Assembly (NCBI RefSeq): GCF_030362795.1
Contig: NZ_JAUCBM010000006.1
Location: 1 to 64,000 of the forward strand
From: Pseudochrobactrum kiredjianiae
Lineage (GTDB): Bacteria; Pseudomonadota; Alphaproteobacteria; Rhizobiales; Rhizobiaceae
Length of the DNA stretch: 64,000 nucleotides
Direction of reading: 5' to 3'
The translations under genes and the position numbers were made by a program. Of this stretch, positions 1-64,000 are shown in pieces (within the stretch, counting starts at the first letter, position 1; the number at the start of each line of letters is the position of its first letter). Below the pieces are notes generated by a model, which did not search any database, had not been told where the DNA came from, and worked only from the letters and a program-made list of their open reading frames with translations.

Positions 1-132
1 AAAATCTCGTAAACACTAAATCAATCTCTCAATCTTTTCAGTGCCTTACCGATTAGCCAATCTCTCAATCAACCAATCTCAGGGGCGAAGCTCTCTGCCG
101 CTAGCAGCGCCGCCGCCCTCGTTGTTGGCCTC

Positions 133-161
133 ATATAGACCCCACTAACCAAAACTGTCAA
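133..161 (-). promoter_or_regulatory. Strong housekeeping promoter reading out of the left edge
   Basis: On the minus strand there is a TTGACA -35 box (plus 156-161), a 17-bp spacer and a CTATAT -10 box (plus 133-138). This matches the rhizobial housekeeping sigma consensus CTTGAC-N17-CTATAT. The transcript would run left off the window, through a GC-rich leader (about plus 84-125) and then two copies of a GATTGAGAGATTG-like motif. The strong promoter, GC-rich leader and absence of any ORF suggest a stable-RNA (possibly rRNA) operon beyond the edge; that identity is inference. Confidence 0.6.
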
Positions 162-164
162 CAC

Positions 165-746
165 GACAAAACACCTTTTATGGAATTTTTATAACAAAAA
201 ACACAAATTCACAGCCAAACACCCAAATTTACACCAACCAGCATACACCCAACCCCACAATTACAACCAAAACACCTCAAAACTCGCACCACATATATCA
301 AAATAACACCCCAACGCCTTGTTCCGACTCGTAAATTCAGAATCAAGCTTTGAAAGCGCGATTCTCTACCTTACTCATTGCGCGAACCCTGATCGTTTTC
401 TCCATATACCCAGCGCAATTGCGCTCTTCTCACCTCCTTTATATGTCACGCAGGAGCAACCGCACTTGTGACCTCTATATAGAGCGTAATTTTCGCAAGA
501 TTTTATCCCTTGATCACAAACACGCCCTAATCCGACGATAGGCAGACAAACGGCGAAATGAACAGTTCAGCGGCAAGAGTCTTTTCACAGCGAATAATCG
601 TGGAATGATTTCACATAATTCATTTGTCAGCCGAGTTTACATTGACTAAGCCGACACGGGCAGGCAAAACTTTGCTCTCACCTGAAGCAATGCATATTTT
701 GCAGAGTTTTCCGCCACCATTCAGGCGCGGACATATATAATAAGGA
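165..746. other. AT-rich, G-poor non-coding region
   Basis: About 580 bp without a credible gene. Roughly 165-320 is made almost entirely of A, C and T on the plus strand, with very few G. The only ORF of note (350-541, TTG start, 63 codons) has no ribosome site and no recognisable family, so I do not call it. The region probably holds the upstream part of the leftward promoter and the promoter of the M23 peptidase gene. Confidence 0.5.
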
Positions 747-2726
747 ATGGTACTGCACGGCATGAATCAGCAGATCGTGACCAACACCAGTGAACCCGGA
801 GATGAGCCGCCGCTCATCACCGACGGAAGGCGTGGCCCTCCGGACCGGCGTGAGGTTTCTGCACGATGGCTTGCAGGCACCTTCCTGACAGGTATCACTG
901 CTTCCTTATTGATTGGCATTGCGCTATTTGCAGCTCTCGATGGACGTCAGCAATTAGCAACGCCGCCTGAACTTGCCACAAAATCTGAAATGCCCTCGAA
1001 AAATGATGCTCAGGACAGCACCAAGGGCAAGCGTGTTATCGCTACGATTACTAAACAAAAGAGCCGCGACCGTCGCCGCATGGATGTATCCACCATGCAA
1101 AAAGTCGGTGAGCGCGAGGTAATCCGCACCAAACCTTTTGAATATGTGAGGATGGCTTTGGCTGCCGATCATCCGGCAAGCCGCCAATATCCGGCATTTG
1201 ATGCTATGGCTGTTTTCTCTGATGGTGCTAAGCCTCAGGTGCAGCCAGCGGATACCGCACAGATCTACGGCGCTAAGGTTGAGAGTGAAATCAGTCTGCG
1301 CACCATTGATTTTCCCATGACTGCTACAAATTATGATTCCGAATCTGATCTCAGCAGTGATGAAGTTGAAAAAGTTGTCCGCAGCACAGGTCAGTTACTG
1401 ACGGATGGTGATGTGCAGATCGCATCGCTGCATTATGTTGATCCGCTGCGTTTTGGTAGCAGTGACTCTTCTTATACACTGACCCAACCGCTTGGCGTGC
1501 GTATCACGCAAGAGAATGTCAGTATTAGCAATCGTCTAATGGAAGATGAGACCAATAGCGGCTTTTCTGAAGATATTATCCCGTTCCGCTCCGATTCAAA
1601 AATCATCGATGCGCTTAATAAGAGCGGCTATGAAGGGGAAGATGCTGATAATATCGCAGAAGCACTCGCAAAACTGATGAACTCTCCGCGGCTGAAAGCC
1701 GGTAGCGTATTACGCGTAGGCGTTATGTCATCTGAAGCCGAAGATCATATTGTTCGCGTTACACTTTATAGCGGTACAACCCATATTGTCACGGTCGCTC
1801 TTGATGACCAAAAGCAATATGTCCCGTCTGATGAACCGGAAATGACGCCGCTGTTGCAGACCGCCTTTGACGATTCTGCGCCACCGCCAAGCATTCGCGG
1901 TGAGCTGCCGTCCGTTTATGATGCGGTTTATAAAGCAGCTCTTGCTTATGGTATGACCAATGATATGGCGCGTCAGTTGGTAAAAATGCTGGCAAATGAT
2001 GTTGACCTTCAGTCCAAGATTACGCGTTCTGATACGATTGAAGCCTTTTTCTCCCTGCCGGAAGATTCTGACAGTGCCAATGAAGAATCGCAATTGCTCT
2101 ATGTCAGCGCCAATATGGGCGGAGCAACACGAAAATTCTATCGCTATCAGTCGCCGGAAGGTGGCATTGAGTTCTATGATGAGAATGGCCGCAGCGCACA
2201 ACAATTCCTGATCAGAAAACCGGTTCCGAATGGTGTGTTCGGCTCTCCGTTTGGAGGACGCCGCCACCCTATTCTTGGCTATGTTCGTATGCATACCGGT
2301 GTTGACTGGCGTGCGCCGCGCGGCTCCCCTATTCTCGCAGCCGGTAATGGTGTTGTTGAAAAAGCCGGTTGGGCGAATGGTTATGGCAATCAAACCATTA
2401 TCCGTCACGGCAATGGCTATCAAACCAGCTATAACCACCAGAACGCAATTGCTTCCGGCATTACACCCGGCACACGTGTTCGTCAGGGACAGCTGATCGG
2501 TTATGTCGGCTCCACCGGTCTCTCGACCGGTCCGCATCTGCATTATGAAGTCATCGTCAATGGCGCAAAAGTAGATCCGATGCGTATCCGTATGCCACAA
2601 AGCCAGTCCTTGGGCGGAAAGCAGCTGGAAGTCTTTATGCGAGAGCGTAACCGTATTGATCAGCTTCTTGATGGCAAAGGTGATGTGCCTGCCAAAGTTG
2701 CCAATACATCTCAGGCGAAAAGCTAA
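747..2726 (+). CDS. M23-family metallopeptidase, membrane-anchored
   Basis: Predicted periplasmic peptidoglycan endopeptidase of the M23 (lysostaphin/NlpD-like) class. The 659-residue product has a cytoplasmic N-terminus of about 40 residues, one transmembrane helix (about 43-65), a long periplasmic linker with a LysM-like stretch (about 290-330), and a C-terminal M23 domain (about 500-620). The zinc ligands are visible as HTGVD and HLHYE. Domain order and length resemble RgsM of Sinorhizobium, linked to polar growth; that match is from memory. ATG at 747 has AAGG almost touching it, and ATG at 762 has the same AAGG rather far away, so the start is uncertain by five codons. The gene is followed directly by a hairpin terminator. 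Confidence 0.9.
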   Translation: MVLHGMNQQIVTNTSEPGDEPPLITDGRRGPPDRREVSARWLAGTFLTGITASLLIGIALFAALDGRQQLATPPELATKSEMPSKNDAQDSTKGKRVIATITKQKSRDRRRMDVSTMQKVGEREVIRTKPFEYVRMALAADHPASRQYPAFDAMAVFSDGAKPQVQPADTAQIYGAKVESEISLRTIDFPMTATNYDSESDLSSDEVEKVVRSTGQLLTDGDVQIASLHYVDPLRFGSSDSSYTLTQPLGVRITQENVSISNRLMEDETNSGFSEDIIPFRSDSKIIDALNKSGYEGEDADNIAEALAKLMNSPRLKAGSVLRVGVMSSEAEDHIVRVTLYSGTTHIVTVALDDQKQYVPSDEPEMTPLLQTAFDDSAPPPSIRGELPSVYDAVYKAALAYGMTNDMARQLVKMLANDVDLQSKITRSDTIEAFFSLPEDSDSANEESQLLYVSANMGGATRKFYRYQSPEGGIEFYDENGRSAQQFLIRKPVPNGVFGSPFGGRRHPILGYVRMHTGVDWRAPRGSPILAAGNGVVEKAGWANGYGNQTIIRHGNGYQTSYNHQNAIASGITPGTRVRQGQLIGYVGSTGLSTGPHLHYEVIVNGAKVDPMRIRMPQSQSLGGKQLEVFMRERNRIDQLLDGKGDVPAKVANTSQAKS

Positions 2727-2729
2727 TAA

Positions 2730-2757
2730 AAAAAGCGGCTATTTTAGCCGCTTTTTT
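2730..2757 (+). terminator. Rho-independent terminator of the M23 gene
   Basis: AGCGGCTA/TAGCCGCT stem with a 3-nt loop, flanked by A and T runs, directly after the stop codon. The flanking runs on both sides would let it work in both directions between the convergent genes. Confidence 0.85.
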
Positions 2758-2822
2758 AGAGCATAATTTAAAAGCGTTAGCGCGACTTTGATATGTGCCA
2801 AATTTGGCACAAGGCACTCTAA
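2756..2822. repeat. Partial copy of dispersed palindromic repeat (family A)
   Basis: Begins TTAGAGCATAATT and ends CACTCTAA, with an inner TGTGCCAAATTTGGCACA palindrome. It is a shortened version of the ~105-bp element seen at 4467, 11065, 19654 and 51559. It overlaps the last codons and stop of the L,D-transpeptidase gene. Confidence 0.7.
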
Positions 2823-4237
2823 TCTGTAAACTCGACGGTTACACCCGCTTTCACCAGTTTGGCCAGTTCTTCCGCATCCCAATTGGCGAGGCGGATACAG
2901 CCATGACTGGCGGTTTTACCAATACGGGACGGATCGGGGGTCCCGTGAATACCATAAGTTGGTTTGGACAAAGCAATCCACACAGTACCCACTGGTCCGT
3001 TAGGCCCCGGCGGCACAATCAGCACCTTGTCATTATTACCCTGCTTGAAATTGATCTTCGGATTATAGGTATAATTCGGATTGGTTGCGATCCGCTCAAC
3101 GGTCACAAGACCGGATGGCGAAGGATTATCCGCCGAACCGATGGTCGAAGGATAGGCCACAACCAGTTTGCCGGTTGCATCATAGCCACGCACTTGTTTC
3201 CGCGCTTTATCCGCAATAATTTTAGCAACAGGCGACCGTTTCTGCTTACCCAGATTAGGCACACGGATTACCTCGCCCGGCTGACGAAAACTGATACCAG
3301 GATTGATTTCCTGCAGATAAGTTTCATCAATATGGAATTTTTCGCCCAACATTTCACGCGGTGAAACATAGGCCATTTCCGGCAGTTTCGCTTTCTCGGC
3401 ATAATCATTCGGCACCGAGGCCAGATAAAAACGCCCGATGTCCGAGTTGGTAAGCGTATATTCCGTGAAAGCAGGTCCGCCTGTTGATTCCAGCAGCATA
3501 TTATTTTGCGCTTCGTCCGCAGGATTCAGGGTCGTGCCCGTCATTTCAAGATAGGCAGCGGCAGCTTTATCGACGTTACCACCAGCTTTACCGTCAATCA
3601 CACCCGGTGATGTGCCGATACGATCCAGCAAAATCTGATAAGATGCCATTTTGGTTTTGGCGCCCTGCCCTTTTGGCATGATAACCGATGGCGTCGGTGT
3701 TCCCTGTATGCCGCCGGAACCCGTAGATTGGCCATAAGGGTCTTCGATTGCAGGTCGATAATCATTATTATCCGGTGAAGGTGCAGTGCCGACATCCGGC
3801 AATGTTGAGCGATCAATCGCAGCATTGTTCACGCCCGAACCTCGCGGTGCTGCGGGAAAATAATCCACACCTGCATTATCCGGCACATTGGCGAAGCCAT
3901 CATAGGGCGCACCACCATCGACAGGGCCATTCAATGTCCAGTTGTCATTATTATTCGGCTGCTGTGGCGGGCGTTGCGGATATCCGCCCGGTTGCTCCTG
4001 AATACGCAGAATTTTACCCTGATGATCCATAGTCACCTGCCGCCCTGAAGCGTCAATATAGACCCGCACAGTATTATCCTGAAAAATCACTTCTCCCGGA
4101 TCATAAAGCTGCGCCATCAAAACCGGCTGTTCGTCACCTGATCCGGCAGCATAAGCAGGCGCAATTGTCAGACTTGTCAGCGCTGTGACCGGCAGCCCGA
4201 GATAAGTCTTCCAAAACATTCCCCGCATTTTATGCAT
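2819..4237 (-). CDS. L,D-transpeptidase (YkuD family)
   Basis: Periplasmic enzyme that forms 3-3 peptidoglycan cross-links or attaches proteins to the wall. The 472-residue product has an N-terminal signal peptide (hydrophobic to about residue 30, APAYAA end), a proline/asparagine-rich linker, a peptidoglycan-binding-like segment (about 200-240), a LysM-like segment (about 290-330), and a C-terminal YkuD domain with the catalytic HGTP and SHGCIRL motifs, Cys being the nucleophile. Rhizobiales carry many such enzymes and depend on L,D cross-links. ATG at 4237 has AAAGGTG upstream. It is convergent with the M23 gene, and its stop codon falls in a repeat element. Confidence 0.93.
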   Translation of the reverse strand: MHKMRGMFWKTYLGLPVTALTSLTIAPAYAAGSGDEQPVLMAQLYDPGEVIFQDNTVRVYIDASGRQVTMDHQGKILRIQEQPGGYPQRPPQQPNNNDNWTLNGPVDGGAPYDGFANVPDNAGVDYFPAAPRGSGVNNAAIDRSTLPDVGTAPSPDNNDYRPAIEDPYGQSTGSGGIQGTPTPSVIMPKGQGAKTKMASYQILLDRIGTSPGVIDGKAGGNVDKAAAAYLEMTGTTLNPADEAQNNMLLESTGGPAFTEYTLTNSDIGRFYLASVPNDYAEKAKLPEMAYVSPREMLGEKFHIDETYLQEINPGISFRQPGEVIRVPNLGKQKRSPVAKIIADKARKQVRGYDATGKLVVAYPSTIGSADNPSPSGLVTVERIATNPNYTYNPKINFKQGNNDKVLIVPPGPNGPVGTVWIALSKPTYGIHGTPDPSRIGKTASHGCIRLANWDAEELAKLVKAGVTVEFTD

Positions 4238-4384
4238 ACCACACCTTTAAAAATCCAAATCACTGTCGCTTCAGCCGGTTCCCCGACCAGACATGCTCTA
4301 ATCTCAGATCAGGCCATTTTTATGGTTAATAACTTAACTACACATGAAGAAGATACCGTCACAAAGATATTTTTTCATGCAATG

Positions 4385-4416
4385 AAAAGGCGGCGCTGTC
4401 TTTCGACAACGCCGCC
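4385..4416 (-). terminator. Terminator downstream of clpB
   Basis: A 12-bp GGCGGCG-type stem with one mismatch and a 4-nt loop, followed on the minus strand by TTTT. It lies about 170 bp after the clpB stop, beyond the repeat element. Confidence 0.7.
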
Positions 4417-4466
4417 TTGTTTCAAATGCGTACGACTGATTTATTTCAGAAATCAGTTATTTAGCA

Positions 4467-4571
4467 TTAGAGCGCCGTGCGCCCTCTTGGGTGAACAAAG
4501 CTTGCTCTAACATTTATATTTACAGCATAATTTTACCTTAAACTGGCTCAAGTTTAAGGAATTAAGCTGTA
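4467..4571. repeat. Dispersed palindromic repeat (family A), full length
   Basis: 105 bp made of two adjacent palindromes: TTAGAGCGCCGTGCG...GCTCTAA and TACAGCATAATTTTACC...GCTGTA, the second containing CTTAAACT/AGTTTAAG arms. The same bipartite layout occurs at 11065, 19654 and 51559. It lies between clpB and its terminator. Confidence 0.8.
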
Positions 4572-4587
4572 GCTGGAAAATTCAGCT

Positions 4588-7167
4588 TTATTGCTTTGGC
4601 TGAAAGACCAGACGATCTGATCCGGCAGAAATATCCACCACCGAGCCATCAAGGATTTCACCGCCGAGAATTTTCTCAGCAAGCGGATCCTGTACCTGTT
4701 TCTGGATCACCCGTTTCAGAGGACGGGCACCATAAGCAGGATCATAGCCCTTATCAGCAAGCCAGTTACGGGCATCGCTTTCAACTTCCAGCGTGATCTT
4801 GCGATCAGTCAGCAGATTTTGCAGTCTGCCCAGCTGAATATCGACAATCGCACCCATTTCCGAACGACGCAGACGATGGAACAGAATGATCTCATCCACA
4901 CGGTTGAGAAATTCCGGACGGAACGATGAACGCACAACGCCCATCACTTCTTCACGAACACTGTCCACATCCTGATCTTCATTCAGTGCAACCAGATATT
5001 CCGCACCAAGATTGGACGTCATAATAATCAGCGTATTGCGGAAATCCACAGTACGCCCCTGACCATCGGTCAGACGACCATCATCCAGCACCTGCAACAG
5101 CACGTTAAAGACATCCGGATGCGCCTTCTCAATCTCGTCGAACAGGATCACCTGATACGGACGACGACGCACAGCTTCTGTCAGCACACCACCTTCTTCA
5201 TAACCGACATAGCCCGGAGGGGCACCGATCAGACGGGAAACCGAGTGTTTCTCCATGAATTCGGACATATCAATCCGCACCATGGCTGTTTCATCGGAAA
5301 ACAGGAATGTGGCCAAAGCTTTGGTCAGTTCTGTTTTACCAACACCAGTCGGGCCTAAGAAGATGAACGAGCCGATCGGACGGTTCGGATCCTGAAGACC
5401 GGCACGGGCACGACGCACCGCACGCGATACTGCCTGCACTGCTTCACCCTGACCGATCACCCGTTTACCGAGTTCGTCTTCCATACGAAGCAGTTTTTCC
5501 CGTTCGCCTTCCAGCATCCGGTCAACCGGAATACCGGTCCAGCGGGAAATGATCTGCGCAATATGATCCGGCGACACAGTTTCTTCCAGCATTGTGCCGG
5601 TATTTTCCTGTGCTTCCGCATCGCTCAGCTGTTTTTCCAGCTGCGGGATCGTACCATAGGCCAGCTCACCGGCTTTCTGGAACTCACCATTACGCTGGGC
5701 AGTTGCCAAAGCATTGCGCGCATCTTCAAGCTGCTTTTTCAGATCTGCTGCATGGCCGAGTTTCTGCTTTTCTGCCTGCCATTTGGCAGTCAGCTCAGCG
5801 GATTCTTCTTCCAGATCAGTCAGTTCTTTTTCAAGACGCTGCAAGCGATCTTTCGATGCCGTATCAGTTTCCAGCTTCAGTGCTTCACGCTCGATTTTGA
5901 GCTGCATCACACGACGATCCATCTCATCCAGCTCTTCCGGTTTGGAATCCACCTGCATACGCAAACGCGCAGCCGCTTCATCCACAAGGTCAATCGCCTT
6001 ATCCGGCAGGAAACGATCTGTAATGTAACGGTTCGACAAGCTTGCTGCCGAGACCAAAGCCGAGTCCGAAATACGCACTTTATGATGCTGCTCGTATTTT
6101 TCCTTCAAACCGCGCAGGATCGAGATTGTATCTTCAATAGTCGGTTCATTGACGAATACCGGCTGGAAACGACGGGCAAGCGCCGCATCTTTTTCAACAT
6201 ATTTACGGTATTCTTCCAATGTTGTTGCGCCAACACAATGCAACTCACCACGCGCAAGCGCAGGCTTGAGCAGGTTGGACGCATCCATCGCACCATCAGA
6301 TTTACCGGCACCAACCAAGGTGTGCATTTCGTCGATGAACAAGATGATTTCGCCTGCTGCGGATTCCACCTCAGTCAGCACGGATTTCAGCCGTTCTTCA
6401 AACTCACCGCGATATTTCGCACCGGCAATCAGCGCACCCATATCAAGCGCCATCAATCGCTTGTCTTTCAGCGATTCAGGCACATCACCATTGATGATGC
6501 GCAGTGCCAGACCTTCAGCGATCGCAGTTTTACCCACGCCCGGCTCACCGATCAGCACCGGATTATTTTTGGTACGGCGTGACAGAACCTGAATGGTACG
6601 GCGGATTTCATCATCACGGCCGATCACAGGATCCAGCTTGCCGGAGCGTGCATCTTCTGTCAGATCACGGGCATATTTTTTCAACGCTTCGAAATTGGCT
6701 TCAGCAGAAGCACTGTCGGCAGTCCGGCCTTTACGCATCTGATTAATCACCTCATTCAGAGCCTTCGGCGTTACCCCCGCCTTGGACAGAATTTCATAAG
6801 TTTTGGCGCTTTTTTCCATCGTGAAAGCAGTAAGCAAACGCTCAACCGTGACATAGCTGTCACCGGCTTTGGTCGCCAGTTCTTCTGCAGTGGTCAGAAT
6901 TTTTGCAAGCGGCTGCGCCAGATAAAGCTGCCCGTTACCACCGGTTACTTTCGGCAGTGCAGCAAGGGCGCTTTGAAGTGCGAGTTTAATATCAGGTATG
7001 CGACCGCCAGCCCGTTCGATCAGACCGGAGGCCAGACCTTCTTCATCATCCACCAAGACTTTAAGCAGATGTTCAGGGGCAAATTGCTGATTATCCGAAT
7101 TTAACGCAAAGCTCTGCGCAGACTGGATAAAACCCTGTACGCGTTCGCTGTATTTCTCAATATTCAT
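4588..7167 (-). CDS. clpB: ATP-dependent disaggregase ClpB
   Basis: Hsp100 chaperone that, with DnaK, pulls proteins out of aggregates after heat stress. The 859-residue product has the full ClpB layout: N-terminal Clp repeats, first AAA+ module with Walker A GEPGVGKT (about residue 205), a long coiled-coil middle domain (about 400-530, rich in Glu/Lys/Leu heptads), second AAA+ module with GPTGVGKT (about 607), and the C-terminal D2-small domain. The coiled-coil middle domain separates it from ClpA/ClpC. ATG at 7167 has a clear AAGGAG. A heat-shock-type promoter lies about 130 bp upstream, and rpoH itself is in this window at 53637. Confidence 0.98.
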
Positions 7168-7302
7168 AATGTCTCCTTTTCGCCTCCCGACCCGTTATGG
7201 CATCGGAAGATCGTGGGTGACGGCTCCCCCTTAAAGGCAGGAACCTTGTAAAACAGATTTTGGATGAAGGAACTGAATGCTCCGGCACCCTGTCTGAAAT
7301 TG

Positions 7303-7331
7303 ATATGGGGCGATAGCCCTGTACCTGCAAG
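7303..7331 (-). promoter_or_regulatory. Sigma-32 (RpoH) type promoter of clpB
   Basis: On the minus strand: CTTGCAG, a 14-bp spacer, then CCCCATAT. This is close to the sigma-32 pattern CTTGnnn-N14-CCCCATnT. The boxes are at plus 7325-7331 and about 7303-7310. It predicts a ~130-nt leader before clpB, a classical RpoH target. Confidence 0.7.
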
Positions 7332-7500
7332 GGGTTGAAACAAATACCTGAAAATTATTATTTCATACCAAAACCCTTTGAGTATGGCTCATGGGGTTTT
7401 GGTTAAGCCCGAGTGGCGATTGAACTGTTTCAAGGCTTGGATAGCGTTAGCATCTTAAGCCGCCTTGGTCTCAGCAGAGACAGGCTACCGCCTGCACATA
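7332..7500. other. Intergenic, nothing recognised
   Basis: Between the clpB promoter and the DUF4167 terminator. A GCCCGAGTGGCG string at about 7408 looks like the start of a tRNA-Leu but no matching acceptor strand or anticodon arm follows. I see no gene here. Confidence 0.4.
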
Positions 7501-7530
7501 AAAAAACCGGCGGTAAACCGCCGGTTTTTA
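7501..7530 (-). terminator. Terminator of the DUF4167 gene
   Basis: AAAAACCGGCGG stem, TAAA loop, CCGCCGGTTTTT. Perfect inverted repeat with A/T flanks 22 bp after the stop codon; symmetrical, so active in both directions. Confidence 0.88.
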
Positions 7531-7551
7531 AATCAAACAAAGTGCAACAGA

Positions 7552-8523
7552 TTACTCAGTTTCAGCCAAAGCTGTATCCTGATCCTGCGTTTCCGCATCT
7601 GCTTTCGGTGCGCGGGTCGTGCGGCGCGGACGCAATACACGACGGGTACGCGGTGCTGCTTCTTCATCAGTCGAAACAGTATCGACAGCTGCATCCTGCT
7701 TCACATCCGCTACCGGAGCAGCATCGCTTTCCTTCACAACCGGTGCTGCGGCACGCGGGCGGCGACGCACAACTGGCGCTTCCGCAACTTCGCTCACAGC
7801 AGCAACAACAGGCTCCGCATAGGTTGACGTTACAACCGGTTTTGCTGCCGGCTGATTGTCCGGCTGTACTGCAGGCTGTTCATAAGGAACCTGCGGTGCA
7901 GCAACAGCAACTTCCTGCCCCTGCTCAGCGCCATATTCAGGGCGCTGATGACGGCGCGGACGCTGCATACGACCCTGCCTGTCATTGTTACGGTCATTAT
8001 TACGATCGTTGCGGTCGTTACGATCATTACGATCATTACGGTCGCCACGGTCCTGACGATTATTCTGCTGACGGTTATTGCGACCGGAAGAACGGGAATT
8101 TTCTTCGCCATACATCACTTCAGCAGGTGTGCCTTCGATAACAGGCTGCGGGCCGCTGCCGTCATAGACTTCCTGATGCGACACGGACTGGCCGGAATGA
8201 CCCTGCTCCATTGTATCGTCATCATCATAGTCATCATCAAAGCCTTCATCCCGCTGTACCGGCACAGGGTTTTGAGCCTGCGCTGCCAGAATGATACGGT
8301 TATAATGCTCTGCGTGCTGCAAATAATTCTCTGCAATAACCCGGTCGCCGGTTGCCTGTGCATCGCGAGCCAGAGTTGTATATTTTTCGGCAATATGCTG
8401 CGCATTGCCCCTGATTTTTACATCAGGTCCGTTACTTTCGTAATTACGGGAAAGAGGATTAGGGCCCTTACGGTTATTATTCCCCCGTCCACGCATGCGC
8501 CTGTTCTGCTGTGCTGGCCTCAT
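7552..8523 (-). CDS. DUF4167 domain protein
   Basis: Protein of unknown function conserved across Rhizobiales; often described as RNA-binding-like because of its basic, disordered make-up. 323 residues. The N-terminal DUF4167 domain (about 1-85) has the typical GPNPLSRNYESNGPDVKIRG and AENYLQHAEHY segments. It is followed by a highly charged, disordered tail with an Arg-Asn-Asp tandem repeat (about 160-190) and Ala/Val/Arg-rich stretches. I prefer ATG 8523 to ATG 8529: it gives the MRPxQQN start of homologues and the AAGAG upstream sits at 6 nt. Function unknown. Confidence 0.88.
   Translation of the reverse strand: MRPAQQNRRMRGRGNNNRKGPNPLSRNYESNGPDVKIRGNAQHIAEKYTTLARDAQATGDRVIAENYLQHAEHYNRIILAAQAQNPVPVQRDEGFDDDYDDDDTMEQGHSGQSVSHQEVYDGSGPQPVIEGTPAEVMYGEENSRSSGRNNRQQNNRQDRGDRNDRNDRNDRNDRNNDRNNDRQGRMQRPRRHQRPEYGAEQGQEVAVAAPQVPYEQPAVQPDNQPAAKPVVTSTYAEPVVAAVSEVAEAPVVRRRPRAAAPVVKESDAAPVADVKQDAAVDTVSTDEEAAPRTRRVLRPRRTTRAPKADAETQDQDTALAETE
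7980..8044. repeat. 9-bp tandem repeat in the DUF4167 gene
   Basis: About seven imperfect copies of a CGTTACGAT/CATTACGAT unit, encoding (Arg-Asn-Asp)n. Copy number is likely to vary between strains by slippage. Confidence 0.75.
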
Positions 8524-8986
8524 ACTCATCTCTTTTCAGATTAGGGGCGAAGAAATCATTTCAGCTGAAAGAGCTGATGGACTTCATAACGACAATAACA
8601 AAAAGTGCGCCCCGCACTTTCAGCATATAATTTTGTTTAAGTTTTGTGCTGCCGTGTCAGCAACTCCGCAAAGGAGGTCGGTTAAAAAACCACCGGACAG
8701 CAGCTGATTAAGATGTGTGAATCGCTCTTATAATTTCGTACCAACCGATACGTTTTCATCAAGATACAATTTCAAACATATAACTTCAGGCTGACAACTC
8801 TGTCCGACATACTAGCGCATAAGTCTTTAAATCGCTACCGGTTCAAAGATTAAATTATGCGTTCGTCCGAATTGTTACTGCATCTTTCATCCATCATCGA
8901 GGAGACACGAAGCAGCAGCGGTGACAGGAAATTAGACATGTTTGCCGTAAATTCCAAGTCTTTTTTGATCATATTAAACATTAAAG
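8524..8986. other. Intergenic, nothing convincing
   Basis: 460 bp between prmC and the DUF4167 gene. A 64-codon plus-strand ORF at 8857-9051 overlaps the prmC 3' end and has no family resemblance. A small GGTTAAAAAACC dyad is present at about 8679. The DUF4167 promoter must lie here, but I cannot place it. Confidence 0.4.
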
Positions 8987-9862
8987 TCAACGCTGAAATG
9001 ACAATGCGCGTTTATGACCACCCAAATCTTCTGCATCACCGGTCAGTTTGAAACCATGCTCCGCAAAAATCGTCTCAATATCCGGTGCTTGCCCTGCTCC
9101 GATTTCAACCGCAATCATACCATTATCGTGCAGATAATCCGCACCTTTTGCCGCCAGGGAGCGATAAAAATTCAAGCCATCTTCACCGCCATCCAAGGCG
9201 CGGCGCGGGTCAAAATCCTTAACACCTTTGTCCAGTTCAAGCACAATTTTGGCCGGAATATAGGGCGGATTTGAGACAATCAGGTCATATTTTCCACGTA
9301 CAGCATCAAACCAGTCGCTCTGTAAGACAGCGAGACGCGAAGAAACACCTGCGGCTTTTGCATTGACCCGTGCTGCTTGCAGCGCACCTGCCGCAATATC
9401 AACGGCCACACCACGCGCCTCATGAACCTCATGCAATAATGTGATAGCAATAGCACCGGTACCCGTGCCCATATCAATAAAATCGGTAAAAGATTTCTGA
9501 GCGACTTGCTGCTGCAAAAATGGCAAAACCAGCCCGATCAGCGCTTCCGTATCGGGGCGCGGTTCCAATGTATCGGCATTCAATTTGAAATTAAGGCCAT
9601 AAAATTCACGCTCACCAATGATTCGATGCACCGGCTCACCGTTCAGTCTGCGCTGAACCGCAGCAAATACATCTTCCAGCACAGAATGCGAAACAGTGGC
9701 GTCTGCACGGATTACGATATCCGTCAGTGTAAAACCGGTATAATGCTGCACCAGCAGACGGGCATCGAGTTCAGCACTGTCAATCTCGGCGTGGCGTAAT
9801 TCAAGCCGCACATGCGCCAGAAGCTGATTGAGCGTGTTAATCGTGTTTTCCTGATTTGTCAT
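8987..9862 (-). CDS. prmC: Peptide chain release factor N5-glutamine methyltransferase PrmC
   Basis: Methylates the Gln of the GGQ motif in release factors RF1 and RF2, using S-adenosylmethionine. The 291-residue product has an N-terminal helical domain and a Rossmann methyltransferase domain. Visible motifs are MGTGTGAIAI (SAM-binding) at about 116 and the signature NPPY at about 197, which binds the substrate glutamine. It lies 6 bp downstream of prfA on the same strand, so enzyme and substrate are co-expressed, as in many bacteria. Confidence 0.97.
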   Translation of the reverse strand: MTNQENTINTLNQLLAHVRLELRHAEIDSAELDARLLVQHYTGFTLTDIVIRADATVSHSVLEDVFAAVQRRLNGEPVHRIIGEREFYGLNFKLNADTLEPRPDTEALIGLVLPFLQQQVAQKSFTDFIDMGTGTGAIAITLLHEVHEARGVAVDIAAGALQAARVNAKAAGVSSRLAVLQSDWFDAVRGKYDLIVSNPPYIPAKIVLELDKGVKDFDPRRALDGGEDGLNFYRSLAAKGADYLHDNGMIAVEIGAGQAPDIETIFAEHGFKLTGDAEDLGGHKRALSFQR

Positions 9863-9868
9863 GGCAAC

Positions 9869-10945
9869 TCAGTTATCACCCAATTCCGCCAGCAATGCGG
9901 ACTGATGATCAGAAATCAGCGCATCTACCAATTCGTCCAGCTCACCCATCATCACCCGGTCAAGCTTATAAAGCGTGAGATTGATACGATGATCGGTTAC
10001 CCGTCCCTGCGGAAAATTATAGGTGCGGATACGCTCGGATCGGTCACCGGACCCCACCTGACTACGGCGTGCCTCGGAGCGTTCACTCTCTGCACGCTGA
10101 CGCTCCATATCATAAAGACGGGCACGCAAAATCTGCATGGCTCGCGCCCGGTTCTGGTGCTGCGATTTTTCCGCCTGCACCACCATAATCCCTGTCGGAA
10201 TATGGGTAATACGCACGGCAGAGTCTGTGGTATTCACGTGCTGACCACCGGCACCTGACGCACGCATTGTATCAATGCGGATATCTTCATTACGGATTTC
10301 AATATCAATTTCTTCCGCTTCCGGCAGCACAGCAACCGTTGCGGCCGACGTATGAATACGCCCGCTGCCTTCTGTTTCCGGCACACGCTGCACGCGATGC
10401 ACACCGGATTCAAACTTCAGCTTGGAAAACACGCCTTTGCCGGAAATTGTTGCGATAATTTCCTTGAAGCCGCCCGCATCACCTTCGCTCGTTGAAACAA
10501 CTTCAACCCGCCAGCCTTTGTCGGCAGCATAGCGCTCATACATACGAAAAAGATCACCACCGAACAAAGCGGCTTCAGAACCACCGGTACCGGCACGAAT
10601 TTCCAAAATAGCATTTTTCTCGTCGGCAGCATCTTTTGGCAGCAGCAAAATCTGCACTTCTGCTTCGAGCGCTTCAACCTTGTCTTTTATTTCCGGAATT
10701 TCCATTTCCGCCAATGCACGCATTTCCGCATCACCGGAGGCGTCATCACGCATCGAGATCAAATCTCTCAGTTCTTGCTGTGCAGCCTGCAATTCACGAA
10801 TCTTCAACGCCACATCTTCCAGCGATGAATATTCCGAAGCAAGTTTAACATAGGTTTCCGGCGAAGGATTATTGGCCATTTGTGCTTCAAGCATCATAAA
10901 ATGCTTGAGTAACTGATCCATTCTGTCCTGCGGCAGCGCAACCAT
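9869..10945 (-). CDS. prfA: Peptide chain release factor 1
   Basis: RF1 recognises UAA and UAG stop codons and triggers peptide release. The 358-residue product has the usual length, the GGQ catalytic motif in [16 protein letters not shown] (about residue 230), and the domain 2 decoding region before it. The start [13 protein letters not shown] matches the family N-terminus. Operon with prmC. Upstream is a family A repeat and then ptsP on the same strand. Confidence 0.98.
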
Positions 10946-11064
10946 GCGGTAATCCTAATTTTTAAAATAAACGAGCCTGAAACCACATACAGGTTTAGCA
11001 ATACGTATCGGCTTGCACCCATAAAGCATTTCGCAATCAAACGGAAACATTTGATTGCGAAATT

Positions 11065-11167
11065 TTAGAGCATAATTCCTCAAACTTGAATCAGTTTAAG
11101 GAAAAATTATGCTCTAATTTTAAAGTGTTAGAACGCCGTGTGCCAAGTCTGGCACACGGCGTTCTAA
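11065..11167. repeat. Dispersed palindromic repeat (family A), full length
   Basis: 103 bp: TTAGAGCATAATTCC...AATTATGCTCTAA followed by TTAGAACGCCGTGTGCCAAG...GTTCTAA. It has two adjacent palindromes in the opposite order to the copy at 4467, i.e. the element is inverted. Located between ptsP and prfA, where it could form a 3'-UTR hairpin pair. Confidence 0.85.
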
Positions 11168-11185
11168 CGTATAAAAAACGGGGTT

Positions 11186-13456
11186 TTACAGCGGAATCTG
11201 CTGCTCATTGGCAAAGCGCACCAGATTTTCACGGATTGAGCCATTGGCATCCGGCCTGTGCACCAGTTCCGCCAGTATTGCATTGAGTGCAGCGGCATCC
11301 AGTGACAACAACATATTCTTCACCGGACCGATAGCTGCCGCAGACATTGAGATCGAGCGGAAGCCCAATCCGATCAGCATCATCGCTGTTAATGGCTTAC
11401 CGGCCATTTCACCACATAATGTCACCGGTTTATTATGACGTTTTCCGGCTTCTGCAATTTGTAGCAACACCCGCAAAAATGCCGGAGACAACTGGTCAAA
11501 ACGATCAGCGATCTGTGCATTGCCGCGGTCAACCGCCATGATGAATTGGAACAGATCATTTGATCCGACGGAGGCAAAATCCACTTCATTCATCAATTCA
11601 TCCAACTGCCAAAGCAGCGACGGCACTTCGATCATCGCGCCGATTTTCAGATTGCATGGCGGCTGGTAATCAAAACGGGTCAGATAATTTACTTCCCGCT
11701 CAATGATCTCACGGGTCGCCCGCACCTCGGCGACTTCCGTCACCATCGGCAACATAATCCGTAACTCCCGTCCGCCAGCAGCCTTGAGCAGTGCCCGCAA
11801 CTGCGTGCGCATCAGGCCTGGCCGGTCAAGCGCTAAGCGGATTGCCCGCCAGCCCATCGCCGGATTTTCCTCATGCGCGTTGGAGCGGAAATAAGGCAGC
11901 ACCTTATCGCCGCCAATATCCAGCGTACGGAAGGTTACCGGCTTATCACCGGCAGCTTCCAGCACAGCGCGATAGAGTTTTTCCTGCTGGCCGGAGCGCG
12001 GGAATGTGGAGGCCACCATGAATTGCAGCTCTGTGCGAAACAGGCCGACACCATCGGCACCGGATTCTTTGAGCTGCGGCAGATCAACAATCAAGCCGCC
12101 ATTCATCAGCAATGCAATAGACTTACCGTCTTTGGTAACCGCAGGCTTATCGCGCAATTCGCGGTACAGCGCCTGACGTTTGGCACGGAACCGCACCTTT
12201 TCCGCGTAAGCCGCTTCAACATCAGTCTGCGGGCGCAGATGAACGCGGCCATCCTCACCATCAATAATGATGGCATCATTATTTTCGGCCAGAGCCACCA
12301 CGCCTTTGGCCTGCCCTACGACGGGAATACCCATAGCACGCGCGACAATCACCACATGACTGGTCGTCGCGCCGTCTTCCAGCACCAGACCGCGCACTCT
12401 TTCGCGCGGATAATCCAGCAATTCCGCAGCGCCCATGGAACGAGCGACAATGATGGAATCCTTGGCCATCATTTCCGCAGCGCTTTTCGGGTCATAGCCC
12501 ATCAATTGGCGCATCAGACGATTGGCAAGATCATCAAAATCGCTGAGCCGTTCGCGCATATAAGGATCGCTCAGATGCATCATCCGTGCGCGCGTGTCAC
12601 TCTGGACTTTTTCAACCGCAGCTTCTGCTGTCAGGCCATTGCGGATGGCTTCTTCCAAGCGCCGCATCCACCCACGATCATGGGCAAACATCCGGTAGGC
12701 TTCCAGCACATCACGGTGTTCGCCTTCCATCGCCACATCACGGCGCGACAACATATCGTCAATTGACAGACGCAGAAAACCCATCGCCTCATCCAGACGG
12801 GAAATCTCATGCTCAATATCTTCGTTGAAGAGATTGGTCACCACAATGCGCGGCTCATGCAGCACCACATGGCCAAGACCAACACCTTCATTATAGGCAT
12901 GACCGTTGAAGCTGACAGAACGACCGTTAGTCAGCTCCACGCCCGGACGCGCTAAGCGGGTCAGATTGCCGGAGGCCACCATTTCCGCCAGCACCATCGC
13001 TGTGGTTTCCAGCGCTTCCAGCTCATCCTCGCGATAGGCACGCTTGGTACGGTTCTGCACAACCAGAACCCCCATTGTGCGTCCTGCGCGCAGCACCGGA
13101 ACACCGAGGAAGGAATTATACACCTCTTCGCCGGTTTCCGGCAGATAGGTAAAAGCCGGATGGCTCTGTGCATCCGTCAGATTGAGCGGACGTGCTGTTG
13201 CAGCAATCGTACCGACAAGCCCCTGCCCCAGACGCAATTGCGCCAGATGCACAGCCTGCGGGTTCAGACCTTCGGTTGCATAGAGTTCAAGAATTTCATC
13301 GGAGCGCAGCACATAGAAAGAACAGACCTCCGCCACCATATTTTGCGCGATCTCGCGCACAATATGATCAAGGCGTTCCTGCGGTTCCAGCGCTTCTGCC
13401 ATTAAGGCGCGAAGACGCTTGAGCAAAATCCGGGGTCCGGCTGTCAGCTCACGCAT
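11186..13456 (-). CDS. ptsP: Phosphoenolpyruvate-protein phosphotransferase, nitrogen PTS (EI-Ntr)
   Basis: First enzyme of the PTS-Ntr phosphorelay: takes phosphate from PEP and passes it to NPr. The 756-residue product has an N-terminal GAF domain (about 15-155), as in NifA sensors, then the EI N-terminal domain, the swivelling His domain with ATTSHVVIVARAMGIP (phospho-His, about 360), and the PEP-binding barrel with the conserved CGEMAG near 680. The GAF domain identifies EI-Ntr rather than sugar-PTS EI. The lysC-ptsP-prfA order is conserved in Brucella relatives. A 486-bp gap separates it from lysC. Confidence 0.96.
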   Translation of the reverse strand: MRELTAGPRILLKRLRALMAEALEPQERLDHIVREIAQNMVAEVCSFYVLRSDEILELYATEGLNPQAVHLAQLRLGQGLVGTIAATARPLNLTDAQSHPAFTYLPETGEEVYNSFLGVPVLRAGRTMGVLVVQNRTKRAYREDELEALETTAMVLAEMVASGNLTRLARPGVELTNGRSVSFNGHAYNEGVGLGHVVLHEPRIVVTNLFNEDIEHEISRLDEAMGFLRLSIDDMLSRRDVAMEGEHRDVLEAYRMFAHDRGWMRRLEEAIRNGLTAEAAVEKVQSDTRARMMHLSDPYMRERLSDFDDLANRLMRQLMGYDPKSAAEMMAKDSIIVARSMGAAELLDYPRERVRGLVLEDGATTSHVVIVARAMGIPVVGQAKGVVALAENNDAIIIDGEDGRVHLRPQTDVEAAYAEKVRFRAKRQALYRELRDKPAVTKDGKSIALLMNGGLIVDLPQLKESGADGVGLFRTELQFMVASTFPRSGQQEKLYRAVLEAAGDKPVTFRTLDIGGDKVLPYFRSNAHEENPAMGWRAIRLALDRPGLMRTQLRALLKAAGGRELRIMLPMVTEVAEVRATREIIEREVNYLTRFDYQPPCNLKIGAMIEVPSLLWQLDELMNEVDFASVGSNDLFQFIMAVDRGNAQIADRFDQLSPAFLRVLLQIAEAGKRHNKPVTLCGEMAGKPLTAMMLIGLGFRSISMSAAAIGPVKNMLLSLDAAALNAILAELVHRPDANGSIRENLVRFANEQQIPL

Positions 13457-13887
13457 AGGGTCTCAATGCTCCTCCAGATGCCTCACGCCTAAGATCAAAT
13501 CACGTCCGGCATTATTTTAGCTTTTATAATACAAGACCAGACAGATCACGAATCACACCGCTGTGTGCATAGCTCACTTTGATTTGCTTGTGAGCATTTT
13601 TCTCATAATCGTCTAGGGCGTATTCATCAAATCTTTCTGTTACCGACGCTCATAATGCTGTTTAAGTGTCCAAAATGGGGCGCAAACCAGCTTAATCATA
13701 TTGATCAACAAAAAATATCTTAAACCATTTCCGGTTTATATTTTTACTACAGCCGGACGGTTTCACGAGTGTCACGCAGAATGAGCTATGCAATCAGTGC
13801 ATAGCTTGGAGCTGATTTTCCGCGAAAACTCCCCATCGCAGAATTTTTAATCCCCCGACATCCCAGCCTTCATTCCATTCTAAACAA
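13457..13887. other. Upstream region of ptsP
   Basis: 430 bp with no credible ORF. It holds the ptsP promoter region and the inverted repeat at 13784-13806. I could not pick out a convincing promoter. Confidence 0.4.
13784..13806. promoter_or_regulatory. Perfect 9-bp inverted repeat upstream of ptsP
   Basis: AGCTATGCA, 5-bp spacer ATCAG, TGCATAGCT. Arms are perfect. There is no T-run, so it is not a terminator; a protein-binding site or RNA hairpin is possible. Function inferred only from symmetry. Confidence 0.4.
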
Positions 13888-13917
13888 AAAAGGCAGCGCT
13901 GCGAAGCACTGCCTTTT
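13888..13917 (-). terminator. Terminator of lysC
   Basis: AAAAGGCAGCGCT, GCGA loop, AGCACTGCCTTTT; one internal mismatch, then T-rich on the minus strand. 25 bp after the lysC stop. Confidence 0.88.
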
Positions 13918-13942
13918 CTGAAACTTTATAGATTCAGTTTTT

Positions 13943-15196
13943 TCAGTGCTTATCCAGCCCGTAAACAGAATGCAGGGTTCGTACCGCGAGTTCTGTGTAA
14001 GCGCTGTCAATCAGGATCGAGATCTTAATCTCGGATGTGGTGATTGCACGAATATTGATGCCTTTTTCGGCCAGCGCTTTAAACGCTGTAGCAGCAACAC
14101 CTGCATGCGAGCGCATACCGGTGCCGATCACAGAGATTTTCGCAAGGCCGGTTTCGGACTGGATCGAGTCGCAGCCGATTTCAGCTTTCACCTTATCCAA
14201 CGCATGAACCGCTTTATCCATATCACCCGAAGGAACGGTGAATGTCATATCGGTTTTTGAACCGTCTTCAGAAACATTCTGAACGATCATATCAACATTG
14301 ATATGTTCTTCAGCCAGCGGGACAAAAATCGCCGCAGACACGCCCGGGCGGTCAGCCACGCGGCGTAATGAAATCTGAGCTTCGTCTCGGGCGAAAGCGA
14401 TACCTGTTACGACCTGTTGTTCCACGATTTCATCCTCATCGCAAATCAGCGTTCCGGGAGGGTTAAGCGGATCACCCATGCCCGGCGCATGCGGATCTTC
14501 AAAACTTGAGCGTACAAATGTACGCACTTTATGCACCATAGCCAATTCAACAGAACGAACCTGCAGGACTTTGGCACCAAGAGACGCCATTTCCAGCATC
14601 TCTTCAAAAGAAATTTTTGCCATGCGGCGGGCTTTAGGTTCTACACGCGGGTCGGTGGTGTAAACCCCGTCCACATCCGTATAGATATCACAGCGATCCG
14701 CTTTAACCGCCGCAGCAATTGCTACTGCCGATGTATCAGAGCCGCCGCGACCCAGTGTCGAAATGCGGTTTTCCGGGCTGATACCCTGAAAACCGGCAAT
14801 AACCGCGACCTGACCTTCACCGAAACGCTTGATCAGGAAAGAACCGTCAATATCGGTAATACGGGCAGCGCCATGCGTCATGTCGGTCTTGATCGGGATC
14901 TGCCAACCCTGCCATGAACGTGCATTCACGCCCATCGACTGCAGCACAATCGCCAGAAGACCGGCTGTAACCTGCTCGCCGGAGGCAACAATCGCATCAT
15001 ATTCGCGTGCATCATGCATCGGAGATGCTTCACGCGTCCAGCCTACCAGTTCATTGGTTTTACCGGCCATAGCCGAAACCACAACTGCAACTTCATTTCC
15101 GGAATCGACTTCACGTTTAACGTGACGCGCCACATTCCGGATCCGGTCAATATCGGCCACAGAAGTGCCGCCGAACTTCATCACAATGCGCGCCAT
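13943..15196 (-). CDS. lysC: Aspartate kinase
   Basis: Phosphorylates aspartate, the first step to lysine, methionine and threonine. 417 residues. The N-terminal kinase domain begins MARIVMKFGGTSVAD (KFGGTS is the family signature) and the C-terminal half holds two ACT domains (about 270-410) for feedback inhibition. A longer reading frame extends upstream to a TTG at 15400, but its extra 68 residues look non-coding. ATG 15196 gives the normal N-terminus and length. Divergent from ubiG. Confidence 0.97.
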   Translation of the reverse strand: MARIVMKFGGTSVADIDRIRNVARHVKREVDSGNEVAVVVSAMAGKTNELVGWTREASPMHDAREYDAIVASGEQVTAGLLAIVLQSMGVNARSWQGWQIPIKTDMTHGAARITDIDGSFLIKRFGEGQVAVIAGFQGISPENRISTLGRGGSDTSAVAIAAAVKADRCDIYTDVDGVYTTDPRVEPKARRMAKISFEEMLEMASLGAKVLQVRSVELAMVHKVRTFVRSSFEDPHAPGMGDPLNPPGTLICDEDEIVEQQVVTGIAFARDEAQISLRRVADRPGVSAAIFVPLAEEHINVDMIVQNVSEDGSKTDMTFTVPSGDMDKAVHALDKVKAEIGCDSIQSETGLAKISVIGTGMRSHAGVAATAFKALAEKGINIRAITTSEIKISILIDSAYTELAVRTLHSVYGLDKH

Positions 15197-15383
15197 TATG
15201 TCGACATATCCTGAATGAAAATGAGAACCAACGGGAACCTGCCAACGTACTGAGAGGTACACCCAACAAGTAAGTGATGCTGACATACCGAAATTATGAT
15301 CACTTCGCAAGCACATCCGGTTAAAAGATGCTTGACTTTCGTCTATGAACAGACAAGTCCATGGATGGCAAATGGAGATAGCT

Positions 15384-16187
15384 ATGTCCGACACGTCCAA
15401 ACAGACAGATACAAGTGCTCATTCGGGCTCACAGCAGCCACAGGAAGCCGTATCCGGCCGCACGACGATTGATCCTGCTGAAGTTGCGCATTTCTCGCGC
15501 ATTGCCAGCGAGTGGTGGAATCCGCAGGGCAAATTCCGCCCACTCCATAAATTCAATCCGACTCGTTTAGAATATCTCAAAGAGCAGATTTGCAAACATT
15601 ACAACCGTGACCCGCTGACGGCCAAACCGCTGGAAGGCCTGCGCATTCTCGATATCGGTTGCGGCGGCGGCCTGCTGTGTGAACCGATGGCACGCCTTGG
15701 TGCGACAGTTATCGGCGCCGATGCCTCAACCACCAATATTGAAGTTGCCAAAATCCACGCCACCGAGATGGGCATTGAGATTGATTATCGTGCGACCACC
15801 GCAGAAGCGCTGGCTGATGCAGGTGAGCAATTTGATATCGTGCTAAATATGGAAGTGGTTGAGCATGTGTCTGACGTTGACCTGTTCATGTCGGCCACGG
15901 CAAAAATGGTTAAGCCTCAGGGACTGATGTTTGTCGCCACCATCAACCGCACGCTTAAAGCATGGGGACTGGCGATTATCGGCGCAGAATATGTGCTGCG
16001 CTGGCTGCCAAAAGGCACCCATCAATATGAAAAACTGGTACGTCCTGAAGAGCTGGAAAAACCGTTACAGGCTGCCGGTCTGACCGTGCTGGAAAAAACC
16101 GGCGTCAGCTATAATCCGCTGAATGATACATGGAACCGCTCACGCGATCTCGACGTGAATTATATGGTTCTGGCAAAACGACAGTAA
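15384..16187 (+). CDS. ubiG: Ubiquinone biosynthesis O-methyltransferase UbiG
   Basis: Carries out both O-methylations of the ubiquinone ring. The 267-residue product has the UbiG hallmark [19 protein letters not shown] near the N-terminus and the SAM-binding motif [18 protein letters not shown] at about residue 90. I take ATG 15384, which has GGAG 8 nt upstream; an upstream ATG at 15345 adds 13 unsupported residues. Divergent from lysC with 187 bp between starts. Confidence 0.96.
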
Positions 16188-16195
16188 GCGTCGTT

Positions 16196-16220
16196 ACTGA
16201 TCTGCCTTATGCAGATCAGT
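16196..16220. terminator. Bidirectional hairpin between ubiG and DUF1178 gene
   Basis: ACTGATCTGC, CTTAT loop, GCAGATCAGT: perfect 10-bp stem. It overlaps the stop codon of the DUF1178 gene. The T-tract is poor (TATAAT), so termination is probable but not certain. Confidence 0.55.
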
Positions 16221-16641
16221 TATAATCTTCAGGCAAATGCGGAAGCGGCATAATTTCAACGCCGTCTTCCACCAATGACGTAATTTCATCCCGCGTGGCT
16301 TCACCATAGATGCCGCGCTCTTGCGTTTCACCGTGATGAATTTTACGCGCCTCCTCGGCAAAGCGATCACCGACATAATCGGCATTTTCCTTCACTTTAC
16401 GGCTGATCTCGCGCATCTCATCCAGCAATTTACGTTGGGCTTCGCCCATTGTCGCAGCAATCTTCTCTTTAGCACGGCCTGTCGAAACAGAAGGTGCCAT
16501 CAGCGCCTTGCCAACTTTCGGTGAATGACAAACAGGGCATTGCACCAGACCGCGAGCGGTCTGGTTTTCGAAGTCCTCATTATTGCGAAACCAGCCCTCA
16601 AATTCATGGGACTGGTCACAGTGCAGAGAAAACCGCATCAT
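16216..16641 (-). CDS. DUF1178 family protein
   Basis: Unknown function; small zinc-ribbon-like protein conserved in alphaproteobacteria. 141 residues. Visible features are a first Cys-His pair near residue 8 and a CPVC pair near 36, consistent with one metal site, then a charged helical tail. Starts at ATG 16641 or the next codon, overlapping the stop of the upstream Nit-family amidase gene by 4 bp, so the two are translationally coupled. Confidence 0.85.
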   Translation of the reverse strand: MMRFSLHCDQSHEFEGWFRNNEDFENQTARGLVQCPVCHSPKVGKALMAPSVSTGRAKEKIAATMGEAQRKLLDEMREISRKVKENADYVGDRFAEEARKIHHGETQERGIYGEATRDEITSLVEDGVEIMPLPHLPEDYN

Positions 16642-17489
16642 GCCTTGTCTGCTCCGCCTCCGATGGTTTCCAGTTTAAATTCCCGCGCATTTTTCAGGTT
16701 CGGGATTTTGTTGCGCGCAGCCGCACTGTCTGCCACATCAATTTCGGCATAAATTACAGCCGGATTATCATGATCGGCTTCTGCCAGAATTTTCCCCCAA
16801 GGCGATACGATAATTGTATGGCCATAGGTTTCACGATTACCGTTATGCAAACCGCCCTGCGCCGCAGAGATCAGAAACGCACCATTTTCAATCGCCCGTG
16901 CCCGCTGCAAAATATGCCAATGCGCTTCACCGGTCTGACGGGTGAAAGCAGCAGGTGCTGAGATCACATTGGCACCCGCCAGTGCCTGCGCCTGAAACAG
17001 CTGCGGGAAACGGATGTCATAGCAGATCGCCAATCCGAGCTTCATAAACGGCAATTCCGCGACCACTGCGCGATCACCGGCAGAAATCGTGTCGGATTCA
17101 CGCCAGCTCTCGCCATTATCCAGATCCACATCAAACATATGAATCTTGTCATAAGTGGTGATTTTCGAGCCATCCGGCGCGAAAACAAAAGCGCGATTGG
17201 CAATCAGTCCATTATCCAGCTTAATCGGCGTTGAACCAATATGGAGATAAATGCCGTGGCGTTTTGCAAGTAGCCCTGCCGCCTTTACCACAGAATCGTC
17301 CTGTTCCGCATGAAGGCTGGCACGGTAAAGCGCACGGTCATTCTGAATAATGCCGGTATTTTCAGGTGTCTGCACATATTGCGCACCTTCAGCGGCAGCC
17401 TCACCCACCATACGCTCAAGCGCTGTAATATTGGCAGACATATCGCCGTCTGAACGCATCTGCACAGCTGCAACTTTAACCATCGACAT
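16638..17489 (-). CDS. Carbon-nitrogen hydrolase, Nit family (deaminated-glutathione amidase-like)
   Basis: Nitrilase-superfamily amidase. 283 residues. The Glu-Lys-Cys triad is visible: Glu in TPENTGI, Lys in TYDKIHMFDVDL and Cys in GLAICYDIRFPQLF. The KIHMFDVDL segment is typical of the Nit1/NIT group, whose members hydrolyse deaminated glutathione, a damaged-metabolite repair role. The substrate here is inferred from family only. A GGGGAG site precedes ATG 17489. It sits just after grxC on the same strand, which fits a glutathione theme. Confidence 0.92.
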   Translation of the reverse strand: MSMVKVAAVQMRSDGDMSANITALERMVGEAAAEGAQYVQTPENTGIIQNDRALYRASLHAEQDDSVVKAAGLLAKRHGIYLHIGSTPIKLDNGLIANRAFVFAPDGSKITTYDKIHMFDVDLDNGESWRESDTISAGDRAVVAELPFMKLGLAICYDIRFPQLFQAQALAGANVISAPAAFTRQTGEAHWHILQRARAIENGAFLISAAQGGLHNGNRETYGHTIIVSPWGKILAEADHDNPAVIYAEIDVADSAAARNKIPNLKNAREFKLETIGGGADKA

Positions 17490-17514
17490 TATTCTCCCCT
17501 TTATGCCTTATAGA

Positions 17515-17778
17515 TCAGTCTGCTTTACCGGTTTCAAGCAGCGTAACCAGCTTTCCTGCACGTTCCAGCGCATAAAGATCATCACAACCACCGACATGCA
17601 CATCACCGATAAAAACCTGCGGGAATGTTGTACCACCGGAGCGTGTCATCATTTCTTCGCGATATTTCGGATCAACACTCGCATTGAACTCCGTGTAGCC
17701 GGGCGCACGTTCGTCAAGCAGCTTTTTCGCACGAACACAGTAGCCACAGCCGTCACGGGTATAAATTTCAACATTCAT
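17515..17778 (-). CDS. grxC: Glutaredoxin 3
   Basis: Small glutathione-dependent thiol-disulfide oxidoreductase. 87 residues. Active site is CGYC (residues about 11-14) instead of the common CPYC; the cis-Pro in TTFPQVFIG and the glutathione-contacting GGCDDLYAL are present. ATG 17778 has AGGAG at 8-9 nt, and the longer upstream frame is unsupported. Probable operon comF-grxC-amidase-DUF1178. Confidence 0.94.
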   Translation of the reverse strand: MNVEIYTRDGCGYCVRAKKLLDERAPGYTEFNASVDPKYREEMMTRSGGTTFPQVFIGDVHVGGCDDLYALERAGKLVTLLETGKAD

Positions 17779-17874
17779 CTTCAAGAGTCTCCTGATTTTG
17801 TTACCTCTATATAACCATGCCTGCACCATCATCCAAGCACCGGCGTTCGCTTTGTTGTCATAGAGAAAGCATAA

Positions 17875-18675
17875 TTATCTCATCCCATCAGGCAGCACCC
17901 GCCCAAAAGTCAGCACATCCACGCTACCAGCCCCTGCTTTGCGCAAAGCCCGGCATGCGGCCTTAACCGTTGCGCCGGTGGTATAAACATCATCAATCAG
18001 CAATACAGTGCGCCCACGTACTCTGCTTCGATATTTCTCAGAAACATGAAACGCCCCCGCCACATTGCGCAACCGTTCGGACTGGCTGAGTTCTGCCTGC
18101 TGGCGTGTATCTTTAATGCGTTGCAATGCAGACGGATCATAGGTCTTGCCGCTGAGCTTCGCCAAAGCCCGCGCCAGTTCTGCAGCCTGATTATAACGGC
18201 GCTTCCACAGGCGTTTGCGATGCAACGGCACCGGAATGATCACATCACAATCGCGCAGCAATTCCTGCCCTGCCCGTTGCATCCAGCCTGCCATCCACGG
18301 CGCCAAATCAAGCCGGTCATAATATTTCAGTGAAATACCGGCATGACGTGCCGAGCCGTCATGACAGGCAACTGAACGCAGGCGCCGGAAAGGCGGCGGA
18401 TCGGCAATCGCCTCGCCAGACAAAAAATGCGCACCAAAATCATGGGTAAAGGGCGTGCCCATCACCGGACAAAGTGGTGCTTCCAAAAAACACACCGCAC
18501 CCCAGCAAGCTCCGCACAATGTGCCGTTTTGTGAAACAGGACTGTCGCATCCTTCACAAAGGGCTGGAAAGATCCGGTCCGGCAGCGCTTTCAAACCAGC
18601 GCCTGCATAGCTCAGCAACCACGCCCAATGTCCCCGCCTCACAACAGTTTCATGAGAAAGCGGTAATTCCCCCAT
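17875..18675 (-). CDS. ComF family phosphoribosyltransferase-like protein
   Basis: ComF-type protein; in naturally competent bacteria it helps DNA uptake, elsewhere its role is unclear. 266 residues with ATG 18675. The N-terminal four-Cys zinc-binding segment (CEGC ... CGAC) and the C-terminal PRPP-binding loop VLLIDDVYTTGATVKAA are clear. A longer frame runs to 18963 but would overlap the divergent methyltransferase gene; an ATG at 18723 is an alternative. Related genes occur widely in non-competent Rhizobiales. Confidence 0.9.
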   Translation of the reverse strand: MGELPLSHETVVRRGHWAWLLSYAGAGLKALPDRIFPALCEGCDSPVSQNGTLCGACWGAVCFLEAPLCPVMGTPFTHDFGAHFLSGEAIADPPPFRRLRSVACHDGSARHAGISLKYYDRLDLAPWMAGWMQRAGQELLRDCDVIIPVPLHRKRLWKRRYNQAAELARALAKLSGKTYDPSALQRIKDTRQQAELSQSERLRNVAGAFHVSEKYRSRVRGRTVLLIDDVYTTGATVKAACRALRKAGAGSVDVLTFGRVLPDGMR

Positions 18676-18781
18676 TGCATTCGCCCCCGATTGAACGCAT
18701 TTACAGCACCATGCCAGATGCATCACTCCAGTCCAGAGAAATCTCTGATTTTGAGCGGTGCCGATAGCGGGATGCGAGAAA

Positions 18782-19657
18782 ATGTCAGCAACAGAGACCT
18801 CACCAAACACCATCTTCGACAATGCATTGCTGCAAATGCGCCTGAAGCGGGCAATGCGCCGCAATATCAGTGGTGCGGATTTCTTGCTGGAACGCGCTGT
18901 GCAGGATTTGGAAGACCGGCTCTCAACTGTTGAACGCCAATTTACCCGTGCTGTTATCCTCAATCCCTATACATCCTCTCTGAGCCTCTCTTTGCAACAG
19001 TCCGGCAAAGCAGAAGTGATTGAGACGGTTGAATATCAATCACAGGACAGCACAGAATATCTGCCGCTTGAACCACAGAGTGCGGATTTGATTATCTCAT
19101 TGCTGTCGCTGCAATTTACCAATGACACACCGGGTCTGATGATGCAGATCAAACAGGCGCTGAAACCTGACGGCTTGTTTCTCGGTTGTATGGTGGGTGC
19201 GGGGACGCTCGGCGAATTGCGTGAATCGCTGTTGCAGGCGGAATCTGAACTCACCGGCGGGGTCAGCCCGCGCGTGGCACCTTTTGCAGATGTGCGCGAT
19301 GGCGGTGCTCTGTTGCAGCGAGCCGGTTATGCCCTGCCTGTCACCGACATTGAGAATGTCACTGTGCGTTATGACAATATGTTGGCATTGATGGCAGATA
19401 TTCGCGCTATGGGCATGAGCAACAGCCTGACCGGTCGCTCCCGCAAACCGGTTAGCCGCCGCCTCTTTATGCGGGCTGCGGAAATCTATGCAGAACGCTT
19501 CAGCGATCCAGACGGGCGTATCCGTGCGACATTCTCATTCATCTGGATGTCCGGCTGGGCGCCTCATGCCTCACAGCAGCAACCCCTGAAACCAGGATCG
19601 GCCAAAGCTTCCCTTGCGGAAGCTCTGCTTGAAACGGAAAAGAAATCAAAAGATTAG
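18782..19657 (+). CDS. SAM-dependent methyltransferase-like protein (NDUFAF5/BioC-like)
   Basis: Resembles the alphaproteobacterial relatives of NDUFAF5, a mitochondrial complex I assembly factor that hydroxylates an Arg. The N-terminus FDNALLQMRLKRA ... ADFLLERAVQDLEDRL is the family pattern. The usual glycine-rich SAM motif is degenerate (VILNPYTSSL). 291 residues from ATG 18782; an ATG at 18758 adds 8 residues. The stop codon TAG lies inside a family A repeat. Divergent from comF. Confidence 0.8.
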   Translation: MSATETSPNTIFDNALLQMRLKRAMRRNISGADFLLERAVQDLEDRLSTVERQFTRAVILNPYTSSLSLSLQQSGKAEVIETVEYQSQDSTEYLPLEPQSADLIISLLSLQFTNDTPGLMMQIKQALKPDGLFLGCMVGAGTLGELRESLLQAESELTGGVSPRVAPFADVRDGGALLQRAGYALPVTDIENVTVRYDNMLALMADIRAMGMSNSLTGRSRKPVSRRLFMRAAEIYAERFSDPDGRIRATFSFIWMSGWAPHASQQQPLKPGSAKASLAEALLETEKKSKD

Positions 19658-19760
19658 AGCGCCGTGTGCCAGACTTGGCACACAAAGGTCGCTCTAACAC
19701 TTTAAAATTAGAGCATAATTTCACCTTAAACTGATCCAATTTTTAAGAATTATGCTCTAA
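19654..19760. repeat. Dispersed palindromic repeat (family A), full length
   Basis: 107 bp: TTAGAGCGCCGTGTGCCAGAC...GCTCTAA, short spacer, then TTAGAGCATAATTTCACC...ATTATGCTCTAA. It exactly fills the gap between two convergent genes, supplies the stop codon of the left one, and ends at the base before the stop codon of the right one. Confidence 0.88.
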
Positions 19761-20117
19761 TCAGCAATCACCCTGCTGGGTGCCGTCACGGCCAATCACG
19801 CATACTGATTCCGGCGAGGATTGCAGCAGGCTTTTGCGCTCAATATAGGATTTGTCAGTTGCGCCGCGCTGAATAGAGCCGGTAGACATCATATCCACGC
19901 CTGCCGGAAATAATGATTGTGCAGTCTGCTTATTGGCTTTTTGACTTAGCACCGGCACGATAACAAGCGTCAGCGCCACAACGGCAGAGCCGAACAGCAG
20001 GATGCAGCGAACAAATCCGCTTTTTGCAACCGACTGAAAGCCAGCTTTTGCATCTTCATCATCTTTAAAAAAGTCTGTCAGAAATTCCGACTGATACTCA
20101 CTGCGGTTACTACTCAT
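19761..20117 (-). CDS. Small single-pass membrane protein, unknown
   Basis: 118 residues. Cytoplasmic N-terminus rich in Ser/Glu/Asp, one transmembrane helix (about 37-57), then a periplasmic tail with two Cys near the C-terminus (SVCVIG and QGDC), which could form a disulfide. I recognise no family. ATG 20117 has GGAG at 7 nt and is preferred over the in-frame ATG 20123 and the start at 20147. Confidence 0.7.
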   Translation of the reverse strand: MSSNRSEYQSEFLTDFFKDDEDAKAGFQSVAKSGFVRCILLFGSAVVALTLVIVPVLSQKANKQTAQSLFPAGVDMMSTGSIQRGATDKSYIERKSLLQSSPESVCVIGRDGTQQGDC

Positions 20118-20240
20118 CGTCATACTCCGGCGCGATAAAGCTACCATGCGCTATGACGGTGAATCATCCATTAACGTGAACGTAAAAATTGCCCGAAAAA
20201 TACAAAAACTGCCCGTATCTATAAAGCTTCTGTCCGGATT

Positions 20241-20651
20241 TTACAGAAGATCCATCAGGAAAGGGATCAGTGGCTCATCGGCAGGCGGCATCGGATAAGA
20301 GCGCAGATCTTGAGGGCGCACCCATTTCAGTGCCTGCCCTTCCATCGAGCGGGCAATCCCCTCATAGCGACGACAGATATAAAGCGGCATCAGCAGATGA
20401 AATTTTTCATAAGCATAGCTGGCAAAGGTCAGCGGTGCGAGGCAGGCATGTTTGGTGATGATGCCCAGTTCTTCCTGCAATTCACGGATCAGCGCATCTT
20501 CCGGCGTTTCGCCGCTTTCAACCTTGCCGCCCGGAAACTCCCAAAGACCGGCCAGATTTTTGCCTTCAGGCCGTTGTGCCAGCAAAATACGGCCATCCGC
20601 ATCAATCAGCGCACAGGCTGCTACCAGCACAATCTTTTTGCCTTCAGTCAT
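20241..20651 (-). CDS. mutT: MutT-like nudix hydrolase (8-oxo-dGTP diphosphatase)
   Basis: Removes 8-oxo-dGTP from the nucleotide pool to prevent mutation. 136 residues. The nudix box is complete, starting GGKVESGET and ending RELQEELGI. Length and the LWEFPGGK context fit MutT. ATG 20651 is used; the preceding codon is TTG. Third gene of the argJ-GNAT-mutT run, with a 10-bp gap from the GNAT gene, an arrangement common in Rhizobiales. Confidence 0.94.
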   Translation of the reverse strand: MTEGKKIVLVAACALIDADGRILLAQRPEGKNLAGLWEFPGGKVESGETPEDALIRELQEELGIITKHACLAPLTFASYAYEKFHLLMPLYICRRYEGIARSMEGQALKWVRPQDLRSYPMPPADEPLIPFLMDLL

Positions 20652-20661
20652 CAAACTCTAC

Positions 20662-21423
20662 CTATCTGCAATAATAAATATAATCATAGACAGTGGAGAA
20701 ACCTAATCCCTGATACAAAGCCCGTGCTGCATGATTGGCTGTTTCCACCTGCAACCAGAACCAGTGATCTCCGCGGGATAAGGCCTGCGCCATCTCATTC
20801 AGTACCAGCGCTTTTGCAAAACCGCGGCGTCTGAACGTTTCACCAATACACAAATCCAGCAAACCGGTATAGCCGTTCTCGCTCACACACAGCAGTGTTG
20901 CCGCAGGTTCAGCACCGGAAAATCCGGCAATGACATATTTCTGAGGCTGAATTGAGCTTAATACTTTGGCCAACCCTTCGATCTGCGGTTCAGGCCGGTT
21001 ATGAAACGCACCAGATATCCGGCTATAGCCGATCTCCTGATCGTCGCGAAAATGCACCAGCAGCAACGGCAGTCGTGGCTGCGGAGCTTTCAAAAAGGCA
21101 TTATCGCGCAAATCACAGGTCATGACCGATGATCCGCCCGCGGTCGTATAACCGCGCGCGCTCAGATAATCAGCCAAGGCAGGTGGTGCGAGCGGTGTCA
21201 GCCGGAAAACCGGCTGTTTGCCTTGCGCTGTAAACAGCGCTTCACAGGCTTCCACCCGCTGCACCAGATCCGCATCATCGGACGAATTCAATAAATTGAC
21301 GGAATTGCCACGTTTTGAAGGATAATAGGGCGTCAGTTGAACAGCCCAGTCACCGAAATGCGTGACCTGCGCTGCGGGCCATGCGCGAAAACCAAGCTCT
21401 TCAAACTGACGAATTTCAGACAT
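20662..21423 (-). CDS. GNAT family N-acetyltransferase
   Basis: Acetyl-CoA-dependent acyltransferase of unknown substrate. 253 residues: an N-terminal extension of about 120 residues, then a GNAT fold with the acetyl-CoA loop FRRRGFAKALVLNEMA (about 200) and the C-terminal NHAARALYQGLGF segment. ATG 21423 shares one base with the argJ stop codon (TGATG), so it is coupled to argJ. Neighbourhood does not reveal its substrate. Confidence 0.88.
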   Translation of the reverse strand: MSEIRQFEELGFRAWPAAQVTHFGDWAVQLTPYYPSKRGNSVNLLNSSDDADLVQRVEACEALFTAQGKQPVFRLTPLAPPALADYLSARGYTTAGGSSVMTCDLRDNAFLKAPQPRLPLLLVHFRDDQEIGYSRISGAFHNRPEPQIEGLAKVLSSIQPQKYVIAGFSGAEPAATLLCVSENGYTGLLDLCIGETFRRRGFAKALVLNEMAQALSRGDHWFWLQVETANHAARALYQGLGFSTVYDYIYYCR

Positions 21424-22664
21424 CACGACCGGTAATCACCGTTAATAGCCACATATTCCTTGGTCAGGTCACAGGTCCAGACAGTCGCCGTTCCTTCCCC
21501 CATCCCAAGTTCAACCGTGATGAGGATATCCTCACCCTTCATATAGTCAGAAGCAGCAGCTTCCGAATAATCAGGATCGCGTTCGCCATCGACCGCTACA
21601 CGAATACCGCCAAAGCTGATCGCCAGACGATCACGGTCGGCAGGTTCACCCGCCTTACCAACGGCCATCACCACGCGCCCCCAATTGGCATCTTCACCGG
21701 CAGCAGCGGTTTTTACCAGCGGAGAATTGGCAATCGACAGGCCAATGCGCTTGGCAGATACATCGGAAACCGCACCTTTAACGGTGATTTCCAGCATTTT
21801 GCGCGCGCCTTCACCATCACGCACCACTTGCAGTGCCAGATTCTTCAAAAGCTTGCGCAAACCACGGTCAAATTCCACCAGACGCTCATCATTCAATGCA
21901 GTGACTGCAACCGCACCGCGCTCAGCGGCTGTACCGGTGGCAAACAACATCAGCGTATCGGAAGTGGACGTGTCACTGTCTACGGTCACCGCATTGAAGC
22001 TGGAATCCACCGCTTTGGACAACATGGCTTGCAGCACATCAGAAGCAATCGGTGCATCCGTCACAACAAAGGACAGCATTGTCGCCATGTCAGGCGCAAT
22101 CATACCCGCACCTTTGGCAATACCGTTAATCGTGACCGGAACGCTGCCGAGCAACACAGTTTCCGTTGCCACTTTCGGATAAGTATCCGTGGTCATGATC
22201 GCTTTGGCTGCTTCCAGCCAGCCATCATTATCAGCACGCGCGTTCATATCGCCGAACAGATGCGAAAACTTACCGGCATCCAGCGGTTCACCGATCACAC
22301 CAGTTGAAGCGAGAAAGATTTCATGGGATTCACAGCCCAGCGCTTCGCAAGCAGCTTTGGCTGTCGCTTCTGTGGTTTCGCGCCCCTTTTTACCAGTAAA
22401 AGCATTGGCATTACCGGAATTCACGATCACAGCTTTGGCTGTGCCGTGCTTCAGACTCTCACGGCAAAAATCCACCGGCGCTGACGGGCATTTAGAGCGG
22501 GTAAAAACACCGGCAACCGATGCAGGCTGGTCAAACACCATCATCAGCACATCTGTCCGGTTTTTATATTTAATCCCCGTTTCGGCTGTGGCCATTCGCA
22601 CACCGGTAATCACCGGCATGGCAGGATAATGTTTTGGTGCGAGCGGAGAAACTGTCGAAGACAT
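21423..22664 (-). CDS. argJ: Bifunctional glutamate N-acetyltransferase/amino-acid acetyltransferase ArgJ
   Basis: Recycles the acetyl group from N-acetylornithine to glutamate in arginine synthesis. The 413-residue precursor is expected to cleave itself before Thr in the motif [12 protein letters not shown] (about residue 195), giving alpha and beta chains, with that Thr as nucleophile. The C-terminal NGDYRS end is also typical. It begins an operon with the GNAT and mutT genes. Confidence 0.97.
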
Positions 22665-22975
22665 GCGTGCCTCAAAAAAATAAAAGCATTTCCGGTAAAA
22701 CTGGCCGATAAAACCGGGATGAGTTTTACATCAGGAAAATGTGGCTGAATACGAACGGGCTTAACCCGATATAAAACAGCGCATCACAGCGTTTGTTGAA
22801 ATGCAATCCGCACCACAAATCACCCGCCATTTCACCTCAGGTCGCAGTCAATAAATGATGGTTAGGCTTAAAATGCAATCACCTGCCCGAAATAATCAGG
22901 GCAGGTGATCAATTTTATCAATCTATATAGTAAACTAGCCAAATTGGCATTGCTGACTTTACAAAATGAGAAGTC
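22665..22975. other. argJ upstream region with PPIase terminator
   Basis: 310 bp between argJ and the parvulin gene on the same strand. Apart from the hairpin at 22878-22909 no feature stands out; the argJ promoter presumably lies in 22680-22870. Confidence 0.45.
22878..22909 (-). terminator. Terminator of the parvulin gene
   Basis: ATCACCTGCCC and GGGCAGGTGAT form a perfect 11-bp stem with a 10-nt loop. The T-tract on the minus strand (after TTGCA) is short. Confidence 0.65.
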
Positions 22976-23899
22976 TTATTCCGCTGTTTTTGCGGCTGCA
23001 TCCTGTGCGTCAGCGGCTTCTTTCATCGCTTTGGCAACAGCTTCGTCTTCATAAGTGATTTTCGAACCGTCACGCAGCTTCTTGACCATTTCGATATATT
23101 TTTCGCGAATGAGGATCGAACGAACCTGTTCTTTCACTTCATCAAATGCAGGTGGCTGCTGCTGGCGCTTATCTTCCAGCTTGATGATGTGATAGCCGAA
23201 CTGCGATTTAACAGGCTCTTTAGTGTATCCGCCGACTTCCAATGCGAAAGCCGCTTTTTCAAATTCAGGCACCATCATGCCTTCGCCGAAATAGCCGAGA
23301 TCACCGCCCTGCGAAGCAGAACCGTCAGTCGAGCTTTCCTTGGCCAGATCTTCAAACTTAGCGCCGCCTTCAAGCTTTTTGATAATCGCCTTGGCTTCGT
23401 CTTCAGTTTTTACGAGAATATGACGCGCACGCACTTCGTTCTTCGCAGGCATTGCTGCGATTTCCTTGTCGTAACGACCACGAACTTCTGCATCCGAAAT
23501 CTTGTCGACGATTGCAGTCTGGAAATATTCATTATGCAGCGCGCGGTCTTTCAGGAACTCAATGCGCTGTTTGAAATCTGCACTATCGTCCAGCTTGTCG
23601 GTTTTAGCGGCTGCAGCCAGAACTTTGATATCAACCAGAGCGGCGAGTGCAGCAAGACGACGCTGATCATCCGGCAAACGGGAGAATTGCGGGTCCAGAT
23701 CGCTTGACGCCTGATCAACTTCACCCTGTGTCAGCTTAACGCCGTTCACAGTGGCAAGAACTTTTGTCGGGTCAGCTTTTTCCGCCGGTTTCGCTGCTTC
23801 AGTCTTTGCAGCGGCGTCCTGTGCATAGGCACCGGTTGCAGCAGTAGACAAAAGCAAGCCGGTTGCCAGTTGAATCAGGACTTTACGGGTACGGGTCAT
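22976..23899 (-). CDS. Periplasmic peptidyl-prolyl isomerase (parvulin/SurA-like)
   Basis: Folding helper for exported proteins. 307 residues: signal peptide (1-26, ending AYA), an SurA-N-like helical segment (about 45-130), and a parvulin domain (about 145-250) with the signature RARHILVKTEDEA and GGDLGYFGEGMMVPEFEKA. An Ala/Lys-rich AQDAAAKTE motif occurs just after the signal peptide and again at the very C-terminus. GAAGGAG precedes ATG 23899. Divergent from secA, which delivers its likely clients. Confidence 0.94.
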   Translation of the reverse strand: MTRTRKVLIQLATGLLLSTAATGAYAQDAAAKTEAAKPAEKADPTKVLATVNGVKLTQGEVDQASSDLDPQFSRLPDDQRRLAALAALVDIKVLAAAAKTDKLDDSADFKQRIEFLKDRALHNEYFQTAIVDKISDAEVRGRYDKEIAAMPAKNEVRARHILVKTEDEAKAIIKKLEGGAKFEDLAKESSTDGSASQGGDLGYFGEGMMVPEFEKAAFALEVGGYTKEPVKSQFGYHIIKLEDKRQQQPPAFDEVKEQVRSILIREKYIEMVKKLRDGSKITYEDEAVAKAMKEAADAQDAAAKTAE

Positions 23900-24290
23900 C
23901 AGTGATTTCTCCTTCGGGGACGAAGTACCGTCCCAAGAATAAGGCAGAATTTTGCTGCTTCAGTGTATATGTGATAAAGCAGAAGCGTTTTAAGGCGATA
24001 TGGCAATTTTCTGCACAGTATATCTATCTCAGCAGCAATAACTCTCTTTATTATGCATATATAATCGCATTGCAAAGACCTATCGCTGTCGTCAAATCAT
24101 TGACATCGCCGCCCTCCCCTCTTATCTGTCCATCGGCTTTGCGTCCATAGAGCTGCCAGAGAGAAATTACGCGAAATGTCTTTTCGACAGCGTGTTTTCT
24201 TGCCATAAGTCTCGCATAAACAAATAAAGCCGATGTCAGAGCGCCGCTCAGGCGGCGACAATTGGCTGAAGATTTAAGAAAGGACCAGCA
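23900..24290. other. Divergent promoter region of PPIase gene and secA
   Basis: 390 bp without a credible gene. It contains a small GCCGCTCAGGCGGC hairpin at about 24242, near the start of the secA leader. Promoters for both directions must be here, but none is certain by eye. Confidence 0.45.
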
Positions 24291-27002
24291 ATGGTCAGCT
24301 TTGGCGGTCTCGCCCGTATGGTTTTCGGCTCATCCAATGAGCGTCGTATCAAAGGTCTTCGTCCTCGCGCAGCAGCGATCACTGCGCTTGAGAAACAATA
24401 TGAAGCGCTGAGCGATGCCCAACTGCAGGCGAAAACGGATGAGTTCCGCGCCCTGCTCAAAAACGGCAAGACGCTGGATGACATTCTTCCTGATGCTTTC
24501 GCCACTGTGCGTGAAGCCGCAAAACGTGCTCTCGGCATGCGCCCGTTTGATGTGCAGCTGATCGGTGGCATGGTGCTGCATGACCGCTCCATCGCGGAAA
24601 TGCGCACCGGTGAAGGTAAAACCCTGATGGCAACCCTGCCGGTTTACCTCAACGCGATCGAAGGTAAGGGCGTGCATGTCGTTACCGTCAACGACTATCT
24701 CGCCACCCGTGACGCGCAGACCATGGGCGTGTTGTATAACTATCTCGGCCTGACTGTGGGTGTGATTGCGCATGGCCTTGATGACGACCAGCGCCGTGAG
24801 GCCTATGCCTGCGATATCACCTACGCAACCAATAACGAACTCGGCTTCGATTATCTGCGCGATAATATGAAATATGAACGCGCCCAGATGGTGCAGCGTG
24901 AACATAACTACGCCATCGTCGATGAAGTTGATTCGATCCTTATTGACGAAGCCCGTACACCGCTGATCATTTCCGGCCCGCTGGAAGACCGCTCAGACTT
25001 CTATTCGCTGATCGATACCTTCATTCCGCAATTGCTGCCGGAAGACTACGAAGTTGATGAAAAGCAGAAGACCGCGATCTTCACCGAAGTCGGCACTGAA
25101 AAAATCGAAAAACTGCTTGAAGCTGCCGGTCATCTGAAAGGTGAAAGCCTTTACGATATTGAGAATGTGGCAGTTGTTCACCACCTCAACAATGCCCTGC
25201 GCGCCCATAAGCTGTTCCAGCTCGACAAGGATTACATCGTTCGCAATGATGAACTGGTCATCATCGACGAGTTCACCGGTCGTATGATGCCGGGTCGCCG
25301 TTATTCGGAAGGTCTGCATCAGGCACTGGAAGCCAAAGAAAAGGTCACGATCCAGCCTGAAAACCAGACACTGGCCTCGATCACATTCCAGAACTATTTC
25401 CGTATGTATAAAAAACTGGCCGGTATGACTGGTACTGCGGCAACGGAAGCGGAAGAATTCGGCAATATTTATGGTCTTGATGTTGCAATCATTCCGACCA
25501 ACCTGCCGGTTGCCCGTATTGATGCGGATGATGAAGTTTACCGCACCGTTGATGAAAAATATAAAGCGATCATCCGCGATATCCGTGAAGCCCATGAAAA
25601 GGGCCAGCCGGTACTGGTTGGTACCACATCGATCGAAAAATCCGAGCTGCTTGCAGAACGTCTGAAAAAAGACGGCGTAAAAGATATTCAGGTTCTGAAT
25701 GCCCGTTATCACGAGCAGGAAGCCTATATCGTGGCGCAGGCCGGTGTACCGGGTGCAATTACGATTGCGACCAATATGGCCGGTCGCGGTACCGATATTC
25801 AGCTCGGCGGTAACTTGGAAATGCGTACACAGGTCGAGCTGGCTGACGTGCCTGCCGGTCCTGAGCGCGATGCCAAAATTAAAGAACTGAAAGCCGATAT
25901 CGCCAAAAAGAAAGAACAGGCACTGGCTGCCGGTGGTCTTTATGTTCTGGCGACTGAACGTCATGAAAGCCGCCGTATCGACAATCAGCTGCGCGGTCGT
26001 TCCGGCCGTCAGGGCGATCCGGGCAAATCGAAGTTCTTCCTGTCTTTGCAGGATGATCTGATGCGCATTTTTGGCTCTGACCGTATGGACAGTATGCTCC
26101 AAAAACTCGGTCTCAAAGAAGACGAAGCTATTGTGCATCCGTGGATCAACAAAGCGCTGGAAAAGGCTCAGAAAAAAGTCGAAGCCCGCAACTTTGAAAT
26201 CCGCAAAAACCTGCTCAAATATGACGATGTGATGAATGATCAGCGTAAGGTGATCTTCGACCAGCGTCTGGAAATGATGGATGCTGAAGATCTGACCGAG
26301 ACGGTCGATGAAATGCGCCATGAAGTGATCGAGGATATGGTACGTGCCCATATTCCTGAAAATGCCTATGCTGAACAGTGGCGCGTTCCGGAGCTCAAAG
26401 AAGAGGTTCTAAAAGTCCTCAATCTTGATCTGCCGGTCGATCTCTGGGCTGCTGAAGAAGGCATTGCTGAAGAACAGATCGAAGAGCGCATCAAGGAAGC
26501 AGCAGATAAAGCCGCAGCAGACCGCGCAGAGCGTTTTGGTCCGCAGATCATGGCCTATGTGCAGAAATCCGTTATTCTGCAGTCACTGGACAATCTGTGG
26601 CGTGAGCATCTGGTCAACCTCGACCATTTGCGTTCCGTGGTTGGCTTCCGTGGTTATGCCCAGCGCGATCCGCTGAACGAATATAAGACCGAAGGCTTTG
26701 AGCTGTTTCAGGCAATGCTTTCCAACCTGCGTGAAGTTGTGACATCGCAGCTGATGCGCGTCGAAATCATGCGTGAAGAACCACAGCCGGAACTGCCGGA
26801 AATGCATGCGCATCATATTGATGGCACAACCGGTGAGGATGAGTTCAGCGAAGGCCCTCGTCTGGTAGACAGCGATCGTTTTGTTGATCCTGCCGACCGC
26901 AATCCGGCTGATCCGTCCACATGGGGTCGTATTGCCCGTAATGAAGCCTGTCCTTGCGGCTCCGGCAAGAAGTTCAAACATTGCCACGGCGCTTTTGCTT
27001 AA
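24291..27002 (+). CDS. secA: Preprotein translocase ATPase SecA
   Basis: Motor that pushes unfolded preproteins through SecYEG. The 903-residue product has Walker A MRTGEGKT (about 102-109), [16 protein letters not shown], the preprotein cross-linking and helical scaffold domains, and the C-terminal zinc-binding SEC-C motif [14 protein letters not shown], which also contacts SecB and ribosomes. AAGGA precedes ATG 24291 at 7 nt. A clear terminator follows. Confidence 0.99.
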
Positions 27003-27022
27003 GCGATAAGACCAACGAATAG

Positions 27023-27060
27023 AAAACACCGCCTGTTCATCACAGGCGGTGTTTTCTTTT
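27023..27060 (+). terminator. Terminator of secA
   Basis: AAAACACCGCCTGT, short loop, ACAGGCGGTGTTTTCTTTT. Confidence 0.9.
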
Positions 27061-27095
27061 GTGGCAAGCACATAGACTGACTTTTAAACTATTCT

Positions 27096-28550
27096 GTGCG
27101 ACAGTATCTGCATAGTAAAGCATTTCCGGAAAACACATTGCCTGCAAAATTTCAGATCACATCACTGGCTGAAAAAATGCTGCCTGCAAGGCTTGCAGCG
27201 CAATTGCGCCCGTTTCTGTTGCGCGCTGAGGGCTTATTCTCCGGTGATGATGAGCAGGCACAAGCCAAACGCTCATCCCTGATTGCCTTTGCAATCCGCA
27301 TTGCCGGTGCGGCTTTGGCCTTGCTCTCTCAAGTGGTGCTTGCGCGTCTTATGGGCAGCTTTGAGTTTGGTATCTATGTCCTTGTCTGGACGGTTACGCT
27401 AATACTGGGTGATCTTGCCTGCTTTGGTTTTCACACCACAATCATCCGCTATGTACCGCAATATCTGCAAAAACATCAGACTGATGACGCGCGTGGTATT
27501 CTGCGCACCGGTCCCGTCTTTGCCCTCATCAGTGCCAGTATTATTACGCTGATTGCGATACTGGTGCTTAATAGTCTGAGCACAGAATTCGAACCCTATT
27601 ACTGGCCGGCCTTCCTGATTGGTGTTCTTTGTATTCCGGCCATTGCGCTGGGCAATATTTCAGACGGCACTGCGCGCTCGCAAGGCTGGATTCTATCGGC
27701 TCTCAGCCCCGGCTATGTTTTGCGGCCGCTGATGATGCTGCTGATCTTTGTTCTTCTCCTGCTCACCGGATGGGAAGCACAGGCCACAACGGCACTGATT
27801 GCCGCTTTTTCCGGTACAAGCCTCACAGTGATCGGGCAGCAAATCTTTTTGCGCAATCGTATCTCCAGAGTTCTGCCCAAAGGCGCCTCACACTACCATC
27901 TTCGGGAATGGATACGGGTTTCCCTGCCGATCTTCCTCATCGAAGGCTTCTTCTTTCTGCTCATCAATATTGATGTGCTAATGGTTGGCCGAATGATGGA
28001 ACCGGATAGTGTGGCACTGTATTTTGCTGTCACCAAAGTGCTGGCGCTGGCGCATTTCGTTTATTTTGCAGTCAAATCCAGTGTCGCTCAGCGCTATTCT
28101 CAATTGCTGCATAGCGGTGATACGCAAGCCTTTCAGGATTTTGCACGCAATTCCGCCCGCTGGACATTCTGGCCAACCCTCTTACTGGGATTGCTGCTGC
28201 TTGCAGGTGGCTGGCCGCTGCTGGCGCTGTTCGGCCATGAATTCACGCAAGGCTATCCGCTGTTGTTCATTCTGATTTTCGGCGTGATTGCCCGTGCCAG
28301 TGTTGGCCCTTGTGAGAGTTTGCTCTCCATGTCCGGCAATCAGAATATCTGCGCCCTGCTGTATGCCTTGGCTCTGGTTGTAAATGTCAGTCTCAATCTG
28401 ACGCTGATCCCGCTGCTGGGCTTGAGCGGAGCGGCGATTGCAACGGTATGTGCAATGGCAACGGAAGCCGCCACGCTTTCTTATGCAGTGCGTAAATATT
28501 TGGGGATCACAATGTTCGTCTTTTGCCCATCAGCCAAAGCGTCAGGATAA
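27096..28550 (+). CDS. Polysaccharide flippase-like membrane protein (Wzx/MATE-like)
   Basis: Multi-pass membrane protein of the MOP superfamily. About 12-14 transmembrane segments are visible from residue 64 on, with the N-terminal RIAGAALALLSQVVLARLMG pattern typical of lipid-linked oligosaccharide flippases. The start is uncertain: GTG 27096 has no ribosome site; TTG 27138 (GGAAAA upstream) or ATG 27177 are possible. The next gene starts 9 bp after its stop and encodes a CelD-like acyltransferase, so the pair may serve one cell-surface glycan. No glycosyltransferase is next to them, so substrate is unknown. Confidence 0.85.
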   Translation: MRQYLHSKAFPENTLPAKFQITSLAEKMLPARLAAQLRPFLLRAEGLFSGDDEQAQAKRSSLIAFAIRIAGAALALLSQVVLARLMGSFEFGIYVLVWTVTLILGDLACFGFHTTIIRYVPQYLQKHQTDDARGILRTGPVFALISASIITLIAILVLNSLSTEFEPYYWPAFLIGVLCIPAIALGNISDGTARSQGWILSALSPGYVLRPLMMLLIFVLLLLTGWEAQATTALIAAFSGTSLTVIGQQIFLRNRISRVLPKGASHYHLREWIRVSLPIFLIEGFFFLLINIDVLMVGRMMEPDSVALYFAVTKVLALAHFVYFAVKSSVAQRYSQLLHSGDTQAFQDFARNSARWTFWPTLLLGLLLLAGGWPLLALFGHEFTQGYPLLFILIFGVIARASVGPCESLLSMSGNQNICALLYALALVVNVSLNLTLIPLLGLSGAAIATVCAMATEAATLSYAVRKYLGITMFVFCPSAKASG

Positions 28551-28559
28551 GGATCGTCC

Positions 28560-29672
28560 ATGCTGCATCTTTATCGCAAAGCGGAAGCCATAGACTATCT
28601 GAAAACCTTGCAACTTGCCCCACCGGCAGAGCAAAACATCTTCAATCATCCCGATTTCCTGCGCCCTGCACTGGAGCATTTTGCGACAGAGACCTGCGGG
28701 CTGATCGTAACAGATAGAGCCTCACCTGACTTCCTGATGCCCTTTCAGATCACTAGAGCGGGTCTGGGCTTGCGTAAAACGATTTATAGCTGGAGCAATC
28801 TATATGCCACGCAGGGCACGCCGCTCATTAATGCTCATACCCTGCCGCAAACTCTCGAGACCGTGCTCAGTGAACTATTGAGACACGGATTACCGGATAC
28901 GCTGCTTTTGCCCGATATCAATCTTGGCGCTCCTTTTGCACAAGCACTGAATGATCTGGCGCAGCGTAAAAAACTGCCCTTACAGATTATCCGTCAACAG
29001 GCGCGTCCGGTACTCCTGAATGGAACAGATGCTGAAACCTATCTCACCAATGCGATCGGTAAAAACCATCGACGCGAATATCGCAGGCTCTGGCGCCGTC
29101 TGTCTGAGACCGGCAAGTTAGAACATCAAATTGCAACGGACGAGGCTGCGATCATACCGGCGCTTGAAGACTTCCTGACATTAGAGGCCACGGGCTGGAA
29201 AGGTGCTGCCGGTACTGCTTTTCTGACCAGACATCAGGATGCAGAATTTGCCCGTCAGACTCTCCATGCTTTCGCACGCAAAAAGCTTGTGCAGATACAC
29301 ACATTGAAACTCGATGATAAAACCATCGCCAGTCTTGTCGTCTTTATCAGTGGTGATCAGGCATGGACATGGAAAACGACCTATGATGAAACGCTGAAGG
29401 CCTACTCTCCGGGCGTGCTGCTGATGATTGAAGTCCTAAAAAACCATCTGGATAACCCGTCACTGCGCCTCACAGACTCCTGTGCTATTCCCGATCATCC
29501 GGTTATGTCTCGCCTGTTTCATGAGCGCGAGAACTTCGGCACGATCATTCTGGGTCTGACAGAGCAAAGCCAGTCCTCTGTCAATCAGATCATCCGCCAG
29601 CTGAACCGCTATGACCGGTTACGTCTCATGATGCATAAACTCAAAAACCGCCTCAAACCGGCAACTCGTTAA
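28560..29672 (+). CDS. GNAT-fold acyltransferase, CelD/BcsL-like
   Basis: 370 residues with two GNAT-like halves. The second half (about 160-340) fits the Acetyltransf_6 family found in cellulose and exopolysaccharide loci (CelD): NHRREYRRLWRRLSETGKLE, then the central TIASLVVFISGDQAWTWKT strand pair. These enzymes are thought to transfer acyl or aminoacyl groups to surface polysaccharide or its precursors. AAGGA precedes ATG 28560; it is coupled to the flippase gene. Convergent with the EamA gene, 7 bp away. Confidence 0.82.
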   Translation: MLHLYRKAEAIDYLKTLQLAPPAEQNIFNHPDFLRPALEHFATETCGLIVTDRASPDFLMPFQITRAGLGLRKTIYSWSNLYATQGTPLINAHTLPQTLETVLSELLRHGLPDTLLLPDINLGAPFAQALNDLAQRKKLPLQIIRQQARPVLLNGTDAETYLTNAIGKNHRREYRRLWRRLSETGKLEHQIATDEAAIIPALEDFLTLEATGWKGAAGTAFLTRHQDAEFARQTLHAFARKKLVQIHTLKLDDKTIASLVVFISGDQAWTWKTTYDETLKAYSPGVLLMIEVLKNHLDNPSLRLTDSCAIPDHPVMSRLFHERENFGTIILGLTEQSQSSVNQIIRQLNRYDRLRLMMHKLKNRLKPATR

Positions 29673-29679
29673 AAGCCGT

Positions 29680-30531
29680 TCAGCGTGCCTGCACCCGTTG
29701 CCCGAGCCAGACGCTGATCAGCACGATCAGCATACCCGCCATTTGCAAACCATTGAGTTGCTGGTTGAGCAAAGCCCAGCCAAGAATAACGGCAGTCAGC
29801 GGGCTCAGAAAACCAAGAGATGCGGCAACGGAAGGTTCAAGGCGTGCCAGTCCGCGGAACCATAACAGATAGGTCAGCGCACCACCGATCAGGCCGAGAT
29901 AGATAAAACCGAGCCAGTTTGTCAGGGTCAGCACCGGCAAAGCAGGTTCTGACCAGAAAGCTACCGGCACCAGCAATAACCCACCAGCTGTCAGCTGCCA
30001 TGCGGTAAAAGTCAGCGGCGCAACCGGCGGCTGCCAGTAGCGGCTCAGCACTGTACCCGCAGCCATTGAAAATGCCCCCGCCAAGGCGGCCAGAATTCCC
30101 GTCTGATCCAGCACACCATTCGGCTTGAGAACCAGCAAGGCTACACCGACAATCCCTGTGAGCGCCGCAATCACCGCCATAGCACGCAAACGGGTACGCA
30201 GGACTGCACTGGCGAGAAAAACCACGATCAGCGGCTGTACAGCCCCCACAGTGGCAGCAACACCGCCTGGCAACCGGTAAGCGGCGACAAATAACATCGC
30301 CCAGAAGAAAGAGAAGTTCAGGGCACCGAGTATAAAGACCCGCAACCACCAGATTCCCTGCGGTAATTGCCGGACAAGGAGTAACAGCAATAATCCTGCA
30401 GGCAACGCACGCAGCATCGCCACAGTCATCGGATAGTCTGCAGGCAACATCTGTGTGGTTACAATATAGGTGCTGCCCCAGATCGCCGGTGCCAGCGCTG
30501 TCAGCAGCAAATCTGTGCGCATTGATGTCAT
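29680..30531 (-). CDS. EamA/DMT family transporter
   Basis: Inner-membrane exporter of the drug/metabolite transporter superfamily. 283 residues with ten predicted transmembrane helices arranged as two EamA repeats; the N-terminal APAIWGSTYIVTTQML and the second-half ALAGAFSMAAGTVLSRYW are typical. Related proteins export amino acids or metabolites; the substrate is unknown. The divergent LysR regulator at 30654 probably controls it. Confidence 0.9.
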   Translation of the reverse strand: MTSMRTDLLLTALAPAIWGSTYIVTTQMLPADYPMTVAMLRALPAGLLLLLLVRQLPQGIWWLRVFILGALNFSFFWAMLFVAAYRLPGGVAATVGAVQPLIVVFLASAVLRTRLRAMAVIAALTGIVGVALLVLKPNGVLDQTGILAALAGAFSMAAGTVLSRYWQPPVAPLTFTAWQLTAGGLLLVPVAFWSEPALPVLTLTNWLGFIYLGLIGGALTYLLWFRGLARLEPSVAASLGFLSPLTAVILGWALLNQQLNGLQMAGMLIVLISVWLGQRVQAR

Positions 30532-30653
30532 GTCCTGTCTCCGTTCGCTTCATAATGCCGGTACAGGTCAACATAATTGCAAGAATAACAGATGATAATG
30601 CATGATATTTGCGCTAAATTGCCTACTAAAAGTTTATAATAGGATGTCTGTTT

Positions 30654-31541
30654 ATGGATCAGCTCAGTGCATTACGCATGTTTCGCAAGACAGTTGAACT
30701 CGGCAGTTTTGCAGAAACCGCCCGCGCGACCGGATTGACAGCAGCGGCTGTCGGCAAAAGTATCAGCGAGCTCGAAGCGCATCTTAAAGTCAGGCTCTTC
30801 AACCGTACCACCAGACGCATGAGCCTCACTGAGGCAGGCACGTTATATTTTGAGCAAATCACGCCGGTGCTGAACCAGCTTGAAGATGCTGATCGCTCAT
30901 TAACACCGCATCATAATCAGCCATCCGGCCTATTGCGCGTCACCGCACCTCTGACCATGACAATCATCAGCCTGTCACGTTTTATTCCGGAATTTCTGGA
31001 GCGCTATCCTGAAATTACGCTCGATCTCAATCTTGATGACCGGCAGATCGATATTGTGCGCGACGGTTATGATATCGCCATTAAGGGCAGCGATAGTTTG
31101 AAGAACTCAAGCCTTATCAGCCGCAGAGTGAGCGCATTGCATCACGTACTCTGCGCTGCACCGTCTTATTTTGAGGAATATGGCAAACCGCAGAAACCGG
31201 CTGATCTGCGTCATCACAACTGTATCCGCTACAGCCTGTCCGACCATGTCCATGAATGGGAGTTTCGCAAAGGGGAGCGAACAGAGCGTGTGTCGGTCAC
31301 TGGCCGCTATCTCGTTTCGTCAAGCTTAGCTGTCAGAGATGCACTCTGTGCCGGTTTCGGACTGAGCCTGATACCAGTCAGCTATGTGGAACAGGATATT
31401 GCTGCAGGCAGGTTAGCGACAGCACTGGATGACTGGCAACAGATGGAAACCGGTGTCTACGCCTTCTACCCTTCCCGCCAATATCTCGCGCCAAAGGTTA
31501 GAGTCTTTCTGGATTTTTTAAGCGAGAAATTACAGCCTTAG
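30654..31541 (+). CDS. LysR family transcriptional regulator
   Basis: 295 residues: N-terminal winged helix-turn-helix (about 1-60; GSFAETARATGLTAAAVGKS) and a C-terminal substrate-binding domain of the CrgA/AaeR-like group. It lies divergent from the EamA gene with 122 bp between, the usual layout of a LysR regulator and its target. The stop codon TAG is formed by the first bases of a dispersed repeat. Confidence 0.93.
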   Translation: MDQLSALRMFRKTVELGSFAETARATGLTAAAVGKSISELEAHLKVRLFNRTTRRMSLTEAGTLYFEQITPVLNQLEDADRSLTPHHNQPSGLLRVTAPLTMTIISLSRFIPEFLERYPEITLDLNLDDRQIDIVRDGYDIAIKGSDSLKNSSLISRRVSALHHVLCAAPSYFEEYGKPQKPADLRHHNCIRYSLSDHVHEWEFRKGERTERVSVTGRYLVSSSLAVRDALCAGFGLSLIPVSYVEQDIAAGRLATALDDWQQMETGVYAFYPSRQYLAPKVRVFLDFLSEKLQP

Positions 31542-31645
31542 AGCATTTCACAGTCAAGTTGGATAAACTTGACGTCGGGATAATGCGACAAACTAAAGAA
31601 CCTAGAGCGAGCACTGCGATTCAACATAAACGTAAACCGCTCTAG
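31539..31645. repeat. Dispersed palindromic repeat (family B)
   Basis: 107 bp from TTAGAGCATTTCAC to CCGCTCTAG. Two parts: one with GTCAAGTT/AACTTGAC arms, and one beginning CTAGAGCGAGCA and ending in CGCTCTAG. Same overall plan as family A, different inner sequence; a rearranged relative is at 40850. Confidence 0.65.
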
Positions 31646-31668
31646 ATCGCACATGTTGCCAATCTAAT

Positions 31669-32448
31669 TCATTCAACCAACGGCTCGACCGGTCCCCAGC
31701 GCTGCGATGTAAACTTGTTAATATACAGCCCCCAAAGTGCTGTTTTCAGCCGCAAGAAAGGCCGGATAATTTCTCTGACAACCTTCTTCCAGACTGGCAG
31801 GCTTTGATGCTCTTTTGCCCGCTCACCGCTTAATGTGCTTTCAAGACCGGCCTGATCACAGATCACAGGACTAACCTGATAAAGCTTCATTTCCTTGAAG
31901 AAGCCACAAGCCGGTGTGAATAAGAGATGATCCACCGGTGCCGCTGCATCATTCATACGCGCCAACAGCGATGCCGCATATTTTGCAGAAACAATATAAC
32001 CGGCAGATAAAATATTCTGGCTGCGAAGCCTCGCAATTGAATATTGACCCGCAACAACCGTCACAGGTTTATCCGTTAATACCTTACGGCCATGGGTTTC
32101 CAACTTAATCAGATCCGCGTCAGATGGAATCCATGTATCCGATTGAAAGAATTGTTTCGCATTGCCGGAAAATCTCACATCATCTTCAAAAACAGCCGCA
32201 TATTGCTCACCACTTTGAACAATTTGCTCCAGACATTTGCGATGACTAAGAAAACAACCAAGCTCACTACGCGTTAAAGGCTCTTTCCAACCAGGATTAC
32301 GCTTAATGCGAGCCACCTCATCATCATTCAATGTTTTACCGTCAACAGCAGCAACACGTTCAAATGCCAAACCAGCCTTCTCAAACTGCTGGTACATACG
32401 TTGCAAACGATCTTGTGAACGATCCAGATTAATGAGATAGGCTTTCAA
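31669..32448 (-). CDS. Glycosyltransferase family 25 (LPS-type)
   Basis: Predicted sugar transferase for lipopolysaccharide or a similar surface glycan. 259 residues; the family start KAYLINLDRSQDRLQRM and the acidic AVFEDDVRFS segment (about 88-97, DxD-like) are present. The start codon is TTG at 32448, with AGG 7 nt upstream, because the conserved sequence begins at the second codon. It looks AT-richer than its neighbours and lies alone between a repeat and tRNA-Leu, so gene transfer is possible. Confidence 0.88.
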   Translation of the reverse strand: MKAYLINLDRSQDRLQRMYQQFEKAGLAFERVAAVDGKTLNDDEVARIKRNPGWKEPLTRSELGCFLSHRKCLEQIVQSGEQYAAVFEDDVRFSGNAKQFFQSDTWIPSDADLIKLETHGRKVLTDKPVTVVAGQYSIARLRSQNILSAGYIVSAKYAASLLARMNDAAAPVDHLLFTPACGFFKEMKLYQVSPVICDQAGLESTLSGERAKEHQSLPVWKKVVREIIRPFLRLKTALWGLYINKFTSQRWGPVEPLVE

Positions 32449-32567
32449 TTTTTTACCTGCCCTAAAGAATAATATTTATTCACTAAGTGATGTTTTATAC
32501 CGTTCAAGAGGGAATATTCGTCCAACATGAACTGGCAACAAAAAAGCATACAACGGCAAGATAAAAG

Positions 32568-32652
32568 TGGTGCGGGTGGTCGGAATCGAACCGACACTCC
32601 TTTCGGAACTGGATTTTGAATCCAGCGCGTCTACCAGTTCCACCACACCCGC
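32568..32652 (-). tRNA. tRNA-Leu (CAA anticodon)
   Basis: 85 nt on the minus strand. Acceptor GCGGGTG pairs with CACCCGC, followed by A and an encoded CCA. The anticodon loop TTCAAAA closed by CTGGA/TCCAG reads CAA, for UUG codons. A long variable arm (class II) and the GGTTCGATTCC T-arm are visible. Confidence 0.96.
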
Positions 32653-32698
32653 ACATTTGCAGGCACTTCGTTTCGAAGCGCTGCTCTGGTGCGCCGAA

Positions 32699-32726
32699 AT
32701 ATAGTGAGAACCACCCTGCCGTCAAC
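32699..32726 (-). promoter_or_regulatory. Promoter of tRNA-Leu
   Basis: Minus strand GTTGAC, 16-bp spacer, CTATAT, about 45 bp upstream of the tRNA 5' end. Close to the housekeeping consensus. Confidence 0.7.
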
Positions 32727-32935
32727 TGGGAAATCTCATTTGTTCCAATATTATTTCACCAAAATTCATTCAGACATAAAAACGGGCTGAAGAAGGCATC
32801 CGTTTGCACAGCCTCAAACATTGAGAACAATGCCATTGCGCATTGCCCTGCACAGGTTTTCGCTTTACATACGGCAGCAAAATTTCATGTGGCCTACGCC
32901 TGCGCTTTCATTACTGATAACCGACAGAGATCCCC

Positions 32936-33526
32936 ATGCTGCGTAAACTCTATGACTGGACCATTTCCCTTGCAGCCCGCAAATCCGCGGCTGCTTGGCT
33001 GGCCGTCATCGCTTTTCTTGAAAGCTCGGTCTTTCTGATTCCAGCTGACGTTTTATTCGTGCCAATGGGTATCGCCCGTCCGAAAAAAGTCTGGCATTAC
33101 GCAATAATTGCCACTGTCATGTCGGTGCTAGGCGGCATTCTCGGCTGGTATATCGGTCATTACGCCTATGAAACCGTTGCAAAACCGGTGCTGCATTTTT
33201 ACGGCAAGCTCGATACTTTTGAAGCCATGCGCGGCAGCACCAGCGCGGATATGATTCTGCTGCTGCTTATCACGTCCGGCCTGTCTCATCTGCCGCCAAT
33301 GAAGGTTGTCACAATCTTGTCCGGTGCTGCAGGCGTTAATATCTGGCTGTTTATCCTTTCGGCTATTATCACTCGTGGCGCGCGGTTTTTCCTGCTGGCA
33401 TGGCTGCTGCAGCGCTTTGGCGAGCCGATCCGCAACTTCATTGAAAAGCGCCTCGGTTTAATCGCGGCGACCGTTGCTGTTATTTTGATTCTGCTATTTA
33501 TGGTCGTCAAATATCTTCACGCATAA
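32936..33526 (+). CDS. YqaA-type (SNARE-associated/DedA-like) membrane protein
   Basis: 196 residues with about five hydrophobic segments and the N-terminal AFLESSVFLIPADVLFVPMG motif of the YqaA branch of the DedA/VTT superfamily. Members of the superfamily move or flip lipids such as undecaprenyl phosphate; the function of YqaA itself is not known. Followed 84 bp later by the dsbB-like gene, probably co-transcribed. Confidence 0.88.
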   Translation: MLRKLYDWTISLAARKSAAAWLAVIAFLESSVFLIPADVLFVPMGIARPKKVWHYAIIATVMSVLGGILGWYIGHYAYETVAKPVLHFYGKLDTFEAMRGSTSADMILLLLITSGLSHLPPMKVVTILSGAAGVNIWLFILSAIITRGARFFLLAWLLQRFGEPIRNFIEKRLGLIAATVAVILILLFMVVKYLHA

Positions 33527-33610
33527 GAAACCACCAAACCAGCCATGTTTATGCCACATGAACATGGCTGTGCTGATTTCAAACTGATTTTTTCAAGCAA
33601 GGATTTTCCC

Positions 33611-34138
33611 GTGTCTCCAGCCGGTATGTCGTCTCAAATCCGCACGCAACACACATTTGTTTCAGCATTTCTCGCGGTTAGCATGGCTGGTGTCGTTGGA
33701 ACAGCACTGGCATTTCAGTATATTGGCGGTTATCTGCCGTGCAAACTATGCCTTGAAGAACGTATTCCTTATTATATCGGTGTTCCGCTGATGCTCATCA
33801 GCGCCCTTTTGGCTGCGCTCGGCAAGTCGGAAAAACTCACCCGTCTTTTCCTGTTTGTCGCCGGATTGCTGATGGCCTATGGCCTTATTCTTTCCGTCTA
33901 TCATTCAGGCGTGGAATGGAAGTTCTGGGCGGGTCCTGCCGATTGCGCTACAGGCGCTGTTTCCATCACCACCAGCGCAGGCAATCTGCTCGGCGATATG
34001 AATGCCGTGAAACCTGCGGCCTGTGATGTGGCTGCCGGTCGTTTTCTCGGCATTTCCTTTGCCGGTTGGAACGGCGTTGCATCGCTGATTTTGGCCATTA
34101 TCGCTTTTTACGGCGCTTCGCTGAAAACCCGTAAGTAA
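33611..34138 (+). CDS. DsbB family disulfide bond formation protein
   Basis: Membrane protein that reoxidises a DsbA-type thiol oxidase using quinone. 175 residues, four transmembrane helices, first Cys pair CKLC at about 40 and a second pair of Cys in the second periplasmic loop (ADCATGA ... AACDVA). GTG 33611 is chosen: AAGGA lies 7-8 nt upstream. An ATG at 33626 has no ribosome site, and an upstream frame from 33545 is unsupported. Confidence 0.88.
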   Translation: MSPAGMSSQIRTQHTFVSAFLAVSMAGVVGTALAFQYIGGYLPCKLCLEERIPYYIGVPLMLISALLAALGKSEKLTRLFLFVAGLLMAYGLILSVYHSGVEWKFWAGPADCATGAVSITTSAGNLLGDMNAVKPAACDVAAGRFLGISFAGWNGVASLILAIIAFYGASLKTRK

Positions 34139-34166
34139 GACAATAAAAAAGAACCGGAGCTGTTAT

Positions 34167-34724
34167 TTACGGCTCCAGTTCCACATCCCAATACAAATAA
34201 TCCATCCAGCTTTCATGCAAATGGTTTGGCGGAAACCGCCTGCCATTCTTATGCAGATCAAAAACGCTTGGCATATAAGGTTTTTGTCGCGGCCACATTT
34301 GCGCTTTCGCAGGCATCATACCGCCCTTGCGCAAATTACAAGGTGAACAGGCTGCAACCACATTCTCCCATGTCGTCTCCCCGCCACTGCACCGCGGCAC
34401 CACATGATCGAAGGTCAGCTCATGATGGGCACCACAATACTGACATTCAAAGCGATCACGCAGAAATAAATTAAAGCGGGTGAAGGCCGGATAGGTCGGC
34501 GGCGCTATATAGGTTTTCAGGCTGATAACACTTGGCAGCCGCATGGAAAAACTCGGAGAACTGACCTCCGCATCATATTCCGCAACAATATTCACACGGT
34601 TGAGAAATACAGCCTTAATCGCGTCCTGCCACGACCACAGTGACAAAGGATAATAGCTGAGCGGACGAAAATCCGCATTCAGTACCAATGCCGGCAATTT
34701 GCCGGCAATTGCGGCAATATTCAA
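34167..34724 (-). CDS. HNH endonuclease
   Basis: 185-residue HNH nuclease of a conserved alphaproteobacterial group of unknown role. The start ALVLNADFRPLSYYPLSLWS is typical. The zinc/HNH core is CQYCG ... LTFDHVVPRCSGG ... CSPCNLRKG. The start is TTG at 34724, preceded at the ideal 6 nt by a perfect AAGGAGG; a longer frame to TTG 34751 would put this site inside the coding region. Stands alone between dsbB (convergent) and glcB. Confidence 0.88.
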   Translation of the reverse strand: MNIAAIAGKLPALVLNADFRPLSYYPLSLWSWQDAIKAVFLNRVNIVAEYDAEVSSPSFSMRLPSVISLKTYIAPPTYPAFTRFNLFLRDRFECQYCGAHHELTFDHVVPRCSGGETTWENVVAACSPCNLRKGGMMPAKAQMWPRQKPYMPSVFDLHKNGRRFPPNHLHESWMDYLYWDVELEP

Positions 34725-34751
34725 GAAACACCTCCTTTGAACACCCTGCAA

Positions 34752-35248
34752 TCACAGTCAATGCGGTTGCAGGATGCAGCTTCAAGAGAAAGAGGATCAG
34801 TCCGGTTCACCCTGCCCGGTCCCCTGCATGTATTCTGTTGCGTCTCTGCCAGTGGATAAAATGAGGCGCTTCATTCTTCCATATCCTGACAAATGGATCG
34901 GAGCAAACAATGCTTTACCGGTCACAATATGTAAGCAGGACATGTCAGTATTGTGAAGCCAGACTGTTTATCAGTCAATTTCTATTCATGCGCTAAATTG
35001 TGAATCCGGCAATAAAATCAGCCTGCCAATTTCGAAACATTAAAATTGCCCGCCGCAAAATGTGAGGAATGCGGATTGTCCGGCATTTTATACAAATAGT
35101 CGCTTTAATTATTGTCTACAATTATGTAAACACAAATTGACAGCTTTGACAAAACAAAGCCGTAACTGTGCTTGTCCTTTGCTCCGCGTTCAGATTAAGC
35201 TGCAAGGAACAAGCCGGTTGACACCGAAATCAGACAGGGAGCCGAGTG
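34752..35248. other. Upstream region of malate synthase G
   Basis: About 500 bp with no convincing ORF. AT-rich between 34960 and 35160. Contains a candidate operator at 35111-35122 and a TTGACA at about 35137. Confidence 0.45.
35111..35122. promoter_or_regulatory. Candidate GntR/FadR-type operator before glcB
   Basis: ATTGTCTACAAT, a perfect 12-bp palindrome apart from the central CT, resembling TNGTNNNACNA sites of FadR-subfamily regulators such as GlcC. It is about 130 bp upstream of glcB. Based on symmetry and the adjacent gene only. Confidence 0.35.
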
Positions 35249-37432
35249 ATGAGTGGTCGTATTGAACATGCGGGTTTGCAGGTTGATCAGGAACTGAGCA
35301 GTTTTCTTGAAAAAGAAGTCCTGCCGGATACCGGTATTACAGCAGCGAATTTCTGGAACGGCCTCGCCGCTATGGTCAAAGAGCTTGCACCGCGCAACAA
35401 GGCTTTGCTTGCCAAGCGTGATGACCTGCAGGCCAAACTCGATGCATGGTACAAAGCTAACCGCAATTACTCGATGGCCGATTATCAGGCTTATTTGCGC
35501 GAAATCGGCTATCTGCTGCCGGAAGGGGAAGATTTTCAGATATCAACGGCCAATGTTGATACTGAAATTACCAGCCTTGCAGGCCCGCAGCTCGTTGTTC
35601 CGGTGATGAATGCCCGTTATGCCCTGAATGCTGCCAATGCGCGCTGGGGCTCGCTCTATGATGCGCTTTATGGCACCGATGCGATCAGTGAAGACAATGG
35701 CGCAGAAAAAGGCAAAGCCTATAATCCGGTTCGCGGTGAAAAAGTCATCGCCTGGGCTAAAGCATTCCTTGATGAGGCAACACCGCTGACAGAAGGTAGC
35801 TGGAATGAAGTCACCGGTTTCAAAATTGCCGGTGGCCAGCTCGTGCTCTCCCTCAGCAATGGCAAATCCTTCAGCCTGAAAGACAGCCAGAGCTTTGCAG
35901 GCTATCAGGGTGATGCATCTGCCCCTACCCTTATCCTTCTGAAAAACAACGGTCTGCATATCGAAATCCGTTGTGATGCAAGCCATGTTATCGGTAAAAC
36001 TGATCCGGCACATATTGCCGACATCACTCTGGAATCCGCCCTCAGCACCATTGAGGACTGCGAAGATTCTGTTGCTGCCGTTGACGCAGCCGATAAGGTT
36101 CTGGCCTATCGCAATATTCTCGGCCTGTTCAAAGGTACCCTGTCAGAGAGTTTTGACAAGGGGGGCAAAACAGTAACCCGCAAACTCAATGCTGACCGCA
36201 GCTATACCGCACCGGATGGCTCTGCCCTCACCCTGCCTGGCCGCTCAATTCTGCTGATCCGCAATGTCGGTCACCTGATGACCAATCCGGCTATTCTGGA
36301 CAGTAAAGGCAATGAGATTCCGGAAGGTATTCTTGATGCGGCTTTCACCGCTGTTATTGCCCTGCACGATATCGGCACACAGGACGGCACGCTCAAAGGC
36401 ACACATCTCAACTCGCGCACCGGCTCGGTTTATATTGTTAAGCCGAAAATGCATGGTCCGGAAGAAGTTGCTTTTGCCTCTGATGTTTTCGCCCGCGCTG
36501 AAGCATTGGCCGGCTTGAAAACCAATACCCTGAAAATGGGTATTATGGATGAAGAACGCCGTATGACGGTGAACCTCAAAGAAGCCATCCGCGCAGCTAA
36601 AGAACGTGTCTTCTTCATCAATACCGGCTTCCTTGATCGCACCGGTGATGAAATTCATACCTCGATGGAAGCAGGCCCTGTTATCCGTAAAGGCGATATG
36701 AAACAGGCTGCATGGATTGCTGCCTATGAAAACTGGAACGTGGATACCGGCCTTGCCTGCGGCCTGACCGGCCATGCGCAGATCGGTAAAGGCATGTGGG
36801 CAATGCCGGATTTGATGGCGGCAATGCTGGAGCAGAAAATCGCCCATCCGAAAGCCGGTGCCAATACCGCATGGGTGCCTTCACCAACAGCTGCAACACT
36901 TCATGCTACCCATTATCACAAGATCGATGTGGCTGCAGTTCAGAACCAGCTCAAGTCGCGCACAAAAGCCAAGCTTGAAGATATTCTGACGGTTCCTGTC
37001 GCCCGTGATACCAATTGGGCGCCTTCAGACGTACAGGCAGAGATCGATAATAACGCGCAGGGTATTCTGGGCTATGTGGTGCGCTGGATTGATCAGGGCG
37101 TTGGCTGTTCCAAAGTACCGGACATCAACAATGTCGGCCTGATGGAAGATCGCGCAACCCTGCGTATCTCCGCCCAGCATATCGCTAACTGGCTGCATCA
37201 TGGCATTGTCAGCGAAGCGCAGGTGATGGAAACCATGAAACGCATGGCCGCTGTCGTGGATGCCCAGAATGCGGATGATACAGCCTATTTGCCGATGGCA
37301 AAAGACTTCAATGCATCTATCGCATTTCAGGCTGCCTGTGAGCTGGTGTTTAAAGGTCGTGAACAACCAAACGGTTATACCGAGCCGGTACTCCATGCCC
37401 GCCGCTTGCAGTTTAAATCTACACAGAAATAA
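35249..37432 (+). CDS. glcB: Malate synthase G
   Basis: Condenses glyoxylate and acetyl-CoA to malate, in the glyoxylate shunt and glycolate use. 727 residues, the long monomeric G form. Landmarks: [22 protein letters not shown] near the middle, [13 protein letters not shown], the catalytic [18 protein letters not shown] region, and the C-terminal catalytic Asp region [23 protein letters not shown] 35249 is preferred over GTG 35246. No isocitrate lyase gene is nearby. Confidence 0.97.
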
Positions 37433-37463
37433 ATTCTTGACGCTTTTCATAAGCAGCATAAAA

Positions 37464-37497
37464 GTGGCGGACAAGATTTTCTTATCCGCCATTTTTA
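37464..37497 (+). terminator. Terminator of glcB
   Basis: TGGCGGA ... TCCGCCA stem with a 13-nt A/T-rich loop, then ATTTTTAT. Confidence 0.7.
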
Positions 37498-37511
37498 TAT
37501 GAAAGCAGATC

Positions 37512-38009
37512 ATGCTGACCATACAGCACGCCGACACGACCCATCTGCCTGCAATTCTTGATATTTATAATGATGCAATTGCCAATACGACGGCAGTTTT
37601 TATCAGCCAGCCAGTTGACCTGCAAAACCGTGCAGATTGGCTGCTGTCGCGCCAAAATTCCGGTTTTCCGGTATTAGTGCTGATCGAAGATGATCAGCTT
37701 CTCGGCTATGCCAGCTATGGCGCGTTCCGCGCTTTCGAATGTTATAAACATACGGCAGAATTATCCATCTATATCGCCGGTCATGCCCGCGGCAAAGGTG
37801 CCGGTGACCAATTGATGCGGGCTTTGCTGGAGCACGCCGCCGCCAATAATATTCATGTATTGCTTGGTGCGATTGAAGCGCAGAATACCGCATCTCTGCG
37901 CCTGCATGAAAAGCACGGTTTCACCCAAACAGGACTGCTCCCGCAGGTTGGGCGCAAGTTTGATCGCTGGCTTGATCTGGTGCTGATGCAACGTATTCTC
38001 ACAAAATAA
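37512..38009 (+). CDS. MnaT/PAT-like GNAT N-acetyltransferase
   Basis: 165 residues. Resembles L-amino-acid N-acyltransferases (MnaT, phosphinothricin acetyltransferase group): IYNDAIANTTAVF near the N-terminus, the acetyl-CoA loop HARGKGAGDQLMRALL (about 94-109), and the end VGRKFDRWLDLVLMQ. Such enzymes acetylate methionine sulfone/sulfoximine or similar compounds. Separated from glcB by a terminator, so it probably has its own promoter. Confidence 0.88.
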   Translation: MLTIQHADTTHLPAILDIYNDAIANTTAVFISQPVDLQNRADWLLSRQNSGFPVLVLIEDDQLLGYASYGAFRAFECYKHTAELSIYIAGHARGKGAGDQLMRALLEHAAANNIHVLLGAIEAQNTASLRLHEKHGFTQTGLLPQVGRKFDRWLDLVLMQRILTK

Positions 38010-38040
38010 GCGGCTACTATATAGGTACAAATCACTTGAT

Positions 38041-38082
38041 TTTAGAATTATTCTAAATTAATCAGTTTAGAGTAATTCTAAA
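38041..38082. promoter_or_regulatory. Two Irr-box (ICE) palindromes in the mbfA promoter
   Basis: TTTAGAATTATTCTAAA (38041-38057) is a perfect palindrome, and TTTAGAGTAATTCTAAA (38066-38082) has one mismatch. Both fit the iron-control-element pattern bound by Irr in Rhizobiales. The first box fills a 17-bp space after CTTGAT (38035-38040), a possible -35, and the second abuts the ribosome site. Repression by Irr at low iron is the expected effect. Confidence 0.8.
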
Positions 38083-38093
38083 AAGGAACACGC

Positions 38094-39077
38094 ATGTTCT
38101 CCTCCCTCTTCTCTTCGTCCCGCCGGTCTTTTGATAGTCTCTCAGAGCAGGAAATGTTAGCGCTTGCCATTTCGTCCGAAGAGGATGATGCCCGCATCTA
38201 TCTCAGCTATGCAGACGGCTTGCGCGAGGCCTACCCGCAATCGGCAAAAATCTTTGAGGCGATGGCAGAGGAAGAACATAATCACCGTGCACGGCTGATT
38301 GAACTGCACCGTCAACGCTTTGGTGAGACCATTCCGCTGATCCGCCGTGAACATGTGCGCGGTTATTACGAGCGCAAGCCTGACTGGCTGGTGCGCCCGC
38401 TCGGCATCGACAAAGTGCGCAATATGGCGGCGCAGATGGAAGAACAGGCGGCACGTTTCTATGAGCAAGCCGCCAAACGTGTTTCCGATGCGGCAACACG
38501 CAAATTGCTGGGCGATCTGGCGCTGGAAGAAAAACACCATGAGCAGCGTGCCCATAATCTGGAAGAAAAGCTGACACCGGATGACGTGCAGGATCAGGAA
38601 CGCGCCGGTGAACGCAAACAGATGATCCTGACCTATATCCAGCCCGGTCTTGCAGGTCTGATGGATGGTTCAGTTTCCACACTGGCGCCAATTTTTGCTG
38701 CCGCCTTTGCCACACAGGATACCTGGCAGACATTTTTGGTTGGTATGTCGGCTTCTGTTGGTGCCGGTATTTCCATGGGTTTCACTGAGGCCGCACATGA
38801 CGACGGCCATTTGTCTGGCCGCGGTTCGCCGGTCAAGCGCGGACTTGCCAGCGGTATCATGACCACCATTGGTGGTCTTGGCCACGCATTGCCTTACCTG
38901 ATTACCGATTTTTGGACTGCGACCACGATCGCCGTAATCGTTGTTTTCATCGAACTCTGGGCGATTGCCTATATTCAGAACCGCTTCATGGAAACGCCGT
39001 TCATGCGTGCAGCGTTTCAGGTCGTGCTCGGCGGCGCACTGGTACTCGCAGCCGGTATTCTGATCGGTAATGCCTGA
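38094..39077 (+). CDS. mbfA: Membrane-bound ferritin-like iron exporter MbfA
   Basis: Exports iron and protects against iron and peroxide stress. 327 residues: an N-terminal rubrerythrin/ferritin-like four-helix domain with diiron ligands (SSEEDDARIY, AEEEHNHRARL, and a second set around LALEEKHHEQRA), then a C-terminal VIT1/CCC1-type membrane domain (from about 185; GLMDGSVSTLAPIFAAAF). This fusion defines MbfA of Agrobacterium and Bradyrhizobium, an Irr target. AAGGA precedes ATG 38094. Two Irr boxes lie just upstream. Confidence 0.95.
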   Translation: MFSSLFSSSRRSFDSLSEQEMLALAISSEEDDARIYLSYADGLREAYPQSAKIFEAMAEEEHNHRARLIELHRQRFGETIPLIRREHVRGYYERKPDWLVRPLGIDKVRNMAAQMEEQAARFYEQAAKRVSDAATRKLLGDLALEEKHHEQRAHNLEEKLTPDDVQDQERAGERKQMILTYIQPGLAGLMDGSVSTLAPIFAAAFATQDTWQTFLVGMSASVGAGISMGFTEAAHDDGHLSGRGSPVKRGLASGIMTTIGGLGHALPYLITDFWTATTIAVIVVFIELWAIAYIQNRFMETPFMRAAFQVVLGGALVLAAGILIGNA

Positions 39078-39104
39078 TCGGTATCCACTTTTGGGAGATA
39101 TGCT

Positions 39105-39929
39105 CTAGCCTGCCACAACCGCCAGCGTTGGGGCAGGTTTAACCACAGACCGATCATCCATAAATGGCTCGATGCAAATATGGTTTGGCTTGTCGATGGT
39201 CAAAAAACTATTGCGCGGCACTGCCATCCAGTTTTCAGCCACGCCATCCAATGGCTCGGACACAACACAAATCCCTGAGGCGGATGCCATTTTAGCTGTA
39301 TAAAGCGTTGGCGCATAAATATCGCTGGCATAGCGCACGGAGAACAGCGATTGACCGTCAGAAAAGGCTGCGGTCAACCGGATAAACGGCGGCACTTTTG
39401 CAGCTTCTGCCGCTTCATAAATTGTTTCAACCGTGCGTGTCAGTGCATGACGCGGATCATCATCCAGCCCGAAATGCAGCATCAGCAAAAAGAATAATTC
39501 TGAATCCGTTGAACCGGATTTGTGGCTGTAGAGTGTATCCGGCAGCAGGCTTTCTAATGGTCGGCGCAACCGGTCAAAACTGCCGATCTGGCCGTTATGC
39601 ATAAAGCTCCAGCGCTGATACACAAACGGATGGCAATTGGTGCGGCTGGTTTCCCCGCCTGTAGACGCACGCACATGGGCGAGGAACAGGCGTGAATTAA
39701 TCTGGCGCGCAAGACTGCGCAAATTCTGGTCAGACCATGCGGGCAACAGATCACGATACAGACCCGGTTCCTGCCGTGTCCCGTACCATGCCACGCCAAA
39801 GCCGTCACCATTGGTCGCGGTTTTCGCTTCATGCGCATGATGGCTCTGCGCTATCAGCGAATGACAAGGCGAAGTGATAATATCCTCAAGATACAGATCT
39901 GATCCGAAATACGCAGCCCAGCTACACAT
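39105..39929 (-). CDS. Class II glutamine amidotransferase (YafJ/EgtC-like)
   Basis: Ntn-type amidotransferase of unclear acceptor. 274 residues starting MCSWAAYFG, where Cys2 becomes the N-terminal nucleophile after Met removal; this fixes ATG 39929 as start. Other glutaminase-domain motifs are visible: NGDGFGVAWYG, FLAHVRASTGG, SFMHNGQIG. Without a synthase domain, it may release ammonia or act on gamma-glutamyl compounds (as EgtC does in ergothioneine synthesis), but no egt genes are nearby. Confidence 0.9.
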   Translation of the reverse strand: MCSWAAYFGSDLYLEDIITSPCHSLIAQSHHAHEAKTATNGDGFGVAWYGTRQEPGLYRDLLPAWSDQNLRSLARQINSRLFLAHVRASTGGETSRTNCHPFVYQRWSFMHNGQIGSFDRLRRPLESLLPDTLYSHKSGSTDSELFFLLMLHFGLDDDPRHALTRTVETIYEAAEAAKVPPFIRLTAAFSDGQSLFSVRYASDIYAPTLYTAKMASASGICVVSEPLDGVAENWMAVPRNSFLTIDKPNHICIEPFMDDRSVVKPAPTLAVVAG

Positions 39930-40025
39930 GAACGACACTCTGACAGGTCAGTGAAAAATCATAACCGGCAGATCACAACTACCGCCCAGAAAGATGATCA
40001 TCCGCCCGATATGGTTAATAATTAA

Positions 40026-40244
40026 CTACTCTGTGCCGCGCTTATGCGTTTTTGCATAGAGCTTACCGACAATAGTGCTGGCAGTCTTTTCAAACAAAAA
40101 TGGCAAAATTGCATGGATCAGCGCGGCAAATGCGGCCGCAAAAAGCATGAGTGAAAATTTGCCCGCAAAAGCCATATGCTGAAAATAAGTCTCATCCACC
40201 GATGCGGGATGGTCAGTGAACAAGCGAGTTACCTTGGTTTGCAC
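40026..40244 (-). CDS. Small membrane protein, DUF6356-like
   Basis: 72 residues. The TDHPASVDETYFQHM segment followed by one or two hydrophobic helices (FSLMLFAAAFAALIHAILPFLF) is a pattern seen in small alphaproteobacterial proteins annotated DUF6356; the name is from memory. The start is GTG 40244 with ACGGGGA 7 nt upstream. Function unknown. Confidence 0.72.
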   Translation of the reverse strand: MQTKVTRLFTDHPASVDETYFQHMAFAGKFSLMLFAAAFAALIHAILPFLFEKTASTIVGKLYAKTHKRGTE

Positions 40245-40371
40245 GATATTTCCCCGTTATCATTTTTAAAATGCAGTTATCCGCACCTGATAAAAAGAAT
40301 AACACCGCTTTTGGGGCACTTTATCTCAAAATATTCTTGATATTGGAAATTTAAGGGACAATTATCCCATT

Positions 40372-40836
40372 ATGAGCCAGAATATAGATGAAATTGACCG
40401 CCGTATCCTTCAGGAACTGCAGAAAGATGCCACACTTTCTGTTGATGCACTCTCTTCACGCATAAATTTATCGCGCAATGCCTGCTGGCGGCGGGTAAAA
40501 CGGCTTGAAGATGACGGTATCCTCAAAGCACGCGTAGCGCTTGTCGATGCCGATAAGCTCGGCCTTGGCCTCACTGTCTTCATGCTGGTGCGCACCAGCA
40601 ATCACGATCCGAAATGGCTGGAGCAATTCCGTGCAGCGGTCACTTCCCTGACGGAGGTTGTCGGCGTCTATCGTATGAGCGGTGATCTTGATTATATTAT
40701 CCGCGCCCGTATTGAAGATATGAAGGCCTATGACCGGCTTTATCAGAAGCTCATCACCCGTGTACCGCTTTCCGATGTCTCGGCTTCTTTTGTGATGGAA
40801 GAGATTAAAGACAGTACGGAAATTCCGCTATTTTGA
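40372..40836 (+). CDS. Lrp/AsnC family transcriptional regulator
   Basis: 154 residues: N-terminal helix-turn-helix (DEIDRRILQELQKDATLSVD ... LSRNACWRRVKRLEDDGIL) and a C-terminal RAM/AsnC ligand-binding domain (VVGVYRMSGDLDYIIRARIED). Such regulators sense amino acids. The target is not adjacent: the upstream DUF6356-like gene is divergent and the downstream gene is separated by a repeat. Confidence 0.94.
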   Translation: MSQNIDEIDRRILQELQKDATLSVDALSSRINLSRNACWRRVKRLEDDGILKARVALVDADKLGLGLTVFMLVRTSNHDPKWLEQFRAAVTSLTEVVGVYRMSGDLDYIIRARIEDMKAYDRLYQKLITRVPLSDVSASFVMEEIKDSTEIPLF

Positions 40837-40849
40837 GACTTGCATCACT

Positions 40850-40958
40850 CTAGAGCGTGTTGCGTTTAATCGTACTCACTGCGCTCGCTCTAGATTCTTT
40901 TAATTGTCGCATGTTCGCGGTAGCTCAAATGAATACATTTGAGCCAGACATGCTCTAG
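40850..40958. repeat. Dispersed palindromic repeat (family B relative)
   Basis: 109 bp starting CTAGAGCGTGTTGCG and ending CATGCTCTAG. Contains GCGCTCGCTCTAG at the first junction and a CTCAAATGAATACATTTGAG palindrome in the second half. Lies directly after the Lrp gene. Confidence 0.65.
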
Positions 40959-41080
40959 TGATTTTTCAGAATGATGATCTGAACAATTAAATTCCTTTGA
41001 CGCAGACTGCTCTCTTTCAAAAAGCGTCCCAATATGTTTAGTGCTCATTTTAAATCATGTATTGCTGAAAAGGGTTTATT

Positions 41081-41563
41081 ATGACTGCCAATTCCTCTTC
41101 ATCGTCCCGCCGTCCGAAGCTCGGAATTGTGCGTCTTGAACATGCTGAAGGTCTGGATCTGCCAGCCTATGAAACCTCAGGTTCCGCAGGCATGGACTTG
41201 CGCGCAGCTGTGCCGGAAGACCGCCAGATCGTTCTGCTGCCAGGTCGCCGCACTCTGGTGCCAACCGGCCTGATTTTCGAACTGGAAGAAGGTTATGAAG
41301 CGCAGATTCGTCCGCGTTCCGGCCTTGCGTTTAAAAATGGTATCACCTGTCTCAACACACCGGGTACTATCGACAGCGATTACCGTGGTGAGGTCAAAGT
41401 ACTGCTGATCAATCTCGGGGATGATGATTTCCGCATTGAGCGCGGCATGCGCATTGCACAGGCCGTTATTGCTCCGGTAACACAGGTTGACGTTGAAGAG
41501 CGCGATCAGGTCAGTGAAACGGTGCGCGGCGCCGGTGGCTTTGGTTCAACCGGCCAGAAATAA
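41081..41563 (+). CDS. dut: dUTP diphosphatase
   Basis: Hydrolyses dUTP to dUMP, keeping uracil out of DNA. 160 residues, homotrimeric type. All five motifs are present: [34 protein letters not shown] and the C-terminal [10 protein letters not shown]. Short Ser-rich N-terminal extension. Followed by a truncated repeat and a strong terminator. Confidence 0.97.
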
Positions 41564-41568
41564 ACACC

Positions 41569-41632
41569 TTAAAGCGCCGTGCGCCCTCTTGGGCGCATAA
41601 AGGTCGCTCTAACATTTTATATTTACAGCATA
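41569..41632. repeat. Truncated dispersed repeat (family A)
   Basis: Left palindrome (TTAAAGCGCCGTGCGCC...GCTCTAA) plus only the first bases (TACAGCATA) of the right one; the rest has been replaced by the dut/tonB terminator. Confidence 0.72.
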
Positions 41633-41633
41633 G

Positions 41634-41668
41634 AAAAAGCCCCGCATGAGCATCATGCGGGGCTTTTT
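41634..41668. terminator. Bidirectional terminator between dut and tonB
   Basis: AAAAAGCCCCGCATGA, GCA loop, TCATGCGGGGCTTTTT: perfect 16-bp stem with A and T flanks, serving both convergent units. Confidence 0.95.
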
Positions 41669-41680
41669 ACGTTCGAGTCA

Positions 41681-42607
41681 TCAGTCGAATTTAATCGGCA
41701 CCGTAATCGCCTTACGTGCCTCTGCAATAGCCGGTGGCGGTGCAGGAACCGGCGATGCTTTTTTCACCATTTCCACGACAGCCTGATCCATAACCGGATT
41801 ACCGGAGTTTGCACGGGCAGAAAGCACATTCCCCGCCGGATCGATCACAAAGGTCAGATTAACAATACCCTTGTTATTCCGTCCGATAGCACGCTGGGCG
41901 GAGCGCTTCTTCCGATTAAGATGCGCATAGAGCTTCGACTGCCATTTTGCTGAACTTACACCGGCAGATGCCGAGCTCTGGCGATTAGCATTGGCTGCAA
42001 CACGGGCAGAATTCTGCGCATTGATCTGCGGTGCAGAAGCAGCCTGTGTCTGTTCGGCTTTCTGTGTTTTCTTAGTCTTTTCCTTAGGTTTTGGCTTTTC
42101 CTTCGGTTTCTCAGGCTTTGGTTCTTTTTTTTCTACCTTTTTCGGTTGTTCAACCTTCTTTGGCAACACAACTTCAGGCTTTGGTGCTTCAGGCACTTCC
42201 GGTGTCACTTCTTCCACCGGCTCAGCTTCAGCCACTTCCTGCGGTTCCTCAACAGGTTCCTCAGGTGTTACTTCTTCGACCTGTTCAACCGGTTGTTCTG
42301 GCTCAACTTCAGCTTCATCAGGATTTTGCGAGGCCTCTGCAGAAGGTGCAACGGAATCTTCTTCCACTTCCGGCGCTTGCGGCACCGGATCAAGCTCCAT
42401 CATAATCGCCGCCGGCGGCTCACCATCCGGTACTATTTCCGGAACAGCTGCATGCAGAGCATAAGCCCCTGCCGCATGTGCCATCAGAACGAACGCACCG
42501 GCTCCGAGCCAGCGCGTCATATCTTTCCAGGCACCGCCAGACGGTTCAACAGTTGATCCGTTTTTCATTCCCTTCACCGGCGGGTGATCGATCGGTAATT
42601 CCTTCAC
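41681..42607 (-). CDS. tonB: Energy transducer TonB
   Basis: Links the proton motive force to TonB-dependent outer-membrane receptors (iron, heme, cobalamin). 308 residues: short cytoplasmic N-terminus, one transmembrane helix (about 34-54), a long Pro/Glu then Lys/Pro periplasmic spacer (about 80-190), and the C-terminal TonB domain with GIVNLTFVIDPAGNVLSARA. GTG 42607 has AGGAG at 8 nt. Starts 3 bp after exbD, in an exbB-exbD-tonB operon. Confidence 0.95.
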   Translation of the reverse strand: MKELPIDHPPVKGMKNGSTVEPSGGAWKDMTRWLGAGAFVLMAHAAGAYALHAAVPEIVPDGEPPAAIMMELDPVPQAPEVEEDSVAPSAEASQNPDEAEVEPEQPVEQVEEVTPEEPVEEPQEVAEAEPVEEVTPEVPEAPKPEVVLPKKVEQPKKVEKKEPKPEKPKEKPKPKEKTKKTQKAEQTQAASAPQINAQNSARVAANANRQSSASAGVSSAKWQSKLYAHLNRKKRSAQRAIGRNNKGIVNLTFVIDPAGNVLSARANSGNPVMDQAVVEMVKKASPVPAPPPAIAEARKAITVPIKFD

Positions 42608-42610
42608 GTC

Positions 42611-43105
42611 TCACTCTCCTGTGCTTTGGCCTGCATTTTGATCTGCGGCAGGCGCAGTCACAGGGGTTGCTGTGCCATCAGGCGCACCAAGTGTCTCGAG
42701 ACCAACAAGCGCAATCTTGAGATACCCTGCTTCACGCAGCAGGTTCATGACATTCATCAGCTCGCCATAACCGACCATCTTGTCAGCGCGCAAGAAAATG
42801 CGGGTATCTTTATTACCTTCGGACAGACGATCCAGCGAACCAGCCAATGCATCGCGTGGCACAGCATCATTACCAAGGCTGATGCTGAGATCATCCTTCA
42901 GGGTCAGATAAACCGGCTTATCAGGACGTGGCTGCGGTGTTGCACTGGCCGCAGGCAGATCAACATTAATATCAACGGTTGCCAGAGGCGCTGCCACCAT
43001 GAAGATAATCAGAAGCACCAGCATCACGTCGATAAACGGCGTCACGTTGATTTCATGGCTTTCCTGCAGTTCGTCACCGGCATCTTCACGCAAACGGCTG
43101 CCCAT
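42611..43105 (-). CDS. exbD: Biopolymer transport protein ExbD
   Basis: Partner of ExbB in the TonB motor. 164 residues: one transmembrane helix (about 25-45) preceded by INVTPFIDVMLVLLIIFM, in which the Asp is the proton-carrying residue, then a periplasmic domain with the YLTLKDDLSI segment. ATG 43105 has GGAG 8 nt upstream; a GTG at 43114 overlapping the exbB stop is an alternative. Confidence 0.95.
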   Translation of the reverse strand: MGSRLREDAGDELQESHEINVTPFIDVMLVLLIIFMVAAPLATVDINVDLPAASATPQPRPDKPVYLTLKDDLSISLGNDAVPRDALAGSLDRLSEGNKDTRIFLRADKMVGYGELMNVMNLLREAGYLKIALVGLETLGAPDGTATPVTAPAADQNAGQSTGE

Positions 43106-43110
43106 ATCGC

Positions 43111-44289
43111 TCACTCCGCTGCTTTCGTCACAGGTGCAGACTGCACCGGATTAACACGGGCGGCCTGTTTCTGCACAATGTCACGGGCTGCACGGATATC
43201 CAGATCACGGCTGACCAGTCGTTCAACACCAGCGCCGACATCGGCCAAAAGATGACGATAGGATGTGACCGAACGGGCGAAGATATTATAAATAATCACG
43301 GCAGGGATAGCGGCAACCAGACCAATCGCTGTCGCCAGCAGCGCTTCCGCAATACCCGGCGCCACAACAGCCAGATTGGTGGTCTGCGCTTCGGAGATAC
43401 CGATAAAGGAATTCATAATCCCCCATACAGTACCGAACAAACCCACAAATGGTGCTACAGAACCAATGGTCGCGAGAATACCGGTGCCTTTAGCAAGACG
43501 ACGACCGGCACCCGCTTCAATACGGCTGAGACGCGATGCAACGCGTTCTTTCAGGCCTTCACCGCCGACAAAAGCCGCAGCCGAGGTAGACTGCGAAACC
43601 TCTTCCTGTGCTGCACGAACAAGATGCGCACCAGGACCACGGGTCTTTTCCAGAGCCTGCACAGCAGTCGCCAGATTTTCAGCGTGAGACACTTCTTTCA
43701 GGGCGCGACGCGCACGGCTGCGTGCGCCAGCAATTTCAAGAGTTTTGGCCAGCCATACGGTCCATGTCGCCAGAGAGGCAATGGCCAGGCCGATCATTAC
43801 AGACTTAACCACCCAGTCCGCAGCCATGAACATGCCCCAAGGGGAAAGATCATGCGGGATCTGCAAGCCGTTATCCGCAGTGCGTACCGGTGCCGCAGCT
43901 TCAGGCTGAACTGGATTATTCTGAGAGGCAGTACCTGTTGCTGTTGCCTGAGCTTCCGGTGCAGTCTGTACCGGCTGGGTAGCCGGAGTTACCTGCTCGC
44001 CCGTGTTCTGGCTCTGTGATACCGGCGCGGTCGCACCGGATGACGGCTGCGTCACTGCAGGTTCATTGCTGGCTGGTGTTGTTGCAGCCGGAGCAGCAGG
44101 TGCCGCAGGAGTTGTCGCAACGGGTGCTTGCTGCTGGGCTTGCGGAGCAGTTTGCTGTGGTTGAGCTTCCTGCGCCATAGCAGGTACTGCAGAACTCAGC
44201 ATATTCCCGCCCGCCAGACAGGCAGTAAGAACAAATACTGACAATCCTGCCTTGAATGATGTTGCTGCCTTGGACACCGTCTTAACCAC
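43111..44289 (-). CDS. exbB: TonB-system energizer ExbB
   Basis: Proton-channel subunit of the TonB motor. 392 residues, longer than enteric ExbB because of an N-terminal signal-like helix (about 14-40, ending AMAQ) and a Gln/Pro/Ala/Thr-rich periplasmic stretch (about 40-145). The MotA/TolQ/ExbB domain follows (about 150-370) with the conserved [16 protein letters not shown] and [15 protein letters not shown]. Such an extension is usual in Rhizobiales. GTG 44289 has GAGG at 8 nt. Confidence 0.94.
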
Positions 44290-44700
44290 CGCTTAGACCT
44301 CACTGCATTTCATTATCAGGGACAGTCCGGCCTTTAAGATTCTCAGCCTGCGCAGGATTAACCTGCTCCGCGCGTACACGGTATTACTGAAACAACCCGG
44401 CAACTGCCTTTTCAGCACCTGCAATACAACCATCAAACATGACGCCGCAAGTCATGTTTTATAAAAACCCGTCATTCTGCTGTTATTTGCCCTAAATCGG
44501 GAACTTATTCACCAAAACAAAGGAATTATTTTATACGTAAAAACATTTTCCTGTGCCGGTAAGCCGCTTTTTCCGATCCGCAGCTTTGGTGAGTCGCTGC
44601 CTCGCCTCTGATTATAACGGCAATCGCCACTCCATAACATGACAATTTTATACAGGTTTGCATATCCGGCTCTGTATCGTCAAATATTAAGATACGGACA
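44290..44700. other. exbB upstream region
   Basis: About 410 bp with no convincing gene. It should hold the exbBD-tonB promoter. I looked for an Irr box like those of mbfA and found none; a weak dyad CATGACGCCGCAAGTCATG lies at about 44438. Confidence 0.4.
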
Positions 44701-44701
44701 A

Positions 44702-44726
44702 GGAACAATCATAAACCTGTCGCATT
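44702..44726 (+). promoter_or_regulatory. Candidate EcfG promoter of the 52-aa protein gene
   Basis: GGAAC (44702-44706), 16-bp spacer, CATT (44723-44726). The -35 and spacing match the general stress sigma factor pattern GGAAC-N16-CGTT; the -10 has one mismatch (the nepR-ecfG site has the same one). It leaves a ~65-nt leader. Confidence 0.5.
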
Positions 44727-44795
44727 AAAGCCCTATATGATGGTGCATACCATTATACACTTCTGACAATGTCATAATGATTACGGAGACAGTAG

Positions 44796-44954
44796 ATGAT
44801 GCACAAAGATATGCAGACCATTGAAGCTGCCGCCCGCACTGCAATGGCAGGCTCTTTTGAACCGGAACAGCAGGAAACCGCGGTTTTACGCACCGGTTTT
44901 TATGTGACCGCCGCATGCCTGTTTATTGCGGCTCTCATTCTGATGGTTGCCTGA
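44796..44954 (+). CDS. 52-residue single-pass membrane protein
   Basis: Small gene found by reading the sequence. ATG 44796 with GGAG 7 nt upstream; a second ATG follows at 44799. The product has an amphipathic acidic N-terminus and one C-terminal transmembrane helix (about 35-52, FYVTAACLFIAALILMVA). A strong terminator follows 30 bp later and a candidate EcfG promoter precedes it, so the transcription unit is complete. No family recognised. Position next to other stress-type membrane genes suggests a general stress role (inference). Confidence 0.72.
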   Translation: MMHKDMQTIEAAARTAMAGSFEPEQQETAVLRTGFYVTAACLFIAALILMVA

Positions 44955-44984
44955 CACCCTATTTCACACAACATTGCCTTTTAG

Positions 44985-45026
44985 CGGCAGCCTGCGCGTA
45001 ACGTACAGGCTGCCGTTTTAATTTTA
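44985..45026 (+). terminator. Terminator of the 52-aa protein gene
   Basis: CGGCAGCCTG, 11-nt loop, CAGGCTGCCG, then TTTTAATTTT. Confidence 0.88.
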
Positions 45027-45125
45027 CCCTCAGTTCTACCTCATGAAAAACGCAATTAACCCTGATTGCCGATTGTAGCCTTGGCGGGCGACTGTTTTCC
45101 GGCATACCTCTGGCAATGAAACTGT

Positions 45126-45150
45126 GGAACCATTAGCTTAAAGACACGTT
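45126..45150 (+). promoter_or_regulatory. EcfG promoter of the DUF883 operon
   Basis: GGAAC (45126-45130), 16-bp spacer, CGTT (45147-45150): exact match to the EcfG consensus. About 60 bp upstream of the DUF883 start. Confidence 0.82.
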
Positions 45151-45208
45151 ATATTTCTGAAACTAAACGACACCCGATAATTTGCTCATTCCACTTTCGG
45201 AGGCATCA

Positions 45209-45538
45209 ATGGCTCGTGACACTAAAACCGTTAATGACGTTCAGGACGACAATACTGCAGAATTACAGGCGCAAATTGCCCAGCTTAAAGAAGATATTGC
45301 TGCCATTGCCGCAACACTGACAGATATGGGTTCGCGTAAGATCAATCAGGTCAGACAAGACGCATCAGATACCTATAATGATGTTTACGAACAGGGCGAA
45401 GATGCTCTGAATTCACTCAAAAGCAGTGCCTGCTCGGTTGAACAGCAAGTTACAGATTATGTGCAGGAACGTCCGGTGACATCGCTGGCACTGGCCGCGG
45501 CCTTCGGTTACCTCGTCGCCGCTTTGACACGGCGCTGA
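45209..45538 (+). CDS. DUF883 (ElaB/YqjD-like) membrane-anchored protein
   Basis: 109 residues: a long amphipathic helical N-terminal part (about 15-85) and a C-terminal hydrophobic tail anchor ERPVTSLALAAAFGYLVAAL. ElaB/YqjD proteins of E. coli are stationary-phase, inner-membrane anchored and bind ribosomes; the family role here is inferred. CGGAGG precedes ATG 45209. First gene of a three-gene unit behind an exact EcfG promoter. Confidence 0.88.
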   Translation: MARDTKTVNDVQDDNTAELQAQIAQLKEDIAAIAATLTDMGSRKINQVRQDASDTYNDVYEQGEDALNSLKSSACSVEQQVTDYVQERPVTSLALAAAFGYLVAALTRR

Positions 45539-45539
45539 T

Positions 45540-46001
45540 ATGCTGAAACTCTTCACACCGGTCATCTCAGCCATTATTGGTAGCGAAGTGCAGGCCGCAA
45601 CGCAGCGCGCCAAGCGCAGCGCCATTCTTTATACGATTATGGCGATTGCATTGCTCACAGCGACATTCTTCCTGCTGATGGCATTGTTTTTTGCACTGAT
45701 GATGAAGTTCGGCCTGATTATCGCAGCTCTGATTATCACCGCCGGTTGCGTGGTCTTGGCTATCATAGCTTATATCATCAACGTCGTGATGGATAATGCA
45801 GAAAAGCGCAGACTTGAAGAACGACGCGCTGCCATTGACACCAATGCGGCTCTGACCGCTGCTGCTGTCGCCGCAGTGCCGACACTGCTCAAAAAACCGC
45901 TTCTGACTTTAGCATTACCGGTTGCCGGATTGCTTGCAGTTAGCCTGCTGTCAAAGGATAAAAAACCGGGCAGCACCCCGAAGAAGGATCAGGGTAGCTA
46001 A
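45540..46001 (+). CDS. Holin-like/YqjE-type membrane protein
   Basis: 153 residues. Two adjacent transmembrane helices (about 28-52 and 57-82), a charged Lys/Arg/Glu segment, and a third weaker hydrophobic stretch (about 120-138). This resembles the phage-holin-superfamily III/YqjE proteins that sit next to YqjD in many bacteria. Starts 1 bp after the DUF883 stop, so translationally linked. Not evidence of phage. Confidence 0.78.
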   Translation: MLKLFTPVISAIIGSEVQAATQRAKRSAILYTIMAIALLTATFFLLMALFFALMMKFGLIIAALIITAGCVVLAIIAYIINVVMDNAEKRRLEERRAAIDTNAALTAAAVAAVPTLLKKPLLTLALPVAGLLAVSLLSKDKKPGSTPKKDQGS

Positions 46002-46060
46002 ACACTGCCCGCCTCCCCTCCGCAGAGTTCAGCTCAGCCAAAACCCTAAGGAGACCATCA

Positions 46061-46297
46061 ATGATCAGTTCAACAAAAGCACAGCTTGAAGACATCCTCA
46101 AAAATACGTCCCTGACCAAGCAAGACAAAACCGATGCGATTATGAAACTTCAGGAAGAGGCGCGCGATATTCAGCGTGCAGCCACTGAAGGTGGCATGGA
46201 TCCCGATGACGGTCTGAATAAAGATTTACGGGAAGTTGAGCTTGCTCTGGAAAAGCTCGGCGCCAGCTCCGATGATACCGGCGCTGCTACATTATAA
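46061..46297 (+). CDS. Small acidic helical protein, unknown
   Basis: 78 residues, mostly charged and predicted helical, with no membrane segment or Cys. AAGGAG precedes ATG 46061. It lies 59 bp after the holin-like gene with no terminator between, so it probably belongs to the same EcfG-driven unit. I recognise no family. Confidence 0.78.
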   Translation: MISSTKAQLEDILKNTSLTKQDKTDAIMKLQEEARDIQRAATEGGMDPDDGLNKDLREVELALEKLGASSDDTGAATL

Positions 46298-46319
46298 AGC
46301 TAAAAACACCATAAAGTTA

Positions 46320-46354
46320 AAAACACCGCGCCGATATTTCTGCGCGGTGTTTTT
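46320..46354. terminator. Bidirectional terminator
   Basis: AAACACCGCGC, 9-10-nt loop, GCGCGGTGTTTTTT between the DUF883 operon and the convergent lipid kinase gene. Confidence 0.88.
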
Positions 46355-46357
46355 TCA

Positions 46358-47281
46358 TCAGAGATCGATGAGGATCTGCCCCACATCTTCCGGCATCAGC
46401 ACCTTCAGCGCAGCCGGATGGATTTGTATTTCCAGTGTAGCGGGCAACGGCAACAGTTCTCCGTCGACCGACATAAATTGATGCGTTTTATGCGTCACAG
46501 TTTTTAGCTGCACAGAGCGGGCATGGTCTTCCACGATCGCGAGATTACTACGCCATTTGCCCCGCAAAATATCCCAGAACAACCGGATCATTCCGCTCAC
46601 CGGCAAGGGCTTCGCCAGATAAAACCCCAGCCGCCCTGTCTGTACATCAGGTGCAACCGGCAAAACGCCGTCGCCATAGGGATTATTGGAAATCGCCAGA
46701 GCGGAATACACGCCTTTGGTTGTGCGGCCGTCAATAACGGCCTCCGTCTTTACACGGGGCACATGCCTGATCAATTGCACCATAGCGCGAAAATTCGCCC
46801 AGATTTTACCGAGGCGGGAAGAATAATTATATTTCTCGCGAATACGGATAAGCAGCGGATGCAGGCCAATCGCCACCTGATGCACAAAAACCTGTCCGTT
46901 ACAGGTACCGATATCAACCGCCTGAATGGTAGCGCGCGCCAAAGCGTGAATGCTGACACTGATATTCTGCGGCATATTCAGGGAACGTGCGAAGAGGTTC
47001 ATTGTCCCTGCGGGCAAGACGCCTAATATTTTATCATTGCGCCATGCCAGTGCGGCCGCAGCAGAAATTGTGCCATCGCCGCCGCCAGCCAGCAAAACAT
47101 CATAATCAGGATTTTGCGCGGCCGCTTCAAGAACACTAAGAATATGCTCGCCGTCAGTGACTTCGCAGTGCAACTCATGGCCTTCTGCGGTAAATGCAGC
47201 CTCCGTATCTGCGATAAACGCCGCGATATCCAGCGTGCGCAAAGTACCGCTTTCACCATTCAGCACTGCAATTATTTTCAA
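46358..47281 (-). CDS. Diacylglycerol/lipid kinase family protein
   Basis: DAGK-catalytic-domain protein of the YegS/DgkB type, phosphorylating a lipid or related compound. 307 residues. The nucleotide-binding motif GGGDGTISAAA (about 66-76) and the LPAGTMNLFARSL segment are clear. The start is TTG 47281, because the family sequence (KIIAVLNGESG) begins at the next codon; AGG lies 4-5 nt upstream. Downstream of ecfG on the same strand with a 16-bp gap, so it may be expressed from the nepR-ecfG promoter. Confidence 0.9.
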   Translation of the reverse strand: MKIIAVLNGESGTLRTLDIAAFIADTEAAFTAEGHELHCEVTDGEHILSVLEAAAQNPDYDVLLAGGGDGTISAAAALAWRNDKILGVLPAGTMNLFARSLNMPQNISVSIHALARATIQAVDIGTCNGQVFVHQVAIGLHPLLIRIREKYNYSSRLGKIWANFRAMVQLIRHVPRVKTEAVIDGRTTKGVYSALAISNNPYGDGVLPVAPDVQTGRLGFYLAKPLPVSGMIRLFWDILRGKWRSNLAIVEDHARSVQLKTVTHKTHQFMSVDGELLPLPATLEIQIHPAALKVLMPEDVGQILIDL

Positions 47282-47297
47282 ATAGCCTGTACTCCGG

Positions 47298-47846
47298 TTA
47301 AAAAGAGCGCATTGTCACCTGTGATGACGCATCGTCCGGGCCGTAATCAGAATTGCCTTTAATATCGAGCAATTCCTGCAAACGCACACGCGCACGGCTG
47401 ACACGGCTCTTGATTGTCCCGACAGCGCATTCACAAATTTCGGCTGCCTCCTCATAGGAAAAGCCTGAAGCGCCAATCAGAATGATGGCTTCACGCTGAT
47501 CATCAGGCAATTCATTCAATGCTTTGCGAAAATCCTGTAAATCAAGCGAACCATATTGGGACGGATGAACAGCCAGACGCTCTGTATAAAACCCGTCAGA
47601 ATCCTGTATCTCACGGCCACGCTTACGCATCTGGCTGTAAAATTCATTACGCAAAATTGTAAACAGCCAGGCTTTGATATTGGTACCCATCTCAAAGCTG
47701 TCGCGTTTGCCCCAGGCTTTCATAATTGTATCCTGCACCAGATCATCAGCTTTGTCCTGTTGACCTGACAGCGACACGGCAAAGGCACGCAAACCCGGTA
47801 AGGCTGCAAGCATCAGCCGTTTAAATTCGTCTCTCTCCTCCGCCAT
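47298..47846 (-). CDS. ecfG: General stress ECF sigma factor EcfG
   Basis: Directs RNA polymerase to general stress genes (called RpoE1 in Brucella, RpoE2 in Sinorhizobium). 182 residues, sigma2 (about 10-75; DKADDLVQDTIMKAW) and sigma4 (about 105-160; LPDDQREAIILIGASGFSYE) only. Held inactive by NepR until phosphorylated PhyR binds NepR. AAGGA precedes ATG 47846. It starts 5 bp after nepR; the operon has a candidate EcfG promoter, so it is likely autoregulated. Confidence 0.96.
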   Translation of the reverse strand: MAEERDEFKRLMLAALPGLRAFAVSLSGQQDKADDLVQDTIMKAWGKRDSFEMGTNIKAWLFTILRNEFYSQMRKRGREIQDSDGFYTERLAVHPSQYGSLDLQDFRKALNELPDDQREAIILIGASGFSYEEAAEICECAVGTIKSRVSRARVRLQELLDIKGNSDYGPDDASSQVTMRSF

Positions 47847-47851
47847 TCTTC

Positions 47852-48109
47852 TTAATTCCTTGAATGAGAAGCAGATTTAAGTTCGGCTTGATCAAGTTTC
47901 TCTAACAGATCAAGAAAACGGTCAGGGATTGTCTCGTCCTGAATGCTGGAATAAAGCGCACGGAGTTTTGTTCCGATCTCCGAATTCGCTCCCAGTTCAT
48001 CCCCCTTATTTGAACTGCCCGAATGCTGGCTGTTTTGCGCGTAATCTTCGCGCGAAAATGAGGTCATAGCGTTATCTTGATCCTGAAGAGGTTTATTTTT
48101 ATTGGTCAT
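47852..48109 (-). CDS. nepR: Anti-sigma factor NepR
   Basis: Small anti-sigma factor of the general stress response. The conserved core GANSEIGTKLRALYSSIQDE ... IPDRFLDLLEKLD is near the C-terminus. The start is uncertain: in-frame ATGs at 48205, 48166, 48109 and 48067 lack a good ribosome site; I give 48109 (85 residues), and the predicted transcription start near 48210 excludes the longest frame. Partner-switch trio with ecfG (downstream) and phyR (divergent). Confidence 0.88.
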   Translation of the reverse strand: MTNKNKPLQDQDNAMTSFSREDYAQNSQHSGSSNKGDELGANSEIGTKLRALYSSIQDETIPDRFLDLLEKLDQAELKSASHSRN

Positions 48110-48216
48110 CTCAGTCGTATTCCGGTTATTGCCCCTGATTTTCACAGGGGACTCAGATGAAAGCATTTTACCGGTTTGCAAAAATTCAGCCGATTGAGAT
48201 GCCATATCCAAATCAT

Positions 48217-48241
48217 AATGCGGGGGTGAATAAATAGTTCC
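48217..48241 (-). promoter_or_regulatory. Candidate EcfG promoter of nepR-ecfG
   Basis: Minus strand GGAAC (plus 48237-48241), 16-bp spacer, CATT (plus 48217-48220). One mismatch to CGTT. Its -35 lies only 8 bp from the -35 of the divergent phyR promoter. Confidence 0.6.
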
Positions 48242-48249
48242 CAAACGCA

Positions 48250-48274
48250 GGAACAATTTTTATAGTCAGCCGTT
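48250..48274 (+). promoter_or_regulatory. EcfG promoter of phyR
   Basis: GGAAC (48250-48254), 16-bp spacer, CGTT (48271-48274): exact consensus, about 50 bp before the phyR start. Confidence 0.82.
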
Positions 48275-48324
48275 AAAACCATAAACAAGCTGTCTTACGA
48301 CAGCCGATATAAATGGAGCACTCA

Positions 48325-49119
48325 ATGTCATTGTCTACGCGTATTGCACCGCATCTGCCTTATCTCCGTCGTTTCTCACGTGCCGTGACCGGCTCGCAAT
48401 CCGCAGGAGATGCATATGTTGCAGCAATCCTTGAAGCGCTCATTGATGACATTTCAGTCTTTCCCGACAGTTCATCTGATAAGATAGCGCTCTACAGGCT
48501 TTATTCCAGTATTTTCGACCGCACATCGATCGAATTACCGGATCATGATATGCAGCATCCGTGGGAAAAGCGTGCATCACAAAATCTGGCCATGCTGACA
48601 CCACGCTCGCGTCAAGCCTTCCTTCTGGTTTCTGTTGAAGGTTTCAACGATAAAGAAGCAGCCGAAATCCTGCAGGAAGATGAAGCGGGCTTTTCAGCAC
48701 TGCTTTCGGAGGCTTCAGAGCAGATTTCCCGTCACGTTGCCACCCGTATCATGATTATTGAAGATGAGCCGCTGATCGCCATGGATATTGAGCAGATGGT
48801 GGAAACGCTGGGGCATGAGGTTGTCGGTATTGCCCGCACGCATCAGGAAGCTCTGACGCTCTATAATGCAGAAAAACCGGCCATGGTTCTGGCAGACATT
48901 CAGCTTGCCGACGGTAGCTCCGGTATTGATGCGGTCAATGACATTCTGAAAACGGATGCTATTCCGGTGATCTTTATCACGGCTTTTCCGGAGCGCCTGC
49001 TCACAGGCGAGCGATCAGAGCCGACCTTCCTTGTCACCAAACCGTTTAATCCGGACATGGTCAAGGCGCTGATCAGTCAGGCGCTGTTTTTCGAGGAAAG
49101 TGCACCGGCACACGCATAA
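48325..49119 (+). CDS. phyR: General stress response regulator PhyR
   Basis: Anti-anti-sigma factor. 264 residues: an N-terminal sigma-factor-like domain (about 1-130) that mimics EcfG, and a C-terminal receiver domain with the acidic pair in IIEDEPLIAMD, the phospho-Asp in MVLADIQLADG (about 191) and Lys in VTKPF (about 239). When phosphorylated it binds NepR and frees EcfG. ATG 48325 has GGAG at 6 nt; an ATG at 48313 would absorb this site. Divergent from nepR-ecfG. Confidence 0.97.
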   Translation: MSLSTRIAPHLPYLRRFSRAVTGSQSAGDAYVAAILEALIDDISVFPDSSSDKIALYRLYSSIFDRTSIELPDHDMQHPWEKRASQNLAMLTPRSRQAFLLVSVEGFNDKEAAEILQEDEAGFSALLSEASEQISRHVATRIMIIEDEPLIAMDIEQMVETLGHEVVGIARTHQEALTLYNAEKPAMVLADIQLADGSSGIDAVNDILKTDAIPVIFITAFPERLLTGERSEPTFLVTKPFNPDMVKALISQALFFEESAPAHA

Positions 49120-49143
49120 AAAGCCCAAAAACGAGCAATGACA

Positions 49144-49168
49144 GGAACTAAACCCGCCACGACACGTT
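49144..49168 (+). promoter_or_regulatory. EcfG promoter of the DUF1328 gene
   Basis: GGAAC (49144-49148), 16-bp spacer, CGTT (49165-49168): exact consensus, 75 bp before the DUF1328 start. Confidence 0.82.
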
Positions 49169-49242
49169 TCTATAACATGCAATAACCTGAATATATCCGG
49201 TTTTGTTTATACAAAACATAGTCAGAAAATGAGGAGGTTATC

Positions 49243-49407
49243 ATGTTGTATTATGCAGTTGTCTTTCTGATCGTGGCCATCATCGCCGGTGCACTTGGTT
49301 TTGGCGGAATTGCCGGTGCATCGGCTGGTATTGCGCAAATCCTGTTCTATATTTTCCTTGGCTTGCTGCTCTTGTCGCTGATTGCCGGTTTCATCAGGAA
49401 AGCGTAA
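49243..49407 (+). CDS. DUF1328 small membrane protein
   Basis: 54 residues, two transmembrane helices separated by a Gly/Ala-rich turn ([17 protein letters not shown]), the standard DUF1328 (YtjA-like) pattern. GAGGAGG precedes ATG 49243. Members are small stress-related membrane proteins of unknown function. Exact EcfG promoter upstream; a GGGACGC/GCGTCCC hairpin (about 49438-49458) follows. Confidence 0.9.
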
Positions 49408-49474
49408 ATGAAACAAATTCAACTCAAAAAACCAATCGGGACGCCAGCGTTGCGTCCCGTCTCTGTCTTCTGGT

Positions 49475-50590
49475 ATGCCGCAACAATCTGCAATTCAAGC
49501 CAGATATAGTGTACAGAAAGTCTATCTTATGGCTCCCACATCTTCCGTGTCAGGATATAGCAGTACCGGCCAGATCCGCTTACGCTCCCTGTTGCGAGCC
49601 ATCAGAAACAGCAATGTTTCTGTTTTCTACCAAACCCCAAATCTGAATTACAGCTGGGCAGAAAACCTGCCTGATTTTTGGCATTTGCCATGGCGCCCCG
49701 ACATCAGTGAAGCTGAGCTAATGCCGAAAGACATTGCCGCCCAACTGATGGCCGCCAAAAACCAGTTACTTGAGACCGGCGATGCCCAGCGGTTGGAAAT
49801 TTCCTTTCCGGACAAGAAAAACCCGCGCTGGTACGAATTCTTTATCGATAGCGACAGGGATGAAGACGGAAAAATCATCGGCGTGGTCACAACAGCTGTC
49901 GAGATTAGCGAGCTGAAACACCGTGAGCAGGTTTTAAAAATTCTGCTACGGGAAGTCAGCCACCGCTCCAAAAACCTTCTCGCAATCATTCAAAGCATTG
50001 CCATGCAGACAGCCCGCTTTTCCGGCTCTGTTGACCAGTTTCTGCAAAAATTCCGCGGCCGCCTCCATTCGCTTTCGCATTCTCAGGATCTGGTCACCGA
50101 TTCAAACTGGCATGGTGCAGATTTTCGCGAATTGTTGTTCTCTCAGCTGGAAAAATATATCCATCCTAAAGACCCGCGCCTCACCATCACCGGTCAGGAT
50201 GCCTATCTGTTTCCGGGCGCGGCGCTGCATGTCGGGCTTGCTTTCCATGAACTCATCGTCAACTCCGCATCCTATGGTGCACTCGCCTGCGAGCATGGCA
50301 GTCTTACCATCTCCGCAGAGCTGGAACCGGATGGTGAAGGTGAGATGGATCTGATTATTCACTGGAAAGAGCAAACCTGCCCGCCGGACAGCCCAGACAG
50401 AACAGGCAGAACAGACCATCCGACTGATGTTCCGGCACTACAAAAACCTCAGCCTGATGCTTCGCGCTTCGGCAGCGCGGTTTTGCTACGCATTGTCCCG
50501 CAGGCGGTTAGCGGCACGGCCCATTATTCAATTAAGCCAGACAGCGTGGAATATTATCTGCGTATACCGCACCGGAACTTCGATTTTTAA
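49475..50590 (+). CDS. HWE-family sensor histidine kinase
   Basis: Likely one of the kinases feeding PhyR. 371 residues, no membrane segment: a PAS-like domain (about 35-145), the HWE dimerisation domain with phospho-His in REVSHRSKNLLAIIQSIA (His163), an ATP-binding N-box HELIVNSASYGAL, the diagnostic W-x-E (HWKEQ), and a degenerate G-box FGSAVLLRIVPQAVSG. It carries a 25-residue polar insert (about 305-332). Starts at ATG 49475 or ATG 49529; neither has a strong ribosome site. Position beside phyR is typical of PhyT/PhyK-type kinases. Confidence 0.9.
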   Translation: MPQQSAIQARYSVQKVYLMAPTSSVSGYSSTGQIRLRSLLRAIRNSNVSVFYQTPNLNYSWAENLPDFWHLPWRPDISEAELMPKDIAAQLMAAKNQLLETGDAQRLEISFPDKKNPRWYEFFIDSDRDEDGKIIGVVTTAVEISELKHREQVLKILLREVSHRSKNLLAIIQSIAMQTARFSGSVDQFLQKFRGRLHSLSHSQDLVTDSNWHGADFRELLFSQLEKYIHPKDPRLTITGQDAYLFPGAALHVGLAFHELIVNSASYGALACEHGSLTISAELEPDGEGEMDLIIHWKEQTCPPDSPDRTGRTDHPTDVPALQKPQPDASRFGSAVLLRIVPQAVSGTAHYSIKPDSVEYYLRIPHRNFDF

Positions 50591-50645
50591 AATATTTTTA
50601 CTGGCGCTTGCTGTAGCGCATTCAATAAACTCAATCACTTCAGAC

Positions 50646-50767
50646 AAAAAATAGCGCGCTCCGAAAACTGAATTCCAGGAGCGCGCAGACCATGGGATTA
50701 GGGGGCATAACCCACAGTATGTGAAAGGCTGAACTGTGAGGGGGCAGATTGTTAGCCTTTCACAATC
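50646..50767 (-). ncRNA. Candidate general-stress small RNA (GsrN-like)
   Basis: Minus-strand ~122-nt unit. A near-consensus EcfG promoter is followed about 6 nt later by hairpin 1 (GTGAAAGGCT/AGCCTTTCAC, plus 50721-50763) whose large loop contains GCCCCCT, then a linker with a second GCCCCCT, then hairpin 2 (GCGCGCTCC/GGAGCGCGC, plus 50654-50686) and a TATTTTTT run: an intrinsic terminator. No ORF. GsrN of Caulobacter is an EcfG-dependent sRNA that works through a C-rich loop. Alternative: the 3' UTR and terminator of the upstream fur-family gene. Confidence 0.62.
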
Positions 50768-50772
50768 ACTAC

Positions 50773-50797
50773 AACGCCTGTCTTTTGAAATGGTTTC
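50773..50797 (-). promoter_or_regulatory. Near-consensus EcfG promoter of the candidate sRNA
   Basis: Minus strand GAAAC (plus 50793-50797), 16-bp spacer, CGTT (plus 50773-50776). One mismatch in the -35 (GGAAC expected), exact spacing and -10. Confidence 0.6.
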
Positions 50798-50844
50798 ACA
50801 CAAAATCAGATTATTTAAAAATAAATTCTGATATATGAATTTTG

Positions 50845-51255
50845 TTATTTTTTAATCTTACGGCCATAAAGCTCAAAGCGGTGATGAATGATTTCATACC
50901 CCAGCGAGCGGGCGATTTCTTCTTGTAATTTCTCAATCATTTCAGAGTGAAACTCGATAACATCGCCGGTTTCCATATCAATCAGATGATCATGATGCTG
51001 ATTGCCGGCCTGTTCGAAACGGGACGGGCCACCGTCAAAAGCGTGACGGTGAATAGCGCCCTGCTCTTCCAGCAATTTCATTGTCCGGTAGACGGTCGAT
51101 AATGAAATACTGCTATCAACCTCAACTGCATGACGGAAAATTTCCAGAGCATCCGGATGCCCTTCCGTCTGAGACAGGATATCAAGAATGACGCGTCTGG
51201 GACGTGTAATCCGCACGCCCGCATCACGAAGCTGTTTTTCATAATCATTTTTCAT
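50845..51255 (-). CDS. Fur family metal regulator (Fur/Mur type)
   Basis: 136 residues: N-terminal winged helix ([20 protein letters not shown] ... [18 protein letters not shown]) and C-terminal dimerisation/metal domain with [19 protein letters not shown] and [11 protein letters not shown]. These C-terminal segments match the rhizobial Fur/Mur group, which responds to manganese, rather than Irr or Zur. ATG 51255 (GGGG upstream) is preferred; ATG 51270 and TTG 51297 are alternatives. A candidate sRNA is encoded just downstream on the same strand. Confidence 0.9.
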
Positions 51256-51558
51256 TATTAAAATCCCCATAGAACCCGTTTTGTGCCTAAAACACAAAGA
51301 CCAGGCGCAATCGTGGGTGAAACACGCCGGTACATATTACGCGTTTAAACGGTCTCATTTAACACCCGCAAATATGCGACCACTTAAGAACCCAGAGCAT
51401 TTTCAATATCAATTGAATGCACCTTGGCAAAACTTCTGACACAGGTCAAACCATCGTCTGACTTTAAGAATCTTTGTTTCCGCAATTTATAAATGATTAC
51501 CGGACAGGCAAAGCCCTGATCCAGCCAGACTCAAACGCTGTCAGAGTTTATCCAGTGC
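51256..51558. other. Upstream region of the Fur/Mur gene
   Basis: 300 bp with no credible gene. The promoter of the regulator should lie in 51270-51400; I could not identify it or an operator with confidence. Confidence 0.4.
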
Positions 51559-51664
51559 TACAGCATAATTCCTTAAACTTGAATCAATTTCAGGTAAAAT
51601 TATGCTGTAAATATAAAGTGTTAGAGCGACCTTTGTGCGCCCAAGTGGGCGCACGGCGCTCTAA
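51559..51664. repeat. Dispersed palindromic repeat (family A), full length
   Basis: 106 bp: TACAGCATAATTCC...AAAATTATGCTGTA then TTAGAGCGACCTTTGTGCGCC...GCGCTCTAA. Same two-palindrome layout as at 4467, in the opposite orientation. Confidence 0.85.
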
Positions 51665-51680
51665 TAGGCTTTAAACAAAC

Positions 51681-51719
51681 AAAAGCTCCGCACCGGCCGC
51701 AACCGGATACGGAGCTTTT
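51681..51719 (-). terminator. Terminator of the DUF6476-like gene
   Basis: AAAAGCTCCG ... CGGAGCTTTT outer stem with an inner CCGG/CCGG pair. Confidence 0.8.
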
Positions 51720-51734
51720 GATAAGAACGAAGAC

Positions 51735-52253
51735 CTATTCCAGATTGCCGAGGCGCATACGTCCGACAAAGCGGGACTGGCGATAATCATAGATCATGAT
51801 TTCAGTCCCGCCATCCGGCAGCAAAGTTTCCAGTGACACCAGATTGCCTGACAGGCTCTGCGACAGAAGACGTGTGCCCGGCGCCAGCTCCAGCTGGGAT
51901 TCAACCATTGGCGGCAGCTGGGCAGCATTCTGTGCCTGCGCATCTGCCTTAGCTGCTTGTCCCGGAACATTCGCCCCAGGGCTTTGGCCCGGAATATTAG
52001 CCCCGGGGCTCTGCCCCGGAATATCTGATTGAGCTGTTTCGCTTTCTGCTGTATCCGGTGCCTGATTGATTTTATAAACGACGGCACTCAGCACCGCGAT
52101 AAGACCTATCACCATAATGCCAATTGATATAATCAGCAGTCGAATCATTTTACGACGCACACGTTCCATAGCCGGATCGAGCGGTGGCTCCTGATAAGCT
52201 TGTGCAGCATATTGTTGCTGCTCCGGGTGCTCTTGATAATAATGATCCTGCAT
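51735..52253 (-). CDS. DUF6476-like single-pass membrane protein
   Basis: 172 residues: polar Gln/Tyr-rich cytoplasmic N-terminus, one transmembrane helix (about 37-61), a linker with a repeated IPGQSPGAN unit (about 78-96), and a small C-terminal domain (LAPGTRLLSQSLSGNLVSLE ... RFVGRMRLG) that resembles DUF6476 proteins next to rluA genes in Rhizobiales (name from memory). Divergent from the RluA gene. Function unknown. Confidence 0.78.
   Translation of the reverse strand: MQDHYYQEHPEQQQYAAQAYQEPPLDPAMERVRRKMIRLLIISIGIMVIGLIAVLSAVVYKINQAPDTAESETAQSDIPGQSPGANIPGQSPGANVPGQAAKADAQAQNAAQLPPMVESQLELAPGTRLLSQSLSGNLVSLETLLPDGGTEIMIYDYRQSRFVGRMRLGNLE
51960..52027. repeat. 27-bp tandem repeat in the DUF6476-like gene
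   Basis: Two and a half copies of a 27-bp unit encoding (I/V)PGQSPGAN. Confidence 0.75.
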
Positions 52254-52306
52254 TAAGGTCTCCGATTATTGATATCGCGAGGCGTGATAACGAAGGGAAG
52301 AGACGA

Positions 52307-53320
52307 TTGAAAGAGCTAATTGCCGACGCAAATGCCGCAGGAAAGCGGCTAGATCAGTGGCTTGCTTCTCAACTCACGCCTGATCTTTCACGAAATCGCA
52401 TCCAATCACTCATAAGTGCCGGCCATGTACTGGTAGACAACCGGACTGTGAGCGAGCCTAAGCACAAATTGCGCGAAGGTTCAACGATTGTGCTACACAT
52501 TCCCGAAGCCGAACCAGCTGATCCACAGCCGGAAGATATTCCGCTTGATCTCCTTTATGAAGATAATGACATAATTGTGGTCAACAAGCCTGCCGGACTG
52601 GTTGTTCACCCGGGAAATGGCAACTGGACCGGAACTTTGGTTAACGCTTTGATACACCATTGCGGCGACAGCCTCTCCGGTATCGGCGGCGTTAAGCGTC
52701 CGGGCATTGTCCATCGTCTGGATAAAGATACATCCGGCGTGCTGGTTATTGCCAAACACGACAAGGCGCACCAGAACCTGAGTGCGCAATTTGCCGATCA
52801 CGGCCGCACCGGCTCTCTGGAGCGTGCCTATCTGGCTTTGGTCTGGGGCATGCCGGAGCGCCCAAACGCTACGATTGATGCTCATCTTGGCCGCTCACAC
52901 CGTGATCGTACCAAACAGGCTGTAGTGCGTGAAGATCGCGAAGACGCCCGTTATGCCATCACGCATTATTCAATTGAAGAACGGTTTGGTGAAAACAGTG
53001 ATGCAACTGCCCTTGCTTCACTGATTGAATGCCGGCTCGAGACCGGCCGCACCCATCAGATTCGTGTGCATATGGCGCATATCGGCCATCCGCTGATCGG
53101 CGACAATGATTATGGCGGCGCCTATAAAACCAAAGCCAACCGCCTGACCGATGATTTGAAAACAACTGTACAAAATTTTCAGCGGCAAGCTCTGCATGCC
53201 CGTTTGCTGGCTTTTGAGCATCCGATGACCGGTGAATTTATGGAATTCACCGCTGAAATGCCGGAAGATATGCAGAATCTCGTTGAAGCTTTCCGTTACG
53301 GCGGTCTGAAGGCAGATTAA
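52307..53320 (+). CDS. RluA family pseudouridine synthase
   Basis: Converts uridine to pseudouridine in 23S rRNA, probably RluD-like. 337 residues: N-terminal S4 RNA-binding domain (RLDQWLASQL ... RNRIQSLISAGHVLVD) and catalytic domain with HRLDKDTSGVLVIAK, where the Asp is the nucleophile. The start is inferred as TTG 52307 (GGGAAG upstream); the open frame runs back to GTG 52184 but would overlap the divergent gene. Upstream neighbour of rpoH, a conserved order. Confidence 0.94.
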   Translation: MKELIADANAAGKRLDQWLASQLTPDLSRNRIQSLISAGHVLVDNRTVSEPKHKLREGSTIVLHIPEAEPADPQPEDIPLDLLYEDNDIIVVNKPAGLVVHPGNGNWTGTLVNALIHHCGDSLSGIGGVKRPGIVHRLDKDTSGVLVIAKHDKAHQNLSAQFADHGRTGSLERAYLALVWGMPERPNATIDAHLGRSHRDRTKQAVVREDREDARYAITHYSIEERFGENSDATALASLIECRLETGRTHQIRVHMAHIGHPLIGDNDYGGAYKTKANRLTDDLKTTVQNFQRQALHARLLAFEHPMTGEFMEFTAEMPEDMQNLVEAFRYGGLKAD

Positions 53321-53361
53321 AAGCCTGATGACAGCATAGCGCTTCATTAAATTACTGTAAT

Positions 53362-53401
53362 AATCGGGAGCGGGACACATCCTTCTCCCGATTATTTTTT
53401 T
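53362..53401 (+). terminator. Terminator of the RluA gene
   Basis: AATCGGGAG, 14-nt loop, CTCCCGATT, then ATTTTTTT. Confidence 0.88.
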
Positions 53402-53636
53402 CTTCTTCATTTTTCGCAAAATATTACATTTATTTTTCAATAAGTTAACATACCAGGCTTTCATTTTTATAATTCTGTAGTCAGATTGATAAAATTCTCG
53501 TGTTTTGTCACTTTGACCGTGTTTTCGCCTAAATTCTTACTATATACTCACTTTATGCGACGAACTGTCTGAATTGGTTATCATACAGACGCGGGTTCGC
53601 CTCAATGGGAACCTGTCACAAAAAGGAGGGTGCTCT

Positions 53637-54512
53637 ATGGCCCGTGCAACTTTACCAGCTATCACCGCAGGTGATGGTGGTCTGACACGATATCTCGATG
53701 AAATCCGCCGTTTCCCGATGCTTCAGCCTCAGGAAGAATATATGCTTGCCAAACGCTATAGCGAGCATGCTGATCCGGAAGCCGCGCATAAACTTGTTAC
53801 CAGTCACCTGCGTCTCGTGGCCAAAATTGCCATGGGCTATCGCGGCTATGGCCTGCCAATCGGTGAAGTTATCTCTGAGGGCAATGTCGGCCTGATGCAG
53901 GCCGTGAAACGCTTTGAACCGGAGCGGGGCTTCCGCCTCGCGACCTATGCAATGTGGTGGATCAAGGCCTCGATTCAGGAATATGTGCTGCGGTCGTGGA
54001 GCCTCGTTAAAATGGGCACCACCGCCAACCAGAAACGTTTGTTCTTTAATCTGCGTAAGGCCAAGAACAAGATTCAGGCACTGGATGACGGTGATCTGCG
54101 CCCCGATCAGGTCAAGGAAATCGCGACACGTCTGCGCGTATCAGAAGAAGAAGTCGTGTCCATGAACCGCCGCATGAGCGGTGATGCTTCGCTGAATGCG
54201 CCGATCCGTGCGTCGGAAGGTGAAAGCGGCGAATGGCAGGACTGGCTGGTTGACGACAGCGCCTCTCAGGAGCAGATGCTGATTGAAGAGGATGAACTCA
54301 ACAGCCGCCGCACCATGCTTGAAAAGGCTATGTCCCAGCTCAATGACCGTGAGCGCCGTATTTTCGAAGCCCGCCGCTTAAGCGAAGACCCGATTACGCT
54401 GGAAGATCTTTCCACTGAATTCGGCATCAGCCGCGAGCGTGTACGCCAGATCGAAGTGCGTGCATTTGAAAAAGTTCAGGAGGCTGTTATGGCCTCTGCA
54501 CAGGCTGCATAA
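53637..54512 (+). CDS. rpoH: Heat-shock sigma factor RpoH
   Basis: Sigma-32-type factor for heat-shock genes. 291 residues: sigma2 (about 50-120, with GLMQAVKRFEPERGFRLATYAMWW), the RpoH box (NQKRLFFNLRKAK, about 132-144) that separates it from other sigma-70 relatives, and sigma4 (about 220-280, ITLEDLSTEFGISRERVRQ). ATG 53637 has a strong AAGGAGG. Rhizobiales often carry two rpoH genes; the rluA-rpoH-purA context points to rpoH1. A matching promoter precedes clpB in this window. Confidence 0.97.
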   Translation: MARATLPAITAGDGGLTRYLDEIRRFPMLQPQEEYMLAKRYSEHADPEAAHKLVTSHLRLVAKIAMGYRGYGLPIGEVISEGNVGLMQAVKRFEPERGFRLATYAMWWIKASIQEYVLRSWSLVKMGTTANQKRLFFNLRKAKNKIQALDDGDLRPDQVKEIATRLRVSEEEVVSMNRRMSGDASLNAPIRASEGESGEWQDWLVDDSASQEQMLIEEDELNSRRTMLEKAMSQLNDRERRIFEARRLSEDPITLEDLSTEFGISRERVRQIEVRAFEKVQEAVMASAQAA

Positions 54513-54535
54513 ACAATCCGGTAATCCGATAGAAC

Positions 54536-54572
54536 AAAACCGCCCTGCGCATAATGCACAGGGCGGTTTTTT
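54536..54572. terminator. Bidirectional terminator after rpoH
   Basis: AAAACCGCCCTG, 12-nt loop, CAGGGCGGTTTTTT between rpoH and the convergent unknown gene. Confidence 0.92.
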
Positions 54573-54590
54573 ATTGAAATACAGGCAGGA

Positions 54591-56072
54591 TTAATTTGCT
54601 GCCGGCGCTGTGCTGCCCCAGCCTTTGAGCACTTCATCAAAGACCTTATCGCCCGGCACACCTTTTTCAATGCTGAGCAAAGCGCGGCGGCCATTACGAT
54701 AAGTAATCGGAATATCGATCCATTGCTGACGGCGCATCAATGTCAGGTTCATATCAACCGCTGTGCGGGCATCATTCAGCGCCACAAGGAAGAAGTTATC
54801 AGCAATCTTCATCGGAATAGCCGCCAGCGGATTACCGGCAGACTGTTCTGAATCCTTGAAGGTTACACGCTGAACATTCTCGATCACGCCGCCATCAAAA
54901 TCTTCAGGCACCGTATAAATCATTTCAATCAAGTGACTGGCAGGAATCGACTGATCCGCATTCCGACGCATAGTCATACGCAGATTAATTTTCTTATCAG
55001 GGAAGCTGACATCGGCACGGATTGCCGGTTCATCAGGCACACCCTCTCCCGGTGAATCCTGAATGACAGACCAGACAACACTGCCCTTGATTGCAGCTGA
55101 AGTTTCTCCGCCACGCTGTTCTTCATAGAAGAAAGCCGGTTGGCCAACAGGAACGGCCTGTCCCTGCGTTGTTGCAGGACCAGAATTTGCACCATTGGTT
55201 GCCGGAGCATTTCCCGTAACCGGGGCATTGGATGTGCCCTCACCGATTGTCGGTGCATCAGAGGAGGCACCTTCATCCACTTCACTGCCGTCCGGCAGCA
55301 AGCGCTGTGTCAGCTTCTGCTCACCTTCAGGCTTGGGATCAGTGACAGGCGGCGTTGTATTTCCGCTATCACTGGATGCTGCCGGTGGTGTAGTTGCCGG
55401 TTGTGTATTTGCTGGCGGTGTCGTCGCTTCCGGTGTCGTTTCGCCGTCGCCGGTATCCTCACCTTCATCGGTGCCTTCACCAGTGTCTGTTGAGCCACCT
55501 GTCAGCGAGGAAACATAATCCTTAATCTGACTCTGATAGCTCCAGCCAGCATAACCGGCACCGCCAAGCAGCAATACGGCGATCAAACCAACGATCAGAC
55601 CTTTCGAGCGACCGCTGCGTGGCTCTTCATCATAATCATGATTTTTGTAAGAGCCGCGCTCATCAAAGTCAGAACTCTCAGTGCGCTCACTTTGCCATTC
55701 ATCCTGAGAGCCGCCATGCTGTGTCTCATCATAGGGTGCATCCGGCAAGACGGACGAATGCTCGTTTTGCTCTTCAACAACACCGGCTTCCTGCACAGCC
55801 TTGAGAAAATCTTCCAGCGGATCAGCAACCTGTTCCGGCTTGGCCGCTTCTTCGGCAGCACGTTCGGCTGCACGATATTCAGCCTCTGTTTCTTCAATCG
55901 CCGCTTCAAGAATCTGGCGCTGGCGCTGCGCTACAGCATCCGGCGCACTGGCAGCCGCAAGCTTCTGCTCGATCGTGGAGCGGGCCTTCGCATAGACACG
56001 CTGACGAAGCGCCTGATCAGGATTAGCCTGAGCATCAATTGTCTTTTTCAGTACCGCTGCAAAATCTGCCAT
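54591..56072 (-). CDS. Large single-pass membrane protein, unknown
   Basis: 493 residues: cytoplasmic N-terminal helical region (about 1-160; first 85 residues rich in Ala/Glu/Arg, possible coiled coil), one transmembrane helix (about 157-178), an acidic Thr/Pro/Gly-rich periplasmic linker (about 190-330), and a C-terminal globular domain (about 335-485). Proteins of this layout sit between rpoH and purA in Rhizobiales. I do not recognise a function. It is followed directly by the convergent rpoH terminator. Confidence 0.82.
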   Translation of the reverse strand: MADFAAVLKKTIDAQANPDQALRQRVYAKARSTIEQKLAAASAPDAVAQRQRQILEAAIEETEAEYRAAERAAEEAAKPEQVADPLEDFLKAVQEAGVVEEQNEHSSVLPDAPYDETQHGGSQDEWQSERTESSDFDERGSYKNHDYDEEPRSGRSKGLIVGLIAVLLLGGAGYAGWSYQSQIKDYVSSLTGGSTDTGEGTDEGEDTGDGETTPEATTPPANTQPATTPPAASSDSGNTTPPVTDPKPEGEQKLTQRLLPDGSEVDEGASSDAPTIGEGTSNAPVTGNAPATNGANSGPATTQGQAVPVGQPAFFYEEQRGGETSAAIKGSVVWSVIQDSPGEGVPDEPAIRADVSFPDKKINLRMTMRRNADQSIPASHLIEMIYTVPEDFDGGVIENVQRVTFKDSEQSAGNPLAAIPMKIADNFFLVALNDARTAVDMNLTLMRRQQWIDIPITYRNGRRALLSIEKGVPGDKVFDEVLKGWGSTAPAAN

Positions 56073-56340
56073 ACTCTTCCAAATCCGTTACTGGCGACTG
56101 AATCTGCCTCTCCGGGCGCTTGAGAGCAGCGCCATATCAGCCTATTCATGAGAAAATCAGATGAAATCTGAATGTTTTATTAAACATAACTCTTAACGAA
56201 TGCAAAGTTTACTGTGGAATTCAACACCTTACAGACGGTAACAAACGATAAAATATCGTTAAAAAGTCCCGCAGCACCCTGAAAACGTCCCCGATCCAAG
56301 ATGGAGCAGTCTGCCTTAGCAATCAAGGGGCTGTGAATGC
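56073..56340. other. Upstream region of the membrane protein gene
   Basis: About 270 bp, AT-rich at 56160-56270, no gene seen; holds the promoter of the 493-aa protein gene. Confidence 0.4.
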
Positions 56341-56370
56341 AAAAAAGGCGGGATCGAAATCCCGCCTTTT
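56341..56370 (-). terminator. Terminator of purA
   Basis: AAAAAAGGCGGGAT, CGAA loop, ATCCCGCCTTTT; symmetric. Confidence 0.92.
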
Positions 56371-56394
56371 AAAATCACGCTTATTCAGCAGATT

Positions 56395-57684
56395 TTAGTC
56401 CTGAAACGGATCGGTTACCAGAATAGTATCGTCACGCTCAGGGCTGGTGGAGAGCATGGAAACCGGCGTACCGATCAGCTCTTCAATATAACGAACATAT
56501 TTTACAGCCTGTGCAGGCAGTTCATTCCACGAACGGGCACCGGCAGTTGTGTCTTTCCAGCCTTCCAGTGTTTCATAGATCGGCTTGACGCGTGCCTGTG
56601 CATCCATTGAGGCTGGCAGATAATCAATACGTTCGCCGTCCAGCTCGTAAGCCACGCAAACTTTGATCTCGTCCAGACCGTCGAGAACATCCAGCTTAGT
56701 CAGCGCAATACCAGTAATACCGGAAGTGCGCACAGTCTGCTTGACCAGAACCGCATCGAACCAGCCGCAACGACGGGAACGGCCGGTGTTAACACCAACT
56801 TCACGACCAACGGTCGAGAGGTGTTCACCGATTGCATCATCCAGCTCACAAGGGAACGGGCCTTCACCAACGCGGGTGGTATAAGCCTTGGTAATACCAA
56901 GCACATAACCGATTGCTGTCGGACCAAGACCCGAACCGGCAGCAGCCTGACCGGCAACAGTGTTCGACGAGGTCACAAACGGATAAGTACCGTGGTCATT
57001 ATCGAGCAACGCGCCCTGCGCACCTTCGAACAGAATACGGGCACCGGCTTTGCGCTTGTCGTCGAGAATTTTCCAAACCTGATCCACATAAGGCAGGATC
57101 TGGTCGGCAACTTCTGTCAGTTCATTATGAATGCTGTCGACGGAAATTTCAGCCAGTCCCATACCGCGACGCAGCGCATTGTGATGGGTCAGCAGGCGTT
57201 CAATTTTCGGACGCAGACTTTCCGGCTCAGCCAAATCAATCACGCGGATGGCACGACGGCCAACCTTGTCTTCGTAAGCAGGGCCGATACCGCGTTTGGT
57301 GGTGCCGATCTTCAGACCAGCAGAACCATCTTCACGGATCGCATCCAGTTCACGGTGCAGAGACAGGATCAGAGGAGCATTTTCAGCAATGCGCAGAACT
57401 TCAGGGGTGACTTTAACACCCTGCGCGCGCAGCTTTTCTACTTCTGTCACAAAATGATGCGGATCAACGACAACACCATTACCGATAACGGAAAGTTTGC
57501 CGCGTACGAGGCCTGAAGGAAGCAGCGCAAGCTTGTAGCTTACACCATCAATCACCAGAGTATGACCGGCATTGTGGCCGCCCTGATAACGCACGATAAC
57601 ATCGGCGCGCTCTGACAACCAGTCAACGATCTTACCTTTACCTTCGTCGCCCCATTGCGAGCCGACGACGATCACATTAGCCAT
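56395..57684 (-). CDS. purA: Adenylosuccinate synthetase
   Basis: Joins IMP and aspartate with GTP, first step from IMP to AMP. 429 residues, normal length. The N-terminal GTP-binding loop [16 protein letters not shown], the HNAGHT motif and [18 protein letters not shown] are all present. Single-gene unit with its own terminator. Confidence 0.98.
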
Positions 57685-57888
57685 GAAGAAAACTCCTCAG
57701 TACAGAATGTACAGTGTGTTTGGAATTTGAATCGAGCCTGTGACACATGCCGCTTTAGGCCCGCTCTTTTTAAAACGCGTGCTTATACAAGCCCGTTTTT
57801 TTACAGAACGTGAGTTTCTATACAGCCTCGCTCAGAAAAGTGCGACTCCCGATTGCCGGAAATCGCACCTCATCCTGTAAAAACTGGC

Positions 57889-58410
57889 TTATTTTATCAG
57901 ATTACGCATCATAAACCGCGCATCGTCGGAATAGCTGAGCAGTTTCTCACGCAAATGCGGCACATCTTGCACGCAGAATCCCTGCTTTTCCCAATAAGGC
58001 TGCGATCCGTTGACCGCGACGAGCGACAGTGAGTCGAAACCATGCGCCTCGGCGGTTGCCACCAAAATAGAAACAAGTTTGCGCGCAGCACCAAAAGCGC
58101 GCGCCTGCGGCAGCAGCGCTACGTCATGCATATAGAAAGTGTCAGCGGCTTCCGGTGCCTGCTGCAAAAGCGTATTCAGCGCCGGTGCGGAAAACCGCAT
58201 CCACGGATGGCTGAAACTATAGCCGAGCAGTTGCTTATCGCCCTGCAGTACCAAAGCACCGGCAGAAAACACTTCAAGACGGTCTTTATAAATAGCTGCA
58301 TCTTCCGGAAAATCCGGATGCACCACACAACTCATATCATAGACTTCCGCCAGATCTGACGGTTGCATCAAACGCCAGTCGGCGCTCAGCGGTATAATAC
58401 TCTCAGACAT
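57889..58410 (-). CDS. GNAT family N-acetyltransferase
   Basis: 173 residues. GNAT fold with FYMHDVALLPQARAFGAARKLV (strand 4 and acetyl-CoA loop, about 92-114) and the C-terminal VNGSQPYWEKQGF motif. ATG 58410 has AAGG at 9 nt; a GTG at 58416 is less likely. Substrate unknown, and the genes around it (purA, serA) give no hint. Confidence 0.87.
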   Translation of the reverse strand: MSESIIPLSADWRLMQPSDLAEVYDMSCVVHPDFPEDAAIYKDRLEVFSAGALVLQGDKQLLGYSFSHPWMRFSAPALNTLLQQAPEAADTFYMHDVALLPQARAFGAARKLVSILVATAEAHGFDSLSLVAVNGSQPYWEKQGFCVQDVPHLREKLLSYSDDARFMMRNLIK

Positions 58411-58481
58411 ATTCACTGCCTTTATACATTGCCTTTATACATTGGTAATTTACCACGTTGATATTCCGTCCGTTGATAAAG

Positions 58482-58516
58482 TGCATCCCGAAAAGCACAA
58501 CACTTTCCGGGATGCA
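58482..58516 (-). terminator. Hairpin after serA
   Basis: TGCATCCCGAAAAG, 7-nt loop, CTTTCCGGGATGCA. A strong stem with one mismatch. Its CCCGAAAAG core is like the Rhizobiales repeat at 60234, so it may be a repeat that serves as terminator. Confidence 0.6.
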
Positions 58517-58550
58517 TATTCATTTTAAATAAGCAGACGTAGCGACGCAA

Positions 58551-60152
58551 TCAATCCGCAGCGACATCAAAGACCAGCGGGCGAGCCTGCACAATAGCCT
58601 CATTGGCACGCAGCACATCCAGAACCGCGTCCGGAATACGCTCATCTAGATAGAGCAGCGCAATCGCATCGCCGCCCATACGTTCGCGACCGAGCGAGAA
58701 ATTCGCAATATTCACACCATGCTCACCGCAAACCGTACCCAACCAGCCGATCATGCCCGGCGTGTCGTTATTGGTGGTGTAAAGCATATGCTGGCCAACT
58801 TCCGCATCCAGATTAATACCCTTGATCTGGATGAAGCGCGGCTTGCCATCGGAGAAGCAGGTACCGGCGATTGAACGGGTGCGGGTCGTAGTACGCACAG
58901 TGATCTTGATATAGCCGTCAAAAACGCCGGATTTATCGCGCTTCACTTCCGAGACGATAATACCGCGCTCTTTCACCATCACCGGTGCCGATACCATGTT
59001 CACATCGGAGACCTGCGGACGGATCAGACCGGCAAGTGCGGCGCTCATCAATGCGCGGATATTCATGGCAGCAGTGGAACCGTCAAACAGGATTTCAACT
59101 TCTTGAATAGGTTCATCCGTCACCTGACCGATAAAGGCACCAAGCACTTCAGCCAGTTTTACAAATGGCTTCAAGCGTGGCGCTTCTTCGGCAGTGATGG
59201 ATGGCATGTTGATCGCATTGCTCACAGCGCCCTTGATCAGATAATCAGCCATCTGCTCGGCAACCTGAATGGCAACATTTTCCTGCGCTTCCGAGGTCGA
59301 TGCACCTAGATGCGGCGTGCAAACCACATTCGGCAGATTAAACAGCTCGGATTCTGTCGCTGGCTCAACTTCAAACACGTCAATACCGGCACCGGCAACT
59401 TTGCCGGATTTCAGCGCTGCAACCAGATCTTTCTCAACAATCAGACCGCCACGGGCACAATTGATAATGCGCACGCCGTCTTTCATCTTGGCAAGGTTTT
59501 CAGCATTGATGATATTGCGGGTCTTATCGGTCATCGGCGTATGCAGGCTAATGAAGTCAGCGCGGGCAAGCAGATCGTCCAGTTCGACTTTCTCAACGCC
59601 CAGCTCTTCCGCACGACCTTCCGAGAGGAACGGATCAAAAGCCACGACATGCATTTTCAGACCAATGGCACGGGTCGCAACAATCGAACCGATATTACCG
59701 CAACCGATCACGCCGAGTGTCTTGCCGGTGATTTCCACACCCATGAAGCGGTTCTTTTCCCACTTACCGGCGCGTGTTGACTGGTCAGCTTCCGGCAACT
59801 GACGGGCAACAGCAAACATCAGAGCAATAGCATGTTCCGCAGTGGTGATCGAATTACCGAAAGGCGTATTCATCACGATGATACCGCGGCGCGAAGCAGC
59901 CGGAATATCCACATTGTCCACGCCGATACCGGCACGGCCAATCACTTTAAGATTGGTCGCGGCGGCAATCAGTTTTTCAGTGGCTTTGGTTGCCGAGCGG
60001 ATCGCCAAACCATCATACTGGCCGATCAATTCAAGCAGTTTGTCTTTGTCTTTGCCGAGGTCCGGCAGATAATCCACTTCAACGCCGCGATCTTTGAAGA
60101 TCTGCACTGCGGTTGGCGATAATTTATCCGAAACGAGAACGCGAGGTGCCAT
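58551..60152 (-). CDS. serA: D-3-phosphoglycerate dehydrogenase
   Basis: First step of serine synthesis: oxidises 3-phosphoglycerate to 3-phosphohydroxypyruvate with NAD. 533 residues, the long form: substrate domain, NAD-binding domain with LGVIGCGNIGSIVA (about 147-160), catalytic Arg/Glu/His regions (INCARGG ... CTPHLGAST), an intervening ASB domain and a C-terminal ACT domain (about 455-530). ATG 60152 has GGAGG; the longer TTG-started frame adds 21 unsupported residues. Downstream of serC with a repeat between them. Confidence 0.97.
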   Translation of the reverse strand: MAPRVLVSDKLSPTAVQIFKDRGVEVDYLPDLGKDKDKLLELIGQYDGLAIRSATKATEKLIAAATNLKVIGRAGIGVDNVDIPAASRRGIIVMNTPFGNSITTAEHAIALMFAVARQLPEADQSTRAGKWEKNRFMGVEITGKTLGVIGCGNIGSIVATRAIGLKMHVVAFDPFLSEGRAEELGVEKVELDDLLARADFISLHTPMTDKTRNIINAENLAKMKDGVRIINCARGGLIVEKDLVAALKSGKVAGAGIDVFEVEPATESELFNLPNVVCTPHLGASTSEAQENVAIQVAEQMADYLIKGAVSNAINMPSITAEEAPRLKPFVKLAEVLGAFIGQVTDEPIQEVEILFDGSTAAMNIRALMSAALAGLIRPQVSDVNMVSAPVMVKERGIIVSEVKRDKSGVFDGYIKITVRTTTRTRSIAGTCFSDGKPRFIQIKGINLDAEVGQHMLYTTNNDTPGMIGWLGTVCGEHGVNIANFSLGRERMGGDAIALLYLDERIPDAVLDVLRANEAIVQARPLVFDVAAD

Positions 60153-60233
60153 AACGGCCTCCGTAATTGTGTGACAACAGAATATAAGGGTGGTATGCCG
60201 CAACCGTCCCAACACAGTTGCAGCTGGTACTCA

Positions 60234-60333
60234 GCATGATCCCGAAAAGTGGAAACCGGTTTTCGGATAAGATCATGCTCAAACAAAAAATTAGAGCGGG
60301 ATTACTATTCAGCTAAAAGCATCACGCTCTAAC
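60234..60333. repeat. Rhizobiales palindromic repeat (family C) plus TTAGAGC unit
   Basis: GCATGATCCCGAAAAGTGG ... AAGATCATGC (60234-60279), a palindrome widespread in Rhizobiales genomes, followed by a second palindrome TTAGAGCGGGATT...CACGCTCTAA (60291-60333). It lies between serC and serA. Confidence 0.78.
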
Positions 60334-60366
60334 AATTCTCATAGCCTTGCGGCCGTATAGATGATT

Positions 60367-61533
60367 TTAGGAAAGCTGCGCTTTTTGTGTCTGAAATGCC
60401 CAGTCGAGCCATGGCAGCAATGCCTGCAAGTCTGATGCTTCTACCGTTGCACCGGTCCAGATACGCAGACCCGACGGAGCATCACGATAGGCACCGATAT
60501 CAAAGGCAACGCCTTCTTTTTCCAGCAAAGCCACAATCGCTTTCGCAAAAGCAGCCTGAGTATCTGCCGGCAAAGCTGCAACCTGTGCATCTTTGATCGA
60601 CAAGCAAACGGAGGTGTTAGAGCGGGTTTCCGGCACCACGGCCAGATTGGCAAGCCAGTCACTCTTTTCAACGAAATCGTTGAGCACAGCAAAGTTGTTA
60701 TTCGCACGTGCCATCAAACCCTGAAGACCACCAATTGACTGCGCCCATTTCAGCGCATCCAGATAATCCTCAACGCAGAGCATTGAAGGGGTATTGATGG
60801 TTTCGCCGGTGAAGATACCTTCAATCAGCTTGCCGCCTTTGGTCATGCGGAAGATTTTCGGCAGCGGCCATGCAGGCTTATAGCTTTCAAGGCGCTCAAC
60901 GGCGCGCGGGGAAAGGATCAGCATACCATGTGCGCCCTCACCGCCGAGCACTTTCTGCCATGAGAAAGTAACGACATCGAGTTTGCTGTAATCCATATCC
61001 TGCGCAAAAGCAGAAGACGTTGCATCGCAAATGGTCAGACCTTTGCGATCTGCCGGAATGAAATCTGCATTCGGCACACGAACGCCGGATGTGGTGCCGT
61101 TCCATGTGAAGATCACATCACGGTCAAAATCCACTTGAGCGAAATCAACGATTTCACCATAAGGCGCATCAAATGTGCGGACATCTTTGATCTGAAGCTG
61201 TTTTACAACATCGGTGACCCAACCGGCACCGAAGCTTTCCCACGCGACCATATCAACGCCGCGCTCACCAAGCATGGACCACAAAGCCATTTCAACGGCA
61301 CCGGTATCCGATGCCGGCACAATGCCGATGCGGTAATCTGCTGGAACTTGTAGAATTTCACGGGTCAGGTCAATCGCTTGTTTAAGCTTTGTCTTGCCAA
61401 GTTTAGCGCGGTGCGATCGTCCGAGCGGTGCATCTGCCAGCGCTTCCAATGTCCAACCTGGACGCTTGGTGCAAGGACCTGAAGAAAATTGTGCATTAGC
61501 CGGACGGATGCCTGGCTTTGGAAAAGTCGTCAT
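60367..61533 (-). CDS. serC: Phosphoserine aminotransferase
   Basis: Second step of serine synthesis (also used in pyridoxal phosphate synthesis): transaminates phosphohydroxypyruvate. 388 residues, of the alphaproteobacterial subtype starting [22 protein letters not shown]. The PLP-binding Lys is in [18 protein letters not shown] (about 195). Its leader matches the serC RNA motif. serA follows on the same strand. Confidence 0.97.
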
Positions 61534-61536
61534 TTT

Positions 61537-61597
61537 GTATCTACCCTTTCAGATAGCACGCTTCCCGTTGGGGAGAAGTGGCCCACTGACGAAGCTA
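61537..61597 (-). ncRNA. serC RNA motif in the serC leader
   Basis: The 60 nt before serC fold into two hairpins on the minus strand: CCACTTCTCCC/GGGAAG-type stem (plus 61559-61581) and CTATCT-GAAA-GGGTAG (plus 61541-61556) ending 7 nt before the start codon. Two small hairpins abutting the serC start in an alphaproteobacterium fit the described serC RNA motif. The sequestering position suggests control of translation start. Match is from memory. Confidence 0.62.
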
Positions 61598-61686
61598 TAT
61601 AAAAGCCTGCCTCCGCGCAAGTGGCTCAGAATTAAAACCGCCACAGAATTTATCATCTGCGACAAAATTACATCATAAGTATCAAT

Positions 61687-61716
61687 CTTGACATTTAATT
61701 AGGCACCATACTATAC
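61687..61716 (+). promoter_or_regulatory. Promoter of the MarR operon
   Basis: CTTGAC (61687-61692), 18-bp spacer, CTATAC (61711-61716). Near-consensus. It ends only 8 bp before ATG 61725, so the transcript would be nearly leaderless. Confidence 0.6.
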
Positions 61717-61724
61717 GCTGCCAT

Positions 61725-62237
61725 ATGGATATTTTGGAAATGAAACATCATGCCCTTTTGGGTACCGAAACGCCGGAAAACAGCCATTATCAGAATATGC
61801 GCCTGTGCTTTGAACTGCTGAGCGCAGCGAAAATGATTGATCTGAGTTGCGCTCAACGGCTGGCACCTTATCAGCTCTCCGAGAGCCGTTTTGTGATCCT
61901 GTTTTTGTTACAAAGCGAGCCCGCGGGTCTGGCGCCGCATGTTTTAGCAGAACGCGCAGGCATTACCCGCGCCACTCTGACAGGTCTGCTCGACGGTTTG
62001 GAGCGTGATGGCTTCATCCTGAGGAATCACAGCCAGGCCGATCGCCGATCACTTCTGATCACTCTGACAGACAAAGGTTCGGAAACAGCTGCATCGCTGG
62101 TGAGCGATCATACACAATGGATTGCCTCACTCATGGCACCGCTGGATAGCCAAGAAAAAAAACTTCTCAGCACCTTGCTCGCCAAAATCTGGACCACGGC
62201 ACAGAAAGATATCAATAATGGCAAAAACGCCCGTTAA
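61725..62237 (+). CDS. MarR family transcriptional regulator
   Basis: 170 residues, winged helix-turn-helix (about 65-125) with LAERAGITRATLTGLLDGLE and the wing RNHSQADRRSLLITLTDKG. First gene of an apparent operon with an AlkD-like repair protein and a small unknown. ATG 61725 would be almost leaderless; ATG 61740 is an alternative. MarR proteins usually repress their own operon and respond to a small ligand or oxidation. Confidence 0.92.
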   Translation: MDILEMKHHALLGTETPENSHYQNMRLCFELLSAAKMIDLSCAQRLAPYQLSESRFVILFLLQSEPAGLAPHVLAERAGITRATLTGLLDGLERDGFILRNHSQADRRSLLITLTDKGSETAASLVSDHTQWIASLMAPLDSQEKKLLSTLLAKIWTTAQKDINNGKNAR

Positions 62238-62988
62238 ATCTGTACGACGTATGAGCGACATCACACCGGAGCGGCTGGCCGAGCTGAATAACGGTGCTGC
62301 TGAAACCACTGTGCTGACCGAATGTCTGGCCATTGATTTTGCACTGCTGATGCGTATTGCCTTTCCCGATATACCGGTAGAGCTGCATCAACAACTCGAT
62401 GGTTCCACAGCGGGCATAACTGCGCGCATGGCGCAGGCTGCAGAACTATTGCACATGCATGGCACGATTGGGCTAAGTGATTTGAACAGCCATCTGTCCG
62501 ACACAATCCGTGGCTGGGCCTGTTATTTTATCGCTCAGCAACAGCATCTCTCCTTGACCGAGAAGCTGGAACTGATCCGCCCGCTTGCTGATGATCACCA
62601 TTTTGGCGTACGCGAATGGGCGTGGCTGGCCATGCGCAGCGATTTAATTGCTCAACCAGAATTGAGTTTCAGCCTGCTCCTGCCTTGGACAAATGATCCG
62701 TCCTATAAAATCCGGCGTTATGCCTGCGAGGCTGTTCGTCCGCGCGGCGTATGGTGCGCTCATTTCAACTTGTTGAAAACGCAGCCTGAATTGGCGCTTC
62801 CTATTCTTGAGGCACTACGTAGCGATCCGGAAATCTATGTGCAGGATTCAGTTGCCAACTGGCTCAACGATACGTCCAAAACCACACCGGATTGGGTGCG
62901 CACACTTTGCGACCGCTGGCTTCAGGAAAGCCCCTCTCCGGCAACCATCCGCATATGCAAGCGTGCCTTGCGGACAATCAATAAATAA
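62218..62988 (+). CDS. DNA alkylation repair protein-like (AlkD/HEAT-repeat)
   Basis: 256 residues, all-helical HEAT-like protein. The segments HHFGVREWAWLAMR, NDPSYKIRRYACEAVRPRGVW and DPEIYVQDSVANWLNDTSKT with PDWVRTLCDRW are typical of the AlkD-like DNA alkylation repair family; glycosylase activity is not certain from sequence. ATG 62218 overlaps the MarR gene by 20 bp, so it is coupled to it. A longer frame from 62122 is unsupported. Confidence 0.85.
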   Translation: MAKTPVKSVRRMSDITPERLAELNNGAAETTVLTECLAIDFALLMRIAFPDIPVELHQQLDGSTAGITARMAQAAELLHMHGTIGLSDLNSHLSDTIRGWACYFIAQQQHLSLTEKLELIRPLADDHHFGVREWAWLAMRSDLIAQPELSFSLLLPWTNDPSYKIRRYACEAVRPRGVWCAHFNLLKTQPELALPILEALRSDPEIYVQDSVANWLNDTSKTTPDWVRTLCDRWLQESPSPATIRICKRALRTINK

Positions 62989-63011
62989 TCCTCCCACGAC
63001 ATGAGACTGAT

Positions 63012-63350
63012 ATGACCCATTATCTTGCAGAATTATACAGCCCTAAAGCCACATGGATTGCTTTGCCAAAAGAAGAAAAACTGGCCTTCTTCGCCACCAT
63101 TGGTGCGGGCATGGGTAGCCTGACTGAATTCGGCATTGAACCGCTGGCTTTCGGTGAAACTGATCCTTCACAGCTGCATCCGGCACAGCAACAGTTTTTC
63201 GCTATCTGGAAGTTCAGTGACAAAGCAGCCGTTACAATCTTGCTGGAAGCAATTGCGGCCACCGGCTGGCATGATTATTTCGACACGATCAATGCTGCAG
63301 GCGAAGCCACCGATATGAACACACATCTGGTTCAGCTGGCCGCTTGCTAA
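63012..63350 (+). CDS. Small conserved protein, DUF6616-like
   Basis: 112 residues, no membrane segment. Resembles small soluble proteins labelled DUF6616 (YLAELYSPKATWIALPKEEK ... GWHDYFDTINAAGE); the name is from memory. It starts 23 bp after the AlkD-like gene and is followed by a terminator, so it is the last gene of the MarR operon. Function unknown; the fold could be ferredoxin-like (EthD/YCII-like), which is a guess from size and pattern. Confidence 0.75.
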   Translation: MTHYLAELYSPKATWIALPKEEKLAFFATIGAGMGSLTEFGIEPLAFGETDPSQLHPAQQQFFAIWKFSDKAAVTILLEAIAATGWHDYFDTINAAGEATDMNTHLVQLAAC

Positions 63351-63356
63351 AAACAG

Positions 63357-63388
63357 AAATGCCGCGCTCGAATGACTGCGGCATTTTT
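63357..63388. terminator. Terminator of the MarR operon
   Basis: AAATGCCGC, 12-nt loop, GCGGCATTTTTAT; A/T flanks on both sides, so it may also serve the convergent porin gene. Confidence 0.85.
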
Positions 63389-63410
63389 ATAATTATAAAA
63401 GCTGTTGCGA

Positions 63411-64000
63411 TCACCAGGTTGTCATGCGGATACCGGCGCGAATCTGATGTGATTCCAGACCTTTATCCGAGAATGTGAAGGATGCAGCATCTGCTGCATC
63501 ACCCGATGAGATACGTGCATAGCGGTAGCCAAGATCAAATTTGATATTCTCGGTCACATCAATCGCCGCACCAGCCATCAAAGCCCATTGCAGACGCGTC
63601 GTGTTTCGCCCGCCAAATGCATCATCATTCGTGTCCGGAATTTTATAGCCCACTTTATAGTCGACATTCGCCATACCCAGACCGGCACCGACATAAGGCG
63701 TCACACCGGAGAAATTGCCAATATCATAATAAGCATTGGCCATAACTTCCCAGACATCTGCCTCAACCGGCTCACCGCTTGCCTTCAGCTTGCGATAACC
63801 AGCTGTGATGTCACCACGGATATTATTGGTAAATTGATAACCGACACCACCGCTATAAGCGGCTGTTGCCTTCACTTCACCGCGCTCTGTACCAAGCCAG
63901 TCATAGCCTTTCAGTCGAAGTTTGGCATGACTTGACGGTACATAGGCAATATCACCGCGCAAATACCAACCGGAGCCGATTTCTACAGGCTTAAAGACAT
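63411..64000 (-). CDS. Outer membrane beta-barrel protein, Omp25/Omp31-like (partial, 5' end outside window)
   Basis: C-terminal ~196 residues of an eight-strand type outer-membrane barrel. GWYLRGDIAY near the edge, alternating aromatic/polar strands (VTPYVGAGLGMANVDYK, FDLGYRYARIS) and a C-terminal IRAGIRMTTW ending in an aromatic residue are typical of the Brucella Omp25/Omp31 group and its relatives. The frame is open to the window edge, so the signal peptide and start are missing. The TTG at 63962 is internal. Confidence 0.9.
   Translation of the reverse strand, partial: VFKPVEIGSGWYLRGDIAYVPSSHAKLRLKGYDWLGTERGEVKATAAYSGGVGYQFTNNIRGDITAGYRKLKASGEPVEADVWEVMANAYYDIGNFSGVTPYVGAGLGMANVDYKVGYKIPDTNDDAFGGRNTTRLQWALMAGAAIDVTENIKFDLGYRYARISSGDAADAASFTFSDKGLESHQIRAGIRMTTW

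Follow-up and report, generated by a model that had tools for sequence, protein, structure and literature searches.

A candidate GsrN-like small RNA with two C-rich loops between the HWE kinase and Fur-family genes of a Pseudochrobactrum stress locus

Introduction

In the general stress response (GSR) pathway, stress is established to act through PhyR, which frees the sigma factor EcfG from its anti-sigma factor NepR. The small RNA (sRNA) arm of this response in alphaproteobacteria is, within the literature cited here, described in detail only for GsrN of Caulobacter. The GSR locus of Pseudochrobactrum kiredjianiae lies in a 64,000-nucleotide stretch of contig NZ_JAUCBM010000006.1, analysed here at its full length and called the window. 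It raises the question of whether such an RNA is encoded inside the locus itself. An original prediction made from the letters of this DNA placed a GsrN-like stress sRNA on the minus strand, between the genes for an HWE histidine kinase and a Fur-family regulator.

Results

Pfam matches and the layout of open reading frames bear out this setting (Table 1). The gene that we take to encode PhyR, from its neighbours, has a product 91-99% identical to those of P. asaccharolyticum, P. saccharolyticum, Pseudochrobactrum sp. and two records under other titles among the named matches listed. A Pseudochrobactrum-like GSR locus with a PhyR 99% identical to that of the window was also found under the title Bacillus subtilis SK6B4 (L080); the title is probably wrong. 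The exact motif GGAAC-N16-CGTT occurs on the plus strand of the window at three sites (49144-49168, 48250-48274 and 45126-45150), against 0.79 expected, and at least three are reached by 9 of 100 shuffles. The sites precede the kinase gene, the PhyR gene and an open reading frame at 45182, whose product we take to resemble a small DUF883-type protein. The Rfam matches in the window are a serC leader (61536-61588) and a tRNA (32571-32652), both on the minus strand.

Table 1. Coordinates of the candidate sRNA, its parts and the surrounding GSR genes in the window
Feature	Position	Strand	Remarks
EcfG sigma factor	47298..47846	-	PF04542, PF08281, PF22029; subtype inferred from neighbours
NepR anti-sigma factor	47852..48067	-	PF18557, E 5.1e-17; ORF from internal ATG
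PhyR	48313..49119	+	GGAAC-N16-CGTT upstream at 48250
HWE histidine kinase	49475..50590	+	PF07536, E 1.4e-25; convergent with sRNA; GGAAC-N16-CGTT upstream at 49144
Predicted sRNA, ~122 nt	50646..50767	-	start inferred from promoter spacing, end from U-run
Intrinsic terminator	50646..50686	-	arms 50686-50678 / 50662-50654, 9-bp GC stem plus inner extension; UAUUUUUU at 50653-50646
Hairpin 2	50689..50718	-	arms 50718-50711 / 50696-50689; loop GCCCCCU 50706-50700
Hairpin 1	50720..50764	-	arms 50764-50754 / 50730-50720, 11 bp; loop GCCCCCU 50745-50739
EcfG-type promoter	50773..50797	-	GAAAC 50797-50793, N16, CGTT 50776-50773; one base off usual GGAAC
Fur-family regulator	50845..51255	-	PF01475, E 4.6e-39; ORF from internal ATG; upstream of sRNA, same strand

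The predicted GAAAC-N16-CGTT is present on the minus strand. The motif on its own is weak: GAAAC-N15/16-CGTT has three matches in the window, where 0.96 would be expected, and at least as many turn up in 7 of 100 shuffles. The first hairpin carries GCCCCCT in its loop, as predicted, but starts 8 nt rather than about 6 nt from CGTT and has an 11-bp instead of a 10-bp stem. The second GCCCCCT, originally assigned to a linker, sits instead in a hairpin loop of its own; this second hairpin is kept in the genus consensus structure. The 9-bp GC-rich hairpin followed by UAUUUUUU was recovered as described (50686-50646). The predicted RNA folds at -50.3 kcal/mol, compared with -35.1 +/- 3.9 kcal/mol for shuffled sequences (z -3.9; none of 200 shuffles as good).

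A simple terminator scan of the window reported no terminator at the sRNA end, which we attribute to the 8-nt loop limit of the scan. On the plus strand after the kinase gene (50591-50767), no U-run terminator is visible by eye; the simple scan also gave none there, but it missed the sRNA's own as well. Since the sRNA is convergent with the kinase gene and no kinase terminator was seen, read-through RNA from the kinase gene would bear the full complement of the sRNA.

The genus comparison bears on the claim that the interval holds no open reading frame. Frames of at least about 10 codons occur in four of the seven genus copies, one frame being common to only three of these. As the frames are not kept in all seven copies and the genus alignment has single-base gaps within the sRNA, there is no conserved reading frame in it across the seven. 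A 91-aa frame that extends across the promoter and the sRNA into the antisense of the kinase end was taken as mechanical. Rfam, at gathering score, gives no family at the sRNA site, and in the GSR loci of eight relatives it gives tRNAs only, with weaker matches far below the cut-offs that we took as noise. No second copy of the sRNA was found in its own genome, where the ten other matches are pieces of 14-37 nt (best E 0.38).

A DNA search of 61 genomes returned seven matches, every one from Pseudochrobactrum and none from other genera. The sRNA is present in all seven Pseudochrobactrum genomes searched, at 75-100% identity. GAAAC...CGTT occurs in each copy, always with GAAAC as the -35 element. 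The promoter, loops and terminator are kept, and the alignment becomes poor beyond the terminator. Loss of the C-rich motifs and hairpins in close relatives, which would argue against the RNA, was looked for in these seven genomes, and both are kept throughout. The RNAalifold consensus for the genus has three stem-loops with a double change in just one of 33 pairs, so the genus by itself does not prove the structure.

A covariance search, proposed with the original prediction, recovered members of the genus but no true relatives in other genera. Model R1 matched 5 of 247 family genomes; four belong to Pseudochrobactrum, and the fifth match is a look-alike (L019). The filters of this search were strict, with 14 candidates scored per genome, and weak relatives may be lost. 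Because the sequence and covariance searches both stop at the genus, we used the position of the locus instead.

PhyR relatives are found in 98 of 121 family genomes. From these we prepared 80 places and fetched 60, which together with the best 80 of 549 named loci gave 140 GSR loci. Once the loci were oriented by PhyR, 117 had a kinase with 900 nt after its match, corresponding to 114 distinct regions. The two sets of loci partly overlap and hold many Rhizobium rows, so the counts are not independent events; the EcfG survey pattern was picked after the window had been viewed. An EcfG motif with at least two C4 runs within 110 nt is present on the sRNA strand in 67 of the 114 post-kinase regions, and in 62 of 109 outside the genus (both counts including the best 80 of 549 named loci). 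The same pattern occurs in 1 of 114 regions on the opposite strand and in 5 of 2280 base-shuffled controls (a simple, not a dinucleotide, shuffle). Some of the 67 regions look doubtful, for example L042. When two C-loop hairpins are demanded, 42 of 114 regions qualify on the sRNA strand against 0 of 114 on the other (again including the best 80 of 549 named loci): 34 of the 67 pattern-positive regions and eight more. The strict pattern is absent from 47 regions, and 39 of these fail the hairpin rule too; for these 39, loss, a move and an over-strict pattern are indistinguishable.

Among these loci, which include the best 80 of 549 named, there are 24 distinct kinase-Fur intervals: five from Pseudochrobactrum and 19 others, mostly from Brucella/Ochrobactrum and Falsochrobactrum. 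In 15 of the 19 a GGAAC-type motif in the same place and on the same strand is followed by C-rich loops. In L103 the C-loop hairpins follow a site that is off the EcfG pattern, and three of the 19 intervals are just 43-71 nt long. The most telling case beyond the genus is L021, whose loops, GCCCCCCUCAC and GCCCCCCUAACC, are near those of the window and sit on unrelated stems.

The position survey bears on whether the RNA has a gene of its own. The Fur-family gene lies on the same strand, with 47 nt from its stop codon to the promoter motif and no GC-rich terminator between them by eye, and the promoter motif is off-consensus. The candidate might on these grounds be the 3' untranslated part of the Fur-family mRNA, either processed or a mere terminator region. 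Three observations make this unlikely. The start of ReC64, an sRNA of Rhizobium etli, was mapped at its own EcfG promoter (PMC3892343, excerpted text). The promoter motif of the candidate recurs in 7 of 7 genus copies. Finally, in loci of Rhizobium and others the EcfG motif and C-runs are in place although the fetched sequence shows no Fur-family match.

CcsR or 'cuckoo' RNAs are stress RNAs with two C-rich loops of the CUYUCCUCCC type, which follow DUF1127 genes and are linked to other sigma factors. Membership of this group would account for the cross-match of model R1 to L019 (E 4.4e-5), an RNA of another genus whose two hairpins carry UCCUCCUCCUCC-type loops and which ends in UAUUUUUU. The candidate in the window, however, has GCCCCCU loops and an EcfG-like promoter, and its neighbours are the HWE kinase and Fur-family genes; we found neither CUYUCCUCCC-type loops nor a DUF1127-type neighbour, and consider its membership very improbable. 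In the L019 RNA itself (1501-1636), CUCCUCCUCC loops recur in both hairpins and a terminator is present; it is probably a cuckoo/CcsR-type sRNA. It lies directly after a short open reading frame that is presumably DUF1127-like.

Evidence for the structure comes from the sister genera. Sixteen kinase-Fur copies from outside the genus have C-loops, and we aligned 15 of them; L021 was excluded because its stems are unrelated, and the Rhizobium and Pseudochrobactrum copies are not in this alignment. In it, 94.6% of cells are paired, compared with 33-56% in slid controls, and double changes occur in 11 of 20 pairs. Across 500 shuffles, the percentage paired, the number of double changes and the covariation score are never equalled; for a fifth measure, the count of further pair types, the result is unremarkable (118 of 500). 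The structure was drawn by hand on the same, mutually related sequences, and both circumstances favour it. RNAalifold returns the same two hairpins from the alignment, with 18 pairs. The compensatory changes expected of conserved hairpins are thus present in 11 of 20 pairs in the sister genera and in 1 of 33 within Pseudochrobactrum. In the sister genera, the stems are preserved by double changes while the C-rich loops stay. A structured RNA without targets, whose hairpins are just a terminator or insulator, would suit a place between convergent units with a terminator at the end, but is scarcely credible: C-rich loops kept across genera on changing stems argue against a terminator-only role, which needs no such loops, and the R. 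etli relative ReC64 is transcribed and stress-linked (PMC3892343 and PMC4167512, in excerpt).

At the level of the class, a PhyR relative at 1e-40 was found in 21 of 142 genomes, the window's own included, and 18 loci were fetched, the two weakest being omitted. In 4 of the 18, a GGAAC motif precedes a hairpin whose loop holds a C-run, and we judge two of these (L262 and L265) convincing. At position 8352 (+) of L265, an EcfG motif and a hairpin with a C-run loop precede a terminator-like hairpin with a long C-run loop, a layout that is perhaps closer to GsrN.

The original prediction named katG as a target. This fails: a katG-type peroxidase (PF00141) is found in none of the seven genus genomes (one of them 61% complete), and the same search finds it in the Caulobacter vibrioides control. 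With katG missing in the genus, targets must differ between lineages. Within the 64-kb window AGGGGGC has two sites only, both the antisense of the sRNA itself. Across the seven genus genomes, AGGGGGC stands 3-10 nt before ATG at 158 sites, compared with 69 in the control, and AGGGGG with another base stands before start codons at 301 against 160. The excess of AGGGGGC is hardly above that of AGGGGG with another base and is not specific.

We fetched 72 AGGGGGC sites from four species: 18 of 18 in G000, 17 of 17 in G004, 20 of 27 in G003 and 17 of 25 in G006. The site is shared by all four species at two genes with long frames, one encoding a Bestrophin-like protein (PF14023) and one without a Pfam family. 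The Bestrophin-like leader has GAGGGGGCAGAAUG over the start in 4 of 4 species compared. Its predicted duplex with loop 1 ranges from -22.7 to -26.6 kcal/mol, and 0-1 of 200 base-shuffled leaders are as good; an 11-nt run, GAGGGGGCAGA, pairs fully in G000 only, and the other three species pair 8 nt plus 3. For the gene without a Pfam family the duplex is -19.2 to -22.7 kcal/mol, with 1-8 of 200 shuffled leaders as good. A third candidate gene (MLYHRF...) has an AGGGGGC site in three of four species. A fourth shared string, with frames of 69-90 aa in all four species, looks like the interior of another gene and was set aside. For the first three target groups, the upstream 150 nt hold no EcfG motif. 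As the sites lie at the position expected of a ribosome-binding site and the excess is not specific, these genes stay candidates.

Discussion

Taken together, the observations make it probable that the interval encodes a trans-acting GSR sRNA, the Pseudochrobactrum copy of the ReC64 or 'GsrN-like' RNA of Rhizobiales, which would pair through its two C-loops with G-rich leaders. Under stress, PhyR would release EcfG from NepR, and EcfG would start the sRNA near 50767, with an end expected at the U-run about 122 nt on. The two GCCCCCU loops may then pair with AGGGGGC-like G-rich sequence in mRNA leaders; such pairing, probably assisted by Hfq, would alter translation or stability. There is an hfq gene. 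Activity probably resides in the 5' two-hairpin part, which in Rhizobium is probably a stable processed form as well.

Dependence on EcfG is suggested by a promoter one base off consensus. Two points count against it: the -35 element is GAAAC in all seven genus copies, compared with GGAAC at the three other EcfG-type sites in the window, and promoters for SigA and RpoH are predicted for ReC64 in R. etli (PMC4167512, excerpt).

A broader reading is tentative, and we regard it as rather doubtful. A two-C-loop RNA may extend across the Rhizobiales with its stems wholly replaced and both loops retained, the 5' two-hairpin piece being active and stable and the larger ReC64 band being the full-length RNA with its terminator. 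Its targets would be G-rich leaders such as the Bestrophin-like GAGGGGGCAGAAUG, not katG. Given the convergence with the GSR kinase gene, read-through kinase mRNA would be a perfect complement of the sRNA and could act as a brake. This reading could explain the odd band reported on ReC64 blots. A covariation-backed family whose place is fixed and whose C-loops persist makes predictions based on the locus open to modelling, searching and testing in harmless rhizobia.

Published systems are compared here from excerpts of the cited papers. ReC64 of R. etli lies downstream of the kinase gene tcrY, with a 5' RACE start at an EcfG promoter; its expression and reporter activity are abolished in an ecfG1 mutant, its reported length is 88 nt, and R. 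leguminosarum 3841 also carries it (Jans et al. 2013, PMC3892343). An additional larger transcript is of unclear origin in the source (Vercruysse et al. 2010, PMC2881028), and in a later R. etli study ReC64 rises under salt (PMC4167512). In the locus of R. leguminosarum 3841 (L141) we found two C-run hairpins at the expected place and on the expected strand. The window RNA resembles ReC64 in lying downstream of a GSR kinase gene, and has an off-consensus EcfG-like motif where ReC64 has its EcfG promoter; for ReC64, stationary-phase and stress-linked expression has been published. It differs in its stem sequences, the Rhizobium fold having an inner hairpin in hairpin 1. The Fur-family neighbour is absent from the fetched Rhizobium stretch, and the 88 nt reported for ReC64 contrast with about 122 nt predicted here. 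In the R. leguminosarum copy, the stretch that opens shortly after CGTT and runs through hairpin 2 measures 88 nt, and the T-run begins 124 nt after CGTT; we chose the ends of the 88 nt ourselves, which makes this a fit, not a test. GsrN has a full-length form of about 100 nt and a form of 51-54 nt (Tien et al. 2018, PMC5869019). The simplest reading of the ReC64 bands would be a full-length RNA and a processed 5' form, as with GsrN.

With GsrN of Caulobacter the candidate shares a non-coding nature, a 5' C-rich loop and an intrinsic terminator; GsrN has an EcfG/SigT promoter, in the place of the EcfG-like motif here, and recognises G-tracts in leaders (PMC5869019). In the excerpts one 5' C-rich loop is described for GsrN, whereas the window RNA has two. 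In C. crescentus the gsrN gene is found at a distance from the GSR locus, unlike the window RNA, and katG, the tested target of GsrN, was not found in Pseudochrobactrum. BLASTn matches to GsrN ended at Caulobacteraceae in the excerpted text (PMC5869019), and homology to Caulobacter GsrN itself is not supported. We found no work on this RNA in Pseudochrobactrum among the matches listed from the open-licence literature. The kind itself is already described: a family of GSR-locus RNAs was predicted in print in 2018, and the idea is not new.

That paper lists predicted GsrN homologs in R. etli, S. meliloti, B. abortus and others, chosen by locus, EcfG site and transcription (PMC5869019). The predicted homologs of Rhizobiaceae and Brucella abortus resemble the candidate in GSR locus and C-rich loop, and carry an EcfG site (figure 9 legend); the species named in the excerpt do not include Pseudochrobactrum, and the -35 element here is GAAAC. 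RpoE2-dependent sRNAs are reported in S. meliloti (PMC3616915, PMC6180224). In B. abortus, the sRNA Bsr6 has an RpoE1 box and depends on RpoE1, which is the GSR sigma factor in Brucella (PMC12772402, 2025). Bsr6 could conceivably be the kinase-Fur RNA. The window RNA lies just downstream of the GSR kinase gene and convergent with it, as in the ReC64 or Rhizobiales GsrN-like kind, and near its 5' end are two of the exposed C-rich loops of that kind. The EcfG-type promoter and C-loops, in the place and on the strand of the predicted Rhizobiaceae GsrN homologs and of the EcfG1-dependent ReC64, thus uphold the original prediction of a non-coding RNA candidate of the GsrN-like kind.
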